Of a DNA stretch of 64,000 nucleotides, positions 1-64,000 are shown piece after piece. The position numbers were made by a program, and so were the translations under genes. The stretch lies in NCBI GenBank assembly GCA_002104905.1, contig MCFE01000018.1, positions 182,066 to 246,065 on the forward strand, in the 5' to 3' direction. The notes under the pieces are model-generated. The model was not told where the DNA came from, made no database searches, and was given only the letters and a program-made list of their open reading frames with translations. Each line of letters begins with the position of its first letter. The stretch's first letter is position 1. This DNA comes from Basidiobolus meristosporus CBS 931.73. Taxonomy: Eukaryota > Basidiobolomycota > Basidiobolomycetes > Basidiobolales > Basidiobolaceae.

Positions 1-337
1 AATCGTACTTGCACCTCATCATTCACCTAATTTAGTCACTTGGACCATTACCTACAAATCTTAGAGAATTCTGACTAAATTCCTTCTCGGGATTTAATAA
101 GATTATTTTCGCCAAGATACCAGGTACCCATAACATGAAACTTGATAAGTTGTCCAAACAGCCCCAAACCTTGCACACATGTTCTAGGAAGATTCCTAAA
201 CATATTACACATGTTTATTTTTGAAGACCATATAAAGGTATAAATACTACTTTTACATTCAATGAATCAATAAGTGAAAACCACATATTCTACTTATTCT
301 CCCAATCACTCCCAACATCTTCAAAACTCTTTCAACA
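1..337 (+). repeat. Ty1/copia LTR relic at the left edge of the window
   Basis: Diverged copy of the same LTR seen intact at 15620-15952. It keeps the marks in order: the 'tcacctaa' stretch, the 'ccaaacagccccaaa' block, a TATAAATA box followed by an AATGAATCA stretch where the others have AATAAATCA, and the terminal '...ctctttcaaca'. The first ~25 bases are too altered to place the 5' TG end, so it may be truncated or continue outside the window. No internal element sequence follows; the RdRP pseudogene block starts at 397. Confidence 0.75.
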
Positions 338-396
338 CAAACAGGAGCAGCTTGTGGTTCACTGCCTGTTAGTTTGTTTTTAATAACTGTAGTCCA

Positions 397-3300
397 CCTT
401 TTTACTCCAAGCTTTCATATCCGCTCCCATATTCACATGGTTGACCCATAATACCATCTGTTTGCTTTGTAGAACCAAATGTGAACTGATACCAATTAGG
501 TGTACTGTCAATCTAGATCTACCGATTAGCTAGTTAAATGTGTCAGTCGATCCACCTAATTCCGGTATTGTTCATTGTCAATTTCTAACCAAATGCAGTT
601 TACACCAATAAAACCTCATTTATTAACACTCTCCACCCATGTGTGAGGAAAATACCATTAATCGGTAAGCGCTCTAAATAATGTGACTAATTGATTGTCA
701 AGATGAGGGTAAATTATTTTTGCATCGTGTTTCCTATGTGACCTATAAAACGATTCGTAGCCATATAGTAGCTGATTTGTTAATCGACAGGTTTCGACGC
801 TAGTATCTTAATAAAGTTACGCTTTATGATAATGACCACAAGTAAGGGTAGCATAATTGGGATAGTGTTAATGCTTCAACTATTAACAACTATGTAACAT
901 TGTCCGGTTCCTACTCAGCATGCGTGTAGACTCTCTTATCATCAATTGCTATTTGGGGATGAAGTATAAATTTAAATACATCTAACTCCGGTATTTCTCA
1001 GTCAAGAGCATCTACGAATTGTCAAGTAATCAAAAACCTGTGGATGGGGATGAAACCATTGCCATCTAATTTAATAACTACCCCTACTCAGGGTGGAGTT
1101 TTATCTCCTTTCGGCAAGTGGCGCACATATCATACCAATTTTGTCAGTAACATGAACTATATAATTCCGAGATCTTTTATATTATGCATTATTATTCTAA
1201 ACAGAAATGTGATCTGATAAAACTGCCTTTTTCAGTGAGCAGTACATTGATTGGCACTACCTTGCTATGGGTATGAAATATTAAACAAATAATATGGATT
1301 GAATCAACTAGCGGAATTAATATACCAATCCAAATATTCTACAATATTGACAAGGTACCGCTTACAATTCTTCATGCCATCATCTGTTGACATATGATCA
1401 TAGTATTAAGTTAGATACAAGGGTGCGTACTTGATCGCGTTTTAGCGGACTAGCCAGTTAATAGGCAAAGTCAAGACAGCCAGGACCCACTTATCGTGAT
1501 GCGATATGTAATATCATCAACAGTTATGCATTTTGCTTTCAAGTATAACGTAGTGCATAATTAATCGATTTTTTATTTTACATTTCTGTGGCCATTTGCG
1601 AAATGGCTTTCCATCTATGCTACTGACCGGAGCATCGGCACTTTCACAATCACACTACCACCGGCAGTGATCATGTGCATTGAAAGACATAAGCAACTCA
1701 AGATATTAGCGATGAGTTCTGCCAATCAACTAGTCAGACTGCTAGTATTGCATACCAAATTAAGGTGTTAGTATCTCAGATGGTTGGTGAGAGTTATTAA
1801 ACAGGCTCTACAAGGATCTATCGGTTGAATCAGTAATCAGATAGCAACTGACGATTTGTGGACATATGATCAGATATACTTGAATTGGGTGGATTCTCTC
1901 ATGTACATAACTGGCTTATTTCAGTGAAGTATCTACTCGGTGGCTCTAGACTGATGAAGCATTGGATTAGTGCTGTTCACATCGATATCTACGTAGGGAA
2001 CAAATGACATGTGAAGCCTAGCAATGTGAATATGGGAATTGGTAAAGAGGCCTGGAAGAAAGTGGCTGACTCTGTATTACTACCAATGACTTTCGATCAT
2101 GACCCTGTGAAAAAAATGCCATACAGAAGGAGTGGATAAATCATTACCAAAGATGCAGCATAAAAGGCTGACTAGGGCTTGACAAACATCAAGCCTAGTT
2201 TCACTCTACAAAAAGCCCGCTGTTAGACTGAATATTCCGTTTGCAGCGTCTCTGCTTGGCAGCCTTCCATCTGGAGGTCATTACGGTACCAGTACCGGAG
2301 AAGTTCGCATGAATTTTCAAGCGTGTCATGTTATATCCGAACCGCAGGTCGCACAAGACAAAGTTTATTTGTTGTCACGTCTAGAGTACTTGTAAAGAAT
2401 AAAACATCTATCGAGGGTAATTCTTAGTTGTATATATTGTATAGTTTAGGTTTGATATTTATGAATGGATACTATCTTCTATGGGGGAATAGGAAGTATT
2501 AGAGCTTGAAAGTTGGAGGTATAGTAGTTTTGCATGGATTTAACGTTGCGCTATATAATTCTGGATTCTAAAGATAAAAAATTAATTAAACCCTAACCCC
2601 GCTACCAAAGCTGGGCATGTTCGGTTCCGCACTTAATAGGTTTCTGAGAATATCGAAAAAATTATGGTATTTATTCGGCGTACAGGTGTCGTCAAATATC
2701 CCAGAGAGCCTTGCTTTTGACTAAATTCAACAATAATGTAGTGAAAGAGTCTACCGATGTCAGGAAACCTGTTGGGATCATATCTCCCAATGTTTCACCT
2801 ATCCAGTTTAAATGGTAGTGAAGAGCATTAGACTTTTGAACCTGTGCTTGGGCGTTCATGATTTGATCGGTCATGTATCGATGATCATCTTTTAAATGCA
2901 TAAATATGTTATTGTAAACCAATATACTGAAGAGCAATGCAATTATGAGTCGATTTAGAGAAGCTTACAGAAATTCGGCAGTTCAGAGGGCCTCCGAGTC
3001 GACGCGTTCAGAACTGAGTATTCATTGGCTTTGGCATAATTGAATACGTCTTCCGCCCATCCCAACGTCAGATACGGCAATCAGAACGCCCTTATGTCCA
3101 CCAAAGCAGCACTGAAATACACCGAGTATAATCAGTCCTATGGCTTTTATTAGAGATTCCTGCAGCGAATACCATAGCAATTTGACTGATCCCATTTGCA
3201 TTTAATTTACCACTGTACATGGTATTCATGATTCCCTTCACTACATTGTTGCTCAGGGTTTTACCTGCTCATTTACTGGAAAGACAGAGGTCAATACTTG

Positions 3301-3660
3301 TGGTACGATGGGTAACGCAGCAGGAATTACTTCAATGACTCATCCACTTGCATATAAAATCTACATATTTCACTAGCCTTAAATATATAACCCTTCTACG
3401 GTGGAGAATCATTCATGCTAGGCTTCTGCTGTTTGAAATACATAATTTCAGCGGAGGCAGAGCTTTTGGATACTAGTGAACATTATGTTTCAAGGTTGCT
3501 GGTTGAAATAACCCGCTGCGCATTGTTGATTGGCACTACGAAATATTATACAACCGTATGTGTATGTGGCTTGTATCAAATCACTGTAATGTGGATCTGT
3601 TTCCAAATTCGTAGTTCAGTGCTATGAAGAAATACATGAAATCTAGATCTTTTATTTTTT
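397..3660 (-). pseudogene. RdRP pseudogene 1 (mid domain to C-terminal part, decayed)
   Basis: Read on the minus strand this is a long, stop-ridden relic of a cellular RNA-dependent RNA polymerase. At 3400-3250 it resembles the VDFIRKWMG segment of the intact gene (here VDFICKWMSH). At 3130-2980 it resembles the FGGYKGVLTVVPDDRMGG segment (here FGGHKGVLIAVSDVGMGG). At 2937-2692 an open stretch reads DDHRYMTDQIMNAQAQ...WIGETLGDMIPTGFL, close to DDHLRITDQIMNDQA...WIGDTLGDMIAAGFL of the intact protein. The catalytic region follows at ~2450-1920 and the post-catalytic part runs to ~400, recognisable mainly because it is shared with the other copies. The DLDGD motif is destroyed. A second copy lies at 37623-40900. 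The mid domain is sure; the C-terminal part is inferred from collinearity. Confidence 0.7.
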
Positions 3661-5400
3661 ACACTATTGTTCCAAAATGCAATGTGATCTGAGACTCTTG
3701 CTGTTTTCAGTAAGCGGTACAATGATTAGCAGCACCATGCCGTAGATATGAGATATGTATCACATGTTGAATGGTTGGAATCAACTAATGGATTTGATAA
3801 ATCATTCCAAATATTCTACACTGTATTCATGGTGCCGCTCACGACTCTTCGTGCCGTCAGGTGTTGACACTTAGCCATACTACCAAGTAGATATTGTTGT
3901 TCAGACTTCACCACGTTTTAGCGGACTACCCAATTTGTAGATGTAACCATGAGGGCCAGGAATATACATGTCGAGATGCGCTATATAATGTTATCAACAT
4001 TAATGTAGTGGACATTCAGGTATGATGTAAAGCATTATTAATCTGCGATTTAGGAAACGTTTCTGTGGCTGGTTGGGATAATACTAGGTATAATACTATT
4101 CATCAGGTCCATTATTGCAATATTACATCAACGCTACCGCCGTGGAATCAGCATTATCCCAATCACGTTGCCATCAGCGATATGCATAAGCATATTGGCA
4201 CACATGTAAACCTATCACATTGTTAACTTTGCGACTTGCCAATCAGCCGGTCACATTGTTGGCATAGCGTGCCGATTCAAGGCATTACCTTTTCGAGATG
4301 TGTGGTGAAAGTTATTAAATGGATCTGTACGTTTCTATCGGCACAAACAGTATTCAGATAGAAATTGACGATACGAAATTGAATAAATGCTCAGATATAC
4401 CTGAATAAGGTGGATTTCCTCATGTTCATAGCTGGCTTATCTCAGTGAATCGGCCACTTGGTAGATCGAGATTGCTGAAGGTTCCGATTAGTGCTGATTC
4501 GCGTTGACCTCTACATTGGGAACGTATAACATGTGAAGCCCAGTGATGTGAATATGGAAATGGATGTTGAGGCCTGGAGCAAAGTGGCTGACTTTGCATT
4601 ATTACCAATAACTTTCGATCATGACCCCGGAAGAATGTACCATACGCAAGGAGTGGATAAATCATTACCAAAGATGCAGCATAAAAGGCAGGCTATGAGA
4701 AGTCAAACAGCAAGCCTAGTTTCACTCTACAAAAAGCCCTCCGTTTGACTGAATATTCCGTTTGCAGCATCTCTGCTTGGCACTCTTCCATTTGGAGGTC
4801 ATTACTGTACCAGTACCGGTGTTATTCACATGAACTTCCAAGCGTGTCATGTTGAATCCGAGCCGCAGGTTACCAGCGTGAAGTCAATGTATATTTGTTG
4901 TCACGTTTAGAGTACTTGTAAAGAATAAAACGTCTATCGAGGGTGAATCTTAGTTGCTTGTATGATATGGTTTAGGTTCAGTAGTTATGAATGGGCACTA
5001 TCTTTCCTGTAGGTGAGTAGGAAATGTTAGCGTTTGTATGTTGCAAGTTTAGTAGTTTAACATGGAATCAATGTTCCGCTATATATATAATGGGATTGGA
5101 GTGATTAAAAGCAAGCAAATATATGGAGGTGAAGAAGTGCTTTGAACAGGCAGCGCTTGCCGATTATAGAAGGTCGTTTGAAGATATGAAAGGGGAACAT
5201 AGATTTGGATTTAGTTCGGTGCATTTGCATCTTCAAATACCCCGGAGAATCTTGCTTCCGACTGAATCCAGCAGTAAATTGATTAATGAATCTATTGAGT
5301 TTAAGAAACAAGCTGTGACCATGATTGTTTACTACATTACAAGGAAGTTAGAGTCCCATACTTGGGGTATGGTGGGCTATGAAGCAAATATTACTAAAAT
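3660..5400 (-). pseudogene. RdRP pseudogene 2 (catalytic and C-terminal parts)
   Basis: Minus-strand relic directly upstream of pseudogene 1 in tandem. At 5340-5220 a frame keeps the LLLGSIRSQALRDI-like motif (here LLLDSVGSKILRGI). The catalytic part (4960-4430) reads SRPQHPFPYSHHWASHVIRSQC where the intact gene has the DKRLFPYHKESPLSYCKQ segment. The segment at 4230-4100 reads CANMLMHIADGNVIGIMLIP against IANAHLAWADQSEDITLSP. Many stops and frameshifts. Its 4800-5120 part is the left arm of a strong inverted repeat with 5513-5835. A plus-strand open frame of 94 codons at 5123-5407 is antisense to this relic and is not called as a gene. Confidence 0.65.
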
Positions 5401-5835
5401 GACTTAACACTTGCGAATTAAATCGACACACGTAACTCGCCTTAAAGTTGAATCCGTCCAAGGTTTCATATTGTTTATGCCGGACCATTGCTGATTTAGA
5501 GTACGCATCCACCATATTTGCTTGCTTTTAATCACTCCAATCCCATTATATATATAGCGGAACATTGATTCCATGTTAAACTACTAAACTTGCAACATAC
5601 AAACGCTAACATTTCCTACTCACCTACAGGAAAGATAGTGCCCATTCATAACTACTGAACCTAAACCATATCATACAAGCAACTAAGATTCACCCTCGAT
5701 AGACGTTTTATTCTTTACAAGTACTCTAAACGTGACAACAAATATACATTGACTTCACGCTGGTAACCTGCGGCTCGGCTTCAACATGACACGCTTGGAA
5801 GTTCATGTGAATTACACCGGTACTGGTCCAGTATT
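4800..5835. repeat. Inverted repeat (palindrome P1): arms 4800-5120 and 5513-5835
   Basis: Two nearly identical ~320-bp arms in opposite orientation around a ~390-bp centre made of RdRP mid-domain relic. The inner ends are exact: 'aagcaagcaaatat' on the left and its complement at the start of the right arm. Both arms carry the TATATATAATG-like stretch and the AATAAAACGTCTATCGAGG block that recur in every RdRP relic of the window. Transcription through it would give a stable hairpin RNA. Confidence 0.85.
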
Positions 5836-6340
5836 GACCTCCGGATAAATGGCTGCCAAGCAGAGATGCTGCAAACGGAATATTCAGTCAAACGGCGGGC
5901 TTTTTGTAGAGTGAAACTAGGCTTGCTGGTTGATACACCGTAGCCAGCTTTTTATGCAGCATCCTTGGTAATAATTTATCCCCTCATTTCGTATGAGATT
6001 ATTATTCCAGGGTCATGATCGCATGTTATTGGTAATAGAACAGAGTCAGTCACTTTGCTCCAGGCCTCTATTCCCATTTCCACATTTACACCGTTGGGCT
6101 GCACATGTCATTTGTTCCCAGTATAGATGCTGATACGAATCGTTACTAATCGGTTCCTTTAGGAATCTCGATCCTCCGAGTGTCCGATTCCCTGAGATAG
6201 GAAAGTGACGAGCATAAGTGAATCCACGCAATTTAGGTAAATCCAGTCATATATTACCTGCACCTCATCGATTTCTCCATGATTGCTGCTTTTATCAATC
6301 AAACCGTACTGTTTTCATTTAATAACTTGCACCATCTATT
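5513..6340 (+). pseudogene. RdRP pseudogene 3, catalytic fragment, inverted relative to pseudogene 2
   Basis: Reverse-complement partner of 4430-5120. The first ~320 bases (5513-5835) match the opposite arm almost base for base; the rest is more diverged. Reading the plus strand gives the degenerate KRFILYKYS... then a GD...NGGLFVE series that I align with the TLKENQIFVRYTD to HPGD to NGGDLDGD part of the intact RdRP; the second D-x-D has been lost and a stop follows. Direct duplicate at 44640-45110. Confidence 0.6.
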
Positions 6341-7190
6341 CGTAAGGATAAGACCTCATTTCGTTATGCAATGCAAACGAGCTATTGATTGATCGCCGAT
6401 TCGTTGAGCTAATACCTCGACAGTGATGCTACAAATTTAGTTAATAATCATTTTATTGAATTGGATCAAGGTCAAGCTATTTATAATAGGTATATAGCGT
6501 CAAATTTATAGAGTGCAATTCAAAATACTTCTGGGCTAGTGATTATATTCAATTAGCATGAATAAAGGATGCGCAATGAATTAATTCAACATATTTCGAT
6601 TTCATTTTAGCTGAGTCGACAGTATTCTGTGTGGATACCAGATTTCTGGTAACAGTATAAATCATTAGTTAAGTTTTGTTTGCGATATGCTAGTGCATGG
6701 TGTACTAATCAATCAACCACAATAACCTTATACTCAAATTTATCCCTTAATATTCTTTAGTGCGGCATGAAATGAGGCAATTACTGAAAGAATGATTGGG
6801 ACCAGTAGTGTGTTACCTAAGCACCGAGGTGGAAATCGACTTGGATACCAAAATCCACCCATTACTTGATTATTTACCGGTGCCAATATCCATGGATTAC
6901 TGGGTTTAAAGCCTGGACCCTATGTGCCGACTAGATTAGGATACCCAGGGTGCTTTCTTCCAGCCACACTCAACGGGAAGCTAATGTACACCATGTGATT
7001 TTGGTTTTCAGCTGCAGCACCCTACAACGCTGCAGATCCCGCAGTTCAATAATGATGGCGAATAAACACTATCGCTGAGTAATGAAAACCCGCAATATAT
7101 TTGATACGTGCTAACCGTAAGTAGCCCTGGCAATCGTAGCGTCCCATTGTCAGAAGACCTATCACAAAAATGATCATCAACACCATAATA
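6340..7190. repeat. Unclassified repeat block U (copy 1)
   Basis: A block of about 850 bp that lies between an RdRP relic and an inverted-repeat arm and recurs at 45110-46010 (close copy) and about 30900-31480 (diverged copy). It contains short open stretches, for example the STEVEID...KIHPLLDYLP frame at 6810-6880, more open in the second copy, but no domain I recognise. It could be more RdRP C-terminal relic or part of another old element. No gene is called. Confidence 0.6.
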
Positions 7191-7194
7191 GTTG

Positions 7195-7735
7195 ATAAAA
7201 GGAGTCATGAATTCTCTGAAAAGCCTTTATTCGTTAATTTACTCAGGTCAACATTAGAACACCGATGACTTTCTGGCAACTTTCATACCCAACTAACTGC
7301 AATGGTACTGGATTTGCGGACTTGCTTCATCCAACAGCTGGAAACGGAAAACGGTAGACAACGCGGAGGCCCAAGAGTAATCACCGAATCGGCTGAACAG
7401 AGATATTATAAAGAGTGGAGAAATACTTGATTATTGACCAAGCGGTAGCCTTGGATTTATAGTCTCTGCTGACCCCTGGTCTGTATCCACTATACCCCGG
7501 AGTATTTTGATGGATATTGTATACTCTTCATTGGCTTTCCTGGATTAAACAGAATATTCTCCAAAGCACTGAGGCATGAAGCTCGGGATCCAATGAACTC
7601 TCCTGCGAAGTCATCAAATGAGTATTTCCGATATATATGGTGACAGGATGATAATCATCCCACCAATGATGACTGGCAGAACAATACGCGTCTCAGGACT
7701 ATAATCAAGGGGTGATCAGCATTGCACTGACTTGA
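7195..7735. repeat. Inverted-repeat arm P2-left
   Basis: About 540 bp, matched in reverse complement by 8330-8830 at near identity. Landmarks are 'gagtcatgaattctctgaaaag' at the outer side and 'gatgataatcatcc' near the inner side. The arms flank a ~600-bp copia relic. The same pair occurs at 46015-46510 and 47155-47650, and a single diverged arm at about 31480-31940. No protein family recognised on either strand. Confidence 0.85.
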
Positions 7736-7739
7736 AACA

Positions 7740-8330
7740 CTTTTGCACATCTACTTTGAGAAACGAGCAACTTAATATCTATGCGTGAGTCATTGTCACT
7801 GTATTGTGTATTTAGAATTGGTTGCCTGACAATCTGGACCCTGTGTCAACAAGCCGATTTGCTGAGCTATCTGGTGGCAAAATTTTCATATTGACCTGTA
7901 GGATTCGAAGGTAGTCGATTTATTCGTATGCACCTTCTTAACATAAGAATATCAATAAAATTGGCTAACAAAGGTCTGTACCGAGGAGCTATGCACAATA
8001 TGGTGCCAACAATTGGGTCTAGTTGCTATGAATATTTTATTGAGTGGTAGTGTTATTAGCACTGTGATTACACCTGAATATTCCATCAACTTGCTCACTA
8101 AAATCATATTGCATGCACTACCCTAACCCTGAGAAGTCTCAAAGATGTCCAAACAGCACCAAACTTTGCACACATGTTCTTGGGACCTCCCCAGCATATT
8201 TTATGTGTTTGTTTTGCCATGATGATGTAAAAGTATATATACTACCTTTACATTCAATTAATCATAAAGTAAAAAAAACATAATAGTCATTTTCTACTAA
8301 TCACTCCTTCATTTTAGTCCTGAAACACGT
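7740..8330 (+). mobile_element. Ty1/copia 3'-end relic with LTR, spacer between P2 arms
   Basis: On the plus strand the end of a copia RNase H region can be guessed (a frame reading QLGLVAMNI at 8015-8040, like LGLVSVNI at the end of the element at 15620), then GAGTGGTAG in the polypurine position, then a decayed LTR (8060-8310) with 'caccaaactttgcacacatgttcttggga', a TATATATA box and an AATTAATC stretch. A short 'accctaaccctga' tract lies inside the LTR. The same spacer lies in the opposite orientation in the duplicate at 46530-47135. Confidence 0.65.
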
Positions 8331-8830
8331 ATTGTTCTGCCAGTCATCATTGGTGGGATGATTATCATCCTGTCACCATATATATCGGAAATACTCATTT
8401 GATGACTTCTCAGGAGAGTTCATTGGATCCCGAGCTTCATGCCTCAGTGCTTTGGAGAATATTCTGTTTAATCCAGGAAAGCCAATGAAGAGTATACAAT
8501 ATCCATCAAAATACTCCGGGGTATAGTGGATACAGACCAGGGGTCAGCAGAGACTATAAATCCAAGGCTACCGCTTGGTCAATAATCAAGTATTTCTCCA
8601 CTCTTTATAATATCTCTGTTCAGCCGATTCGGTGATTACTCTTGGGCCTCCGCGTTGTCTACCGTTTTCCGTTTCCAGCTGTTGGATGAAGCAAGTCCGC
8701 AAATCCAGTACCATTGCAGTTAGTTGGGTATGAAAGTTGCCAGAAAGTCATCGGTGTTCTAATGTTGACCTGAGTAAATTAACGAATAAAGGCTTTTCAG
8801 AGAATTCATGACTCCTTTTATCAACTATTA
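8330..8830. repeat. Inverted-repeat arm P2-right
   Basis: Reverse complement of 7195-7735. Base variants shared only by the two arms of this locus (for example 'cccaactaactgcaatggtactgg' and its complement), where the duplicate locus has 'cccgactatctccaatggtaatgg' in both of its arms, show that the arms of each palindrome are being kept alike. Confidence 0.85.
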
Positions 8831-8849
8831 TGGTGTTGATGATCATTTT

Positions 8850-10680
8850 TATGATATTGACTACTGACAAATATAAGCAGAGAGTGATTAATGGGGTCTG
8901 TACGGTTTAATGCACAAACGCAGTCTCGTTACAGATCTGGATATCATGCCGGTGGATATAGGACCAGATCCGGTTCAATTGGGTGGATTTTCCTTTTCCT
9001 TTCTTTTTGCTTATCTCAGTAAATTGGCTTTTCGGTGGATCGAGATTGATTAAGGATCCGATTAGTAAAGATTTGTATTGGATCTACGCTGGGAACCAAT
9101 GACATATGAACCCCAGCAATGTGAATATGGGAATGGGAATAGTGGCTTGGAGCACAGTGGCTGACTTTGCATTATTACCAATAACTTTCAATCATGACCC
9201 CGGAAGAATGTACCATACGCAAGGAGTGGATAAATCCTTACCAAAGATGCAGCATAAAAGGCAGGCTATGGTACGACAAACATCAAGCCTAGTTTCACTC
9301 TACAAAAAAGCCCGCAGTTAGACCAAATATTCCGTTTGCAGCGTCTCCGCTTGGCAGCCTTCCATCCGGAGGTCACTAATGTACTAGTGCCATTGTAGTT
9401 CACATGCACTTCCAAGCGTCTCTTGTTGAATTCGAACCTCAGGTCAAAAGTGTCAAGTTGCAGTTTGTTTGTTGTAACGAATAGAGTGCTTGTAAAGAAT
9501 AAAACGTCTTTCGAGGGTGAAATTTAGTTGCATGTATAGTATGGTTTAGGTTTAATATATATGAATGGGCCCTATTTCTCCTGTAAGGGAGTAGACAATA
9601 TTCTCATATGAATGATGCGAGTTTGGTAGCTTATCCGGAATCAATGTTGCGCCATGTTTGTATAATCGAATTGCAACGATAAAAATGAAGTAGATTTTGG
9701 GTCTTCAAACGTATTTCAACTACTAAACCAGGCATGCTTGATTTCGAACCGTCGAAGGTTTCTGAGCATATGTGTTTATCACAATGATCTGGTTTTCATT
9801 CAGCGCATTGGTGTCGTGAAATATCCTGGGAGCCTTACTTTCGTCTGAACCTAACAGTAAACCAGTAAAGTATACAGCAGTACGTTATTAGTAGATTCAG
9901 AAGAGCTAATGGAAATTCGGCAGTTCGGACGATCCTCGAGTTTGACACGTTCTGAGCTGAGACTTCTTTGGCTTTAGTGTGAAATAAGCCAGACTTCCAC
10001 CAATCCTAATGTTAGATACGACCACAAGAATGCTCTTGTGTCCACCAAATCTTTGGATTGAATGAATAAGTCTTCTACCCATTCGAACGTCAGATACGAC
10101 CACCAGAACGCTGTTGTGTCCACCAAAGCAGAACTGGACTGTACCGGGTATTACCAATCCTATGGCATTTACTAGGGACCTCTGCCTGGATTGCCACAGT
10201 AATGTGACCAACACCTTTTTCATAAAAATTGCCAGTGTATATGCTATCCATGATTTCTTTCACTACATCGTTGCCCAGGGTTTTACCTGCTCGTATCCTG
10301 GAAAGACGGGCCAATACTTATGATATGATGGGTAACGTAGCAGAACGTAGCAGAAATTACTTAAATGACTCGTCCACTTGCATATAAAATCTACATATTT
10401 CACTAGCCTTAAAATATAACCCTTCTACGGTGGAGAATCATTCATGCTAGGCTTTTGCTGTTTGAAATACATAATTTGAGCGGAGGTAGAACTTGTGGAT
10501 ACTAGTGAACATTATGTTTCAAGGTTGCTGGTTGAAATAACCCGCTGTGCATTGTTGATTGGCACTACGAAATATTATACAACCGTATGTGTATGTGGCT
10601 TGTATCAAATCACTGTAATGTGGATCTGTATCCAAATTCGTAGTTCAGTGCTATGAAGAAATACATGAAATCTAGATCTT
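8850..10680 (-). pseudogene. RdRP pseudogene 4 (mid domain and catalytic region)
   Basis: Among the clearest of the decayed copies. On the minus strand 10314-10090 reads RLSRIRAGKTLGND followed by VVKEIMDSIYTGNF...GVGHITVAIQAEV, collinear with LCLSSTRAVKSLSKQQ, VKEIPDIMRNGHSYSNGVGQIALSLAAEI of the intact RdRP. It continues FCFGGHNSVLVVVSDVRMG against IRFGGYKGVLTVVPDDRMG. That last segment is present twice (10137-10075 and 10060-9990), an internal tandem duplication. The catalytic part lies at 9560-9000. Its upstream part (10680-10380) repeats 3640-3360. Stops and frameshifts throughout; the catalytic aspartates are gone. Duplicate at 47660-49320. Confidence 0.75.
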
Positions 10681-12120
10681 TTATTTTTTGCACTATTGTT
10701 CCAAAATGCAATGTGATCTGAGACTCTTGCTGTTTTCAGTAAGCGGTACAATGATTAGCAGCACCATGCCGTAGATATGAGATATGTATCACATGTTGAA
10801 TGGTTGGAATCAACTAATGGATTTGATAAATCATTCCAAATATTCTACACTGTATTCATGGTGCCGCTCACGACTCTTCGTGCCGTCAGGTGTTGACACT
10901 TAGCCATACTACCAAGTAGATATTGTTGTTCAAACTTCACCACGTTTTATCGGACTACCCAATTTGTAAATATAACCAAGAGGGCCAAGAATATACATGT
11001 CGAGATGCGCTATGTAATGTCATCAACAGTAATGTACTGGGCATTCAGATATGGTGTAAAGAACAATTAGTCAGCGATTTAGGATCCGTTTCTGTGGCTA
11101 GTTAAAAATACACTTCATCAGGTTCATTTTTGCAATATTACATCTATGCTACTGCCGTGGAATTAGCACTATCCTAATCACGTTGCCATCAGCGATATGC
11201 ATAAGCATATTGGCAATATGTCAAGTTTGCACCCTTACAACCATTCCTTCGCATTGTTAGGATTGCATGCCGATTCAAGTCATTACCTTTCTCAGATGTG
11301 TGATGAGAGTTATCAAAGAATCTGTACGGTTCTATCGGTACAAATAGTATTCAGATAGAAATTAACGATACGAAAGTGCATAAATACTCAGATACACCTG
11401 AATTGGGTGGATTCTCTCATGTTCATAACTGGCTTATCTCAGTGAATTGGCCACTCGGTGGATCGATATTGCAGCAGATTCCGATTAGTGATGATTCGCG
11501 TTGACCTCTACATTGGGAACAAATGTCGTGTAAGGCCCAGTGATTCCAATGTGGGAATGGATATAGAGGCTTGCAGCAAAGTGGCTGACTCTGCATTATT
11601 ACCAATAGCTGTCGACCATGACCCCGGAACAATAATGCCATACGCAAGGAGGGGATAAATCATTACCGAAGATGCAGCATAAAAGGCTGACTAGGGTTTG
11701 ACAAACAGCAAGCCTAGTTTCACTCTACAAAAAGCCCGCCGTTCGACTGAATGTTCCGTTTGCAGCGTCTCTGCTTGGCAGCCTTCCATCCGCAGGTCGC
11801 TAATGTACTAGTGCCGGTGTAGTTGACATGAACTTCCCAGCGTGTCATGTTTTATCCGAATCTTAGGTCACCAGCGTCAAGTCAAAGAATGTTTGGTGTA
11901 ACGACTTGAGTACTTGTAAAGAATAAAACGTCGATCGAGGGTTAATCTTAGTTGAATGTATGATATTGGTTGTGTTGAATAGTAATGAATTGACACTTAC
12001 TCCTATGAAGAGTAGGAAACGTTTTGATCGGATAAGTTAAGTTTGGTATCTTAGCATGAGTTTGACCTTGCGCTCTATATATAATTGAATCTCATTGATA
12101 GAAACGAAGTAAATGCAATA
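10680..12120 (-). pseudogene. RdRP pseudogene 5 (catalytic and C-terminal parts)
   Basis: Second tandem minus-strand relic, joined to pseudogene 4 at the same point where pseudogene 2 joins pseudogene 1. The catalytic part (11960-11420) keeps an open minus frame of 75 codons reading KPLYPFPHWNHWALHDICSQC, aligned with the RLFPYHKESPLSYC segment after the catalytic site. The downstream part (11250-10700) keeps the 'gatatgcataagcatattggca' block shared by all copies. Duplicate at 49320-50740. Confidence 0.6.
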
Positions 12121-13090
12121 TTACCTCCGTACTTCTGACAGGGCAATTGGCACTCTCCCAATCACCCCACCATCAGCAGTATACACCAGCATGTGGTGAC
12201 ATAAACAATCATTTCAAAATGTTAACTCTGTGACCTGCCAACCAGTAAGTGGTATTGTTGGCAATGCATCAAGATTAAAGGCATTACCTTTCGCAGATGT
12301 GTAGTCAAGAGTTATTAAAGAGATCTGTACGTTTCTATTGGTACAAGCATTATTCATATAGAAATTGACGATATGCGGATGGAATAAATGCTCAGATATA
12401 CCTAAATTGGGTGGATACTACCATGTTCATAACTTGCTTACCCTAATGTATCGGCCACTCGGTGGATCGAGATTGCTGAAGGAACCGATTAGTTCTGATT
12501 CCAGTTGGACTCTACATTAGGAACATAGGACATGTGAAGCCCAGCGATGTAAATGTGGAAATGGGAATAGAGGCCTGGTGCAAAGTGGCTGACTGCATTA
12601 CTACCAATAGCTGTCGATCATAACCCCGGAACAATAATGTCAGACGCAAGGAGTGGACAAATCATTCCTCAAGATGCAGCATAAAATCCTGACTAGGGTA
12701 CGGCAAACAGCAAGCCTAGTTTCACTCTACAGAAAGCCCGGCGTTCGACCGAACATTCCATTTGCAGCGTCTCTGCTTGGCTGCCTTCCATCCGAGGGTT
12801 ACTACTGTACAAGTACCGGTGTAGTTCGCATGATTTTCCAAGCATATCGTGTTATATCAGGAACGCAGGTCAAAAGCGTCAATTCGAAATTTATTTGTTG
12901 TTCTGATTAGAGTGCTTGTAAGGAATGAAACGACTATTGTGGGTGAATGTATGATATGGTGTAGGTTTCGTAGTTACGAATGAAAATTATTTCTCCTGTC
13001 AGGGAGTATGAAATATTCTGCTCGTATAATGCAAGTTTATTAGTTTAAATTTGAATCAACGTGGTGCAGTGTATATAATTTCATTGTAAT
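12120..13090 (-). pseudogene. RdRP pseudogene 6 (catalytic fragment)
   Basis: Third tandem minus-strand copy: catalytic region at 12950-12420, then the first part of the C-terminal segment to ~12120, where it stops abruptly at pseudogene 5. It forms the left arm of a diverged inverted repeat with 13835-14130. The plus-strand open frame of 85 codons at 12653-12910 is antisense to it. The duplicate at 50740-51650 lacks ~60 bp present here at about 12145-12205. Confidence 0.6.
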
Positions 13091-13239
13091 CATAGGACTC
13101 GAGTCAATTTCTGGCCCTGAATACGAATCTCAAACGGGCAGAACGCGGTCTACATAATTCTGAACTATGAAAGGGTAGTGTTTTTAGGCCAGTAACATGG
13201 GTGGATTTCATTTCCACATTGATGAGTTATTTTAGCAAA

Positions 13240-15070
13240 ATGACAACGTCGCCCATCATACCAGGAGTATTGGTCTCTGGATATCCAATCAACGAATAGC
13301 TTAAATTACCATGGCTTTAGCTACAGAAATCACTAGTAAGCGCCATAGAAAGGTCATATGCGGTACGTTTCAGTTCAGCTTTGTTACACACAAGAGTATT
13401 CATGAGGTCGTACCTGACGGTTGGGTCGCCGGAAGACTTGTTCATTTACGCCAAAGCCAGAGAAGTTCAGTTCAGAAAGTTCCGACTTGTAGATCGTGCG
13501 AACCGCCGTGTTATTGCAAACCAATCTGAATTGAAAAATCATCTTGAGCTGTCCATAATGTAGGTTACCGATAATGCTTGATTCATTTGCAAGATGATCA
13601 CCTATACACAACGGATTAAATCTTGAACGACCAATCTCTGGCTTGAAAGTAACAGGCCCTTTACTACCACTGAAGCTGGGTAGGCGACACATTGGGAAAT
13701 ATGGTAAGAGTATATTCCCAAATGTCCGCAGATTATTTCAACAAATTACCGCTGGATTGAGTCGGAAGCCATGCTATCTGAGATATTTGACGATACAAGT
13801 ACGCTGAACGAAAACCATATAAACATTTAACTAAGATTCACCATCAATAGACGTTTTATTCCTTACAACTACTCTGGTCATCATAACAAATAATTTTGAT
13901 TTGACTTTTGACCGGCGTTTCTGATATAACATGACCTGCTTAGAATTTCATGTGAACTACACCGGTACTTGTACAGTAGTAACCTCCGGATGGAAGGCAG
14001 CCAAGTAGAGACGCTGCAAACGGAATATTCGGTCGAACGGCGGGCTTTCTGTAGAGTGAAACTAGGCTTGCTGTTTGTCAAACCCTAGTCAGCCTTTTAT
14101 GCTGCATCTTTGGTAATGTTTTATTCCCTCATTGCGTATGGCATTATTGTTCCGGGGTGATGATCGACAGTTATTGGTTGATATACAGAATCAGCCACTT
14201 TGCTTCAAGCCTCTATATTCATTCCCACATTCACATTGCTGGGCTACACATGTCATTTTTTCCCTGCGTAGAGGTCAATGCGAATCTGTACTAATCGGAT
14301 CCTTCAGCTACCAAGATCCACGGAGTTGTTAATTCATGGAGATAAGCCATAGGTATGATGTACTAGTTCATGCTTATCTGAATGTAAATTCACCTGCACA
14401 TCATATATTGGTAGCTGATTACTGATAGTACTGATAGACCCGTATAGAACCCTTTAATAACTCTGACCACCAATCTGCGAAAGATCATGCCTTAAATCAA
14501 TATGCAATACAAACACTACAACTTTGATTGATAGGTCTTAAAGATGACATCTTGACTGGGTATCCTGTGTCAACATAATCCAACATTTATGGCTAATTCC
14601 CCGATCAGTAGTATGGGTGTAACATTGCAATGATGGCATTGGAGATCATTTTCTCAACCTGCCACGAAAATATATTTTCAATCAGCCGATTTATTATTCA
14701 TTACACTGTGCATCAAGATGGATGTATTCCTAGACGGCTTCGTCATAAATATAAACTGTTAGTCCGCTTAATCGTAGTGTAGTCTGAACAATAAGATCTA
14801 CTGAGTTGTATGGTCATATATCAACAGAAGCTGACGTAGAGAGTTCTGAACGGCACGATGACAACAGTGTAGGATATTTGGAATGATTTTTCAGTTCCAT
14901 CAGTTGATTGAAACCATCCCACAAGTGATGCGCATCCCATATCTACGGCACGGTGCTGCTAATCATTGTACCGCTTTCTTTAAACAGCAGGAATCAGATC
15001 ACAATTCTCTTTGGAACAACAACGCAAAAATAGCTCGTTGTGCTGACTTGCCAATTGGGAATTAGATCTA
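13240..15070 (+). pseudogene. RdRP pseudogene 7 (mid domain, catalytic region, C-terminal part)
   Basis: Plus-strand copy. A frame at 13311-13500 reads MALATEITSKRHRKVICGTF, then VVPDGWVAGRLVHLRQSQRS, collinear with LSLAAEISNQKLTPGAFQI and VVPDDRMGGSLVHLRPSQRC of the intact RdRP. At 13740-13830 a segment reads FDDTSTLNENHI against IDDTNTLKENQI, so the reading passes in order into the catalytic relic at 13835-14340 (NGGLSVE in place of NGGDLDGD). The C-terminal part, inverted relative to 3650-4300, runs to ~15070. This copy is the best evidence that the whole repeat family is RdRP. Partial duplicate at 51780-52790. Confidence 0.75.
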
Positions 15071-15079
15071 TATCTTAGT

Positions 15080-15451
15080 AATAAGTTACAAGGCACATAC
15101 AGCTGAAAAATATCTTGTGTCAATCAGCAACCTTGAAATCACAATATTCACTCAACTAATATCATAAGTTCTATCACCACAGAAATTTTGAAATTTGTTG
15201 GAAAACATCCCATATAAATGTTAAGCAAATGTCACAATTGACCGACACCAAACATAACTCAAATCTACAAATGCAAGACCATAATCAATAAACAGTTTGT
15301 TCAGTACATATTTTCTAATCTGTGCAATAAATGAACATGACTGACACTTGTGACCTTTGGTAGGATTTACTACGACATGTTTGGAAAATTAGGGTGAAAA
15401 TCGCGGTCAATTGTAGAGTGGTAATTTCCGGGTGGAAGAGAATTTTCATGT
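15080..15451 (+). pseudogene. AT-rich stretch ending in a truncated RdRP catalytic fragment
   Basis: 15080-15330 shows nothing I recognise. From ~15340 the 'acgacatgtttggaaa...gtagagtggtaatttccgggtggaag' stretch resembles the catalytic relic of the other copies ('acgacacgcttggaaat...'), plus orientation. It is cut off where the inverted LTR fragment begins at 15452. Confidence 0.4.
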
Positions 15452-15619
15452 TCTGGGTACCTGATGTTTTGGTGGAAATATTTTAAGTAAATTGCAACAA
15501 GGAATTTGGCCAGTATTCTCTAAGATTTGTAGGTAATAATGTAAGTGACCAAGTTAGGTGAATATTTAGCTGGAATAAGGGATTTTTACAACACTCCCAC
15601 TCAACTAAATGCTCATACT
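15452..15619 (-). repeat. Inverted copia fragment (partial LTR plus internal 3' end)
   Basis: Reverse complement of the start of an LTR ('...ttttacaaca') preceded by the polypurine and last internal bases ('ctcccactcaactaaatg'). It lies head to head with the 5' LTR of the element that follows. It is older and more diverged than that element. Confidence 0.8.
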
Positions 15620-15952
15620 TGTTGTAAAAATTTGTAATTTCCACCTAAATATTCACCTAACTTAGTCACTTAGATCATTACCTTCAAATCCTAGAGAATA
15701 CTGACCAAATTCCTTGTTGGGATTTACTTGGAATATTTACCCAGAACCTGAAAATTAGATAAGTTGTCCAAACAGCCCCAAACTTTGCACACATGCTCTT
15801 GGGACCTTCCTTAACCTATTCTACATGTTTCTTATGCCAAGACCATGTAAAAGTATAAATACTACTTTTACATTCAATAAATCATCAGCTGAAAACCACA
15901 TAATCTACCTGTTCTCCCAATCACTTCCAATATCTCCAAGACTCTTACAACA
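15620..15952 (+). repeat. 5' LTR of copia copy 1
   Basis: 333 bp, TG...CA ends. Carries a TATAAATA promoter box and an AATAAATCA stretch with the poly(A) signal. Shorter than the 3' LTR because it lacks ~17 bp around 'caccaaaataccaggt'. Confidence 0.92.
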
Positions 15953-15956
15953 GGTT

Positions 15957-16715
15957 ATGAGCCCCAAGCTGTCACTCTCTGCAATGTCTACTACTGCTAT
16001 TACTGGAACTTTTCCCTCTGCTGAAAAGTTGGATGGATCTAACCACCAAGTGTGGAAGGTGAAGATGAAGATGCTGCTACAAGAAAGAGACCTTTGGGAT
16101 ATTGTCATGGGAGAAGAATGCCCTCCTAAAAACGTGGGAGAGGAAGCCTTAAAGTACCAGAAGAAAGAAGAAAGTGCCTTTAACTGCATTTGCCTTAATG
16201 TCAAGGACAAATTGCTAATTCAATGCTCAAGAGCAAAAACAGCAAAGAATGCCTGGAAAGCATTAAAAGACACCTACCAGTCATGTTCAGCTACCAAGAA
16301 AATGTATCTGAGATGAAAATTTTTTACTACAAAGATGCAGCCAGGAGAAGAAATGAAAAATCTAATTGATAGAATTACCCTGCTGGTAGATGAGATGGAA
16401 CCAGTGGGCATACCAACTACTGATGAGGATGTGATAGTAACCATCCTGATTAGCCTGACAGACAAGTTTCAGGGCCTTGTATCAGCCCTAGAGTCCCAAA
16501 CTGAAGATTTGACTTTAAATTATGTATATGGAAGACTCCTGGATGAAGAATTAAGAAAATCAAGCGCCAATAAGAAGGAAGAAGAAAATGCTTTAATAAG
16601 CAATGATAACCAACAAAGGAGGTACCCAAGACCCTACAAAGGCAATAGCAACCTGTTTTGCAACTACTGCAAAAGGAAAGGACACACATCAGACTGGTGT
16701 CTCAAAAAGATATGA
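15957..16715 (+). pseudogene. gag: copia gag, one in-frame stop
   Basis: Nucleocapsid/capsid precursor of the retrotransposon. The ATG five bases after the 5' LTR begins MSPKLSLSAMSTT; a UBN2-type gag domain follows (EKLDGSNHQVWKVKMKMLL, then LISLTDKFQGLVSALES). A TGA at 16314 breaks the frame, which otherwise stays open to a CCHC zinc knuckle, CNYCKRKGHTSDWC, at ~16655-16697. Right after the knuckle a deletion joins it to integrase sequence in another frame. Confidence 0.85.
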
Positions 16716-17447
16716 TATGCTCTGACAATGGTGGAGAATTTACCTCAAAACTCTTCATCCACTTCTGCAAAGTTCATGGGATCAAGCAAGAGACTACTGT
16801 ACCATACTCCCCACAGCAAAATGGAGTAGCAGAATGTGCTAACAGATCAATAATTGATATGGCAAGATCTATGATCCATGATCAAAAATTATCCTATGAT
16901 TTTTGGGTGGAATCAGTTGCCACTGCTGTATACCTTAAAAATAGGAGTTATAACAGAATACTTCGTGATTCTACTCCATTTGAAGCATGGCATGGATACA
17001 GACCAAGTGCAGAACATCTAAGAATATTTGGGTGTACAGCATATGCCAAAAACTGCCTGGAAATCAGTCAAAATTTGAGCCAAAAAGTGTAAATGCATAT
17101 TTTTGGGCTACTGCAATGAGAGTAAGGCATACAGACTCTACAATACCAAAGCAAAGAAGCTGATCAAGTCCAGGGATGTGTTGTTTTATGAAAATTCAAA
17201 ATTTTCACAAAAAATGACATCAGATGATGACAAAAACTTGATCTCAAATCCTCCAATTGTAAGGATTGAATCAGAGCAAAACAATGAAATTTTTTTCACT
17301 CCAGAGGACTCTACAACCATGATTCAGCCAGAATCAGTGCCTAGGAATATCCCAGAAGTGATCATTCCACTATTAAATGCCCGGAGATCAAATTGGACAA
17401 GAAATAGCCCAAATTACTATATCAATGAAGGTACAAACTTAGCCTAA
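16705..17447 (+). pseudogene. int: copia integrase, C-terminal half only
   Basis: Starts within the catalytic core at CSDNGGEF (second Asp of the DDE triad) and keeps the Glu motif as PQQNGVAECANR, where the usual Arg is Cys. The HHCC zinc domain and first Asp are absent. A stop after SQNLSQKV at ~17090 splits it. The remainder to 17447 is the variable region between integrase and RT. Confidence 0.8.
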
Positions 17448-17507
17448 GCCTATTCAGTCCATATTGATGAACCCCAGACTGTAAAAGAGGGCCTAAATAG
17501 CCCTCAG

Positions 17508-19036
17508 ATGAAGTTTTGGAGATCTGCAATGACTGAGGAATATCAGACCCTGATGGAGAATCAAACTTGGGACTTGGTCATATTACCAGTCAACCAGAAA
17601 TCAGTTGGATGCAGATGGGTCTTTAAGACAAATACAAAGCTGATGGTACAATTGAAAGATATAAAGCAAGACTTGTGGCCAAAGGATACTCTCAAACAAA
17701 AGGACTTGACTATACTGAGACCTTTGCACTGGTAGCCAAGTTTAATTCCATCAGATTGATATTGGCTGTTACAGCCAAATACAGCTTTTTATACATCAAA
17801 TGGATGTAAAAACTGCATTTTGAATGGAGAACTTGATGAGGACATGTATATGGACCAGCCTGATGGGTTTGCTGACCAAGATAACCCCCATTTGGTCTGC
17901 AAGCTTAAAAAGTCACTATATGGTCTCAAACAATCACCAAGAGCCTGGAATTGCAAGATAGATTCTTATTTGGAATCTTTGAGTTTCAAAAGGAGTAATG
18001 CTGACTATAGTAATACTATGAGCCAGATAGAGCAAGTCCAGTTCTATTAGCCCTATATGTGGATGATCTTATTATAGCCGCCAATAACCTAGCAACATTG
18101 GAAGAGATTAAATCCAGCCTATCTAAAGAGTTCAAGATGTCCAATCTAGGAGAACTCAGTTACTACTTGGGGATTAGGGTCTCCATAGACAGAAGTACCC
18201 AGACTATCACCCTAAGCCAATCCAACTATATTCAAGATATACTAAAGAAGTACCAAATGGAAGACTGTAAACCGGCAGCTACCCCAATGGAGACAAACCT
18301 TAACTTGGTCAAAACTCAACCAAATCAAGAGAGCTTGGTGCCATCTGAAAGCCCTGACTTTCCTTATCAATCTATGGTCAGCAGTCTGATGTATATCATG
18401 CTTGGAACACAACCAGATATCTCATATTCAGTGGGAGTTGTCAGCCAACATAATCAGAACTATGGATCTGATCATATTGCAGCAGTTAAGTGGATTTTTA
18501 GATACCTAAAAGGAACTGCTGATATCTGCTTAAGATACACTTATAAGAACTCAGAACAGAATTGTGTGGGATCCTCTGATGCAGATTGGGGACAAAACTT
18601 AGAATACAGAAGATCCACCACAGGATACACCTTTCTTTACTGTCAAGGAGCAATTTTATGGAATTTAAGAAAGCAACCAACCATAGCACTTTCTACCACA
18701 GAGGCAGAGTAAATGGCAGCCTGTGAAGCTACAAAAGAAGCAATGTGTGCAAGAAAGCTTTTTATAGATTTAGGCCATTGTCAAAAAATGCCTATTACTT
18801 TATTTCAAGATAAACAAGGATGTATACAATTAGGTAGAAATCCAACTTTTCATGCTAGAACCAAGCACATAGATATTAGACATCATTTCATATGTGAAGC
18901 TATAGAGAATAACTTAGTTAGCTTAGCCTACTGTCCTACAGATGAAATGATTGCAGAGATATTTACCAAACCATTAGCTAGAGACAAGTTTGAATATCTT
19001 AGGTCAGAATTAGGACTAGTCAGTGTGAACATTTAG
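17508..19036 (+). pseudogene. pol: copia reverse transcriptase and RNase H, frameshifted
   Basis: RT begins MKFWRSAMTEEYQTL. Frameshifts at ~17640 and ~17730 and a stop at ~17810 break it, but the KKSLYGLKQSPRAW motif (~17910-17950) and the catalytic LYVDDLII box (~18053-18076) are present. The connection domain and RNase H follow with SSDADWG and a premature TAA in TTEAE (18709), then a last open stretch ending LGLVSVNI just before the polypurine tract. It is inactive as it stands. Confidence 0.85.
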
Positions 19037-19047
19037 CTGAGTGGGAG

Positions 19048-19396
19048 TGTTGTAAAATTCATAATTTCCACCTAAATACTCACCTAACTTAGTCACTTCA
19101 ATCATTACCCTGAAATCTTAGAGAATACTGACCAAATTCCTTGTTGGGATTTACTTGGAATATTTTCACCAAAATACCAGGTACCCAGAACATGAAAATT
19201 CTCAAAGTTGTCCAAACAGCCCCAAGCCTTGCACACATGTTCTTGGGACCTTCCTTAACCTACTCTATGTGTTTGTTATGCCAAGACCAGGTAAAAGTAT
19301 AAATACTACTTTTAAATTCAATAAATCATTAAGTGAAAACCACATAATCTACTTGTCCTCCCAATCACTTCCAATATCTCCAAGACTCTTACAACA
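19048..19396 (+). repeat. 3' LTR of copia copy 1
   Basis: 349 bp, TGTTGTAAAA...TTACAACA. It matches the LTRs of the copy at 21625-25515 and the solo LTR at 21171 more closely than its own 5' partner does (it keeps the 'accaggtacccagaacatg' block), which argues for LTR exchange or a composite element. Confidence 0.92.
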
Positions 19397-19972
19397 TATT
19401 GGAGCTTCTGAACCTAGTATTCCCAAGCTTGCTCAATGTCATTCATACCCTCTGTAAGGTGGTTCTCCATTGCTGTCAGCTGGGAATGAAAGCTTCTAGG
19501 ACTTTTGTTGCTGTAGATGGTGGGATGAGACCTTGTAGTGCAGTAGTTCTTGTAATAGCAGAGAAGCTTAACAAGAGTTCTCCTTGAGTAGATTGGGGTT
19601 GGTGGTGCACAGTACTTGCTATAGATCTCCTCTAATGTGTCAAAAGGAAGTCCAGTGATAGTGATGGGATTGATGAGAAAAGACCATTCAGATGAGTAAG
19701 TCATATTTTATTGGTAGGTGATTGGGCTGAGGTGATGTGAATTGATTTGGTGCAATCAGCTTTACTTAACTGATTTTCCATGCATTATGATTAAATCTCC
19801 ATCAATTGCCATGTGTCCCATCAATATGTTGCAAAAATTATCCGCAAACAACAACTTGGTATTTTTATTGATGCTTTACTCAAAGTCTACAATCAAATAG
19901 GAAATATGCAATTGATATGATCTGATCAGTGTCAATGCAATCCAAGATGTGTCATGCATAATATATGGAAAA
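19397..19972 (-). other. Unassigned region with a 96-codon open frame (19414-19704, minus)
   Basis: Minus-strand frame reading SFLINPITITGLPFDTLEEI and ending QLTAMENHLTEGMNDIEQAW. It has a protein-like composition with no obvious low complexity, but I recognise no family. It abuts the 3' LTR, has no visible partner exon and lies among transposons, so a fragment of another element is as likely as a host gene. 19705-19972 is AT-rich with nothing recognised. Confidence 0.3.
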
Positions 19973-20323
19973 TGTTGTAATTATCAAGTTGTCACCAAAA
20001 TATTCATGCTAACTTAGTCACATAGATCTTGTTCTTTGATTAGCATTCTGTCCTGACCAAATTTCTTGTTGGGATTTAGTTAGAATATTTTCACCAAATA
20101 ATCAGGTACCCAGACTATGATCTTTCTCAAAGTTGTCCAAAAAGCCCCCAAACTTTGCACACATACTCTTAGGACCTTCCTTAACAAACTTTACACATAT
20201 GTTTGCTCTACTTTATCAAAAGTACAAATACCATACTTTTGATCAATAAATCTACAAGTGAGTAACATGTAAATCCTCTAGCTCTCTACATCACTTCCAA
20301 TACTCCTCAGAATATTGCAACCA
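19973..20323 (+). repeat. Old solo copia LTR
   Basis: Diverged LTR, TGTTGTAATTATC... to ...ATTGCAACCA. The central 'ccaaactttgcacaca' block and an AATAAATC stretch are recognisable. No internal sequence on either side and no clear target duplication. Confidence 0.8.
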
Positions 20324-21170
20324 AAAATTCAACAATCACATTAGTTTTCATACATATTCTATATAAGACCAGGTTGATGCCAATATACTACTGTATAAGT
20401 ATCCAAATCTGTCATTATGGTCCCTATACCAAGTCACAACTCATCCATAGTACAACACAGACAAAACACATCCCCCAGCTCATAAGTATGGTCCGGACCA
20501 GAAAAAGCAATGTTAGATCTGTTTGAGTTCTTGCCAAATGATTTTAGTATTGCCCAAGTGTCTATGATGAGCCTTCATACAGATATTTGGAACCACTCAT
20601 TAATTTAGCAAAACTAGATACCTCACAGAGTTGACAGAGATGGAAGTATCTGAGTAGAAAGCGGTGGCATGAGTCCTACATCAAGATGCAAGCAGATGTA
20701 TGTAAGTAGATATATAACAAGATAGGTATTGAAATCAAGAATGAGCTGAGAGTGAGGGGATTTGATGAGGAAGCCATGTGGGAACAATTTTGCATGCAAT
20801 TTGCCCAGTATGGGCTGGATGCACCTGTTTGTGCCCCAACTTTGGGAACCAAAGAGATTTTGAATGAGATTTTGCCTCAAGTGACTAATGTACTACGTGA
20901 TATATTAGTTGAGCCAAGTGGCTTCCAAGAGCAATGTACACAGGACTCATCCAGGCAACAGTTTCAAAGTATCAGACAGAAGGTAAGTGAATACCATGAG
21001 GAATCAGAAGGTGAGCCTCAAGAAGAAGAATACAGACCGCAAGCAACAGCATCCAGATTGTGCAAGCATGCCTTGCTGGATTCCTTACCATCCCTTGCAA
21101 ATTCAGCATGCTGGTGCATGTCAGTCCAAACTATACCAACACCCTTCACAAGAGCATCCCACATTAAGTC
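20324..21170 (+). other. Unidentified, possibly gag-like coding remnant
   Basis: From ~20690 a plus-strand frame runs through KNELRVRGFDEEAMWEQFCM, then EEESEGEPQEEEYR-type acidic residues (20985-21040), and is cut by the solo LTR at 21171. The helical, then acidic pattern is gag-like, but I cannot name a family. Removing the two copia insertions joins this stretch to 21520-21624 and 25516 onward as one older sequence. 20324-20690 shows nothing recognisable. Confidence 0.35.
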
Positions 21171-21519
21171 TGTTGTAAGAGTCTTGGAGATATTGGAAGT
21201 GATTGGGAGAACAAGTAGATTATGTGGTTTTCACTTAATGATTTATTGAATGTAAACGTGGTATTTATACTTTTACCTGGTCTTGGCATTACAAACACGT
21301 AGAATAGGTTAAGGAAGGTCCCAAGAACATGTGTGCAAAGTTTGGGGCTGTTTGGACAACTTTGAGAATTTTCATGTTCTGGGTACCTGGTATTTTGGTG
21401 AAAATATTCTAAGTAAATCCTGACAAGGAATTTGGTCAGTATTCTCTAGGATTTGAAGGTGATGATCTAAGTGACTAAGTTAGGTGAATATTTAGGTGGA
21501 AATACAAATTTTTACAACA
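21171..21519 (-). repeat. Solo copia LTR with perfect target duplication
   Basis: 349 bp in minus orientation, TGTTGTAAGAG...TTTACAACA on the plus strand. Flanked by AAGTC at 21166-21170 and AAGTC at 21520-21524, a 5-bp duplication typical of Ty1/copia. It arose by insertion followed by LTR-LTR recombination. Confidence 0.95.
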
Positions 21520-21624
21520 AAGTCAACTACCTTGGGTCAACATATGTGCTTCAGAGCAAACCTACAAGAGCTTGCCAAACAGCTCATATAGACACAAGTC
21601 CATTGGAGTGGGCCAAGTTGTGTT

Positions 21625-21972
21625 TGTTGTAAGAGTCTTGGAGATATTGGAAGTGATTGGGAGGACAAGTAGATTATGTGGCTTTCACTTAATGATTTAT
21701 TGAATGTAAAGTAGTATTTATACTTTTACCTGGTCTTGGCATAACAAACACATAGAGTAGGTTAAGGAAGGTCCCAAGAACATGTGTGCAAGGCTTGGGG
21801 CTGTTTGGACAACTTTGAGAATTTTCATGTTCTGGGTACCTGGTATTTTGGTGAAAATATTCCAAGTAAATCCCAACAAGGAATTTGGTCAGTATTCTCT
21901 AAGATTTCAGGGTAATGATTGAAGTGACTAAGTTAGGTGAGTATTTAGGTGGAAATTATGAATTTTACAACA
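21625..21972 (-). repeat. 3' LTR of copia copy 2
   Basis: 348 bp, TGTTGTAAGAG...TTTACAACA on the plus strand, followed by CTCCCACTCAGC, the complement of the polypurine tract. Confidence 0.95.
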
Positions 21973-21983
21973 CTCCCACTCAG

Positions 21984-22590
21984 CTAAATGTTCATACCAC
22001 TTGATCCTAGTTTTGACCTAAGATATTCAAACTTGTCCCTAGCTAATGATTGGGTAAATATATCTGCAATCATTTCATCTGTAGGACAATAGGCTAAGCT
22101 AACTAAGTTATTCTCTATAGCTTCACATATGAAATGATGTCTAATATCTATGTGCTTGGTTCTAGCATGAAAAGTTGGATTTCTACCTAATTGTGTACAT
22201 CCTTGATTATCTTGAAATAAAGTAATAGGCTTTATTTGACATAGGCCTAAATCTGTAAAAAGCTTTCTTAACCACATTGCTTCTTTTGTAGCTTCACAAG
22301 CTGCCATATACTCTGCCTCTGTGGTAGAGAGTGATATGGTTGGTTGCTTTCTTGAATTCCATAAAATTGCTCCTTGACAGTAAAGAAAGGTGTATCCTGT
22401 GGTGGATCTTCTGTCTTCTAAGTTTTGTCCCCAATCAGCATCAGAATATGCCATAAGATCCTGTTCTGAATTCTTATAAATGTATCTTAAGCAGATATCA
22501 GCAGTTCCTTTTAGGTATCTAAAAATTTGCTTAACTGCTGCAATATGATCAGATCCATAGTTCTGATTATGTTGGCTGACAACTCATATA
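21984..22590 (-). pseudogene. pol: copia RNase H region
   Basis: Open minus frame 22454-21984 with YSDADWGQNLEDRRSTTGY, then STTEAEYMAACEA (the catalytic Glu stretch, intact here and broken in copy 1), then ARTKHIDIRHHFI and the C-terminal ADIF motif. The upstream part to 22590 keeps the connection region and ends at the RT deletion. Confidence 0.88.
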
Positions 22591-23670
22591 TATAGTGACT
22601 TTTAAAGCTTGCAGACCAAATCAGGGTTATCTTGGTCAGGAAACCCATCAGGCTGGTCCATATACACGTCCTCATCAAGTTCTCCATTCAAAAATGCAGT
22701 TTTTACATCCATTTGATGTATAAAAAGCTGTATTTGGCTGTAACAGCCAATATCAATCTGATGGAATTAAACTTGGCTACCGGTGCAAAGGTCTCAGTAT
22801 AGTCAATTCCTTTTGTTTGAGAGTATACTTTGGCCACAAGTCTTGCTTTATATCTTTGAATTGTACCATCAGCCTTGTATTTTGTCTTAAAGACCCATCT
22901 GCATCCAATTGATTTCCAGTTGACTGGTAAATTGACTAAGTCCCAAGTTTGATTCTCTATCAAGGCCTGATATTCCTCAGTCATTGCAAATCTCCAAAAC
23001 TTTGTCTGAGGGCTATTTAGGGCCTCTTTTACAGTCTAGGGCTCATCAATATGGACTGAATAGGCAAAGGCTAAGTTTGTACCCTCATTGATATAGTAAT
23101 TTGGGCTATTTCTTGTCCAATTTGATCTCCGGGCATTTGATACTGGAATGATCACTTCTGTGATATTCCTGGGCACTGATTCTAACTGAACCATGGTTGT
23201 AAGTCTTCTGGAGTGAAAAAAATTTCATTGTTTTGCTTTGATTCAATCCTTACAATTGGTGGACTTGAGATCAAATTTTTGTCATCATCTGATGTCATTT
23301 TTTGTGAAAATTTTGAATTTTTATCAGACAACATATCCCTGGACTTGATCAGCTTCTTTGCTTTGGTATTGTAGAGTCTGTATGCTTTACTCTCATTGCA
23401 GTAGCCCAAAAATATGCATTTTACACTTTTTGGCTCAAATTTTGACTGATTTCCGGCCAGTTTTTTGGCATATGCTGTACACCCAAATATTCTTTGATGT
23501 TCTGCACTTGGTCTGTATCCATACCATGCTTCAAATGGAGTAGAATCACAAAGTATTCTGTTATAACTCCTATTTTTAAGGTATACAGCATTGGCAGCTG
23601 ATTCCGCTCAAAAATCATAGGATAATTTTTGATCATGGATCATAGATCTTGCCATATCAATTATTGATCT
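22590..23670 (-). pseudogene. pol: copia integrase C-terminus and RT N-terminal remnant
   Basis: RT begins at 22984 (MTEEYQALIENQTWDLV) and keeps WVFKTKYKADG and [13 protein letters not shown] before a stop at ~22703, then [15 protein letters not shown] before the deletion joint. Upstream, the integrase C-terminal part (23636-23421, then 23409-23182) is split by frameshifts. The YVDD-containing core is absent, so it cannot encode an active RT. Confidence 0.82.
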
Positions 23671-23694
23671 GTTAGCACATTCTGCTACTCCTTT

Positions 23695-24741
23695 TCACTG
23701 TAGGGAGTATGGTACAGTAGTCTCTTGCTTTATCCCATGAATTTTGCAGAAGTGGATGAAGAGTTTTGATGTATATTCTCCACCATTGTCAGAGCATATT
23801 TTCTTGATTTTTTCACCAGTTTCTCTCTCTGCCATGGCTTTGAACTCCCTGAACTTAGACAGAGCTTCTGCCTTTCTCTCCATGAAGTAGACCCATGTGT
23901 ATCTTGTATAATCATCAATAAAAGTGATTAAGTACTTCATCCCACCTAAGGATAAATTTTGCATAGGTCCACACAGATCTGAGTGAATTAGATCTATTTT
24001 TTTCTTAGTTTTGATTAGCCCAGGGCTCTGGAACAATTGTCTGGCTTGTTTCCCATATATGCAGGCTTCACAGTGCTCCAAATTTGCTGGGGGATTAATT
24101 TTTACTTCAGAAATTAGCTGATCTTTGATCATTTTGTGCAAGTAATCAAAATTGATGTGCCCAAATCTCCTGTGCCAAAGCATTGGTGTTTCTTCATTTA
24201 AGTTACTTATATTGGCTTCCAGATATGATGGTCTATAAGTCAACCTGTTTAGATTCTGATCTCTGATGCCCAAAGCAATATTGGCACCATTTTGATCAGT
24301 GATCCTGCATCCAGAATTGTCAAAACTGAAACTGAGTCCATCTGCTATGGCCTTGCTTACAGATAGTAGGTTCTTGGCTATTTCTGGTACATAGAGTACT
24401 TCTATAAAGGTCAGTGTGTAGCTTCCTTCACTGCTTCTAAGGTTAACTTGGTTAGTTCCTTCTCCCACTGCATCAAGTGTTCTATTGTCAACCATGAAAA
24501 CCTTCTTAATTGGAATTTCTTGATATTGGGTAAAAAGTTATTTTTGGTGTGTAAAGTGTTGAGATGTTCCAGAGTCAATATTCCATGTCTGAGAATCCTT
24601 GTTTGTGGTCATATTTAGTGCAGATATGAATAGCCTATCTTCAGTTGTTGCAGCATTTCCATATTTAGTCTTCTTTTGCTGATATCTCTCTTTATGAGAC
24701 ACCGGTCTGATGTGTGTCCTTTCCTTTTGCAGTAGTGACAA
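23695..24741 (-). pseudogene. pol: copia protease and integrase N-terminal half
   Basis: 24610-24540 holds the aspartic protease active site in WNIDSGTSQHFTH (the usual form is LDSGASxH). A stop at ~24537 precedes a 266-codon open frame, 24495-23695. That frame carries the pre-integrase HHCC motif (LWHRRFGHINFDYL...CEACIYGK), the first integrase Asp in HSDLCGPM and the second in CSDNGGEY, and ends at VPYSLQ where copy 1 continues with PQQNGVAE. Much better preserved than any pol part of copy 1. Confidence 0.88.
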
Positions 24742-25160
24742 AACAGGTTGCTGTTGCCTTTGAAGGGTCTTGGGTACCTCCTTTGTTGGTTATCATTGCT
24801 TATTAAAGAATTTTCTTCTTCCTTAGCAACTGAACATGACTGGTAGGTGTCTTCTAATGCCTTCCAGGCATTCTCTGCTGTTTTTGTTCTTGAGCATTGA
24901 ATCAACAATTTGTCCTTGACATTAAGGCAAATGCAGTTGAAGGCACTTTGTTCCTTCTTCTGGTACATTAAGGCTTCCTCTCCCACATTTTTAGGAGGGC
25001 ACTCTTCTCCCATGACAATATCCCAAAGGCCTCTTTCTTGTGGCAGTATCTTCATCTTCACTTTCTACACTTGGTAGTTAGATCCATCCAACTTTTCAGC
25101 AGAGGGAAAAATTCCAGTAATAGCAGTGGTAGACTTTGCAGAGAGTGACAGCTTGGGGCT
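24742..25160 (-). pseudogene. gag: copia gag with internal deletion
   Basis: Starts MSPKLSLSAK next to the 5' LTR. An in-frame stop replaces the Trp in the SNYQVWK segment. The frame from ~25061 runs through MGEECPPKNVGEEAL and CSRTKTAENAWKALE, then jumps from the TYQSCSVA segment to KEEENSLI, losing the second half of the UBN2 domain. The zinc knuckle CHYCKRKGHTSDRC is intact at ~24745-24705. Confidence 0.85.
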
Positions 25161-25167
25161 CATAACC

Positions 25168-25515
25168 TGTTGTAAGAGTCTTGGAGATGTTGGAAGTGAT
25201 TGGGAGGACAAGTAGATTATGTGGTTTTCACTTAATGATTTATTGAATGTAAAGTAGTATTTATACTTTTACCTGATCTTGGCATAACAAATACAAAGAA
25301 TAGGCTAAGGAAGGTCCCAAGTGCATGTGTGCAAAGTTTGGGGCTGTTTGGACAACTGTGAGAATTTCATGTTCTGGGTACCTGGTATTTTGGTGAAAAT
25401 ATTCCAAGTAAATACCAACAAGGAATTTGGTCAGTATTCTCTAGGATTTGAAGGTAATGATCTATGTGACTAAGTCAGGTGAGTATCAAGGTGGAAATCA
25501 CAAATTTTTACTACA
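25168..25515 (-). repeat. 5' LTR of copia copy 2
   Basis: 348 bp, TGTTGTAAGAG...TTTACTACA on the plus strand. One change in the terminal repeat (ACTACA for ACAACA). Immediately followed by the GTGTT target duplication. Confidence 0.95.
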
Positions 25516-26080
25516 GTGTTCACATTTAGCATTGCATTGGACTCAGCCAAGGGCCATATCAATGCATCATGTTGTGCCTGTACTTGCCATACCCCCTGAC
25601 CACTAGCAAGTTTCCCCTGGTGGACTGACTGACAAAGACCCGCTGCAAGTGCCCCCATTATAGGAACCTAAGGCAAGTAAAAGAACAAGTCAGTGTACAA
25701 CACTTCAGGCTGGTTCTGTAACATCATCTGGAGCAATTCAGTGCAGCCAAGCTGCAGTACTGCACTCATCAACTAGTATGTGGTGTGGTAGTAATATTGG
25801 AACTAGCTGGATGCCACTGTACTGCCAGAATAATTCCAACAAAAGTCTGCATAGAGGATGTCAAAACAACATCAGGTTTCTAGCCATATAAGGCAATTGG
25901 ATGTATTGCTGGTTAGGTTGTCTCAAATCAATGCAGAATGTATTTAGACTGTCAAAATACCATGCAATTCTTGCCAAATGACAATTTGAACTCTGTCAGG
26001 TTTTTGACTTTATTTGGCTCTAAAATCAGCAAAACACCACCACAATCCCACAATAAGATTGTGTTGAATACTAATACTGT
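25516..26080 (+). other. Continuation of the older sequence split by the copia insertions
   Basis: Once the two copia insertions are removed this follows 21520-21624. It contains no long open frame and no recognised motif. The end near 26050-26085 runs into an old copia fragment. Confidence 0.4.
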
Positions 26081-26084
26081 AAAT

Positions 26085-26240
26085 TGGCAGCTACCCCAAT
26101 GGAGACAAACCTAAACTTGGTCAACAGTCAATCAAATCAACCAAGCTTGGTGCAATCTGCATGCCCAGAGTTACCTTATCAATTTACGGTAGGAAGTAAG
26201 GTGTAAATTATGCTTGGAACATGTTTAGATACCTCATATT
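26085..26240 (+). pseudogene. copia RT fragment, plus strand
   Basis: Reads LAATPMETNLNLVNSQSNQ, matching PAATPMETNLNLVKTQPNQ of copy 1 (18270-18330), then PELPYQFTVGSK and IMLGTCLDTSY. Opposite in orientation to the gag/LTR remnant beside it, so the two do not form one element. Confidence 0.85.
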
Positions 26241-26269
26241 TGATAAGTGTATTCCAATGCCATGTATTC

Positions 26270-26557
26270 TTGCCATTTTTGCTCTTGAGGATTGAACTAG
26301 CCATTTGTCTATAACACTAAGGCAAATACAGTTCTAGGTGCTTTACTCTATCTTCTGAATCTATAAAGCATCTTCTCCTATATTCTTAGGAGGGCATTCT
26401 TCTTCTGTAATGATATTCCAAGGGCCCTTTTCTATCATAGCATCTTCATCTTCACCTTTCAGACTTGGTAGGTAGATCCATCCTGCTTTTAAGCAGAGGG
26501 AATGTTCAGTAATAGTGCAGTAGCCATTCCAGAGGGTGGCAGCTTGCAGCTTATAGC
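26270..26557 (-). pseudogene. gag: copia gag remnant
   Basis: Minus strand, next to the LTR: degenerate KLQAATLWNG (for KLSLSAM), AGWIYLPSLKGEDEDAM and EECPPKNIGEDAL (for EECPPKNVGEEAL). Frameshifted, and ends at ~26270. Confidence 0.8.
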
Positions 26558-26905
26558 AGTTGTAATAGTCTTGAAGATATTGGAAGTAATTGGGGGAACA
26601 ATGGATTATTTGATTTTCACTTAATGATCTATTCAATGTAGAAGTAGTATTTATACTTTTACATGGTTTTGGCAAGACAAATACGTAGAATAGGTTAGAA
26701 GGGTCCTAAGAGCATGTGTGCAAGGTTTGGGGCAGTTTCAGCAACTTTGAAAATTCTCTTGTCTTTAGGTACCTGATATTTAATGAAACGACTCGAAGTA
26801 AATCCCGAAAAGGAATTTTGGTCAGAATTCTCCAAGATTTGTAGGTAATAATTTAATTGATCAAGTTGGGTGAATATTTGGGTGCAATTACGAATTTACA
26901 CAACA
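26558..26905 (-). repeat. Old copia LTR
   Basis: Minus-orientation LTR, about 348 bp, ending '...tttacacaaca' on the plus strand. More diverged than those of copies 1 and 2 and without a clean target duplication. RdRP pseudogene sequence starts directly after it. Confidence 0.85.
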
Positions 26906-28240
26906 TAAGCAACTAATGGATTTGATAAATCATTCCAAATATTCTACACTCTGGTCATAGTGACGCTCACGACCCATCATGCCGTCATCTGTTGACACGT
27001 AGCCATACTACCAAGTAGATATTGTTGTTCAGACTTCACGTTTTAGCGGACTACCCAATTTGTAGATATAACCAAGAGGGCCAGGAATATACATGTCGAG
27101 ATGCGTGATATAATGTCACCAACAGTAATGTAATTGGCATTCAGATATGGTGTAAAGCATAATTAATCAGCGATTTAGGGTACGTTTCTGTGGCTAGTTG
27201 AAAAAATACTCTTGATCAGTTCCATTATTGCAATATTACATCTATGCTACTGCCGTGGAATTAGCACTATCCTAATCACGTTGCCATCAGCGATATGCAT
27301 AAGTATATTGGCACTCACGAAAACCTAGCAATATGTCAAGTGTGCACCCTTCCAACCATTCCTTCGCATTGTTAGGACTGCATGCCGATTCAAGTCGTTA
27401 CCTTTCTCAGATGTGTGATGAGAGTTATTAGAGGGATCTGTACGGTTCTATCAGTGCTATCAATAATCAGATAGGAATTGACGATATGCAGATGGAATAT
27501 ATGCTCGGATGTACCTGAATTGGGTGGATTCTCTCATGTTCATAACTGGCTTATCGCAGTAAATCGGCCACTCAGTGGATCGAGATTGATGAAGCATCCG
27601 ATTAGTGATGATTCGCGTTGACCTCTACATTGGGAACAAATGACATGTGATGCTCAGTGATGTGAATGCGGGAATGGGCATAGAGGCTTGGAGCAAAGTG
27701 GCTAACTCTGGACTATTACCAATAACTGTCGATTATGACCCTGGAACAATAATGCTATACGCAAGGAGGGGATAAATCATTACCGAAGATGCAGCATAAA
27801 AGGCAGACTATGGTATGACAAACCGCACGCCTAGTTTCACTCTACAAAAAGCCCGCCGTTAGACTGAATATTCCGTGTGCAGCTATTCTGCTTGGCAAAC
27901 CTCCATCCGGAGGTAACTCCTGTACAAGTGCCGGTGTTGTTCACATGAAATCCCAAGCGTGTCATGTTGAATTCGAACCTGAGGTCACCTGCGTCAAGGC
28001 GAAGTATATTTCTTGTCACGTTTAGAGTACATGTAAAGAATAAAACGTTTATCGAGGGTGAATATTATTTGATTGTATGATTTGTTTTTAGTTTAATAGT
28101 TATGAATGGGCACTATCTCTCCAGGAAGGCAGACGGAAATGTTAGCGTAATTATGTTGCTAGTATAGTAGCTTAACATGGATTTGATGTTGCACTATATA
28201 TAATTGAATAGCATTGAAAAATGAAGTAAATATTACTAAA
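26906..28240 (-). pseudogene. RdRP pseudogene 8 (catalytic and C-terminal parts)
   Basis: Same relic type as 3660-5400. The catalytic part is at 28060-27540; on the minus strand a frame (28019-27837) reads LDAGDLRFEFNMTRLGFHVN and later IQSNGGLFVE, which I align with HPGDMHMVEAVDCPKLHGLVN and CNGGDLDGD of the intact enzyme. The C-terminal part runs to the LTR at 26905. Stops throughout. Confidence 0.65.
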
Positions 28241-28790
28241 ATGAGTTATCAACTTGCGAATAAAATCTACACATGTCACTCACCTTAAAATTGAAGCCGC
28301 CCATGGTTTGGCATTATGTATGCCAGACTTTTGCTGATTTAAGTACATATCAGGTCCAAGTAGTTGTGACAAATCACCCCAGATGTCAAGTACTTCATAT
28401 CCACAGCAAGGTAGTGCGAATTATTGTATTTGGAGTATCACAACAAATTTATCCCGAGAACAATGCAAAAATAAAAGTTCCAGGTATCACACAATTCATG
28501 TACTTGTCTAACTACTGTATGTGTGCTACTTATGAAGAGAGGTTCATCACACTCAAATTTGGCCTAACTGGATACATAATCAACTCCGATCTCGGTAACC
28601 ACTAAAATATCTGATTGGTTGGGAATGACAATTCTGGATTTCTGTTCAAAACTGCTAACCACGACCCAGAACCATAATATCACAGCGCATGATCCAAAAG
28701 ACGACAAATGAAAATTCGATACCGAACTTGCTAGCCCCTGAGTAAAGATTCTAGTCAGCGACAACCCTGAAATAATAGGTCTGCGCTACA
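28240..28790. other. Unclassified segment with a 110-codon plus-strand frame
   Basis: The first ~130 bp match 5380-5510 (centre of palindrome P1). A plus frame at 28273-28605 (VCQTFADLSTYQVQVVVTNH..., VSQQIYPENNAKIKVPGI) follows, without a recognisable domain. 28620-28780 resembles 53235-53395. No gene is called. Confidence 0.35.
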
Positions 28791-29710
28791 TAAATCTATT
28801 GCCAGGAGGGGATAAATCATTACCAAAGATGCAGTATAAAAGGCAGGCTATTGCATGACAAACATCAAGCCTAGTTTCACTCTACAAAAAGCCCGCCGTT
28901 AGACTGAATATTCCGTTTGCAGCTATTCTGCTTGGTAGCCTTCCATCCGTAGTTCATTACTGAACCAGTGCCGGTGTAGCTCGCATGAACTTCCAAGCGT
29001 GTCATGTTGAGTCCGAACCTCAGGTTTCCAGCATCAAGAGGAAGTATGTTTGGTGTAACGACTAGAGTACCTGTAAAGAATAAAACGTTTTTCGAGGGTG
29101 AATCTTATTTGGATGAATGATATGGGTTGGGTTGAATAGTAACGAATTGACACTTACTCCTATAGAGAGTAGGAATCATTTTTATCGGTTAAGTCTAGTT
29201 TGTTATCTTGTTATGAGTTTTACCTTGGGCTATATATATAATGGATCCTATTGATAGAAATGAAGTGAATTTTGGATCTTTATACGTATTTTTAAGCTAC
29301 TAAATCCACAAATCTTTAGTCTGTCCAGCAGACCTGATAGCAGTTGGGCAGTTCGGACCTCCTCCAAGTCAATGCGTGCTGAACTGAGACCTCTTTGGCC
29401 TTTGGCGTCAGCGAAAAAGTGACGCTCTTGTATCCACCAAAGCACAACTGAAATGCACCGGGTACAATCAATGCTATTACATTTAATGGTGATTTCTGTA
29501 GGGAACGCCATCACAATCTGACTGGCTCCAGTTCCAATCCCATTGCGACTATATGAAATGTCCATGAGATCTTCCACTTCAACGTTGTGCAGTATTTTAA
29601 ATATTCGTTGGCTGGATATACAAAGGCCCATATTTATGGTATAATAGATGCCGTAGTCGATATTGCTAAAATCACTCATTAATGCAGGAATGAAAAATAC
29701 ATTGGTCATC
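28790..29710 (-). pseudogene. RdRP pseudogene 9 (mid domain joined to catalytic fragment)
   Basis: A 153-codon minus frame (29709-29248) is the longest open remnant of the mid domain: ALMSDFSNIDYGIYYTINMG, LCISSQRIFKILHNVEVEDL, then IGTGASQIVMAFPTEITI, collinear with DFSDIGNIAKRATTMGLCLS and GVGQIALSLAAEIS of the intact RdRP. It then passes into the catalytic relic at 29230-28800. The mid-domain frame is open, but the rest is full of stops, so I call it a pseudogene. Confidence 0.7.
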
Positions 29711-29889
29711 TCCTACAATAAAACCTCTCCGGAATTCAGAATTACGAATGACTTGTCCCGACCATTAGAAATTCGTATCTACATCCTGCAACTGACTAAG
29801 TTTCATTATATCAACCAAATTATACTTACTGCGTAACGTCAAACCAATGCAATAAACATATGCTATGCTACTATACTTGAGTTGTCTGA

Positions 29890-30900
29890 GCTAAACGTTT
29901 CCTACTCTCTATAGGAGTGAGTGTCAATTCATTAATATTCAACCCAACCCATATCATTCATCCAAATAAGATTCACCCTCGAAAAACGTTTTATTCTTTA
30001 CAGGTACTCTAGTCGTTACACCAAACATAGTTGAACTAGACGCTGGAAACCTGAGGTTCGGATTCAACATGACATGCTTGGAAGTTCGTGTGAGCTGCAC
30101 CGGCACTGGTTCAGTAATGAACTACGGATGGAAGGCTACCAAGCAGAATAGCTGCAAACGGAATATTCAGTCTAACGGCGGGCTTTTTGTAGAGTGAAAC
30201 TAGGCGTGCGGTTTGTCATGCAATAGACTACCTTTTATACTGCATCTTTGGTAATGATTTATCCCCTCCTTGCGTATGGCATTATTGTTCCGGGGTCATG
30301 ATCGATAGTTATTGGTAACAATGCAGAGTCAGTCACTTTTCTCCAAGCCTCTATATCCATTCCCACATTGGCATCACTGGGCCTTACATGACATTTGTTC
30401 CCTACTTAGAAGTCAATTGGAATCGGTACCAATCGGATGCTTCATCAATCTAGATCCACCATGTGGCTAAATCTGGGAGATAAGTCATTTTTGAAAATAA
30501 GATCCACCTTGTTCAGGTATATCTGAGCATATATTCGCCTGCACACGCCGTAATCGGCCTTTTATGCTGTATCTTTGGCTATGATTTACCCACGTCTTGC
30601 ATATAGCATTATCAACCCGATAGCTTATGGCCAACAGCCATTGATAGTAATGCAGAGTCAGCCACTTTGCTCCAGGCCTCTATATCTATTGCAACATTCA
30701 CATCGTTGAACCTCACATGTTATTTGCTCCCAACATAGAGGTCAATGTGAATCAGCACCAATCGGATCCTTAGGCAATCTCGATCTACCGAGTGGCTGAT
30801 CCATTGAGATAAGCAAATGATCAAAAGAGTATTCACCCAATTCAGGTATATCCGGGCATATATTTACTTGCACCTCATCTATTTCCATCTGAATACATCT
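29890..30900 (+). pseudogene. RdRP pseudogenes 10 and 11 (two catalytic fragments, plus strand)
   Basis: 29900-30500 is the reverse-complement partner of 28800-29170 (same 'gcagctattctgcttgg' variant), forming inverted repeat P3 around the mid domain of pseudogene 9. From 30545 a second, separate copy of the same catalytic region starts again with 'ccttttatgctgtatctttgg', so part of the unit is tandemly repeated. Confidence 0.6.
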
Positions 30901-32380
30901 TTTACCGACAAAACCGTACTTATCCCTTTAAGGCTTTATCCTCACACATGGGTAATGAGGGTTATTAAAGAACTCCCAATCAATCAGTCGTATTGTTTGT
31001 ATTACGTAGGGGATAAAGTTTATATTTTGACCGTGATACTAGAATTCAGTTGGTAATTATTTTATTGAATCCGATCAAGGTCAAGTTATTCTTAATAGGT
31101 ATGAAGCGTAAAATCTATGCAGTGCAATTCCGAAGTACCTCTGGGCTAGTGATTATTTTTTATTGGCATTAATAAAAGATGCGCAATGGATTCACTGATG
31201 ACATTTCGATTTCATTCTGGCTCAGGCGACAGCATTTCATGAAGGTATAGTAATTCAGGTAACAGTATAAGCCATTGCTTGAGTTTTGTTTGCGATATTC
31301 TAGTACCTAGTATACCAGTTACGCATCTCATTGACCTTGTACCTAAATTCATGCCTAAACATCCCTTAAATGGAAAGTACATATGGTCAAAGAATCCGTA
31401 TCAAGCAGAAATTACTGAGTCTCACATGATGATGATGAATATGGATTCTCTGAAAAGCTTTTATTCGTTCTATACTTGATCCAACAGCGATAAGTCAATA
31501 ACACTCTGGATACCTGCGTGTCCTTAGATCAGAGGAGCGATGATAAAAGGATTGCGGCCCTGAATTGTGCGACAGCTTGAAGCGGAGTGTGATAGACATC
31601 ACGCAGATGAACGGTAAGCAACGGATTCAGCCATTCGGAGATGTTATGAAGAGAGGTGAAATGCTTGGTCAACTAGAAAGCGGCAGCCTTCTACTTATAA
31701 TCTCTCCTGATCCCTGACCAGCTTCCATCCCTGCCCCAGAGTTCTCTGATTGACTCGAGATACTCTTCATTGGCTATCATAGGATACACAGAGTGTTCTA
31801 CGATGCACTGCGGTATCGAGCTATGGATCCAATGCACTGTCCTGAGAAGTCATCAGGTCGCCACTTCCGGTATATATGGTGACAGGATGAAATGACTCTG
31901 CCAATGATACCTACCCAAGCAGGACATGCCTCAGGATTAAAATCAAGGAGTGATCAGCATTGTACCAGCTTGAAACACTTTCAATCATCAACATTGCAGA
32001 AACGAGCAACCCATTGTCTATGTGTGAGTCATTGCCACTCTATTGCGTGTAAAGAATCAGTTGCCTGAGAATCGGGACCCTGTGTAAACATGCCGATTTG
32101 CTGAGCTATCTGGTGGTGTAAATATCTTGTTGGACTGTAGGATTCAAAGGTAGTCGATTTATTCTTATGTACCTTTGAATGCCAAGTATATTTATAAATT
32201 TGGATATCAATTGTACGTGCCGAGGAGCTGAGCACAACATAGTTCCAACAATTAGGTATAGTTAATATAGATACCTAATTGAGTGGGAGTATTGCTAACA
32301 TTGTGATTACACCTAAATATTCCATTAAACTGTTGACTAATATCATTAAATGTAAAATTCTATTTAGCCTATTGCTTGCA
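30900..32380 (+). repeat. Unclassified block U, single P2-type arm and copia relic (copy 3)
   Basis: Diverged third copy of 6340-8300 in direct orientation: block U (30900-31480), one P2-type arm (31480-31940) and then the copia 3'-end relic and LTR (31950-32350, with TTGAGTGGGAG in the polypurine position). There is no second arm here; the J-protein gene follows. This may be the arrangement before the arm was duplicated into a palindrome. Confidence 0.65.
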
Positions 32381-32405
32381 TCCACAAGCATATTATGATT
32401 ATGGT

Positions 32406-32411
32406 TTTATT
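32406..32411 (-). terminator. Poly(A) signal of the first J-domain gene
   Basis: AATAAA on the minus strand, 38 nt after the stop codon at 32449. Confidence 0.6.
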
Positions 32412-32448
32412 TGCTATCACAGTTTGAGTCGAGGAATTCTCATTTTGA

Positions 32449-33474
32449 TCAAGAAGCTTCAGCTGATTCATTTGCTTCTTGCTGTGAAATCTTTGCATAA
32501 ATCGAGTTATAGCATTTGTTATAGTCGTTATCCTTCAACAGCGTATAATTCACTGCAACATGTTTCATCTTCTCGCATAACTGAGAGCAGGAGTTCCCTT
32601 CCTGGAATGGCTTAAATGCAGAGCGATATGCTGTGTTGACTTCCTGAGCAAGTGTTAGGTTGAGCCTACAAAGGGATGCCAGCGGTTTCTTTATGTTGTG
32701 GTCACTCTTTTGCTTTAGAGCTAGACCAATCTGAGTTAGGCAAACAAACAAGGATGTCGCTACTTGATGTAGTATAGAAATAAGCTCTGCTGTGGTTCTG
32801 TGCGGAAAGAGTACTCCGAATAATTTGTGGGTAAAGGAGTTTTGGGGATTAAAGAGCAGAAGGAGTTCTATTGAGCCCATTATAGTCCAGGCCATATATC
32901 GCCAATATGTGCCAAATTGGTTGAGTCCTAGTATTTGAAGCGCTACAAGTACTACACCAGTCCCGAAATAAGTCGCGGTTAATGAAGGGAAGGTCGTGCT
33001 CAAGTAATCCCGGATAGTGACGCATTTGTTGCATTTGACGTATGATTTACCCAGGTTGTTATATGCAACACGTTTGATAGGATCGTTCAATGTTTCAAAT
33101 GCTTGTCGTAACGTAATAAACATCTCCTGGGCCTCCTCGGTAGCATTCTTGTCTGGGTGATACTTCAAAGACAGAAGGCGAAAGTTGCGTTTAAGCACCT
33201 TTGGTTGAAAATTGTACTGATCAACATCAAGTAGTTGATAGTAATTTTGCGGAACACTTCTCTCAGCGTCCCAAACAGTATAGAGAAAGTACATGGTGGT
33301 AATGAGAACGAATATCCTTTTGTAATCACGTCCATGCTTTTCGTTGCCGTGTGTAGGTATATGTGTCGTGTCATGAAAATAACGGAATTTGTAATACAGA
33401 AATTGAACTACACTAGTACTTAACCCTGGAATAAATGCCCAATAGACTACCTTGGCCAAGTAATGGTATAACAT
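32449..33474 (-). CDS. Membrane-anchored J-domain (DnaJ/Hsp40) co-chaperone, probably ER
   Basis: 341 aa, uninterrupted, ATG at 33474. J-domain proteins stimulate the ATPase of Hsp70 partners. The J domain lies at about residues 77-143: NYYQLLDVDQYNFQP at the start, then the invariant HPD in LSLKYHPDKNATEEA, then LRQAFETLNDPIKRVAYNNLG. Hydrophobic segments lie near the N terminus (VVYWAFIPGLSTSVVQFLYY), just before the J domain (IFVLITTMYFLYTVW), and twice after it (YFGTGVVLVALQILGL; YMAWTIMGSIELLLLF). A CNKC pair follows the J domain. Fungal membrane-associated J proteins have this TM-J-TM layout, and an ER-membrane role in folding or translocation is inferred from that family. The next gene upstream on the same strand is a diverged paralogue. 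TATA-like TATAAA lies ~80 bp upstream (33552-33557, minus). Alternative: a mitochondrial or nuclear-envelope J protein. Confidence 0.88.
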   Translation of the reverse strand: MLYHYLAKVVYWAFIPGLSTSVVQFLYYKFRYFHDTTHIPTHGNEKHGRDYKRIFVLITTMYFLYTVWDAERSVPQNYYQLLDVDQYNFQPKVLKRNFRLLSLKYHPDKNATEEAQEMFITLRQAFETLNDPIKRVAYNNLGKSYVKCNKCVTIRDYLSTTFPSLTATYFGTGVVLVALQILGLNQFGTYWRYMAWTIMGSIELLLLFNPQNSFTHKLFGVLFPHRTTAELISILHQVATSLFVCLTQIGLALKQKSDHNIKKPLASLCRLNLTLAQEVNTAYRSAFKPFQEGNSCSQLCEKMKHVAVNYTLLKDNDYNKCYNSIYAKISQQEANESAEAS

Positions 33475-34116
33475 GAAAATTAAGTAACAAGAGAACAGAG
33501 AATGATCGAAGAACCCACTTCGACTTTTTACTATTGCTATTGAGTATCTACTTTATAATAATTGAAGAGGTGCCCAACTAATCAACAATGGTCATTTTTG
33601 CCACATTTTACCCGTATCTAGATTTGATATTGTTGTAAAGATAGATGAGAATCTGGACCTTCGAGAGCTTTCAACTTATACAAATGGTAGGTTCTTTTGC
33701 ACGTGTATTATTGATAAACAAGTTACTAGCGCTGACACTATCTCAATAGAATTCGGAAAAGTCAATTCTATCAAGGTTATGGTAATCAGATACCAGTTGG
33801 CAATTTGCCCAGCTAATAGTCGCCTGATATATTTTATCGCTACTTAAATGGCGATTTTTGATAAGTACTATACTTACATATATACAAACCCCGTAAAAAA
33901 AATGCAACTTTTCCGAATGGCCTATGAAATTGACGTGGCATATTTTGCTTCATAACAAATCTGATCAGAGAAAATATAACCAGAGTTGCCTGGTAGAGAG
34001 ATTTAGTTTATTCTGTGATTGGATCAAGACTTCAAACAATGATCATTTGAATCCTACTTGTAGCATACACACTCAATGCAGATAAAACGGTCTATATGAA
34101 AAATCACTAAACATTC
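33475..34116. other. Intergenic region between the two J-protein genes
   Basis: 642 bp. Holds TATAAA (33552-33557, minus) for the downstream gene and AATAAA (34012-34007, minus) ~105 nt after the stop of the upstream gene. No repeat element or further open frame recognised; it is one of the few repeat-free stretches of the window. Confidence 0.5.
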
Positions 34117-35220
34117 TTATACATCCTTCTTGCTACTCGGTGAGGCAGGTTGCGTGGTTGCGTCTGTTATTATCCTTGAAACGATAGCTTCCGAGTCTTT
34201 CGTCAGTTTTTGGAGATCGTGTTTTTCGAGTACTCGACTATGCGCCTCTTGGTACACAGGTTGCAACTTTACAGCCTCTGTTATTTGCTCTTTGCTCTTG
34301 TGATATTCGTCAAGCAAAGCTCTGAGATCTGAATCACCAAATACAGCAGCGTGCTGTATTTTCAAGGCTTGCACTTGGTAGAGCATTACTTCGTTCATAG
34401 CTAGAGCACGCTGAACCAGAACTATTGGAGCAATATCTTCTGAATTGTTAAATAAATACACCAAACTCAACAAAAAGGCAAACGAAACTCGGCGAAAAAT
34501 TTGGACTACTTCATGAAAGTTTCCGAACTGTAACATAAAATCCTCTAAATGAAATTGCTGTTGATCGATGAGCAATGAAGTCTCAACAATTCCAAGTGCG
34601 AGTAAAAAGGTGACTCCATATGTCCTCCTGGGCTCCTTTCGCTTGAATATTGTGGCGAAACCTAAAGTTATGCCTACCAGTATGTAGCTCCCTAGGATTT
34701 CGGGAAGGTTGAAGATGATATAATCGTTGGGGTTCTGGCACCAAATGCAGTTCAAAAACGCGAACTCCCCGAATTTGTTATAAGTCAGCCGATTGTCCTT
34801 TATGTACAAGAGCTGCACTAAACCGTACATTCGGTTGAAGGAGCTAGGGTCCTGGACTAGCTCATAGCGATTCTTATAGTCCGACAGCTTGAAATTCGAG
34901 TTGAGCTCAAAATCGTAATCAACAGAAGATCTGTTTGCAGCATAATCTCTAAAGCGATTACGAAGCTGATAATTTGGTACATTTGGGTGAACTCCAAGTG
35001 TTCGGAAAATATCATTGCTGGAGTAATAGAGGCTACAGCTGTAGTACAACTGATAAGCGACAACAGCTAAAACCAGATAGTTTGCTACAACCTCGGCTCT
35101 AGTAACAGGGCGCTTTGGATAGCCAATGCTTCTCTTTTGCTCCACAAGAGAAATTGCTCTCTTAAATGCCCAGATGAGGATAGGAAAGAATATGCAGGTG
35201 ATACAAATCTGAATATACAT
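34117..35220 (-). CDS. Diverged J-like membrane protein without HPD motif
   Basis: 367 aa, uninterrupted, ATG at 35220. It shows the same layout as its neighbour: an N-terminal membrane segment (ITCIFFPILIWAFKRAISLV), a second one (YLVLAVVAYQLYYSCSLYY), a J-like region NDIFRTLGVHPNVPNYQLRN...YELVQDPSSFNRMYG...LTYNKFGEF at about residues 69-145, then two more membrane segments (ILGSYILVGITLGFATIF; YGVTFLLALGIVETSLLI). Where a J domain has HPD this one has an insert (ANRSSVDYDFELNSNF) and no HPD, so it probably cannot stimulate Hsp70. CIWC sits where the neighbour has CNKC. The C-terminal ~90 residues are charged and may form coiled coil. A tandem duplication followed by loss of the catalytic loop is inferred; a scaffold or regulatory role is possible. 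Confidence 0.75.
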   Translation of the reverse strand: MYIQICITCIFFPILIWAFKRAISLVEQKRSIGYPKRPVTRAEVVANYLVLAVVAYQLYYSCSLYYSSNDIFRTLGVHPNVPNYQLRNRFRDYAANRSSVDYDFELNSNFKLSDYKNRYELVQDPSSFNRMYGLVQLLYIKDNRLTYNKFGEFAFLNCIWCQNPNDYIIFNLPEILGSYILVGITLGFATIFKRKEPRRTYGVTFLLALGIVETSLLIDQQQFHLEDFMLQFGNFHEVVQIFRRVSFAFLLSLVYLFNNSEDIAPIVLVQRALAMNEVMLYQVQALKIQHAAVFGDSDLRALLDEYHKSKEQITEAVKLQPVYQEAHSRVLEKHDLQKLTKDSEAIVSRIITDATTQPASPSSKKDV

Positions 35221-36212
35221 AAGCTTCTTTGAAAAGTCAACTATACACAGGGGTTGGTGAAGTTATGTTTCATCTACTGCGATACGATTTATGTATTCTT
35301 GGCCAGCTAGGTCAGGCGAATGCTATTTACCAATCATTACAACTTACGGCCTATAATGTAAGTGAGTACTTCGAAGAGGCTTGACTGTACTAAAATTGGT
35401 ATGAGTTTGTCAAGACATGCTACAGGGGGTAGCCCCGCAAACTGTAGTCTAGAGTATTCCAAAACAAGATGTTTTGCGAAATGGCAGTTGGACCTTCCTT
35501 GTCTGCACTTCCATTTTAGCGGTTGGCCATACTAATATAATTCTCAAACTCAGTGTTTGGTCATACTACCACGTAAAAAAATTATTACCAAATCATAGTT
35601 ATAATTATGTTTCGAGATGCAGGTGGTGTTTTATTGTTGGGGTTCATAAGCAGGAGAATGATGCTGCTGGAGAAATATGTACCTTACCATCCACATGTTT
35701 TGTGTGCAAACCAATACCAATAGAAACTAGCTCACTCATGCATGGGTGCTGAGTTCTTAAATGGGATTCACATGTATCGCCCAGCTTTTCTAGATAGCAC
35801 TCGACGATGTATGTTTTACTTGTACTATTGATATATTTGTATACGGTAGATACTACAATGTTCACAAATAGCTTATCTAATTAGACTAACTACTCGTTCG
35901 ATTCGCAAAACCATAAAAATCTCAGATCGACACGGATTCACATATCGATTTCTGTATTAGTAAGAAAAAAACATGTATGATCTCATGTATGGATATGGAT
36001 CTAGTATCTTCGATGCTGCTGGCCTAGCCTACTTTAATACTAGGAACTATCTATTACAATATTGTGCATACATTATTATTATAAGTAATCAGGTGTGAAA
36101 TTTACCATATTGTTGGTACATAGATAGTGCCAATAGAATTGGATATCCCGTCCATGTCTTCCAAATCTATTTTGACAAACTATCAAATCTATTGGTATTA
36201 TATTTAGAGCCA
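35221..36212. other. Intergenic region, nothing firm
   Basis: About 1 kb without repeats shared with the rest of the window that I could detect. A 92-codon plus frame (35474-35752) has no recognisable domain, and an opposing frame overlaps it. Not called as a gene. Confidence 0.4.
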
Positions 36213-36300
36213 GAAGAGGGGTTATTGATCGCCAGCAGGTGAAATCTTTCTTTCAAAAGTTCAAAATAGAGAAGCAAGGTGCTATAGAGGTATATTTTTC
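36213..36300 (-). repeat. Possible relic of the telomeric LINE 3' tail
   Basis: GGGTTATTGATCGCC, then AGCAGGTGAAATCTTT and CTTTCA resembles the TTAGGG...TCACC-loop-GGTGAAATCTTTATTTCA junction of the terminal elements, including the hairpin stem (with one G-T pair). If real, this spot was once a chromosome end or received an internal insertion. Confidence 0.35.
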
Positions 36301-36363
36301 ACAAGTAAATAGGGGGGTCAACTTGAGAAGGCTAATGAGAATGATCCTTGAGCTTGTAAGAAG

Positions 36364-36802
36364 TCAAAACTGCTGTAAACCTTAAAAATTTTCCTAAATG
36401 AATTTTCAATAAACTTGGTCACTTATATTGCAGTCTACAGATCCTTGAGATTTCTTGACAAACTCCTTGTTGCAATTCACTTGGTGAATGTGTACCAAGA
36501 TATTGTTGTAAATTTCGTAATTACACCATAATACTCACCTAACTTGTTCACTTAGAACATTGTCTACAAATCTTGGATAATTCTGACTAAATCCCTTGTC
36601 AAAGTTTATTTTGGCATTTCCCCAATCATGAGATTTCTCAGAGCTTTCCCAACAGCCCCAAACTTGGCACATATGCTCTCGCGCCCTGTACAGACATATT
36701 CTATATAAAATTATAAATACTACTTTTACATTAAATAAATCATTAAGTGAAAACTACATAATCTACTTGTTCACTTGCAATATCTCCAAAACTCTTATAA
36801 CA
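36364..36802 (+). repeat. copia LTR (36504-36802) next to an older LTR fragment (36364-36503)
   Basis: The older fragment keeps '...gacaaactccttgttgcaattcacttgg'. The second LTR starts TGTTGTAAATTTC and ends CTTATAACA; it is about 50 bp shorter than the intact LTRs. Both are plus orientation. Confidence 0.75.
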
Positions 36803-37003
36803 GCTATTACAGCTGAATGTAAGCTTTTCATCCATCAAATGGATGTAAAACTTCATTTTTGATTAGAGAACCTTATGAGGAAATGAATATGATCCAGCCT
36901 GATAGGCTTATTGGGCAGAATAGCCCCCATTTGGTTTTCACGCTAAAAAACTCCATAAGGTCTCAAGTAATCATGAGAGCTCTGAGTTGCAAGATAGATT
37001 CAT
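36803..37003 (+). pseudogene. copia RT fragment
   Basis: Degenerate reading [19 protein letters not shown], then LIGLLGRIAPIWF, matching [12 protein letters not shown] and the GFADQDNPHLVCKLKKSLYG stretch of the copia RT. It follows the LTR directly although RT belongs 2 kb inside the element, so it is a deletion product. It ends at the RdRP chimera. Confidence 0.75.
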
Positions 37004-37622
37004 ATGTATATTAACAGAACTGAAGTCTTTGGCTTGGGCGTAGGTGAACAAGGCTTCCGCCCATCCTATCATCAGGTACGACCGCAAGAACGCCCTTGTA
37101 TCCGCCAAAGCGAATCTGAAATGCACCAGGTGTCAGCTTCTGGTTGGAGATTTCCGCAGCTAATGACAATGCGATTTGCCCGACTCCATTAGAATATGAA
37201 TGGCCGTTGCGCATGATATGGCAAAGAACCAACAGCTATGCTCCCGAAGCTGGGTGGATGAAAAAGCCAGGAAGCGATAATGTCGCTTGCCAATATGAAA
37301 TCCTTCAGTCAATGTTTCCTCAAAACTGTCGAAAACGGCTTGATTCAGCTGGCTGTTCGGGCCTATCTTCTCAAATCGCTCTTCTGAGAAGGTGACCTGG
37401 ATGAAGTACTCTCGGTATTGATGAAAGTGCCTCAACACTCGGTTTGAGGGCTCCAAAGATGGTGGTAAGAGGTGGATCTTGCTGGGAGTAACGAATGTCT
37501 AGACTTCAATTCCCGGATAGTCTCCAAACACTCAAAAATTCGTAGTTGTCGACAAATACTCATGTTACTTCTGATTGGAAAAATACTTTGGCGTATTCTT
37601 CTGTTTCTTGATTTTGAGGGCG
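37004..37622 (-). pseudogene. Chimeric RdRP pseudogene with a patch near-identical to the intact gene
   Basis: Minus strand. Three pieces of the intact RdRP at 54268-57740 are joined: a diverged piece (37620-37510) matching 54690-54815, then 37505-37233 matching 55535-55810 with almost no differences, then 37215-37015 matching 55970-56165 almost exactly. Relative to the intact gene ~720 bp and ~160 bp are missing at the two joints, and the reading frame breaks after CWFF. The diverged part is joined to the old catalytic relic at 37623. So old pseudogene sequence carries a young patch, which means gene conversion from, or partial re-copying of, the intact gene. Confidence 0.9.
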
Positions 37623-40600
37623 CCTTTTTACTCCAAGCTTTCATATCCGCTCCCATATTCACATGGTTGGACCACACATACCATCTGTTTGCTTTGTAGA
37701 ACCAAATGTGAACTGATACCAATTAGGTGTACTGTCAATCTAGATCTACCGATTAGCTAATCCATTGCGATTAGCTAGTTAAATGCGTCAGTCGATCCAC
37801 CTAATTCCGGTATTGTACATTGTCAATTTCTAACCAAATGCAATTTGCACCAATGAAAACCTCATTTATTAACACTCTCCACCCATGTGAGAGGAAAATA
37901 CCTTAATTCGGTAAGCGCTCCAAATAATGCGACTAATGGATTGTCAAGACGAGTATCGCGATCTTATAATTTTTGCATCGTGTTTTCGATGTGAACTATA
38001 AAACGATTCATTGCCATATAGTAGCCGATTTGTTAATTGGCAGGTTTCAAAGCTAGTATCTTGATAAAGTTGCGCTTTACGATAATGACCACAACTGAGG
38101 GTAGCATAATTGGGATATTGTCAATGCTTCAACCATTAACACCTATGTAATATTGTCCAGCTCCTATTCAGCATGCATGCGGACTCTCTTATCATCAATT
38201 GCTTTTTGGGGATGAAGTATAAATTTAAACCCAACTCTGGTATTTCTCAGTCAACAGCATCTACAAGTCGTCAAGTAATCAAAAACCTGGGGATGGGGAT
38301 GAAACCATTGCCATCGAATTTAATAACTACCCCTACTCAGGGTGGAGTTTTATCTCCTTTCGGCAAGTGGCGCACATATCATACCAATTTTGTCAGTAAC
38401 ATGAACTATATAATTCCGAGATCTTTTATATTATGCATTGTTATTCTAAAGAGAAATGTGATCTGATAAAATTGCCTTTTTCAGTGAGCAGTACATTGAT
38501 TGGCACTACCTTGCTATGGGTATGGAATATTAAACAAATAATATGGATTGAATCAACTAGCGGAATTAATATACCAATCCAAATATTCTACAATATTGAC
38601 AAGGTACCGCTTACAATTCTTCATGCCATCATCTGTTGACATATGATCATAGTATTAAGTTAGATACAAGGGTGCGTACTTGATCGCGTTTGAGCGGACT
38701 AGCCAGTTAATAGGCAAAGTCAAGACAGCCAGGACACACTTATCGTGATGCGCTATGTAATATCATCAACAGCTATGCATTTGGCTTTCAAGTATAACGT
38801 AGTGCATAATTAATCGACTACTTGTTTTACATTTCCGTGGCCATTTGCGAAATGGCTTTCCATCAATGCTATGATTGCAATGTTCCATCTATGCTACTGA
38901 CCGGAGCATCGGCACTATCACAATCACACTACCATCGGCAGTGATCATGTGCATTGAAAGACATAAGTAACTCACGATATTAGCGATGAGTTCTGCCAAT
39001 CAACTAGTCAGACTGCTAGTATTGCATACCAGATTAAGGTGTTAGTATCTCAGATGGTTGGTGAGGGTTATTAAACAGGCTCTTTAAGGATCTATCGGTT
39101 GAATCAGTAATCAGATAGCAACCGACGATTTGTAGGAGGAATATATGATCAGATATACTTGAATTGGGTGGATTCTCTCATGTTCATAACTGGCTTATTT
39201 CAGTGAAATATCTACTCGGTGGATCTAGACTGATGAAGCATTTGATTAGTGCTGTTCACATCGATATCTACGTAGGGAACAAATGACATGTGAAGCCCAG
39301 CAATGTGAATATGGGAATGGGTAAAGAGGCCTGGAAGAAAGTGGCTGACTCTGTATTACTACCAATGACTTTCGATCATGACCCTGTGAAAAAAATGCCA
39401 TACAGAAGGAGTGGATAAATCATTACCAAAGATGCAGCATAAAAGGCTGACTAGGGCTTGACAAACATCAAGCCTAGTTTCACTCTACAAAAAGCCCGCC
39501 GTTAGACTGAATATTCCGTTTGCAGCGTCTCTGCTTGGCAGTCTTCCATCTGGAGGTCATTACTGTACCAGTACCGGAGAAGTTCGCATGAATTTTCAAG
39601 CGTGTCATGTTATATCCGAACCGCAGGTCACACAAGACAAAGTTTCTTTGTTGTCACGTCTAGAGTACTTGTAAAGAATAAAACATCTATCGAGGGTAAT
39701 TCTTAGTTGAATATATGGTATAGTTTAGGTTTGATATTTAAGAATGGATACTATCTTCTATGGGGGAATAGAAAGTATTAGAGCTTGAAAGTTGGAGGTA
39801 TAGTAGTTTTGCATGGATTTAACGTTGCGCTATATAATTCTGGATTCTAAAGATAAAAAATTAATTAAACCCTAACCGCGATACCAAAGCTGGGCACGTT
39901 CGGTTCCGAACTTAATAGGTTTCTGAGAATATCGAAAAAATTATGGTATTTATTCGGCGTACAGGTGTCGTCAAATATCCCAGAGCCTTGCTTTTGACTA
40001 AATCCAACAATAATGTAGTGAAAGAGTCTACCGATTTCAGGAAACCTGTTGGGATCATATTTCCCAATGTTTCATCTATCCAGTTTGAATGGTAGTGAAG
40101 AACATTAGACTTTTGAACCTGTGCTTGGGCGTTCATGATTTGATCGGTCATACATCGGTGATCATCTTTTAAATGCATAAATATGCTATTGTAAACCAAT
40201 ATACTGAACAGCAGTACAATTATGAGTCGATTCAGAGAAGCTTACAGAAATTCGGCAGTTCAGAGGGCCTCCGAGTCGATGCGTTCAGAACTGAGTATTC
40301 ATTGACTTTGGCATAATTGAATGCGTCTTCCGTCCATGCCAACGTCAGATACGGCAACCAGAACGCTCTTGAGTCCACCAAAGCAGCACTGAAATACACC
40401 GAGTATAATCAGTCCTATGGCTTTTACTAGAGATTCCTGCAGCGAATACCATAGCAATTTGACTGATCCCATTTGCATTTAATTTACCACTGTACATGGT
40501 ATTCATGATTCCTTTCACTACATTGTTGCTCAGGGTTTTACCTGCTCATTTACAGGAAAGACAAAGGTCAATACTTGTGGTATGATGGGTAACGCAGCAG

Positions 40601-40900
40601 AAATTACTTAAATGACTCATCCACTTGCAAATGAAATCTACATATTTCACTAGCCTTAAAATATAACCCTTCTACGGCTGAGAATTATGCATGCTAGGCT
40701 TCTGCTGTTTAAAATACATAATTTCAGCGGAGGTAGAACTTTTGGATACTAGTGAACATTATGTTTTAAGGTTGCTGATTGAAATAACCCGCTGCGCATT
40801 GTTGATTGGCACTACAAAATATTATACAACCGTATGTGGCTTGTATCTAATCACTGTAATGTGGATCTGTTTCCAAATTCGTAGTTCAGTGCTATGAAGA
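37623..40900 (-). pseudogene. RdRP pseudogene 1, second copy
   Basis: Direct duplicate of 397-3660 (offset ~37.23 kb at the start), with a ~24-bp insertion near 37757. The minus frame at 40199-39912 (DDHRCMTDQIMNAQAQ..., WIDETLGNMIPTGFLKS) again shows the RdRP mid domain. Decay pattern and stops are mostly shared with copy 1, so decay came before duplication. Confidence 0.7.
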
Positions 40901-42740
40901 ACTACATGATATCTAGATCTTTTATTTTTTACACTATTGTTCCAAAATGCAATGTGATCTGAGACTCCTGCTGTTTTCAGTAAGCGGTACAATGATTAGC
41001 AGCACCATGCCGTAGATATGAGATATGTATCACATGTTGTATGGTTGGAATCAACCGATGGATTTGATAAATCATTCCAAATATTCTACACTGTGGTCAT
41101 GGTGCCGCTCACGACTCTTCGTGCCGTCAGGTGTTGATACATAGCCATACTACCAAGTAGATATTGTTGTTCAGACTTCACCACGTTTTAGCGGACTACC
41201 CAATTTGTAGATGTAACCAAGAGGGCCAGGAATATACATGTCGAGATGCGTTATATAATGTCATCAACAGTAATGTACTGGGCATTCAGATATGATGTAA
41301 AGCATTATTAATCTGCGATTTAGGAAACGTTTCTTTGGCTGGTTGGGATAATACTCTTCATCAGGTCCATTATTGCAATATTACATCAACACTACCGCCG
41401 TGGAATCAGCACTATCCTAATCACGTTGCCATCAGCGATATGCATAAGCATATTGGCACACATGTAAACCTATCACATTGTTAACTTTGCGACTTGCCAA
41501 TCAGCCGGTCGCATTGTTGGCATAGCGTGCCGATTCAAGGCATTACCTTTCTGAGATGTATGGTGAAAGTTATTAAAGGGATCTGTACGTTTCTATCGGT
41601 ACAAGCAGTATTCAGATAGAAATTGACGATACGAAATTGAATAAATGCTCAGATATACCTGAATAGGGTGGATTTCCACATGTTCATAACTGGCTTATCT
41701 CAGTGAATCAGCCACTCGGTAGATCGAGATTGCTGAAGGTTCCGATTAGTGCTGATTCGCGTTGACCTCTACATTGGGAACGAATAACATCTGAAGCCCA
41801 GCAATGCGAATATGGAAATGGATGTTGAGGCCTGGAGCAAAGTGACTGACTTTGCATTATTGCCAATAACTTTCGATCATGACCCCGGAAGTATGTACCA
41901 TACGCAAGGAGTGGATAAATCATTACCAAAGATGCAGTATAAAAGGCAAGCTGTGAGATGACGAACAGCAAGCATAGTTTCACTCTACAAAAAGCCCGCC
42001 GTTAGACTGAATATTCCGTTTGCAGCTATTCTGCTTGGTAGCCTTCCATCCGTAGTTCATTTACTGAACCAGTGCCGGTGTAACTCACATGAACTTCCAT
42101 CAATGACATGTTGAATCCGAACCTCAGGTTTCCAGCGTCTAGTTGAAGTATGTTTGGTGTAACGACTAGAGTACCTGTAAAGAATAAAACGTTTTTCGAG
42201 GGTGAATCTTATTTGGATGAATGATATGGGTTGGGTTGAATAGTAACGAATTGACACTTACTCCTATAGAGAGTAGCAATCATTTTGACCGGGTAAGTCT
42301 ACTTTGTTATCTTGGCATGAGTTTGACCTTGCGCTATGTCAGAAATTGGGCAGTTCGGACGTTCTCCAGGTCAATGCTTGCTGAACTGGGACTTCTTTGG
42401 CCTTTGGCGTCAGTGAATAAGTCTACCGCCCATTCTAACGTCAGATACGACCGAGAGAACGCTCTTGTGCAACTGAAATGCACCGGGTACAATCAATGCT
42501 ATTACATTTAATGGTGATTTCTTTAGGGAACGCCATCGCAATCTGACAGACTCCGGTTCCAATCCAATGGCGACTATATGAAATGTCCATGAGATCTTCC
42601 AATTCAACGTTGCGCAGTATTTTAAATATTCGTTGGCTGGATATACAAAGGCCCATACTCAAGGTATGATAGGCGCCGTAGTCGACATTCCTAAAATCAA
42701 TCATTAATGCGAGAATGAAAAATACGTGTGTCAACCGTCT
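40900..42740 (-). pseudogene. RdRP pseudogene 2-type copy with mid domain
   Basis: 40900-41940 duplicates 3660-4700. From ~41960 the sequence switches to the subtype seen at 28870-29230, and the mid domain follows at 42734-42350 (minus frame LSMGLCISSQRIFKILRNVE, IGTGVCQIAMAFPKEITIK). The switch point lies inside the catalytic region, so this copy is recombinant between two subtypes. Left arm of palindrome P4. Confidence 0.65.
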
Positions 42741-43745
42741 TAAAATAAAACCTCTTCGGAATTGAGAATACGAATGACGTGTCCCGGCCGTTAGTAATTC
42801 ATATCTACATCCGACAACTAACCAAGTTTCATCATATCAACCGAATTATAAATATTACGTAATGTCAAAACAAAACAATAAACATATGCTACGCTACTAT
42901 ACTTGAATTGTCTGATCTAAACCATTCCTACTCTCTATATGAGAAAGTGTCAATTCGTTACTATTCAACCCAACCCATATCATTCATCCAAATAAGATTC
43001 ACCCTCGAAAAACGTTTTATTCTTTACAGGTACTCTAGTCGTTACACCAAACATACTTCAACTAGACGCTGGAAACCTGAGGTTCGGATTCAACATGTCA
43101 TTGATGGAAGTTCATGTGAGTTACACCGGCACTGGTTCAGTAAATGAACTACGGATGGAAGGCTACCAAGCAGAATAGCTGCAAACGGAATATTCAGTCT
43201 AACGGCGGGCTTTTTGTAGAGTGAAACTATGCTTGCTGTTCGTCATCTCACAGCTTGCCTTTTATACTGCATCTTTGGTAATGATTTATCCACTCCTTGC
43301 GTATGGTACATACTTCCGGGGTCATGATCGAAAGTTATTGGCAATAATGCAAAGTCAGTCACTTTGCTCCAGGCCTCAACATCCATTTCCATATTCGCAT
43401 TGCTGGGCTTCAGATGTTATTCGTTCCCAATGTAGAGGTCAACGCGAATCAGCACTAATCGGAACCTTCAGCAATCTCGATCTACCGAGTGGCTGATTCA
43501 CTGAGATAAGCCAGTTATGAACATGTGGAAATCCACCCTATTCAGGTATATCTGAGCATTTATTCAATTTCGTATCGTCAATTTCTATCTGAATACTGCT
43601 TGTACCGATAGAAACGTACAGATCCCTTTAATAACTTTCACCATACATCTCAGAAAGGTAATGCCTTGAATCGGCACGCTATGCCAACAATGCGACCGGC
43701 TGATTGGCAAGTCGCAAATTTAACAATGTGATAGGTTTACATGTG
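41460..43745. repeat. Inverted repeat (palindrome P4): arms ~41460-42275 and ~42925-43745
   Basis: Arms of ~815 bp in opposite orientation with very few differences: two antisense frames of 91 and 66 codons (41983-41708 and 42257-42057, minus) recur with unchanged protein sequence on the plus strand at 43221-43496 and 42950-43147. The ~650-bp spacer holds an RdRP mid-domain fragment (minus) and an AT-rich piece. This is the longest near-perfect palindrome in the window. Confidence 0.92.
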
Positions 43746-43760
43746 CCACATTATGCTGGT
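42905..43760 (+). pseudogene. RdRP catalytic fragment, plus strand (right arm of P4)
   Basis: Reverse complement of 41460-42275. Reads IRFTLEKRFILYRYSSRY, aligned with NTLKENQIFVRYTDPQN of the intact RdRP, and later KLLAIMQSQSLCSRPQHPFP in the post-catalytic position. Confidence 0.65.
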
Positions 43761-43779
43761 GCTTACTGCGGATGGTCAC

Positions 43780-45110
43780 GTAATTGGGATAGTACTAATA
43801 CCCTGGCCTGTGGCATTGAAATATTTGCGTTTGAATAATGCAAGTTTACTACAATAAAAATGAAGTAAATTACTGGACGTAGATACCTATTTCAAACAGC
43901 CTGAACCCGGCATACATAATTATGAACTGTAATAGGGTTATATTTTAAGGCGAGTGATATACTTCGATTTCGTTGGCAAGTTGATAAGACATTTTAGTAA
44001 TATCTATTACGTTGCCCACACTACCCCAAGTATGGCCTCAGTCTTTCCGGAACACGAGTATTCAATACCCTGATCAGCGTTGTAGTGAGAGAAATTATAG
44101 ATGCCATATAGTGGCAATTTGTATGCAAATGAAGTCAGCTATGTTGCCACGGTATTCGCTGCGGGAATCTTTAGTATATGACATAGGATTTCTAATACCG
44201 GATGCAGTCAAGTTCTGCTTTGGTGGAGACAACAGCGTACTTACGGTCCTGTCTAATATTACCAATGCCGGAAATCTGGTTTACTCACACCAATGCCTAA
44301 GTAATCTCCGCTCGGAACGTATCAACTTAAAGTACGTTCGATATATCATTCAATCTGTCATAGTAATTCAATTATATACATATCTAAACGTTACACCCAT
44401 GCCAATCTACTATTCATGCTAGGTTCAAAAACAAATTTTCCATGCTTTCTACAGGCGAGATACGGGTATATACACAAATATCAAACTTAAACCATAAAAT
44501 ACTTCCACCTTCGATAGACTTTTTATTCCTAACAAGTACTCTAGTGGCTACAACATATATACTCTGACTTGATGCTCGTGACTTGCGTTACGGATATAAC
44601 ACGACACGCTTGGAAATAGACGTGAGCACCCGTACTGGTACAGGAGTGACCTTCAGATCAAAGGCTGCCAAGCGGAGAAGCTGCAAACGGAATATTCAGT
44701 CAAACGGCGGACTTTTTGTAGAGTGAAACTAGGCTTGCTGTTTGATACACCGTAGCCAGCTTTTTATGCTGCATCCTTGGTAATAATTTATCCCCACATT
44801 TCGTATGAGATTATTATTCCAGGGTCATGATAGCATGTTATTGGTAGTAGAACAGAGTCAGCCACTTTGCTCCAGGCCTCTATTCACATTTCCACATTTA
44901 CACCGTTGGGCTGCACATGTCATTTGTTCCCAGTGTCGATGCTGATACGAATCGTTACTAATCGGCTCCTTTAGGAATCTCGATCCTCCGAGTGTCCGAT
45001 TCACTGAGATAGAAAAGCGATGAGCATAAGTGAATCCACGCAATTTAGGTAAATCCAGCCATATATTACCTGCACCTCATCGATATCTCCATGATTGCTG
45101 CTTTTATCAA
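43780..45110 (+). pseudogene. RdRP pseudogene (mid domain plus catalytic region), plus strand
   Basis: A 136-codon frame (44012-44422) contains SLVYDIGFLIPDAVKFCFGG and DNSVLTVLSNITNAGNLVYS, collinear with the LTPGAFQIRFGGYKGVLTVVPDDRMGGSLVH part of the intact RdRP, but its ends are not RdRP-like and the next part carries stops. The catalytic relic lies at 44470-45060 and duplicates 5700-6240. Confidence 0.65.
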
Positions 45111-46010
45111 TCAAACCGTACTGTTTTCATTTAATAACTTTCACCATCTATTCGTAAGGATAAGACCTCATTTCGTTATGCAATGCAAACGAGCTACTGA
45201 TTGATCGCCGATTCGTTAAGCCAATACCTCGACAGTGATGCTACAAATTTAGTATATATAATCATTTTATTGAATTGGATCAAGGTGAAGCTATTTATAA
45301 TAGGTATATAGCGTCAAATTTATAGAGTGCAATTCAAAAATACTTCTGGGCTAGTGATTATTTTCAATTAGCATGAATAAAGGATGCGCAATGAATTAAT
45401 TCAACATATTTCGATTTCACTTTAGCTCAGTCGACAGTATTCTGTGTGGATACAAGATTTCAGGTAACAGTATAAAGCATTAGTTAAGTTTTGTTTGCGA
45501 TATGCTTGTGCGTGGTATACTAATCAATCACCGCAATAACCTTATACTCAAATTTATCCCTTAACATTCTCTGGTACGGCATGAAATGAGGTAATTACTG
45601 AAAGCATGATTGGGACCAGTAGTGTGTTACCTAAGTACCGAGGTGGAAATCGACTTGGAGATCAAAATCCACCCATTACTTGATTATTTACCGTACCAAT
45701 ATCCATGGATTACTGGGTTTGAAGCCTGGAACCTATGTGCCGACCAGATTAGAATACCCGGGGTGCTTTCTTCCAGCCACACTCAACATGTAGCTTATGT
45801 ACACCATATGATTTTGGTTCTGAGCTGCAGTGCCCGATAACACTACGGAACTGGCAGTTCAAAATAATGGTGAATCAACATTACCGCCGAGTAACGATAA
45901 CCCACAATATATATGCCACGTACTAACCGTATCTCCCCACCTATTAATCACTCTCTACTTTCATTTGTAGGTACTCAATACCATAAAAATCATCAGTGAC
46001 ACTATAATAG
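45110..46010. repeat. Unclassified repeat block U (copy 2)
   Basis: Duplicate of 6340-7190. One plus frame is better preserved here (45610-45840: STEVEIDLEIKIHPLLDYLP, then PWITGFEAWNLCADQI), but I recognise no family. Confidence 0.6.
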
Positions 46011-46014
46011 TTGA

Positions 46015-46510
46015 TAAAAGGAGTCATGAATTCTCTACAAAGCTTTTATTCCTTGATTTACTCAGGTCAACATAAGAACACCGATGACTTTCTGGCAACT
46101 TTCATACCCGACTATCTCCAATGGTAATGGATTTGCGGACTTGCTTCATCCAACAGCTGGAAACGGAAAACGGTAGACAACACGGAGACCAAAGGCTAAT
46201 CACCGAATCGGCTGAGCAGAGACATTATAAAGAGTGGAGAAATACTTGATTAATAACCAAGCGGTAGCCATGGATTTATAGTCTCTGCTGACCCCTGGTC
46301 TGCATCCACTATACCCCGGAGTATTCTGATGGATATGATATACTCTTCATTGGTTTTCCTGGATTAAACAGAATATTCTCCAAAGCACTGAGGCATGAAG
46401 CTCGGGATCCAATGAACTCTCCTGAGAAGTCATCAAATGAGTATTTCCGATATATATGGTGACAGGATGATAATCATCCTACCAATGATGACTGGCGGAT
46501 CAATACGCGT
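46015..46510. repeat. Inverted-repeat arm P5-left (duplicate of P2)
   Basis: Duplicate of 7195-7735. Pairs with 47155-47650. Confidence 0.85.
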
Positions 46511-46529
46511 TTCAGGACTAAAATGAAGG

Positions 46530-47135
46530 AGTGATTAGTAGAAAATGACTATTATGTTTTTTTTACTTTATGATTAATTGAATGTAAAGGTAGTATATAT
46601 ACTTTTACATAATCATGGCAAAACAAACACATAAAATATGCTGGGGAGGTCCCAAGAACATGTGTGCAAAGTTTGGTGCTGTTTGGACGACTCTGAGACT
46701 TCTTAGGGTTAGGGTAGTGCATGCAATATGATTTTAGTGAGCAAGTTGATGGAATATTTAGGTGTAATCACAGTGCTAATAACACTCCCACTCAATTAAA
46801 TATTCATAGTAACTAGACCCAATTGTTGGCACCATATTGTGCATAGCTCCTCGGTACAGACTTTTGTTAGCCAATTTTATTGATATTCTTATGTTAAGAA
46901 GGTGCATACGAATATACCGACTACCTTCGAACCCTACAGTTCAATATGAAATTTTGCCACCAGATAGCTCAACAAATCGGCTTGTTGACACAGGGTCCAG
47001 ATTGTCAGGCAACCAATTCTAAATACACAATACAGTGACAATGACTCACGCATAGATAATAAGTTGCTCGTTTCTAAAAGTAGATGTGCAAAAGTGTTTC
47101 AAGTCAGTGCTATGCTGATCACCCCTTGATTATAG
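46530..47135 (-). mobile_element. copia 3'-end relic between P5 arms, inverted relative to copy 1
   Basis: Reverse complement of 7700-8310 over its full length: the LTR part comes first ('agtttggtgctgtttggacg...', 46560-46800) and the RNase H-end part second (46830-47110). Arms and outer flanks keep the same orientation as in copy 1, so only the spacer has flipped. Confidence 0.85.
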
Positions 47136-47154
47136 TCCTGAAACGCGTATTGAT

Positions 47155-47650
47155 CCGCCAGTCATCATTGGTAGGATGATTATCATCCTGTCACCATATA
47201 TATCGGAAATACTCATTTGATGACTTCTCAGGAGAGTTCATTGGATCCCGAGCTTCATGCCTCAGTGCTTTGGAGAATATTCTGTTTAATCCAGGAAAAC
47301 CAATGAAGAGTATATCATATCCATCAGAATACTCCGGGGTATAGTGGATGCAGACCAGGGGTCAGCAGAGACTATAAATCCATGGCTACCGCTTGGTTAT
47401 TAATCAAGTATTTCTCCACTCTTTATAATGTCTCTGCTCAGCCGATTCGGTGATTAGCCTTTGGTCTCCGTGTTGTCTACCGTTTTCCGTTTCCAGCTGT
47501 TGGATGAAGCAAGTCCGCAAATCCATTACCATTGGAGATAGTCGGGTATGAAAGTTGCCAGAAAGTCATCGGTGTTCTTATGTTGACCTGAGTAAATCAA
47601 GGAATAAAAGCTTTGCAGAGAATTCATGACTCCTTTTATCAACTATTATA
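47155..47650. repeat. Inverted-repeat arm P5-right (duplicate of P2)
   Basis: Reverse complement of 46015-46510 and near-identical to it, sharing the variants 'gactatctccaatggtaatgg' and 'gtctccgtgttg'-type changes that set this locus apart from 7195-8830. Confidence 0.85.
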
Positions 47651-47659
47651 GTGTCACTG

Positions 47660-49320
47660 ATGATTTTTATGATATTGAATACCTACAAATGGAAGTAGAG
47701 AGTGATTAATGGGTCTGTACGGTTTAATGCACAAAAGCAGTCACATCATAGATCTGGATGTGATGCCAGTAGATATAGGACCATATCCGGTTCAATTGGG
47801 TGGATTTTCCTTTGCCTTTCTTTTTGCTTATCTCAGTAAATTGGCTTTTCAGTGGATCGAGATTGATTAGGTATTCGATTAGTAAAGATTTGTATTGGAA
47901 TCTACATTGGGAACCAATGACATGTGAAGCCCAACAATGTCAATATGGGAATGCGAATAGTGGCTTGGAGCACAGTGACTGTCGTTGCATTACTTACAAT
48001 CACCTTCGATCTTGACTCCGGACCAATGTACCATACGCAAGGAGTGGATAAATCCTTAGTACTTCCAAGCGTGTTTTGTTGAATTCGAACCTCAGGTCAA
48101 AAGCGTCAAGTTGCAGTTTGTTTGTTGTAACGACTAGAGTGCTTGTAAAGAATAAAACGTCTATCGAGGGTGAATCTTAGTTTCATGTATAATATGGTTT
48201 AGGTTTAATATATATGAATGGGCCCTATTTCTCCTGTAAGGGAGTAGACAATGTTCTCATATGAATGATGCAAGTTTGGTAGCTTAGCCGGATTCAATGT
48301 TGCGCCATGTTTATATAATCGGATTGCAACCATAAAAACGAAGTAGATGTTGGATCTTCAAACGTATTTCAAACTAGTTAACCGGGCATACTTGATTTCG
48401 AACTGTCGAAGGTTTCTGAGCATATGTGTTTATCACAATGATCTGGTTTTCATTCAGCGCATTGGTGTCATGAAATATCCCTGGGAGCCTTACTTTCGAC
48501 TGAACCCAACAGTAAACCAGTATAGTAAACAGCAGTACGTTATTAATAGATTCAGAAGAGATAATGGAAATTCAGCAGTTCGGACGATCCTCGAGTTTGA
48601 TACGTTCTGAGCTGAGACTTCTTTGGCTTTAGTGTGAAATAAACCAGACTTCCGCCAATCCTAAGGTTAGATACGACCACAAGACCGCTCTAGTGTCCAC
48701 CAAATCTTTGGATTGAATGAATAAGTCTTCTGCCCATTCGAACGGCAGATACGACCATCAGAACGCTTTTGTCTTCACCAAAGCAGAACTGGACTGCACC
48801 GGGTATTACCAATCCTATAGCATTTACTAGGGACCTCCGCCTGGATTGCCACAGTAATGTGACCAACACCTTTTTCATAAAAATTGCCAGTGTATATGCT
48901 ATCCATGATTTCTTTCACTATATCGTTGCTCAGGGTTTTACCTGCTCGTATCCTGGAAAGACAAGCCAATACTTATGATATGATGGGTAACGTAGCAGAA
49001 ATTACTTGAATGGCTCATCCACTTGCAAATGAAATCTACATATTTCACTAGCCTTAAAATATAACCTTTTTACGGTTAAGAATCATGCATGCTAGGCTTT
49101 TGCTGTTTGAAATACATAATTTCAGCGGAGGTAGAACTTGTGGATACTAGTGAACATTATGTTTCAAGGTTGCTGATTGAAATAACCCGCTGCGCATTGT
49201 TGATTGGCACTACAAAATATTATACAACCGTATGTGGCTTGTATCTAATCACTGTAATGTGGATCTGTTTCCAAATTCGTAGTTCAGTGCTATGAAGAAC
49301 TACATGATATCTAGATCTTT
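47660..49320 (-). pseudogene. RdRP pseudogene 4, second copy
   Basis: Duplicate of 8850-10680, minus strand. It has lost ~170 bp at 48055 (equivalent to 9240-9405), which removes the catalytic NGG segment entirely. The mid domain at 48969-48775 reads CLSRIRAGKTLSND and IVKEIMDSIYTGNFYEKGVG, matching the intact RdRP order. Confidence 0.72.
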
Positions 49321-50740
49321 TATTTTTTTCGCTATTGTTCCAAAATGCAATGTGATCTGAGACTCCTGCTGTTTTCAGTAAGCGGTACAATGATTAGCAG
49401 CACCATGCCGTAGATATGAGATATGTATCACATGTTGTATGGTTGGAATCAACCGATGGATTTGATAAATCATTCCAAATATTCTACACTGTGGTCATGG
49501 TGCCGCTCACGACTCTTCATGCCGTCATCTGTTGACACATAGCCATACTACCAAATAGATATTATAGCTCAGACTTCACTAAGTTTTAGTGGACTACCCA
49601 ATTTGTAGATGTAACCAAGAGGGCCAGGAATATACATGTCGAGATGTGTTATATAATGTCATCAACAGTAATGTAATTGGCATTCAGATATGGTGTAAAG
49701 CATAATCAATCAGCGATTTAGGGTACGTTTCTCTGGCTGGTTGGGATAATACTCTTCATCAGGTCCATTATTGCAATGTTACATCTATGTTACTGCCGTG
49801 GAATTAGCACTATTCTAATCACGTTGCCATCGGCGATATATATAAGCATATTGCCAATATGTCAAGTTTACACCCTTGCAACCATTCATTGTTAGGATTG
49901 CATGCCGATTCAAGGCATTACCTTTCTTCGATGTGTGATGAGAGTTATTAAAGGGATCTGTACGGTTCTATCGGTACAAATAGTATTCAGATAGAAATTA
50001 ACGATACGAAAGTGTATAAATACTCAGATATACCTGAATAGGGTGGATTTCCTCATGTTCATAACTGCCTTATCTCAGGGAATCGGCCACTCGGTGGATC
50101 GATATTGCTGCAGGTTCCGATAAGTGATGATTCGCGTTGACCTCTACATTGGGAACAAATGTCATGTAAGGCCCAGTGATTCCAATGTGGGAATGAACAT
50201 TGAGGCTTGGAGCAAAGTGGCTGACTCTGCATTATTACCAATAACTGTCGATCATGACCCCGGAACAATAATGCCATACGCAAGGAGGGGATAAATCATT
50301 ACCGAAGATGCAGCATAAAAGGCAGGCTATGGTACGACAAGCATCAAGCCTAGTTTCACTCTACAAAAAGCCCGCCGTTAGACTGAATATTCCGTTTGCA
50401 GCGTCTCCGCTTGGCTGCCTTCCATTCGGAGGTAACTCCTGTACCAGTGCCGGTGTAGTTGACATGAACTTCCAAGCGTGTCATGTTTAATCCGAATCTC
50501 AGGTCACCAGCGTCAAGTCAAAGAATGTTTGGTGTAATGACTAGAGTACTTGTAAGGAATAAAACGTCTATCGAGGGTTAATCTTAGTTGAATGTATGAT
50601 ATTGGTTGTGTTGAATAGTAATGAATTGACACTTACTCAGAGAGTCGGAAACGTTTTTATCGGATAAGTCAAGTTTGGTGTCTTGGCATGAGTTTGACCT
50701 TGTGCTATATATATAATTATATCTCATTGGTAGAAACGAA
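49320..50740 (-). pseudogene. RdRP pseudogene 5, second copy
   Basis: Duplicate of 10680-12120. Catalytic part at 50580-50040 with the open minus frame KPQCSFPHWNHWALHDICSQ. Confidence 0.6.
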
Positions 50741-51650
50741 GTAAATGCAATATCACCTCCACACTTCTGACAGAGCAATCGTTTCAAAGTGTTAACTCTG
50801 TGACCTGCCAATCACTAAGTCGTATTGTTGGCATTGCATGAAGATTTAAGGCATTACATTTCGCAGATGTGTGGTTAAGAGTTATTCAAGGGATCTGTAC
50901 GTTTCTATCGGTACAAGCAGTATTCATGTAGAAATTGACGATATGCGGATGGAATAAATGCTCAGATATACCTAAATTGGGTGGATACTATCATGTTCAT
51001 AATTTGCTTACCCCAATGTATCGGCCACTCGGTGGATCGAGATTGCTGAAGGAACCGATTAGTTCTGATTCCCGTTGGACTCTACATTAGGAACATAGGG
51101 CATGTGAAGCTCAGCGATGTAAATGTGGAAATGGGAATAGAGGCCTGGTGCAAAGTGGCTGACTGCATTAGTACCAATAGCTGTCGATCATAACCCCGGA
51201 ACAATAATGTCAGACGCAAGGAGTGGACAAATCATTCCTAAAGATGTAGCATAAAATGCAGACTAGGTACGGCAAACAGCAAGCCTAGTTTCACTCTACA
51301 GAAAGCCTGCCGTTCGACTGCACATTTCATTTGCAGCGTCTCTGCTTGGCTGCCTTCCATCCGAGGGTTACTACTGTACAAGTACCGGTGTAGTTCGCAT
51401 GATTTTCCAAGCATATCGTGCTATATCAGGAACGCAGGTCAAAAGCGTCAATTCGAAATTTATTTGTTGTTCCGATTAGAGTGCTTGTAAGGAATAAAAC
51501 GACTATTATGGGTGAATGTATGATATGGTGTAGGTTTCGTAGTTACGAATGAAAATTATTTCTCCTGTCAGGGAGTATGAAATATTCTGCTCGTATAATG
51601 CAAGTTTATTAGTTTAAATTTGATTCAACGTGGTGCAGTATATATAATTT
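50740..51650 (-). pseudogene. RdRP pseudogene 6, second copy
   Basis: Duplicate of 12120-13090 lacking ~60 bp near 50775. Catalytic part at 51530-51000. Confidence 0.6.
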
Positions 51651-51779
51651 CATTGTAATCATAGGAATCGAGTCAATTTCTGGCCTTGAATACGAATCTC
51701 GAACGGGCAGAACGCGGTCCACATAATTCTGAACTATGAAAGGGTAGTGTTTTTAGGCCAGTGGCATGGGTGGATTTCA

Positions 51780-52790
51780 TTTCCACATTGATGAGTTATT
51801 TTAGCAAAATGACAACGTCGCCCATCATACCAGCAGTATTGGTCTCTGGATATCCAATCAACGAATAGCTAAAATTACCATGGCTTTAGCTACAGAAATC
51901 ACTAGTAAACGCCATAGAAATGTCATATGCGGTACGTTTCAGTTCAGCTTTGTTGCGCACAAGAGTATTCATGAGGTCGTACCTGACGGTTGGGTCGCCG
52001 GAAGACTTGTTCATTTACGCCCAAGCCAGAGAAGTTCAGTTCAGAAAGTTCCGACTTGTAGATCGTGCGAACCGCCGTATTATTGCAAACCAATCTGAAT
52101 TGAAAAATCATCTTAAGCTGTCTGAAATGTAGGTTACCGATAATGCTTGATTCATTTGCGAGATGATCACCTATACATAACGGATTAAATCTTGAACGAC
52201 CAATCACTGGCTTGAAAGTCACTGGCCCTTTACTACCACTGAGGCTGGGTAGGCGACACATTGGCAAATATGGTAAGAGTATATTCCCAAATGTCCGCAG
52301 ATTATTTCAACAAATTACCGCTGGATTGAGTCGGAAGCCATGCTATCTAAGATATTTGACGATACAAGTACGCTGAACGAAAACCATATAAACATTTAAC
52401 TAAGATTCACCCTCAATAGACGTTTTATTCCTTACAACTACTCTGGTCATCATAACAAATAATTTTGATTTGACGTTTGACCGGCGTTTCTGATATAACA
52501 TGACCTGCTTAGAATTTCATGTGAACTACACCGGTACTTGTACAGTAGTAACCTCCGGATGGAAGGCAGCCAAGCAGAGACGCTGCAAACGGAATATTCA
52601 GTCAAACGGCGGGCTTTTTGTAGAGTGGAACTAGGCTTGATGTTTGTCTTCTCATAGCCCGCCTTTTATGCTGCATCTTTGGTAATGATTTATCCACTCC
52701 TTGCGTATGGTACATTCTTCCGGGGTCATGATCGAAAGTTATTGGTAATAATGCAAAGTCAGCCACTTTGCTCACCAGTTCATTGGCTAC
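51780..52790 (+). pseudogene. RdRP pseudogene 7, second copy, truncated
   Basis: Duplicate of 13240-14080. The frame at 51880-52080 reads MALATEITSKRHRNVICGTF and VVPDGWVAGRLVHLRPSQRS. Beyond ~52645 the sequence no longer matches copy 1 but follows another subtype of the same relic, then stops at ~52780. This is the right-hand end of the large duplication. Confidence 0.72.
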
Positions 52791-53260
52791 TCTTAATGCT
52801 GATGTTTTGATAGGGTTGCATATTCCACTTTATGCAAATGACCATTGCTGATGATAGCGTAATCGAGATGGTGATAATGCCTCAGTCAGAAATATAGATG
52901 CAATATTGCCATCATGGCCTTGATGGAAAGCCATTCCTAAACCGACCACAAACACGTATTGTTGATTGTCCATTTATTATGCATTGGCCTTATCTGAATG
53001 CAAAATACATCAATGTAGATGACATTACATAGTGCATCACGATAAGTATATTCCCGGTAGCGTTAGGTATACATATGAAATGGAGAGTTCACTATACCGC
53101 GGTGAAGTAGGATCCTAAGTATCACATTTATATCTATGATCAATGTCAACAGATAATGAAGATTTGAGAGTGGCACCTTGACCAGTGTAAAATATTCATC
53201 ATAATTTTTCATTTCTAATGCAGGAATATAAAATCTCATCTCACTTCAATTCCGAATTTC
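52790..53260. other. Decayed subtelomeric sequence
   Basis: Short matches to the C-terminal RdRP relics can be seen (for example 'aatgcctcagtcagaaatatagatgcaatat' and the 'gtcaacagataatgaagatttgagagtggcacc' stretch, plus orientation). Nothing intact. Confidence 0.35.
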
Positions 53261-53770
53261 TGTTCAGAACTCCTTGTCATGACCCCAGAATCTAGATATA
53301 CGTGCACATGATGCAATTTACGACAAATGGATAAATCGTTACCGAAGTTGCCAGCCCCTGCATGATGTTTTTTGTCGGTCTTGTTGAAACATATTACGTA
53401 AACACATCCAGTACAAATTCCATAGGCAGTGCAATTAATGAATATGAATAGTCACTTGCGACCTGTGGTTCGGATATACCACGATATGCTTGGAAATTCA
53501 AGTGATCATCAAATGAACTGGTACAGAAGTGATCGCTAGATACAAGGCTGACAAGCAAAGAATGCTGAATACGGAATATTCGGTCTAACGGCGGTCTTCT
53601 GTAGAGTAAAACTAGGCTTGCTGTTTGTTATGCCATACACTGCCTTTTATGCTAAGCCTCTATATCCATTCCCGGTGGTTAATGCCTATCTGTACCAATC
53701 TACTACTTCAGCAATCTCGATACACCGAGTGGGCGAATTAATTGAGATAAGCCTGTTACGAACTTGGGAG
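53260..53770 (+). pseudogene. RdRP catalytic fragment, strongly decayed
   Basis: 'acgatatgcttggaaattca' and 'acggaatattcggtctaacggcgg' mark the catalytic relic in plus orientation. 53235-53395 also matches 28620-28780. Ends at ~53760. Confidence 0.5.
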
Positions 53771-54225
53771 GATCGAAGGTCACGCGATTGAGATAGTGCC
53801 AGGTCAATAGCAAGGATGGAACAATGCAATCATGGTGTTGATGGTTGTGTCAAGTAATACTGGTAACGGTGAATAATTCCAATTCAAAATCATGTTCACT
53901 AGCTATTGTATAGACTTACAATGCATTGAGATTTATAATAATTCACAAAGTAAAAGTCAATTGTGAAAATGCTTGCAGTCTGATGCTTTTTGGATTCTAG
54001 ACACATGCTCTTCTAGAATATGGGTTGTTAAATTGAGCGAAGGATGCCAATTTGGCCCTTTCGCCTTCTGTCGGTTGTATATGTACCCGTTATGTTCTGT
54101 ATGATTCCCCATTATATACAATGGGCTTCGATTACAGGTCAGAAATGTGTTACTGAATCTGCATTCCAAATTTGATTCCTTCACTAAGGTGTATAAATTG
54201 TGGCGAATATGAAACCATAATCAGT
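53771..54225. other. Upstream region of the intact RdRP gene
   Basis: About 450 bp, AT-rich, no repeat recognised after ~53780. A 75-codon minus frame (54184-53957) has no recognisable domain. It probably contains the RdRP promoter. Confidence 0.4.
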
Positions 54226-54233
54226 TATAAATA
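54226..54233 (+). promoter_or_regulatory. TATA box of the RdRP gene
   Basis: TATAAATA, 42 bp before the proposed ATG at 54268. A second weaker TATAAAT lies near 54192. Confidence 0.5.
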
Positions 54234-54267
54234 TCAACCGCTTCGCCAACGCCTTATTTATCGCATA

Positions 54268-57200
54268 ATGTACAGAGCAAGTGATAAGGTAAGAGCTATT
54301 AATCATTTGTCATGTATTACGTAGCTCTAAAACTTCTAAAATAATAGTCGAGGTTAGGAGAAAAGCAGAATCAAGAATTGAGGAGTACTGGCATTGGCCC
54401 TCACTTACTCAATACACACGGTCTCCACGAGTTGGGTATCTATGTCAAAGGTCTGCCAATTAGTATGAAAGCCGATGAAATCCGAAAGTATTTTTCTACA
54501 TGGGGACATGTTAGCAGATGTAACGTGATAAACGTTAGGACACAGAGCAGAAACAAAGCCGCTGTAGTTGTATTTAGCCCACCGCCACCTTCTCTAGACT
54601 TTATGAATGAGGGTCTCCAGCCTGCCAACATGGGCAAAGAAAATAGATTTCTCGACATAGATTTTACTACCAAAACTTCAACGCGCATTCAAAGTCAAGA
54701 AAGAGGAGAATACGCGAAAGAATTTTTTCAGTCTGAAGTAACTTGCATCGACATGGGAATATTGATAAACAGCAACAAATTTCTGAGTGTTTGGAGGCCA
54801 TCTGGCAGTTGTACTCTTGAGGTGAATGTGGAGAGACAGCTTATATTTTTCAAATTTAACCACACGAGCGACTATTACAGAATTGGAGTAAGATTCGAAG
54901 ACGTCCGTAACGGTATAATACTGAACCGAGGTGATGAAGATGCGTATTTACTGCACTTCAAAATCGCCCATTGCCCTTACTTGTGGCGGAAACAGGAAAT
55001 GGTTTCTCCATCTTCGGATAGTTGGAGTGAGGAGGATTCGTGGATGCGTGTCCCTTATATTATCGATCAACGGGTCGAAGATAATAACAGAGTTCACTTT
55101 GGTAACTTTTCCGTCTATCGAGTCAATGTTCCAAGCCATAACCAATCGGGTGAATCTTTCCAAGAGGCTCTTGACAATATGACGTGTTGCGGGCTTATAT
55201 TTACCGCTTCCAACTCCACTAGCCCCATCGAAATGAATCAATCGAAACACTCGGTAATTGATATTCACGCATCACTTCCGTTTGAGTTGGCTTACCTGAT
55301 CGAATGCTTAGTCAGTGCGCAGAAACTAACCATGTACAGTTTAACGCAAGAATGGATCACATTTTTGAGTGATCTTGATGTACGGATTGGTAGGAATGTA
55401 CTGATGAGCATGATGATGGCCAAATGCTTTATTGAAGACCCCTTGGCCTACACTCAATCAATTCTACCAGTGCTCGGAATTGATCTCATCGATCTCGCGG
55501 AAACCCCCATGCAAAAATTGTGGATCAACCGGGCATTCGTTACTCCCAGCAAGATCCACCTCTTACCACCATCTTTGGAGCCCTCAAACCGAGTGTTGAG
55601 GCACTTTCATCAATACCGAGAGTACTTCATCCAGGTCACCTTCTCAGAAGAGCGATTTGAGAAGATAGGCCCGAACAGCCAGCTGAATCAAGCCGTTTTC
55701 GACAGTTTTGAGGAAACATTGACTGAAGGATTTCATATTGGCAAGCGACATTATCGCTTCCTAGCTTTTTCATCCACCCAGCTTCGGGAGCATAGCTGTT
55801 GGTTCTTTGCTGATACATCTGAGGGTGTAGATGTAGATTTCATTCGCAAGTGGATGGGCGATTTCAGTGATATTGGTAATATTGCCAAGCGCGCAACAAC
55901 CATGGGCCTGTGCCTTTCCAGCACACGAGCAGTAAAAAGCCTGAGCAAGCAGCAAGTGAAAGAAATTCCGGATATCATGCGCAACGGCCATTCATATTCT
56001 AATGGAGTCGGGCAAATCGCATTGTCATTAGCTGCGGAAATCTCCAACCAGAAGCTGACACCTGGTGCATTTCAGATTCGCTTTGGTGGATACAAGGGCG
56101 TTCTTACGGTCGTACCTGATGATAGGATGGGCGGAAGCCTTGTTCACCTACGCCCAAGCCAAAGATGTTTCAGTTCAGAACATTCCGACTTGGAGATCGT
56201 CCGAACCGCCGAATTTCTTCCAGCTTATCTGAATCGACAAATCATCGCACTGCTGTCTACCATGTGGGTTTCAGATGATGTATTTTTGCAATTGCAAGAT
56301 GATCACTTACGCATAACAGATCAAATCATGAACGACCAAGCACTGGCTTTGAAGTTTTTGGCCCTTCACTACCGTTCGAGCTGGATAGGTGACACATTAG
56401 GAGATATGATCGCTGCAGGTTTCCTAGAGTCTGGTGACACTTTTACCAAATTGCTTCTGGGCTCAATTAGAAGTCAGGCTCTTCGGGATATCAAAGAGCG
56501 CGCCAGAGTTCCTGTCGAACAGGGTGCCAACTTGATTGGTGTCATTGACGACACGAATACTCTGAAGGAAAACCAGATCTTTGTTCGATACACAGATCCC
56601 CAAAACCCTTCTACGGTTCGGAGTTATATAGGCCCGGCGTTGGTTGCTAGAAATCCATATTTGCATCCAGGGGATATGCATATGGTTGAAGCTGTTGATT
56701 GTCCGAAGCTTCATGGACTTGTGAATTGTGTTGCATTCTCTACACGCGGTGCCTATAGCTTACCAAGTCAATGTAATGGTGGCGACCTGGATGGCGACAC
56801 ATATGTGGTTATCTGGGATAAGCGACTATTTCCATACCACAAGGAGTCCCCATTGAGCTACTGCAAACAGGAGGGTGAAACTGTCAAGCCTATCACTACT
56901 AAGGATACCGTGGACTTTTTCCTCAACTTTGTAAAATCCAATAATTTGCCCCAGATTGCCAACGCTCATTTGGCCTGGGCTGACCAGTCTGAAGATATCA
57001 CATTGTCCCCCAGGTGTGTCACCCTGGCTAAACTCCATGCCAAAGCAGTGGATTTCATGAAAACAGGGATTCCGGTTAAGCTGCAGCCAAGCGTGATTCC
57101 GAAGCACTGGCCTGACTATATGAACAAATTACCAAGAAAATCGTACCCTTCCTCGAATGTTCTGGGCCAGATGTTCCGGAGTGATGCCTTAAAACATCAA

Positions 57201-57740
57201 ATATCCGAGTACTCCCTGTCCAATTGCACAGGGGAGATTCACTTTGATGAGAGAATGATGGTGTCGGGATACGAAGAATACTTGGCAGAAGCCAGAAAAC
57301 TGAAGCAGGAATATGACATGACGATCGCCAATATCATGAGTCAGCATGAAATCCAAACAGAAGCTGAATTAATCTCAGGGTGTATTCAATGTATTCCTTC
57401 CTTAGCTAGCCGCAGAAAGGAGAGGTATTTGCTTAAAGAAACTCTCAGTAGTGTCATTGGTGCAGTTTGGAGAGTCTTTCGTGAACGGTTTAATAATGAC
57501 TCTCCAGCAGCACCAGCTGAAGATTATGAGATTAAGGCCACCTTGAATCGAAAAAGAAAGGCCAGCGCTTGGTACTATGTGACGTGTCATCCAACTGAAA
57601 TATTACTACAAAGGAACCAAGAACTTTGCAGTGCTCTGATATGCAATGGTCTCAATGAAGTGACAAGACCAGTTTACATATCTTTCCCTTGGATAGTTCA
57701 CGATATCCTGACGTTGATCTTACAAGAGTCAGTGTTGTGA
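54268..57740 (+). CDS. Cellular RNA-dependent RNA polymerase (RNA silencing), intact
   Basis: Copies single-stranded RNA into dsRNA that Dicer turns into small RNAs (QDE-1/Rdp1/RDR family). An RRM-like fold lies at the N terminus (LGIYVKGLPISMKADEIRKY at residues ~19-38 counting from the codon at 54378, ending VVVFSPP), followed by a long linker and the RdRP domain from about residue 390. Conserved parts: RVPVEQGANLIGVIDDTNTL, RNPYLHPGDMH (His at 763), STRGAYSLPSQCNGG and the catalytic DLDGD at 803-807. The domain runs to ~980, then a helical C terminus. The long frame begins at 54348 without an upstream in-frame ATG. I propose exon 1 54268-54288 (MYRASDK), GTAAGA donor, 59-nt intron to 54347, then exon 2: 1137 aa. 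If not spliced, translation could start at Met 54465, which would cut into the RRM. The only full copy in the window. Stop at 57740, poly(A) signal 38 nt on. Confidence 0.93.
54289..54347 (+). other. Predicted 59-nt intron of the RdRP gene
   Basis: GTAAGA donor, TTCTAAAAT branch-like stretch and AATAG acceptor. Splicing is in phase 0 and removes the in-frame TAG at 54345. It sits between a TATA-preceded ATG and the long frame. Prediction only. Confidence 0.6.
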
Positions 57741-57777
57741 GGTATTATACAATTCTGTCTTCATGTGTATAACAATC

Positions 57778-57783
57778 AATAAA
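57778..57783 (+). terminator. Poly(A) signal of the RdRP gene
   Basis: AATAAA, 38 nt after the stop codon. Confidence 0.65.
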
Positions 57784-58021
57784 TTCGCCTATTAAGAACT
57801 ATTACCCAGTATTAGAAAACCACTTTTCGGAAATTTAGGGGTGCCAATCACAATGAGGAAAAAAATCTGTATTGCAATAAAATTTAATTAAAAGTCAAGC
57901 GCTACAAGGGTAGGTTTATGCAAGTGAATAAAGGGAAATATCAAATTGTGATAGCTTACAAGAAAGGCCACCAAGTCCAAGAGGAGTTAAACAGGGTAAA
58001 GTGGCACTGGAGGGAAAAATA
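57784..58021. other. Last unique sequence before the retroelement chain
   Basis: About 240 bp, AT-rich then purine-rich, no gene. It ends in AGGGTTAGGGGGGGG at 58022, which I read as the position of a former chromosome end. Confidence 0.5.
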
Positions 58022-58033
58022 AGGGTTAGGGGG
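58022..58033 (+). repeat. Interstitial telomeric tract 1
   Basis: AGGGTTAGGGGG immediately before the 3' end of LINE-A. Confidence 0.75.
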
Positions 58034-59455
58034 GGGAGACAGTCACCAACAGGTGAGATCTTTATTTCAGTTGAAACAAAGAAGCCAGCGCTACTGCAGT
58101 AGCTTTGATACAAGAGTGTGTAGTTGAGGGGAATTTGTAGGTAAGTTAATAAGGAGAGATGATAGCTCTTCAGTGCTTAAGACACTTTTCAGTGGGAAGG
58201 GGGGTAGCAAGAGGGGTAGCAATGATATGTGAGCAACATTGATAAGTGGAATATAATAAGGATTGATGTTCATTATAATGGGAGTGTGCTGTTTCAGGTA
58301 TTGCTGCCAGAGGTCTGTCAAGTACTTCAGGTAGGCCAGCTTGGGTTTTTCTGACTGCAGTATATAATGAGCAAACTTCTTGACTTCAGGATCTCCAAGT
58401 ATAGTTCTCCAGCAGGAGCCAGGTGTAGTGTGGTGTGTTCTCTTCCATGCCTTGATCAGTGGGTTGTTGCAGTGGTGAAGCCTGAGATATAATTGTTGTA
58501 AAAATTTGTAATTCCACCTAAATATTCACCTAACTTAGTCACTTAGATCATTTCCCTCAAATCCTAGAGAATACTGACCAAATTCCTTGTCGGGATTTAC
58601 TTAGAATATTTACCCAGAACATGAAAATTCTCAAAGTTGTTCAAACATCCCCAAACTTTGCACACATGTTCTTAGGACCTTCCTTAACCTATTCTACGTG
58701 TTTGTTATGCCAAGACCATGTAGAAGTATAAATACTACTTTTACATTCAATAAATTATTAAGTGAAAACCACATAATCTACTTGTCCTCCCAATCACTTC
58801 CAATATCTCCAAGACTCTTACAACAATAATCTGGTTCTAAGGTAGAGAAGTCTGATCCTGTAGGGCACAAACCCAAAAGCACCAAGAATAGCATGTCTGT
58901 AGGGGCAATCAGGCAGATGAGGCACCAAGGAGGTAATGCACCAGACTGCAAACTTGTCAAGCTTAGTGCAGTCTCTATAAGTAAGAGAGAGAAGTGGTAA
59001 GCCAAATTCCAGGACAGGAAAGACAAACTGCTTGAGTAGAAGGAGGCAGCTGGGAGCTGAAGTTGTAGGAGGAGTAACAGCCAGTAACTTATGGAGTGCC
59101 TGTCTTGCCAGGATAATTCTCTTCTTCAGGTGAGCTCCAGAGTACAGTCCAGTAGGAAGGAAAGGAAAGCCAAGATATGCAGCAGAGACCTGAGCAGGTA
59201 GAGTGCAGTTCTTTAAGTTGATAGGACAACTCAAAGGAACTGTCTTTGCAATGGAAAGCTTGAGATTATTCTTCTGCAGATACTGATGGATGGTCTGGGA
59301 GTCTTGCAGCACTTTGGAGGAGGATATTCTGATGTCATCAGCAAAGAGGGTAACCAGACAGTCTGCTCAGAGTCTTAGGAAGTCATTCAGGAAGACGGCA
59401 AACAGTATAGGACCAAGCACAGAGCCTTGAACTACTCCATTAGGGACAACCCCTA
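58034..59455 (-). mobile_element. LINE-A: 5'-truncated telomeric non-LTR retrotransposon
   Basis: Minus strand, 3' end at 58034 against a telomeric tract. 3' UTR 58034-58090 with AATAAAG and the TCACC-AACA-GGTGA complement hairpin. ORF2 C-terminal part from 58091 up; the RT palm is recognisable by QGSVLGPILF (59433-59404) and the catalytic FADD box (59345-59331), then AYLGFPFLPTGLYSG and the C-terminal TPGSCWRTILGDP region. A TGA between the RT motifs and a frameshift make it inactive. Interrupted by a solo copia LTR at 58494-58825. Truncated within RT at ~59455; no endonuclease part present. Confidence 0.88.
58494..58825 (+). repeat. Solo copia LTR inside LINE-A, perfect target duplication
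   Basis: 332 bp, TGTTGTAAAA...TTACAACA, flanked by ATAAT at 58489-58493 and 58826-58830. The empty site is visible in LINE-F (63108 region, 'gagatataatctgg'), confirming the insertion point. Confidence 0.95.
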
Positions 59456-60374
59456 TTTACTCCTCATCTGTTATCTTGTCAACCTCCTCTTCATCTTTGT
59501 GCATTAGAGATCCACTGCCTTGCACTTCATGTAATTGGCTCAAGTACCAATCATCTTGCTCTTGAAGTTGTAATGAAATTTGTACTTTGGATGCTTCATC
59601 TACCAATGTATGCATCTTCTTGCCAAATAAGCCAATCTTACAAGTTTGACTGTCAATTACACCCTGAGCTTCAATGGAATCTTGCATGACAAACTGGTTA
59701 CTAGAAATATTATTTGGCTGATTCACCCTCCAAACTCTGGCCTTTGCTCAGATTTCTACATAGGGATTCCACCAATTGTTGGCAATGATCACCGCCAATG
59801 CTATCTGCAAATTTAATCCAAATGCCACTTTTTATGTTGATCAGTAACACACAAATCTTGCCCTCCAGAACTGGCAATGCAAATGTATCTATACTGCTCT
59901 TTTGCATCCAAACTGGGGTGGAGCTGGTAATCTTCAGATGCTCAATGATCTGCTCCCTCAAATGGTAAGCCATTATATCAAGCATCAGATTAAACCCAGA
60001 AATAATAATAACATGTGCATGCTCCTTATTTTCTTGGATTTCAAGCAGGATTTCCAAGATTTTCCAAGTTTTGCCACTATGCTTGTTCACAGTGTTGCTG
60101 CTTACACCAGTGAGGAAATCTTGGATCAATAGCCTGTTGGAGTCCTCTAATGCAAGCCCTCTTTGGGCAATTGCAGGGGCATCTTTGGTGCATATGGCAG
60201 TTGGTGAAGAAGTAGATGGAACATTGGATCAACTGTCAACCTCTTTGCTATTAATCTCATGAAGTTGCTCCTCAACCTCCACCTCCACCTCAACCACAAC
60301 CACCCCAAGATCCTCATCAATCTCAGGTAGAAAATCATCCTCTATCATCTTGACATCTTGGACAATGCTAACAC
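59456..60374 (-). pseudogene. SNF2-family helicase C-terminal fragment trapped in the chain
   Basis: Minus frame 60129-59710 reads HSGKTWKILEILLEIQENKE, then FNLMLDIMAYHLREQI, SSIDTFALPVLEGKICVLLI and NIKSGIWIKFADSIGGD. This follows the helicase C-terminal lobe of SNF2 ATPases (SGK.xxLxxLLxxLxxxGxKVLIFSQFTxMLDIL, then STKAGGxGINLxxAD), with the GGLG-N turn and the QxxxRxxRIGQ motif degraded. An acidic stretch (IEDDFLPEIDEDLG, VEVEVEVEE) precedes it at 60340-60260. There is no DEAH lobe. It lies between LINE-A and LINE-B with no telomeric tract on its left, so it came in together with LINE-A or by break repair. Helicase assignment by motif reading only. Confidence 0.6.
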
Positions 60375-60386
60375 TTAGGGTTATGG

Positions 60387-60935
60387 GACAGAAAGTCACC
60401 AAGTTGGTGAAATCTTTATTAGAGTCAAGAACTGATCTAAGTACAAATAAAGACACCAGTTGAGAAGTCAAGAACCTCTTTAATAAGTATTCTAATTTTT
60501 GTTTTGTTTCATCTCTAATGTTTGCTTCAAAAAAGTAAAGCTCATCAGGGGTAAATATAAAATTCAAGGGTTTTGGGGGAAGTACAAATTGTAGATGTTT
60601 CTGATCAATATAATCCAAGACTGGAACCCAGCCTAGGATTAGGTGTAGTAGCAAAGGTGTGGGGACTTGTAAGTAGCTCTGCCACATAGATCTTAAATGG
60701 TCCTTGGGCAGTAGTCCTGGTTTCTCAGATTTTTAAAGTTTTGAAGCAAGCTCTGTTACTACAGCAGAGCCAACTAAGGTGTGCCAGCAAGAAGATTTCA
60801 GGGAGGAGTTAGATTTAAGCCATTGTTTGATAGAGGGGTTATATGATTTCTGAAGCTTCACTAGGAAGGAAGCATGGAGATAGACCATTCAGATTTGGTA
60901 TAGGTAGAACCCAAAGGCTATATTAGTTGGGCTAT
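60387..60935 (-). mobile_element. LINE-B: divergent 5'-truncated telomeric LINE
   Basis: Minus strand. Telomere-like TTAGGGTTATGG (60375-60386) lies at the 3' end, then the hairpin TCACCAAGTTGGTGA complement and AATAAAG. The ORF2 C-terminus reads NPSIKQWLKSNSSLKSSCWH, then (after a stop) KSEKPGLL and LRSMWQSYLQVPTPLLLHLI, matching NPLIKAWKR...GSCWRTIL...QSEKPKLAYL and LTDLWQQYLQQHTP of LINE-F. About half the residues differ, so it is a separate subfamily. Confidence 0.82.
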
Positions 60936-61046
60936 GGTTAGGGTTTTGAGTCAGTCACTAACAGGCAAAATCTTTATTTCAGTTGAATCAAAGAAGCCAG
61001 CACTACTTAGGGAGGGAAAGTCACCAAGTTGGTGAAATCTTAGGGG
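60936..61046 (-). mobile_element. Two very short LINE 3' tails separated by telomeric bases
   Basis: GGTTAGGGTT, then a 61-bp tail (60947-61007, LINE-A type, through 'gaagccagcactac'), TTAGGGA, then a ~26-bp tail with the TCACCAAGTTGGTGA hairpin, then TTAGGGGG. Such short pieces are the expected outcome of abortive reverse transcription from the 3' end. Confidence 0.8.
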
Positions 61047-61510
61047 GAGGAAAGTCACCAAGTGGTGAAATCTTTATTCACTTATGACAACTATTTAAAG
61101 AAGCCAAGTTAATCTGAAGTTGTTCCTAGAAAGCTAAGTCTGAGAGATATCTTCCTGGTAAGCCAGGTCTGAGAGTTGAGAAGCTGAGTGGTACTGTATT
61201 TCCTAGTTAGCTAGGTCTGAGAGAGGTTTCCTGGAAAGCCAGGCCTGAGAAGTGAGAATCTGAATATATCTGAGCTAAGTTATACTGGTTTGCGGTAGCT
61301 GAATTTTGGCTGGAATGGCCAGTAGACTGGGGGAACTGAGAGGAATTTCTGAGCAATCACTGGCCAAATTTACTATGCAAATCTGACCAATTAGCATTTC
61401 AAGGATTTCAGCCAATCAGAGCCTTTACTTTGCCCAATGGCTGATCAAGCCATCTCTCAATGAGCACACATCAATTTATTGATCAAATTTTGCTGGATCC
61501 AGGATTTGAA
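61047..61510 (-). mobile_element. SINE-D: 5'-truncated copy of the telomeric SINE
   Basis: Same family as 63286-63803. Minus strand with the shared 3' tail (TCACC-AAGT-GGTGA stem-loop and AATAAAG). The body contains a repeated CTAGGTCTGAGAG-type motif. It is cut inside the tRNA-like B box (GGATTTGAA retained on the plus strand), where the next telomeric tract begins. Confidence 0.85.
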
Positions 61511-61522
61511 GGGTTAGGGGGG
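61511..61522 (+). repeat. Interstitial telomeric tract
   Basis: GGGTTAGGGGGG between SINE-D and LINE-E. Confidence 0.8.
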
Positions 61523-61608
61523 ATGATAATCACCAGAGGGTGAAATCTTTATTTAATTCATAAATAAAGAAGCCAAGTTGGAATATGGATATCTGGAATG
61601 CAGAGAGC

Positions 61609-62409
61609 CTACAAGATAAACTTGGACTTTGCTGTTTCCCAAATATCCTCAATATCAAAGTCTAGAGGAGAATGTAGCAATACTGCTTGTTCACTGTAGT
61701 GTTTCTTGAGAAAGTTTGTGACTTGAAGGGAAGGAGAGTTTTTCAACAAGCTGGTAAATCTTTTGAGGAGTTCTTTTTCCAGAGAGAATGGCACAAAGAG
61801 TGGAATGTCTAAATGATGTCTGAATATGTGCTCTGAGAGCTCCCAATCCAGCATATTCTTGACTTCTTCTGTAAAATCTTCAACAATATCCTTGTCAAGA
61901 ATAACTTCTAAGAGATCCCTGGCAATGTACTGAATGTTAATAATCTTGGGCATATGAATACCTAGGTCCTTGAGATAGTTTCTTTGTTCTGAAATTGGGA
62001 GATAACCAGCATTTCTGAAATAGCAAACAGTCCAGTTGGCAGTGGGAGGAGTATCAGGGCTGACTGGAAATCTTCTTCTGGCTTTAGAGTGTACTGGCTT
62101 AGGAGACTGTCTTGATGGAAGGGCAGCTGGCTTTGCATGAGCTTGAAGTGCTTGGGAGTAGGTTTGGGTATGGGGAGCAGGAGTTGCTGGTTGCTGAGAG
62201 TGTTCAGAATGACTGGAAGAAGAGCTGGGTGAGGAGCTGCAAGGTAAAGAAGAAGCTGAAAGAGAAGTAGAGAGTGCTGGGTGAAGTTCAGAAAGAGTTT
62301 TGAAAAGAACTTGGATCTGAGATTTCAACATGGAGTTTTCAGCTTCAAGAAGAGAAACTCTTTGTTCAAGGTAAGAAGTCTGTAAAGAGTGAAAGTTGGG
62401 TAAAGACAT
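61609..62409 (-). CDS. LINE ORF1 protein (RNA-binding gag-like), intact
   Basis: 266 aa, ATG at 62409. ORF1 proteins of non-LTR retrotransposons bind their RNA and form the ribonucleoprotein used in retrotransposition. Residues ~14-42 form a leucine-heptad coiled coil (LEQRVSLLEAENSMLKSQI), typical of ORF1 trimerisation. 47-75 is Ser-rich and low complexity; 75-120 is Pro/Ala/Arg-rich and basic (SKARRRFPVSP). 125-200 has the beta-alpha pattern of an RRM-like or ORF1 core (ANWTVCYFRNAGYLPISEQR, LGIHMPKIINIQYI, LLEVILDKDIVEDF). No zinc knuckle. No frame damage, so the copy is young. The function is inferred from domain layout and element context, since no ORF1 family match could be tested. Confidence 0.75.
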   Translation of the reverse strand: MSLPNFHSLQTSYLEQRVSLLEAENSMLKSQIQVLFKTLSELHPALSTSLSASSLPCSSSPSSSSSHSEHSQQPATPAPHTQTYSQALQAHAKPAALPSRQSPKPVHSKARRRFPVSPDTPPTANWTVCYFRNAGYLPISEQRNYLKDLGIHMPKIINIQYIARDLLEVILDKDIVEDFTEEVKNMLDWELSEHIFRHHLDIPLFVPFSLEKELLKRFTSLLKNSPSLQVTNFLKKHYSEQAVLLHSPLDFDIEDIWETAKSKFIL

Positions 62410-62633
62410 AGAGGATGTAGATAATAAGAAGAAAGGAGTAGTTGGGGTGGGAGGGTGGGAAAATAGTTAAGAAGAAAAGAGAAGAAAGATCTGAAATTGA
62501 AAATCTCAGAATTTATAGATGGATGGACAAGGGTAGAGGAGAGATTAATCCAGGGTTAGGGAAAAATAGTTAAGAAGAAAAGAGAGGAAAGATCTGAAAT
62601 TGAAAATCTCAGAATTTATAGATGGATGGACAA
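62410..62633 (-). repeat. Tandem 103-bp repeats in the 5' UTR of LINE-E
   Basis: Two units starting at 62461 and 62564 (AAATAGTTAAGAAGAAAAGA..., then ATCTCAGAATTTATAGATGG), the second followed directly by GGTTAGGGTTAGGG. Tandem 5' UTR monomers often carry the internal promoter of LINEs, and extra copies protect the promoter from 5' loss. A promoter role here is inference. Confidence 0.8.
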
Positions 62634-62650
62634 GGTTAGGGTTAGGGGGG
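62634..62650 (+). repeat. Interstitial telomeric tract
   Basis: GGTTAGGGTTAGGGGGG between LINE-E and LINE-F. Confidence 0.88.
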
Positions 62651-63258
62651 AGACAGTCACCAACAGGTGAAATCTTTATTTCAGTTGAAACAAAGAAGCC
62701 AGCGCTACTGTTGTAGCTTTGATACAAGAGTGTGTAGCTGAGGGGAATTTGTAGGTAAATTAACAAGAAGTGATGATAGTTCTTCAGTGCTCAAGACACT
62801 GTTCAGAGGAAAGGGGGGTAGCAAGAGAGGTAAGAATGACTTGTGAACAACATTAATGAGGGGAATGTGATAAGGATTGATATTCATCATAAAGGGAGTG
62901 TGCTGCTGCAGATATTGCTGCCAAAGGTCTGTCAAGTACTTCAGGTAGGCCAGCTTGGGTTTTTCTGATTGCAGTATATAATGAGCAAACCTCTTGACTT
63001 CAGGATCTCCAAGTATAGTTCTCCAGCAGGAGCCAGGTGTAGTGTGGTGTGTTCTCTTCCATGCCTTGATCAGTGGGTTGTTGCAGTGGTGAAGTCTGAG
63101 ATATAATCTGGTTCTAAGGTAGAGAAGTCTGATCTTGTAGGGCATAAACCCAAAAGCACCAAGAATAGCATGCCTGTAGGGGCATTCAGGCAAATGAGGC
63201 ACCAAGGAGGTAATGCACCATACTGCAAACTTGTCAAGTTTAGTGCAGTCTTTAGAAG
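62651..63258 (-). mobile_element. LINE-F: 5'-truncated LINE, ORF2 C-terminus open
   Basis: Minus strand, 3' UTR 62651-62704. The ORF2 frame is open from the truncation (63257) to the stop at 62705, about 184 codons: KDCTKLDKFAVWCITSLVPH, then TPGSCWRTILGDPEVKRFAH, SEKPKLAYLKYLTDLWQQYL and LSTEELSSLLVNLP near the end. It is nearly identical to LINE-A where both are present and holds the empty site of the solo LTR. No stops, so it is recent. Confidence 0.9.
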
Positions 63259-63285
63259 TTAGGGTTAGGGTTAGGGTTAGGGGGG
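63259..63285 (+). repeat. Interstitial telomeric tract of four TTAGGG units
   Basis: Four exact TTAGGG repeats and extra G's between LINE-F and SINE-G, the longest tract inside the chain. Confidence 0.95.
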
Positions 63286-63803
63286 AGGAAAGTCACCAAG
63301 TGGTGAAATCTTTATTTACTTATGACAAGTATCTAAAGAAGCCAAGTTAATCTTAAGTAATTCCTAGAAAGCTAGGTCTGAGAGATATCTTCCTGGTAAG
63401 CTAGGTCTGAGAGTTGAGAAGCTGTGTGGTACTACATTTCCTAGTTAGCTAGGTCTGAGAGAGGTTTCCTGGAAAGCCAGGCCTGAGAAGTGAGAATCTG
63501 AATATATCTGAGCTAAGGAATACTGGTTTGCGGTAGCTGAATTGTGGCCGGAATGGCCAGTAGACTGGGGGAACTAAGATGAATTTCTGGGCAATCACTG
63601 GCCAAATTTACTAGGCAAATCTGGCCAATCAGCATTTCAAGGATTTCAGCCAATCAGAGCCTTTACTTTGCCCGATGGTTGATCAAGCCATCTCCCAATG
63701 AGCACACACCAATTTATTAATCAAATTTTTGCTGGATCCAGGATTTGAACCCACAACCATGGGTATGGAAGGGTTAGGGATAACCACAAGGCTAAGTGTT
63801 CTT
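63286..63803 (-). mobile_element. SINE-G: tRNA-derived SINE with LINE-type telomeric tail
   Basis: Minus strand, about 518 bp. The head lies at the telomere side. On the minus strand it reads TTAGCCTTGTGG (tRNA A-box form TRGCNNAGTGG with one change), 23 nt of linker and then GGTTCAAATCC (perfect B box), followed by a CTGGATCC stem. The body (63300-63740) matches SINE-D. The 3' end has AATAAAG, TCACC-AAGT-GGTGA stem-loop and the C-run joining CCCTAA, as in the LINEs. SINEs that borrow a LINE 3' tail are known; use of it at telomeres is the unusual point. The only RNA polymerase III-type promoter I find in the window. Confidence 0.82.
63715..63803 (-). promoter_or_regulatory. RNA polymerase III A and B boxes of SINE-G
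   Basis: B box GGTTCAAATCC complement at 63742-63752 region; A box TAGCCTTGTGG complement at about 63784-63797. The A-to-B distance (~35 nt) fits a tRNA gene head. Confidence 0.7.
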
Positions 63804-63805
63804 GG

Positions 63806-63846
<41 letters not shown>

Positions 63847-64000
63847 GGTTAGGGTTAGGGTTAGGGTTAGGGTTAGGGTTAGGGTTAGGGTTAGGGTTAG
63901 GGTTAGGGTTAGGGTTAGGGTTAGGGTTAGGGTTAGGGTTAGGGTTAGGGTTAGGGTTAGGGTTAGGGTTAGGGTTAGGGTTAGGGTTAGGGTTAGGGTT
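63804..64000 (+). repeat. Telomere, (TTAGGG)n
   Basis: About 33 units of TTAGGG to the end of the window, with one TTTAGGG variant near 63823. G-strand reads 5' to 3' toward the right, so the right edge is the chromosome end. Confidence 0.99.

What the first reader, a model, noticed from the sequence alone, without database searches (positions are those of the whole stretch)
58022..63803. A chain of retroelements built onto the chromosome end, all in one direction, each joined to TTAGGG
Seen: LINE-A, LINE-B, two short tails, SINE-D, LINE-E, LINE-F and SINE-G all lie on the minus strand. All but one junction has TTAGGG-type bases directly against the element's 3' end, and truncations are always at the 5' end. 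Known: non-LTR elements start reverse transcription at the RNA 3' end, and MoTeR (Magnaporthe), TRAS/SART (Bombyx), HeT-A/TART (Drosophila) and Giardia elements live at telomeres. Inference: the chromosome's G-overhang acts as primer, so elements are added to the end, and telomerase then adds repeats on top. The 3'-inward geometry fits end addition; insertion into an existing repeat array is the alternative. This appears to be an undescribed family.
Basis: partly seen in the sequence, partly recalled or inferred. Interest (0 to 1): 0.9.

Follow-up and report, generated by a model that had tools for sequence, protein, structure and literature searches.

The report
Telomere-building LINE and SINE chains
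The chromosome ends of this fungus, very probably Basidiobolus meristosporus, carry chains of jumping genes that point the same way and are nearly always joined to the telomere repeat, which suggests that retroelements and telomerase take turns in building the ends.

Summary
Confirmed and extended. The window's last 6 kb is a head-to-tail chain of minus-strand non-LTR elements, each with its 3' end beside TTAGGG. The genome is fungal, very probably Basidiobolus meristosporus. Genome-wide there are 1,657 matches to the shared 3' hairpin. All 36 listed sites on contigs over 50 kb lie within 18.3 kb of the end their 5' side faces (9.7% expected), and 85 of 100 listed sites have a perfect TTAGGG.

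Three kinds of element share a 3' hairpin and telomere-complementary C-run: LINEs with two ORFs, APE-type endonuclease and reverse transcriptase; an element coding only an ORF1-like protein, as HeT-A does (HeT-A recalled); and a SINE. Telomerase is present. Spacers hold about one repeat, terminal arrays about 200 nt. Full-length SINEs and LINE-F end in GGTT or GGG, which telomerase could extend.

Best reading: telomere-dedicated elements prime reverse transcription on the telomeric G-strand and telomerase re-caps them. Natural end or endonuclease nick as primer is undecided. Geometry matches MoTeR, FoTeR and rotifer terminons; enzyme class and SINE differ. My searches found no earlier description.

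The parts
58026..58031 (+). TTAGGG joining chromosome DNA to LINE-A
58032..59444 (-). LINE-A: 5'-truncated copy of the LINE-F family (RT C-terminal part and 3' end), interrupted at 58494-58825
   Evidence: aligned to longer copies up to 59444
58494..58825 (.). unrelated 332-bp TG...CA repeat (solo-LTR-like) inside LINE-A, 5-bp duplication ATAAT; not part of the telomeric system
60375..60380 (+). TTAGGG before LINE-B
60381..60937 (-). LINE-B: 5'-truncated copy of a second LINE family; longer relative with both ORFs open at L072:5186-9859
60938..60943 (+). TTAGGG
60944..61006 (-). short 3' tail of a LINE-F-type element
61007..61039 (-). TTAGGG plus a 27-nt 3' tail of a LINE-B-type element
61040..61513 (-). 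SINE-D with TTAGGG at its 3' end, 94% identical to SINE-G
61514..62635 (-). TTAGGG plus 'LINE-E': ORF1-only element with an ORF1-like coiled-coil protein (61609-62466) and two ~100-bp 5' repeat units; no reverse transcriptase
62636..62647 (+). (TTAGGG)2
62648..63258 (-). LINE-F: 5'-truncated, RT C-terminal part and 3' end
63259..63282 (+). (TTAGGG)4
63283..63803 (-). SINE-G: full length, A/B-box-like 5' head, 3' hairpin and C-run shared with the LINEs
63804..64000 (+). terminal telomere array, at the contig end

Best explanation
This is a telomere-dedicated community of non-LTR retroelements: at least two LINE families with reverse transcriptase, an element that codes only an ORF1-like protein, and a SINE. 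LINE reverse transcriptase binds a shared 3' hairpin module. The RNA's terminal C-run pairs with the GGG of the telomeric G-strand, and the free 3' end of a short or broken chromosome end primes reverse transcription, so the element is laid down 3' end inward. Synthesis stops early (5' truncation) or at the RNA's 5' end. There the new 3' end reads GGTT (SINE) or GGG (LINE-F), which telomerase can extend; it adds TTAGGG and the cycle can repeat. Shown: anatomy, location, orientation, shared 3' module, junctions, open ORFs, telomerase gene. Inferred: pairing of the C-run, LINE proteins moving the other two kinds, hand-over to telomerase. Undecided: natural end or nick as primer. I put the telomere-dedicated, G-strand-primed reading at about 0.9 and the natural-end version at about 0.5.
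For: Location and orientation: 36 of 36 listed sites on contigs over 50 kb within 18.3 kb of the faced end; 17 of 19 telomere contigs carry the motif, Fisher p = 4e-9, copies not independent. Junctions: 85 of 100 perfect TTAGGG; G-run of 3-10 at the join. Of 158 junctions scored, 149 have 2 or fewer repeats; 6 show neither TTAGGG nor TAGGG at the join (L028, L032, L053, two in L067, L072, read by eye), so a few elements sit on ends without telomere repeats. Terminal arrays are 79-238 nt in the 19 of 21 that end the contig. Of 31 full-length SINE 5' ends, 20 continue in register as GGTT|AGGG (counted by eye). All 8 tails aligned share the module; 4 of 5 folded give two hairpins. Only 3 of 33 SINE copies with a neighbour on their contig have it as nearest relative, so the chains are not local duplications. 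Open LINE ORFs. ORF1-only element. Telomerase RNA-binding domain.
Against: The endonuclease fold and most of its motifs are kept, which end-priming alone would not need. There is no age gradient along chains (8 distal younger, 7 older, 2 ties; Spearman p = 0.42). Short spacers can also come from breakage of longer tracts (PMC7367193, passages). Two of 30 LINE-F loci do not fit: one in mid-contig, one facing away from its nearest end. Telomeres appear almost only at contig 3' ends, so left ends are poorly sampled. LINE-B's 5' end (GGC) does not fit the GGG/GGTT rule.
Confidence: 0.5

Rival explanations
1. Endonuclease-primed insertion into existing telomere arrays, as proposed for MoTeR, FoTeR, TRAS and SART. 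The APE endonuclease nicks the G-strand of a telomere repeat, and long internal tracts are later lost by breakage, leaving the one-repeat spacers.
Against: 6 of 158 junctions show no TTAGGG or TAGGG at the join. The motif II glutamate is aspartate in all four sequences that cover it (its role recalled).
Confidence: 0.4
2. Most chains spread by recombination: break-induced copying between chromosome ends or copying from circles, with little retrotransposition.
For: Proposed for some MoTeR arrays (PMC7367193, passages). The assembly has many telomere-array starts (326 + 4), and an inverted and an internal chain exist (C726, C558).
Against: Family order, truncation points and spacers differ among the five 10-kb stretches read; only 3 of 33 SINE copies have their nearest relative on the same contig; LINEs with open ORFs and SINEs with a median 0.8% divergence point to recent copying.
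Confidence: 0.07
3. Ordinary LINEs and SINEs that accumulate at chromosome ends because insertions there do no harm.
For: Subtelomeres collect transposons in many fungi (PMC12857005, section 3); a solo-LTR-like insert sits in LINE-A.
Against: One orientation, junctions on TTAGGG in 85 of 100, and no dispersed copy among the 36 listed sites on large contigs.
Confidence: 0.02

Closest known systems
MoTeR1/MoTeR2 (Magnaporthe oryzae), FoTeR (Fusarium oxysporum), Cnl1 (Cryptococcus, host recalled)
   Same: fungal; for MoTeR, 5' end toward the chromosome end, short TTAGGG tracts between elements, 5' truncation, and MoTeR2 sharing MoTeR1's 3' sequence (PMC7367193, passages); FoTeRs have tandem repeats upstream (PMC12857005, abstract and sections 3, 16, 18, 19)
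   Different: those group with CRE/SLACS and have a restriction-like endonuclease after the RT (PMC12857005); here an APE-type endonuclease lies before the RT, with a separate ORF1, several families, an ORF1-only element and a SINE
Terminons / Athena (bdelloid rotifers), endonuclease-deficient Penelope-like elements
   Same: structured RNA 3' end followed by a telomere-complementary stretch; 5'-truncated copies in head-to-tail arrays with short telomeric stretches (PMC6431247, passages)
   Different: Penelope-type RT, no such endonuclease, hammerhead ribozyme fold; here LINE-type RT with APE endonuclease and no Rfam match
TRAS and SART (Bombyx)
   Same: telomere repeats as target; APE endonuclease, TRAS1's being among the best fold matches
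   Different: SART1 needs a long poly(A) tail for accurate retrotransposition (PMC7265360, abstract); here the tail is a C-run. TRAS and SART insert in opposite orientations (PMC10088271, passages)
HeT-A, TART, TAHRE (Drosophila)
   Same: head-to-tail chains of several cooperating elements; HeT-A codes only a Gag/ORF1 protein (recalled), like LINE-E here
   Different: Drosophila has no telomerase; here TTAGGG caps and a telomerase gene are present
LINE/SINE pairs sharing a 3' tail, such as UnaL2/UnaSINE (recalled)
   Same: SINE and LINE share a 3' hairpin
   Different: those are not telomeric (recalled)

Membership tests
APE-type non-LTR retrotransposon (LINE) | LINE reverse transcriptase | tested here: met
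APE-type non-LTR retrotransposon (LINE) | APE endonuclease before the RT | tested here: met
CRE clade (MoTeR, FoTeR, Cnl1) | CCHC plus RHD/RPD restriction-like endonuclease after the RT | tested here: not met
   patterns absent in both ORF2 proteins
TRAS/SART (R1 clade) | poly(A) tail | tested here: not met
   3' ends are hairpin plus C-run
TRAS/SART (R1 clade) | RT within the R1 clade | not tested
   no labelled reference set was at hand; no tree was built
Penelope-like terminons | hammerhead ribozyme at the 3' end | tested here: inconclusive
   no Rfam match up to E = 1 in 57700-63850; divergent ribozymes can be missed
HeT-A/TART-type telomere without telomerase | telomerase absent | tested here: not met
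   PF12009 over cut-off on C880 and terminal TTAGGG arrays
SINE | Pol III internal promoter (A and B boxes) | tested here: inconclusive
   A-like TAGCCTTGTGG at 10 and B-like GGTTCAAATCC at 53 in the sense strand; no ARAGORN or Rfam match
SINE | 3' end shared with a LINE | tested here: met

The most novel reading that the evidence does not exclude
A hybrid telomere-maintenance system: LINEs, an ORF1-only element and a SINE whose two ends are both tuned to the telomere. The 3' C-run uses the natural G-overhang as primer without needing a nick, and the 5' terminus leaves GGTT or GGG for telomerase, so retroelements and telomerase alternate at most chromosome ends and the elements also heal broken, telomere-less ends. 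It would include a telomere-specific SINE and a HeT-A-like division of labour that arose apart from Drosophila.
Probability: 0.38. Interest if true: 0.83.

Novelty: new variant of a known kind. Interest (0 to 1): 0.67.

Why it matters
The fungal telomeric LINEs that I found described (MoTeR, FoTeR, Cnl1) fall in one restriction-endonuclease clade. This adds what looks like an independent, APE-type origin in an early-diverging fungus, with several families, an ORF1-only partner and a SINE. More than a thousand junctions in one genome make the rules of priming at a telomere readable, and make the old question of end addition or array insertion directly testable in a fungus that also has telomerase.

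Tried and rejected
Chance and assembly artefact: rejected (reversed-pattern controls 0; the same families on dozens of contigs). CRE-type element: rejected by motifs and fold. Tandem duplication of SINEs: disfavoured (3 of 33). Age gradient along chains: tested, none found; the 47 copies of 430 nt or more came from 35 of the fetched loci plus the window, loci mostly chosen as best matches, so the sample leans to young copies. tRNA or Rfam origin of the SINE head: nothing found. TTAGGG fraction: not used as a rate, because double repeats are counted twice; one search is used. Placement by tree: not done, since nearly all related RTs in the protein searches carry no name. 59445-60374 gave no Pfam match in the two frames tried. 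Codon positions: LINE-F copies in L071 and L073 differ at 11 sites in ORF1 and 15 in ORF2, 7 and 12 of them third positions; a third comparison (L071 with part of L072) showed 6 of 12, a weaker excess; its LINE-B comparison used an arbitrary frame and is not used. First scoring of spacers as 'less than one repeat' in 25 of 158: 14 of these read TAGGG and 4 are mis-scored, so only the count of 6 is used. 11 of the 41 rows were not cut out as loci, and they are not in the count of 30.
Full report
What is there. The window is the last 64 kb of contig C402 of an 89-Mb, 1,311-contig genome. After an RNA-dependent RNA polymerase gene that ends at 57740 come eight element 3' ends on the minus strand, all beside TTAGGG, and then the terminal array at 63804-64000. 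The host is a fungus: the polymerase is found on a 246,065-bp contig, the length of C402, and its closest named paralogues (73-74% identity) are from Basidiobolus meristosporus CBS 931.73. That strain was sequenced with PacBio (PMC7466969, passages). The species name is an inference.

LINE-E is not a LINE with its own reverse transcriptase. Its 1,116 nt (61520-62635) hold a 285-aa protein 30% identical over 155 aa to the C-terminal part of LINE-F's ORF1 (E = 4e-19) and then its 5' repeat units; a second copy in L010 spans positions 1-1068 and one in L017 positions 1-952 before the locus ends. The TTAGGG at 62556 belongs to such a unit: L053 has it exactly, L010 and L019 with one change. LINE-A carries a 332-bp TG...CA insert with a 5-bp duplication. 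The stretch 59445-60374 is not part of the families found.

Genome-wide test. The hairpin pattern GTCACCAASWGGTGAAATC matches 1,073 times forward and 82 times reverse; a wider pattern that takes in the other families matches 1,517 + 140 times; reversed patterns give 0. For the first 100 listed sites I looked up all 34 contig lengths. 85 of 100 have a perfect TTAGGG within 14 nt, and all 36 sites on the 13 contigs over 50 kb lie within 18.3 kb of the end that the element's 5' side faces, against 9.7% expected per site; sites on one contig are not independent. With the wider pattern 37 of 37 lie within 22.2 kb on 11 contigs. Of 19 contigs shown to bear telomeres among C1-C114, 17 carry the motif; C35 and C81 do not. 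Of the 15 sites without a perfect repeat, many show TAGGG, AGGG or a G-run and some show no telomeric bases. Among the 30 LINE-F loci, 28 fit; the exceptions are C558 in mid-contig, where the copy still sits on two telomere repeats next to another family, and C726:58671, facing away from its nearest end.

Shared 3' module. Eight 3' tails end in AATAAAGATTTCACC-loop-GGTGA and a C-run: LINE-F, two SINEs, two LINE-E types, LINE-B, and a further tail type H seen behind a SINE body (L032) and behind an ORF1-like frame (L060; 45% identical to LINE-E's protein over 183 aa). Five were folded: four give two hairpins (z -2.4 to -3.8); LINE-B's minimum-energy fold differs (z -2.0). The SINE has A- and B-box-like stretches at its 5' end, unsupported by ARAGORN or Rfam.

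Junctions. Of 159 distinct 3' junctions in 67 loci and the window, 158 had a G-run (3-10 G), and 149 of these have a telomeric spacer of 2 repeats or fewer. Six show neither TTAGGG nor TAGGG at the join. Terminal arrays reach 79-238 nt, median 201, in the 19 of 21 that end a contig. So elements sit on nearly bare ends, or long spacers are lost. Varied G-run lengths fit pairing of GGG with the C-run in different registers, although sequencing errors in homopolymers may add to them. Of 31 full-length SINE 5' ends, 20 read GGTT|AGGG in register and 4 GGTT|GGG (counted by eye; the search required a G after TTCTT, and at least two copies reading TTCTTAGGG were missed). The LINE-F ends that lead into telomere repeats read AAAGAGGG; LINE-B ends in GGC. 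LINE-F and LINE-E have tandem 5' units of about 100 bp, with several in a row in L053.

History. 47 SINE copies differ from their majority by a median of 0.8%. Distal copies are not younger (8 against 7, 2 ties), and only 3 of 33 copies have their nearest relative on the same contig. Chains are thus built from separate events, but strict outward ageing is not shown. Telomerase is encoded: PF12009 over its cut-off in two stretches on C880, one of them with a stop inside, perhaps an intron.

Mechanism and rivals. The geometry, 3' module, junctions and 5' ends fit priming on the telomeric G-strand followed by telomerase capping. The kept endonuclease and the MoTeR precedent for fragile long tracts (PMC7367193, passages) keep array insertion nearly as likely as end addition. 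Terminons are the closest analogue for a structured RNA end that pairs with the overhang (PMC6431247, passages). The ORF1-only element recalls HeT-A (recalled).

Prior work. Searches for Basidiobolus with telomere or retrotransposon terms, and for telomeric SINEs, gave no description of this system (open-licence papers only). [quoted passage not shown] I call it a new variant of a known kind.

Noticed in passing
window 58494-58825: 332-bp TG...CA repeat with 5-bp duplication ATAAT inside LINE-A, solo-LTR-like; further copies in the window at 15615, 19048, 21520, 21972, 25515 and 26905.
   Followed up: partly
whole genome: Telomere arrays appear almost only at contig 3' ends (8,002 forward against 103 reverse 18-mers), probably a trait of the assembler that drops sequence at contig starts.
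   Followed up: no
whole genome: 326 + 4 telomere-array starts: many chromosome ends for an 89-Mb assembly, although several starts can fall on one contig.
   Followed up: no
L071:9519-9530 and L073:9599-9610: The LINE-F 5' region itself contains (TTAGGG)2 in both copies, and SINE copies carry an internal TTAGGG about 29 nt from their 5' end.
   Followed up: partly
L053:438-969: Several LINE-E 5' repeat units in a row, a variable tandem array like the upstream repeats reported for FoTeRs.
   Followed up: no
window 59445-60374: Segment between LINE-A and LINE-B with open frames but no Pfam match; part of it recurs in the other orientation at L069:8529-8725 beside a SINE.
   Followed up: partly
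window 54348-57740: The gene nearest the chain is an RNA-dependent RNA polymerase with an RRM domain; a silencing-type gene next to telomeric transposons may be coincidence.
   Followed up: no
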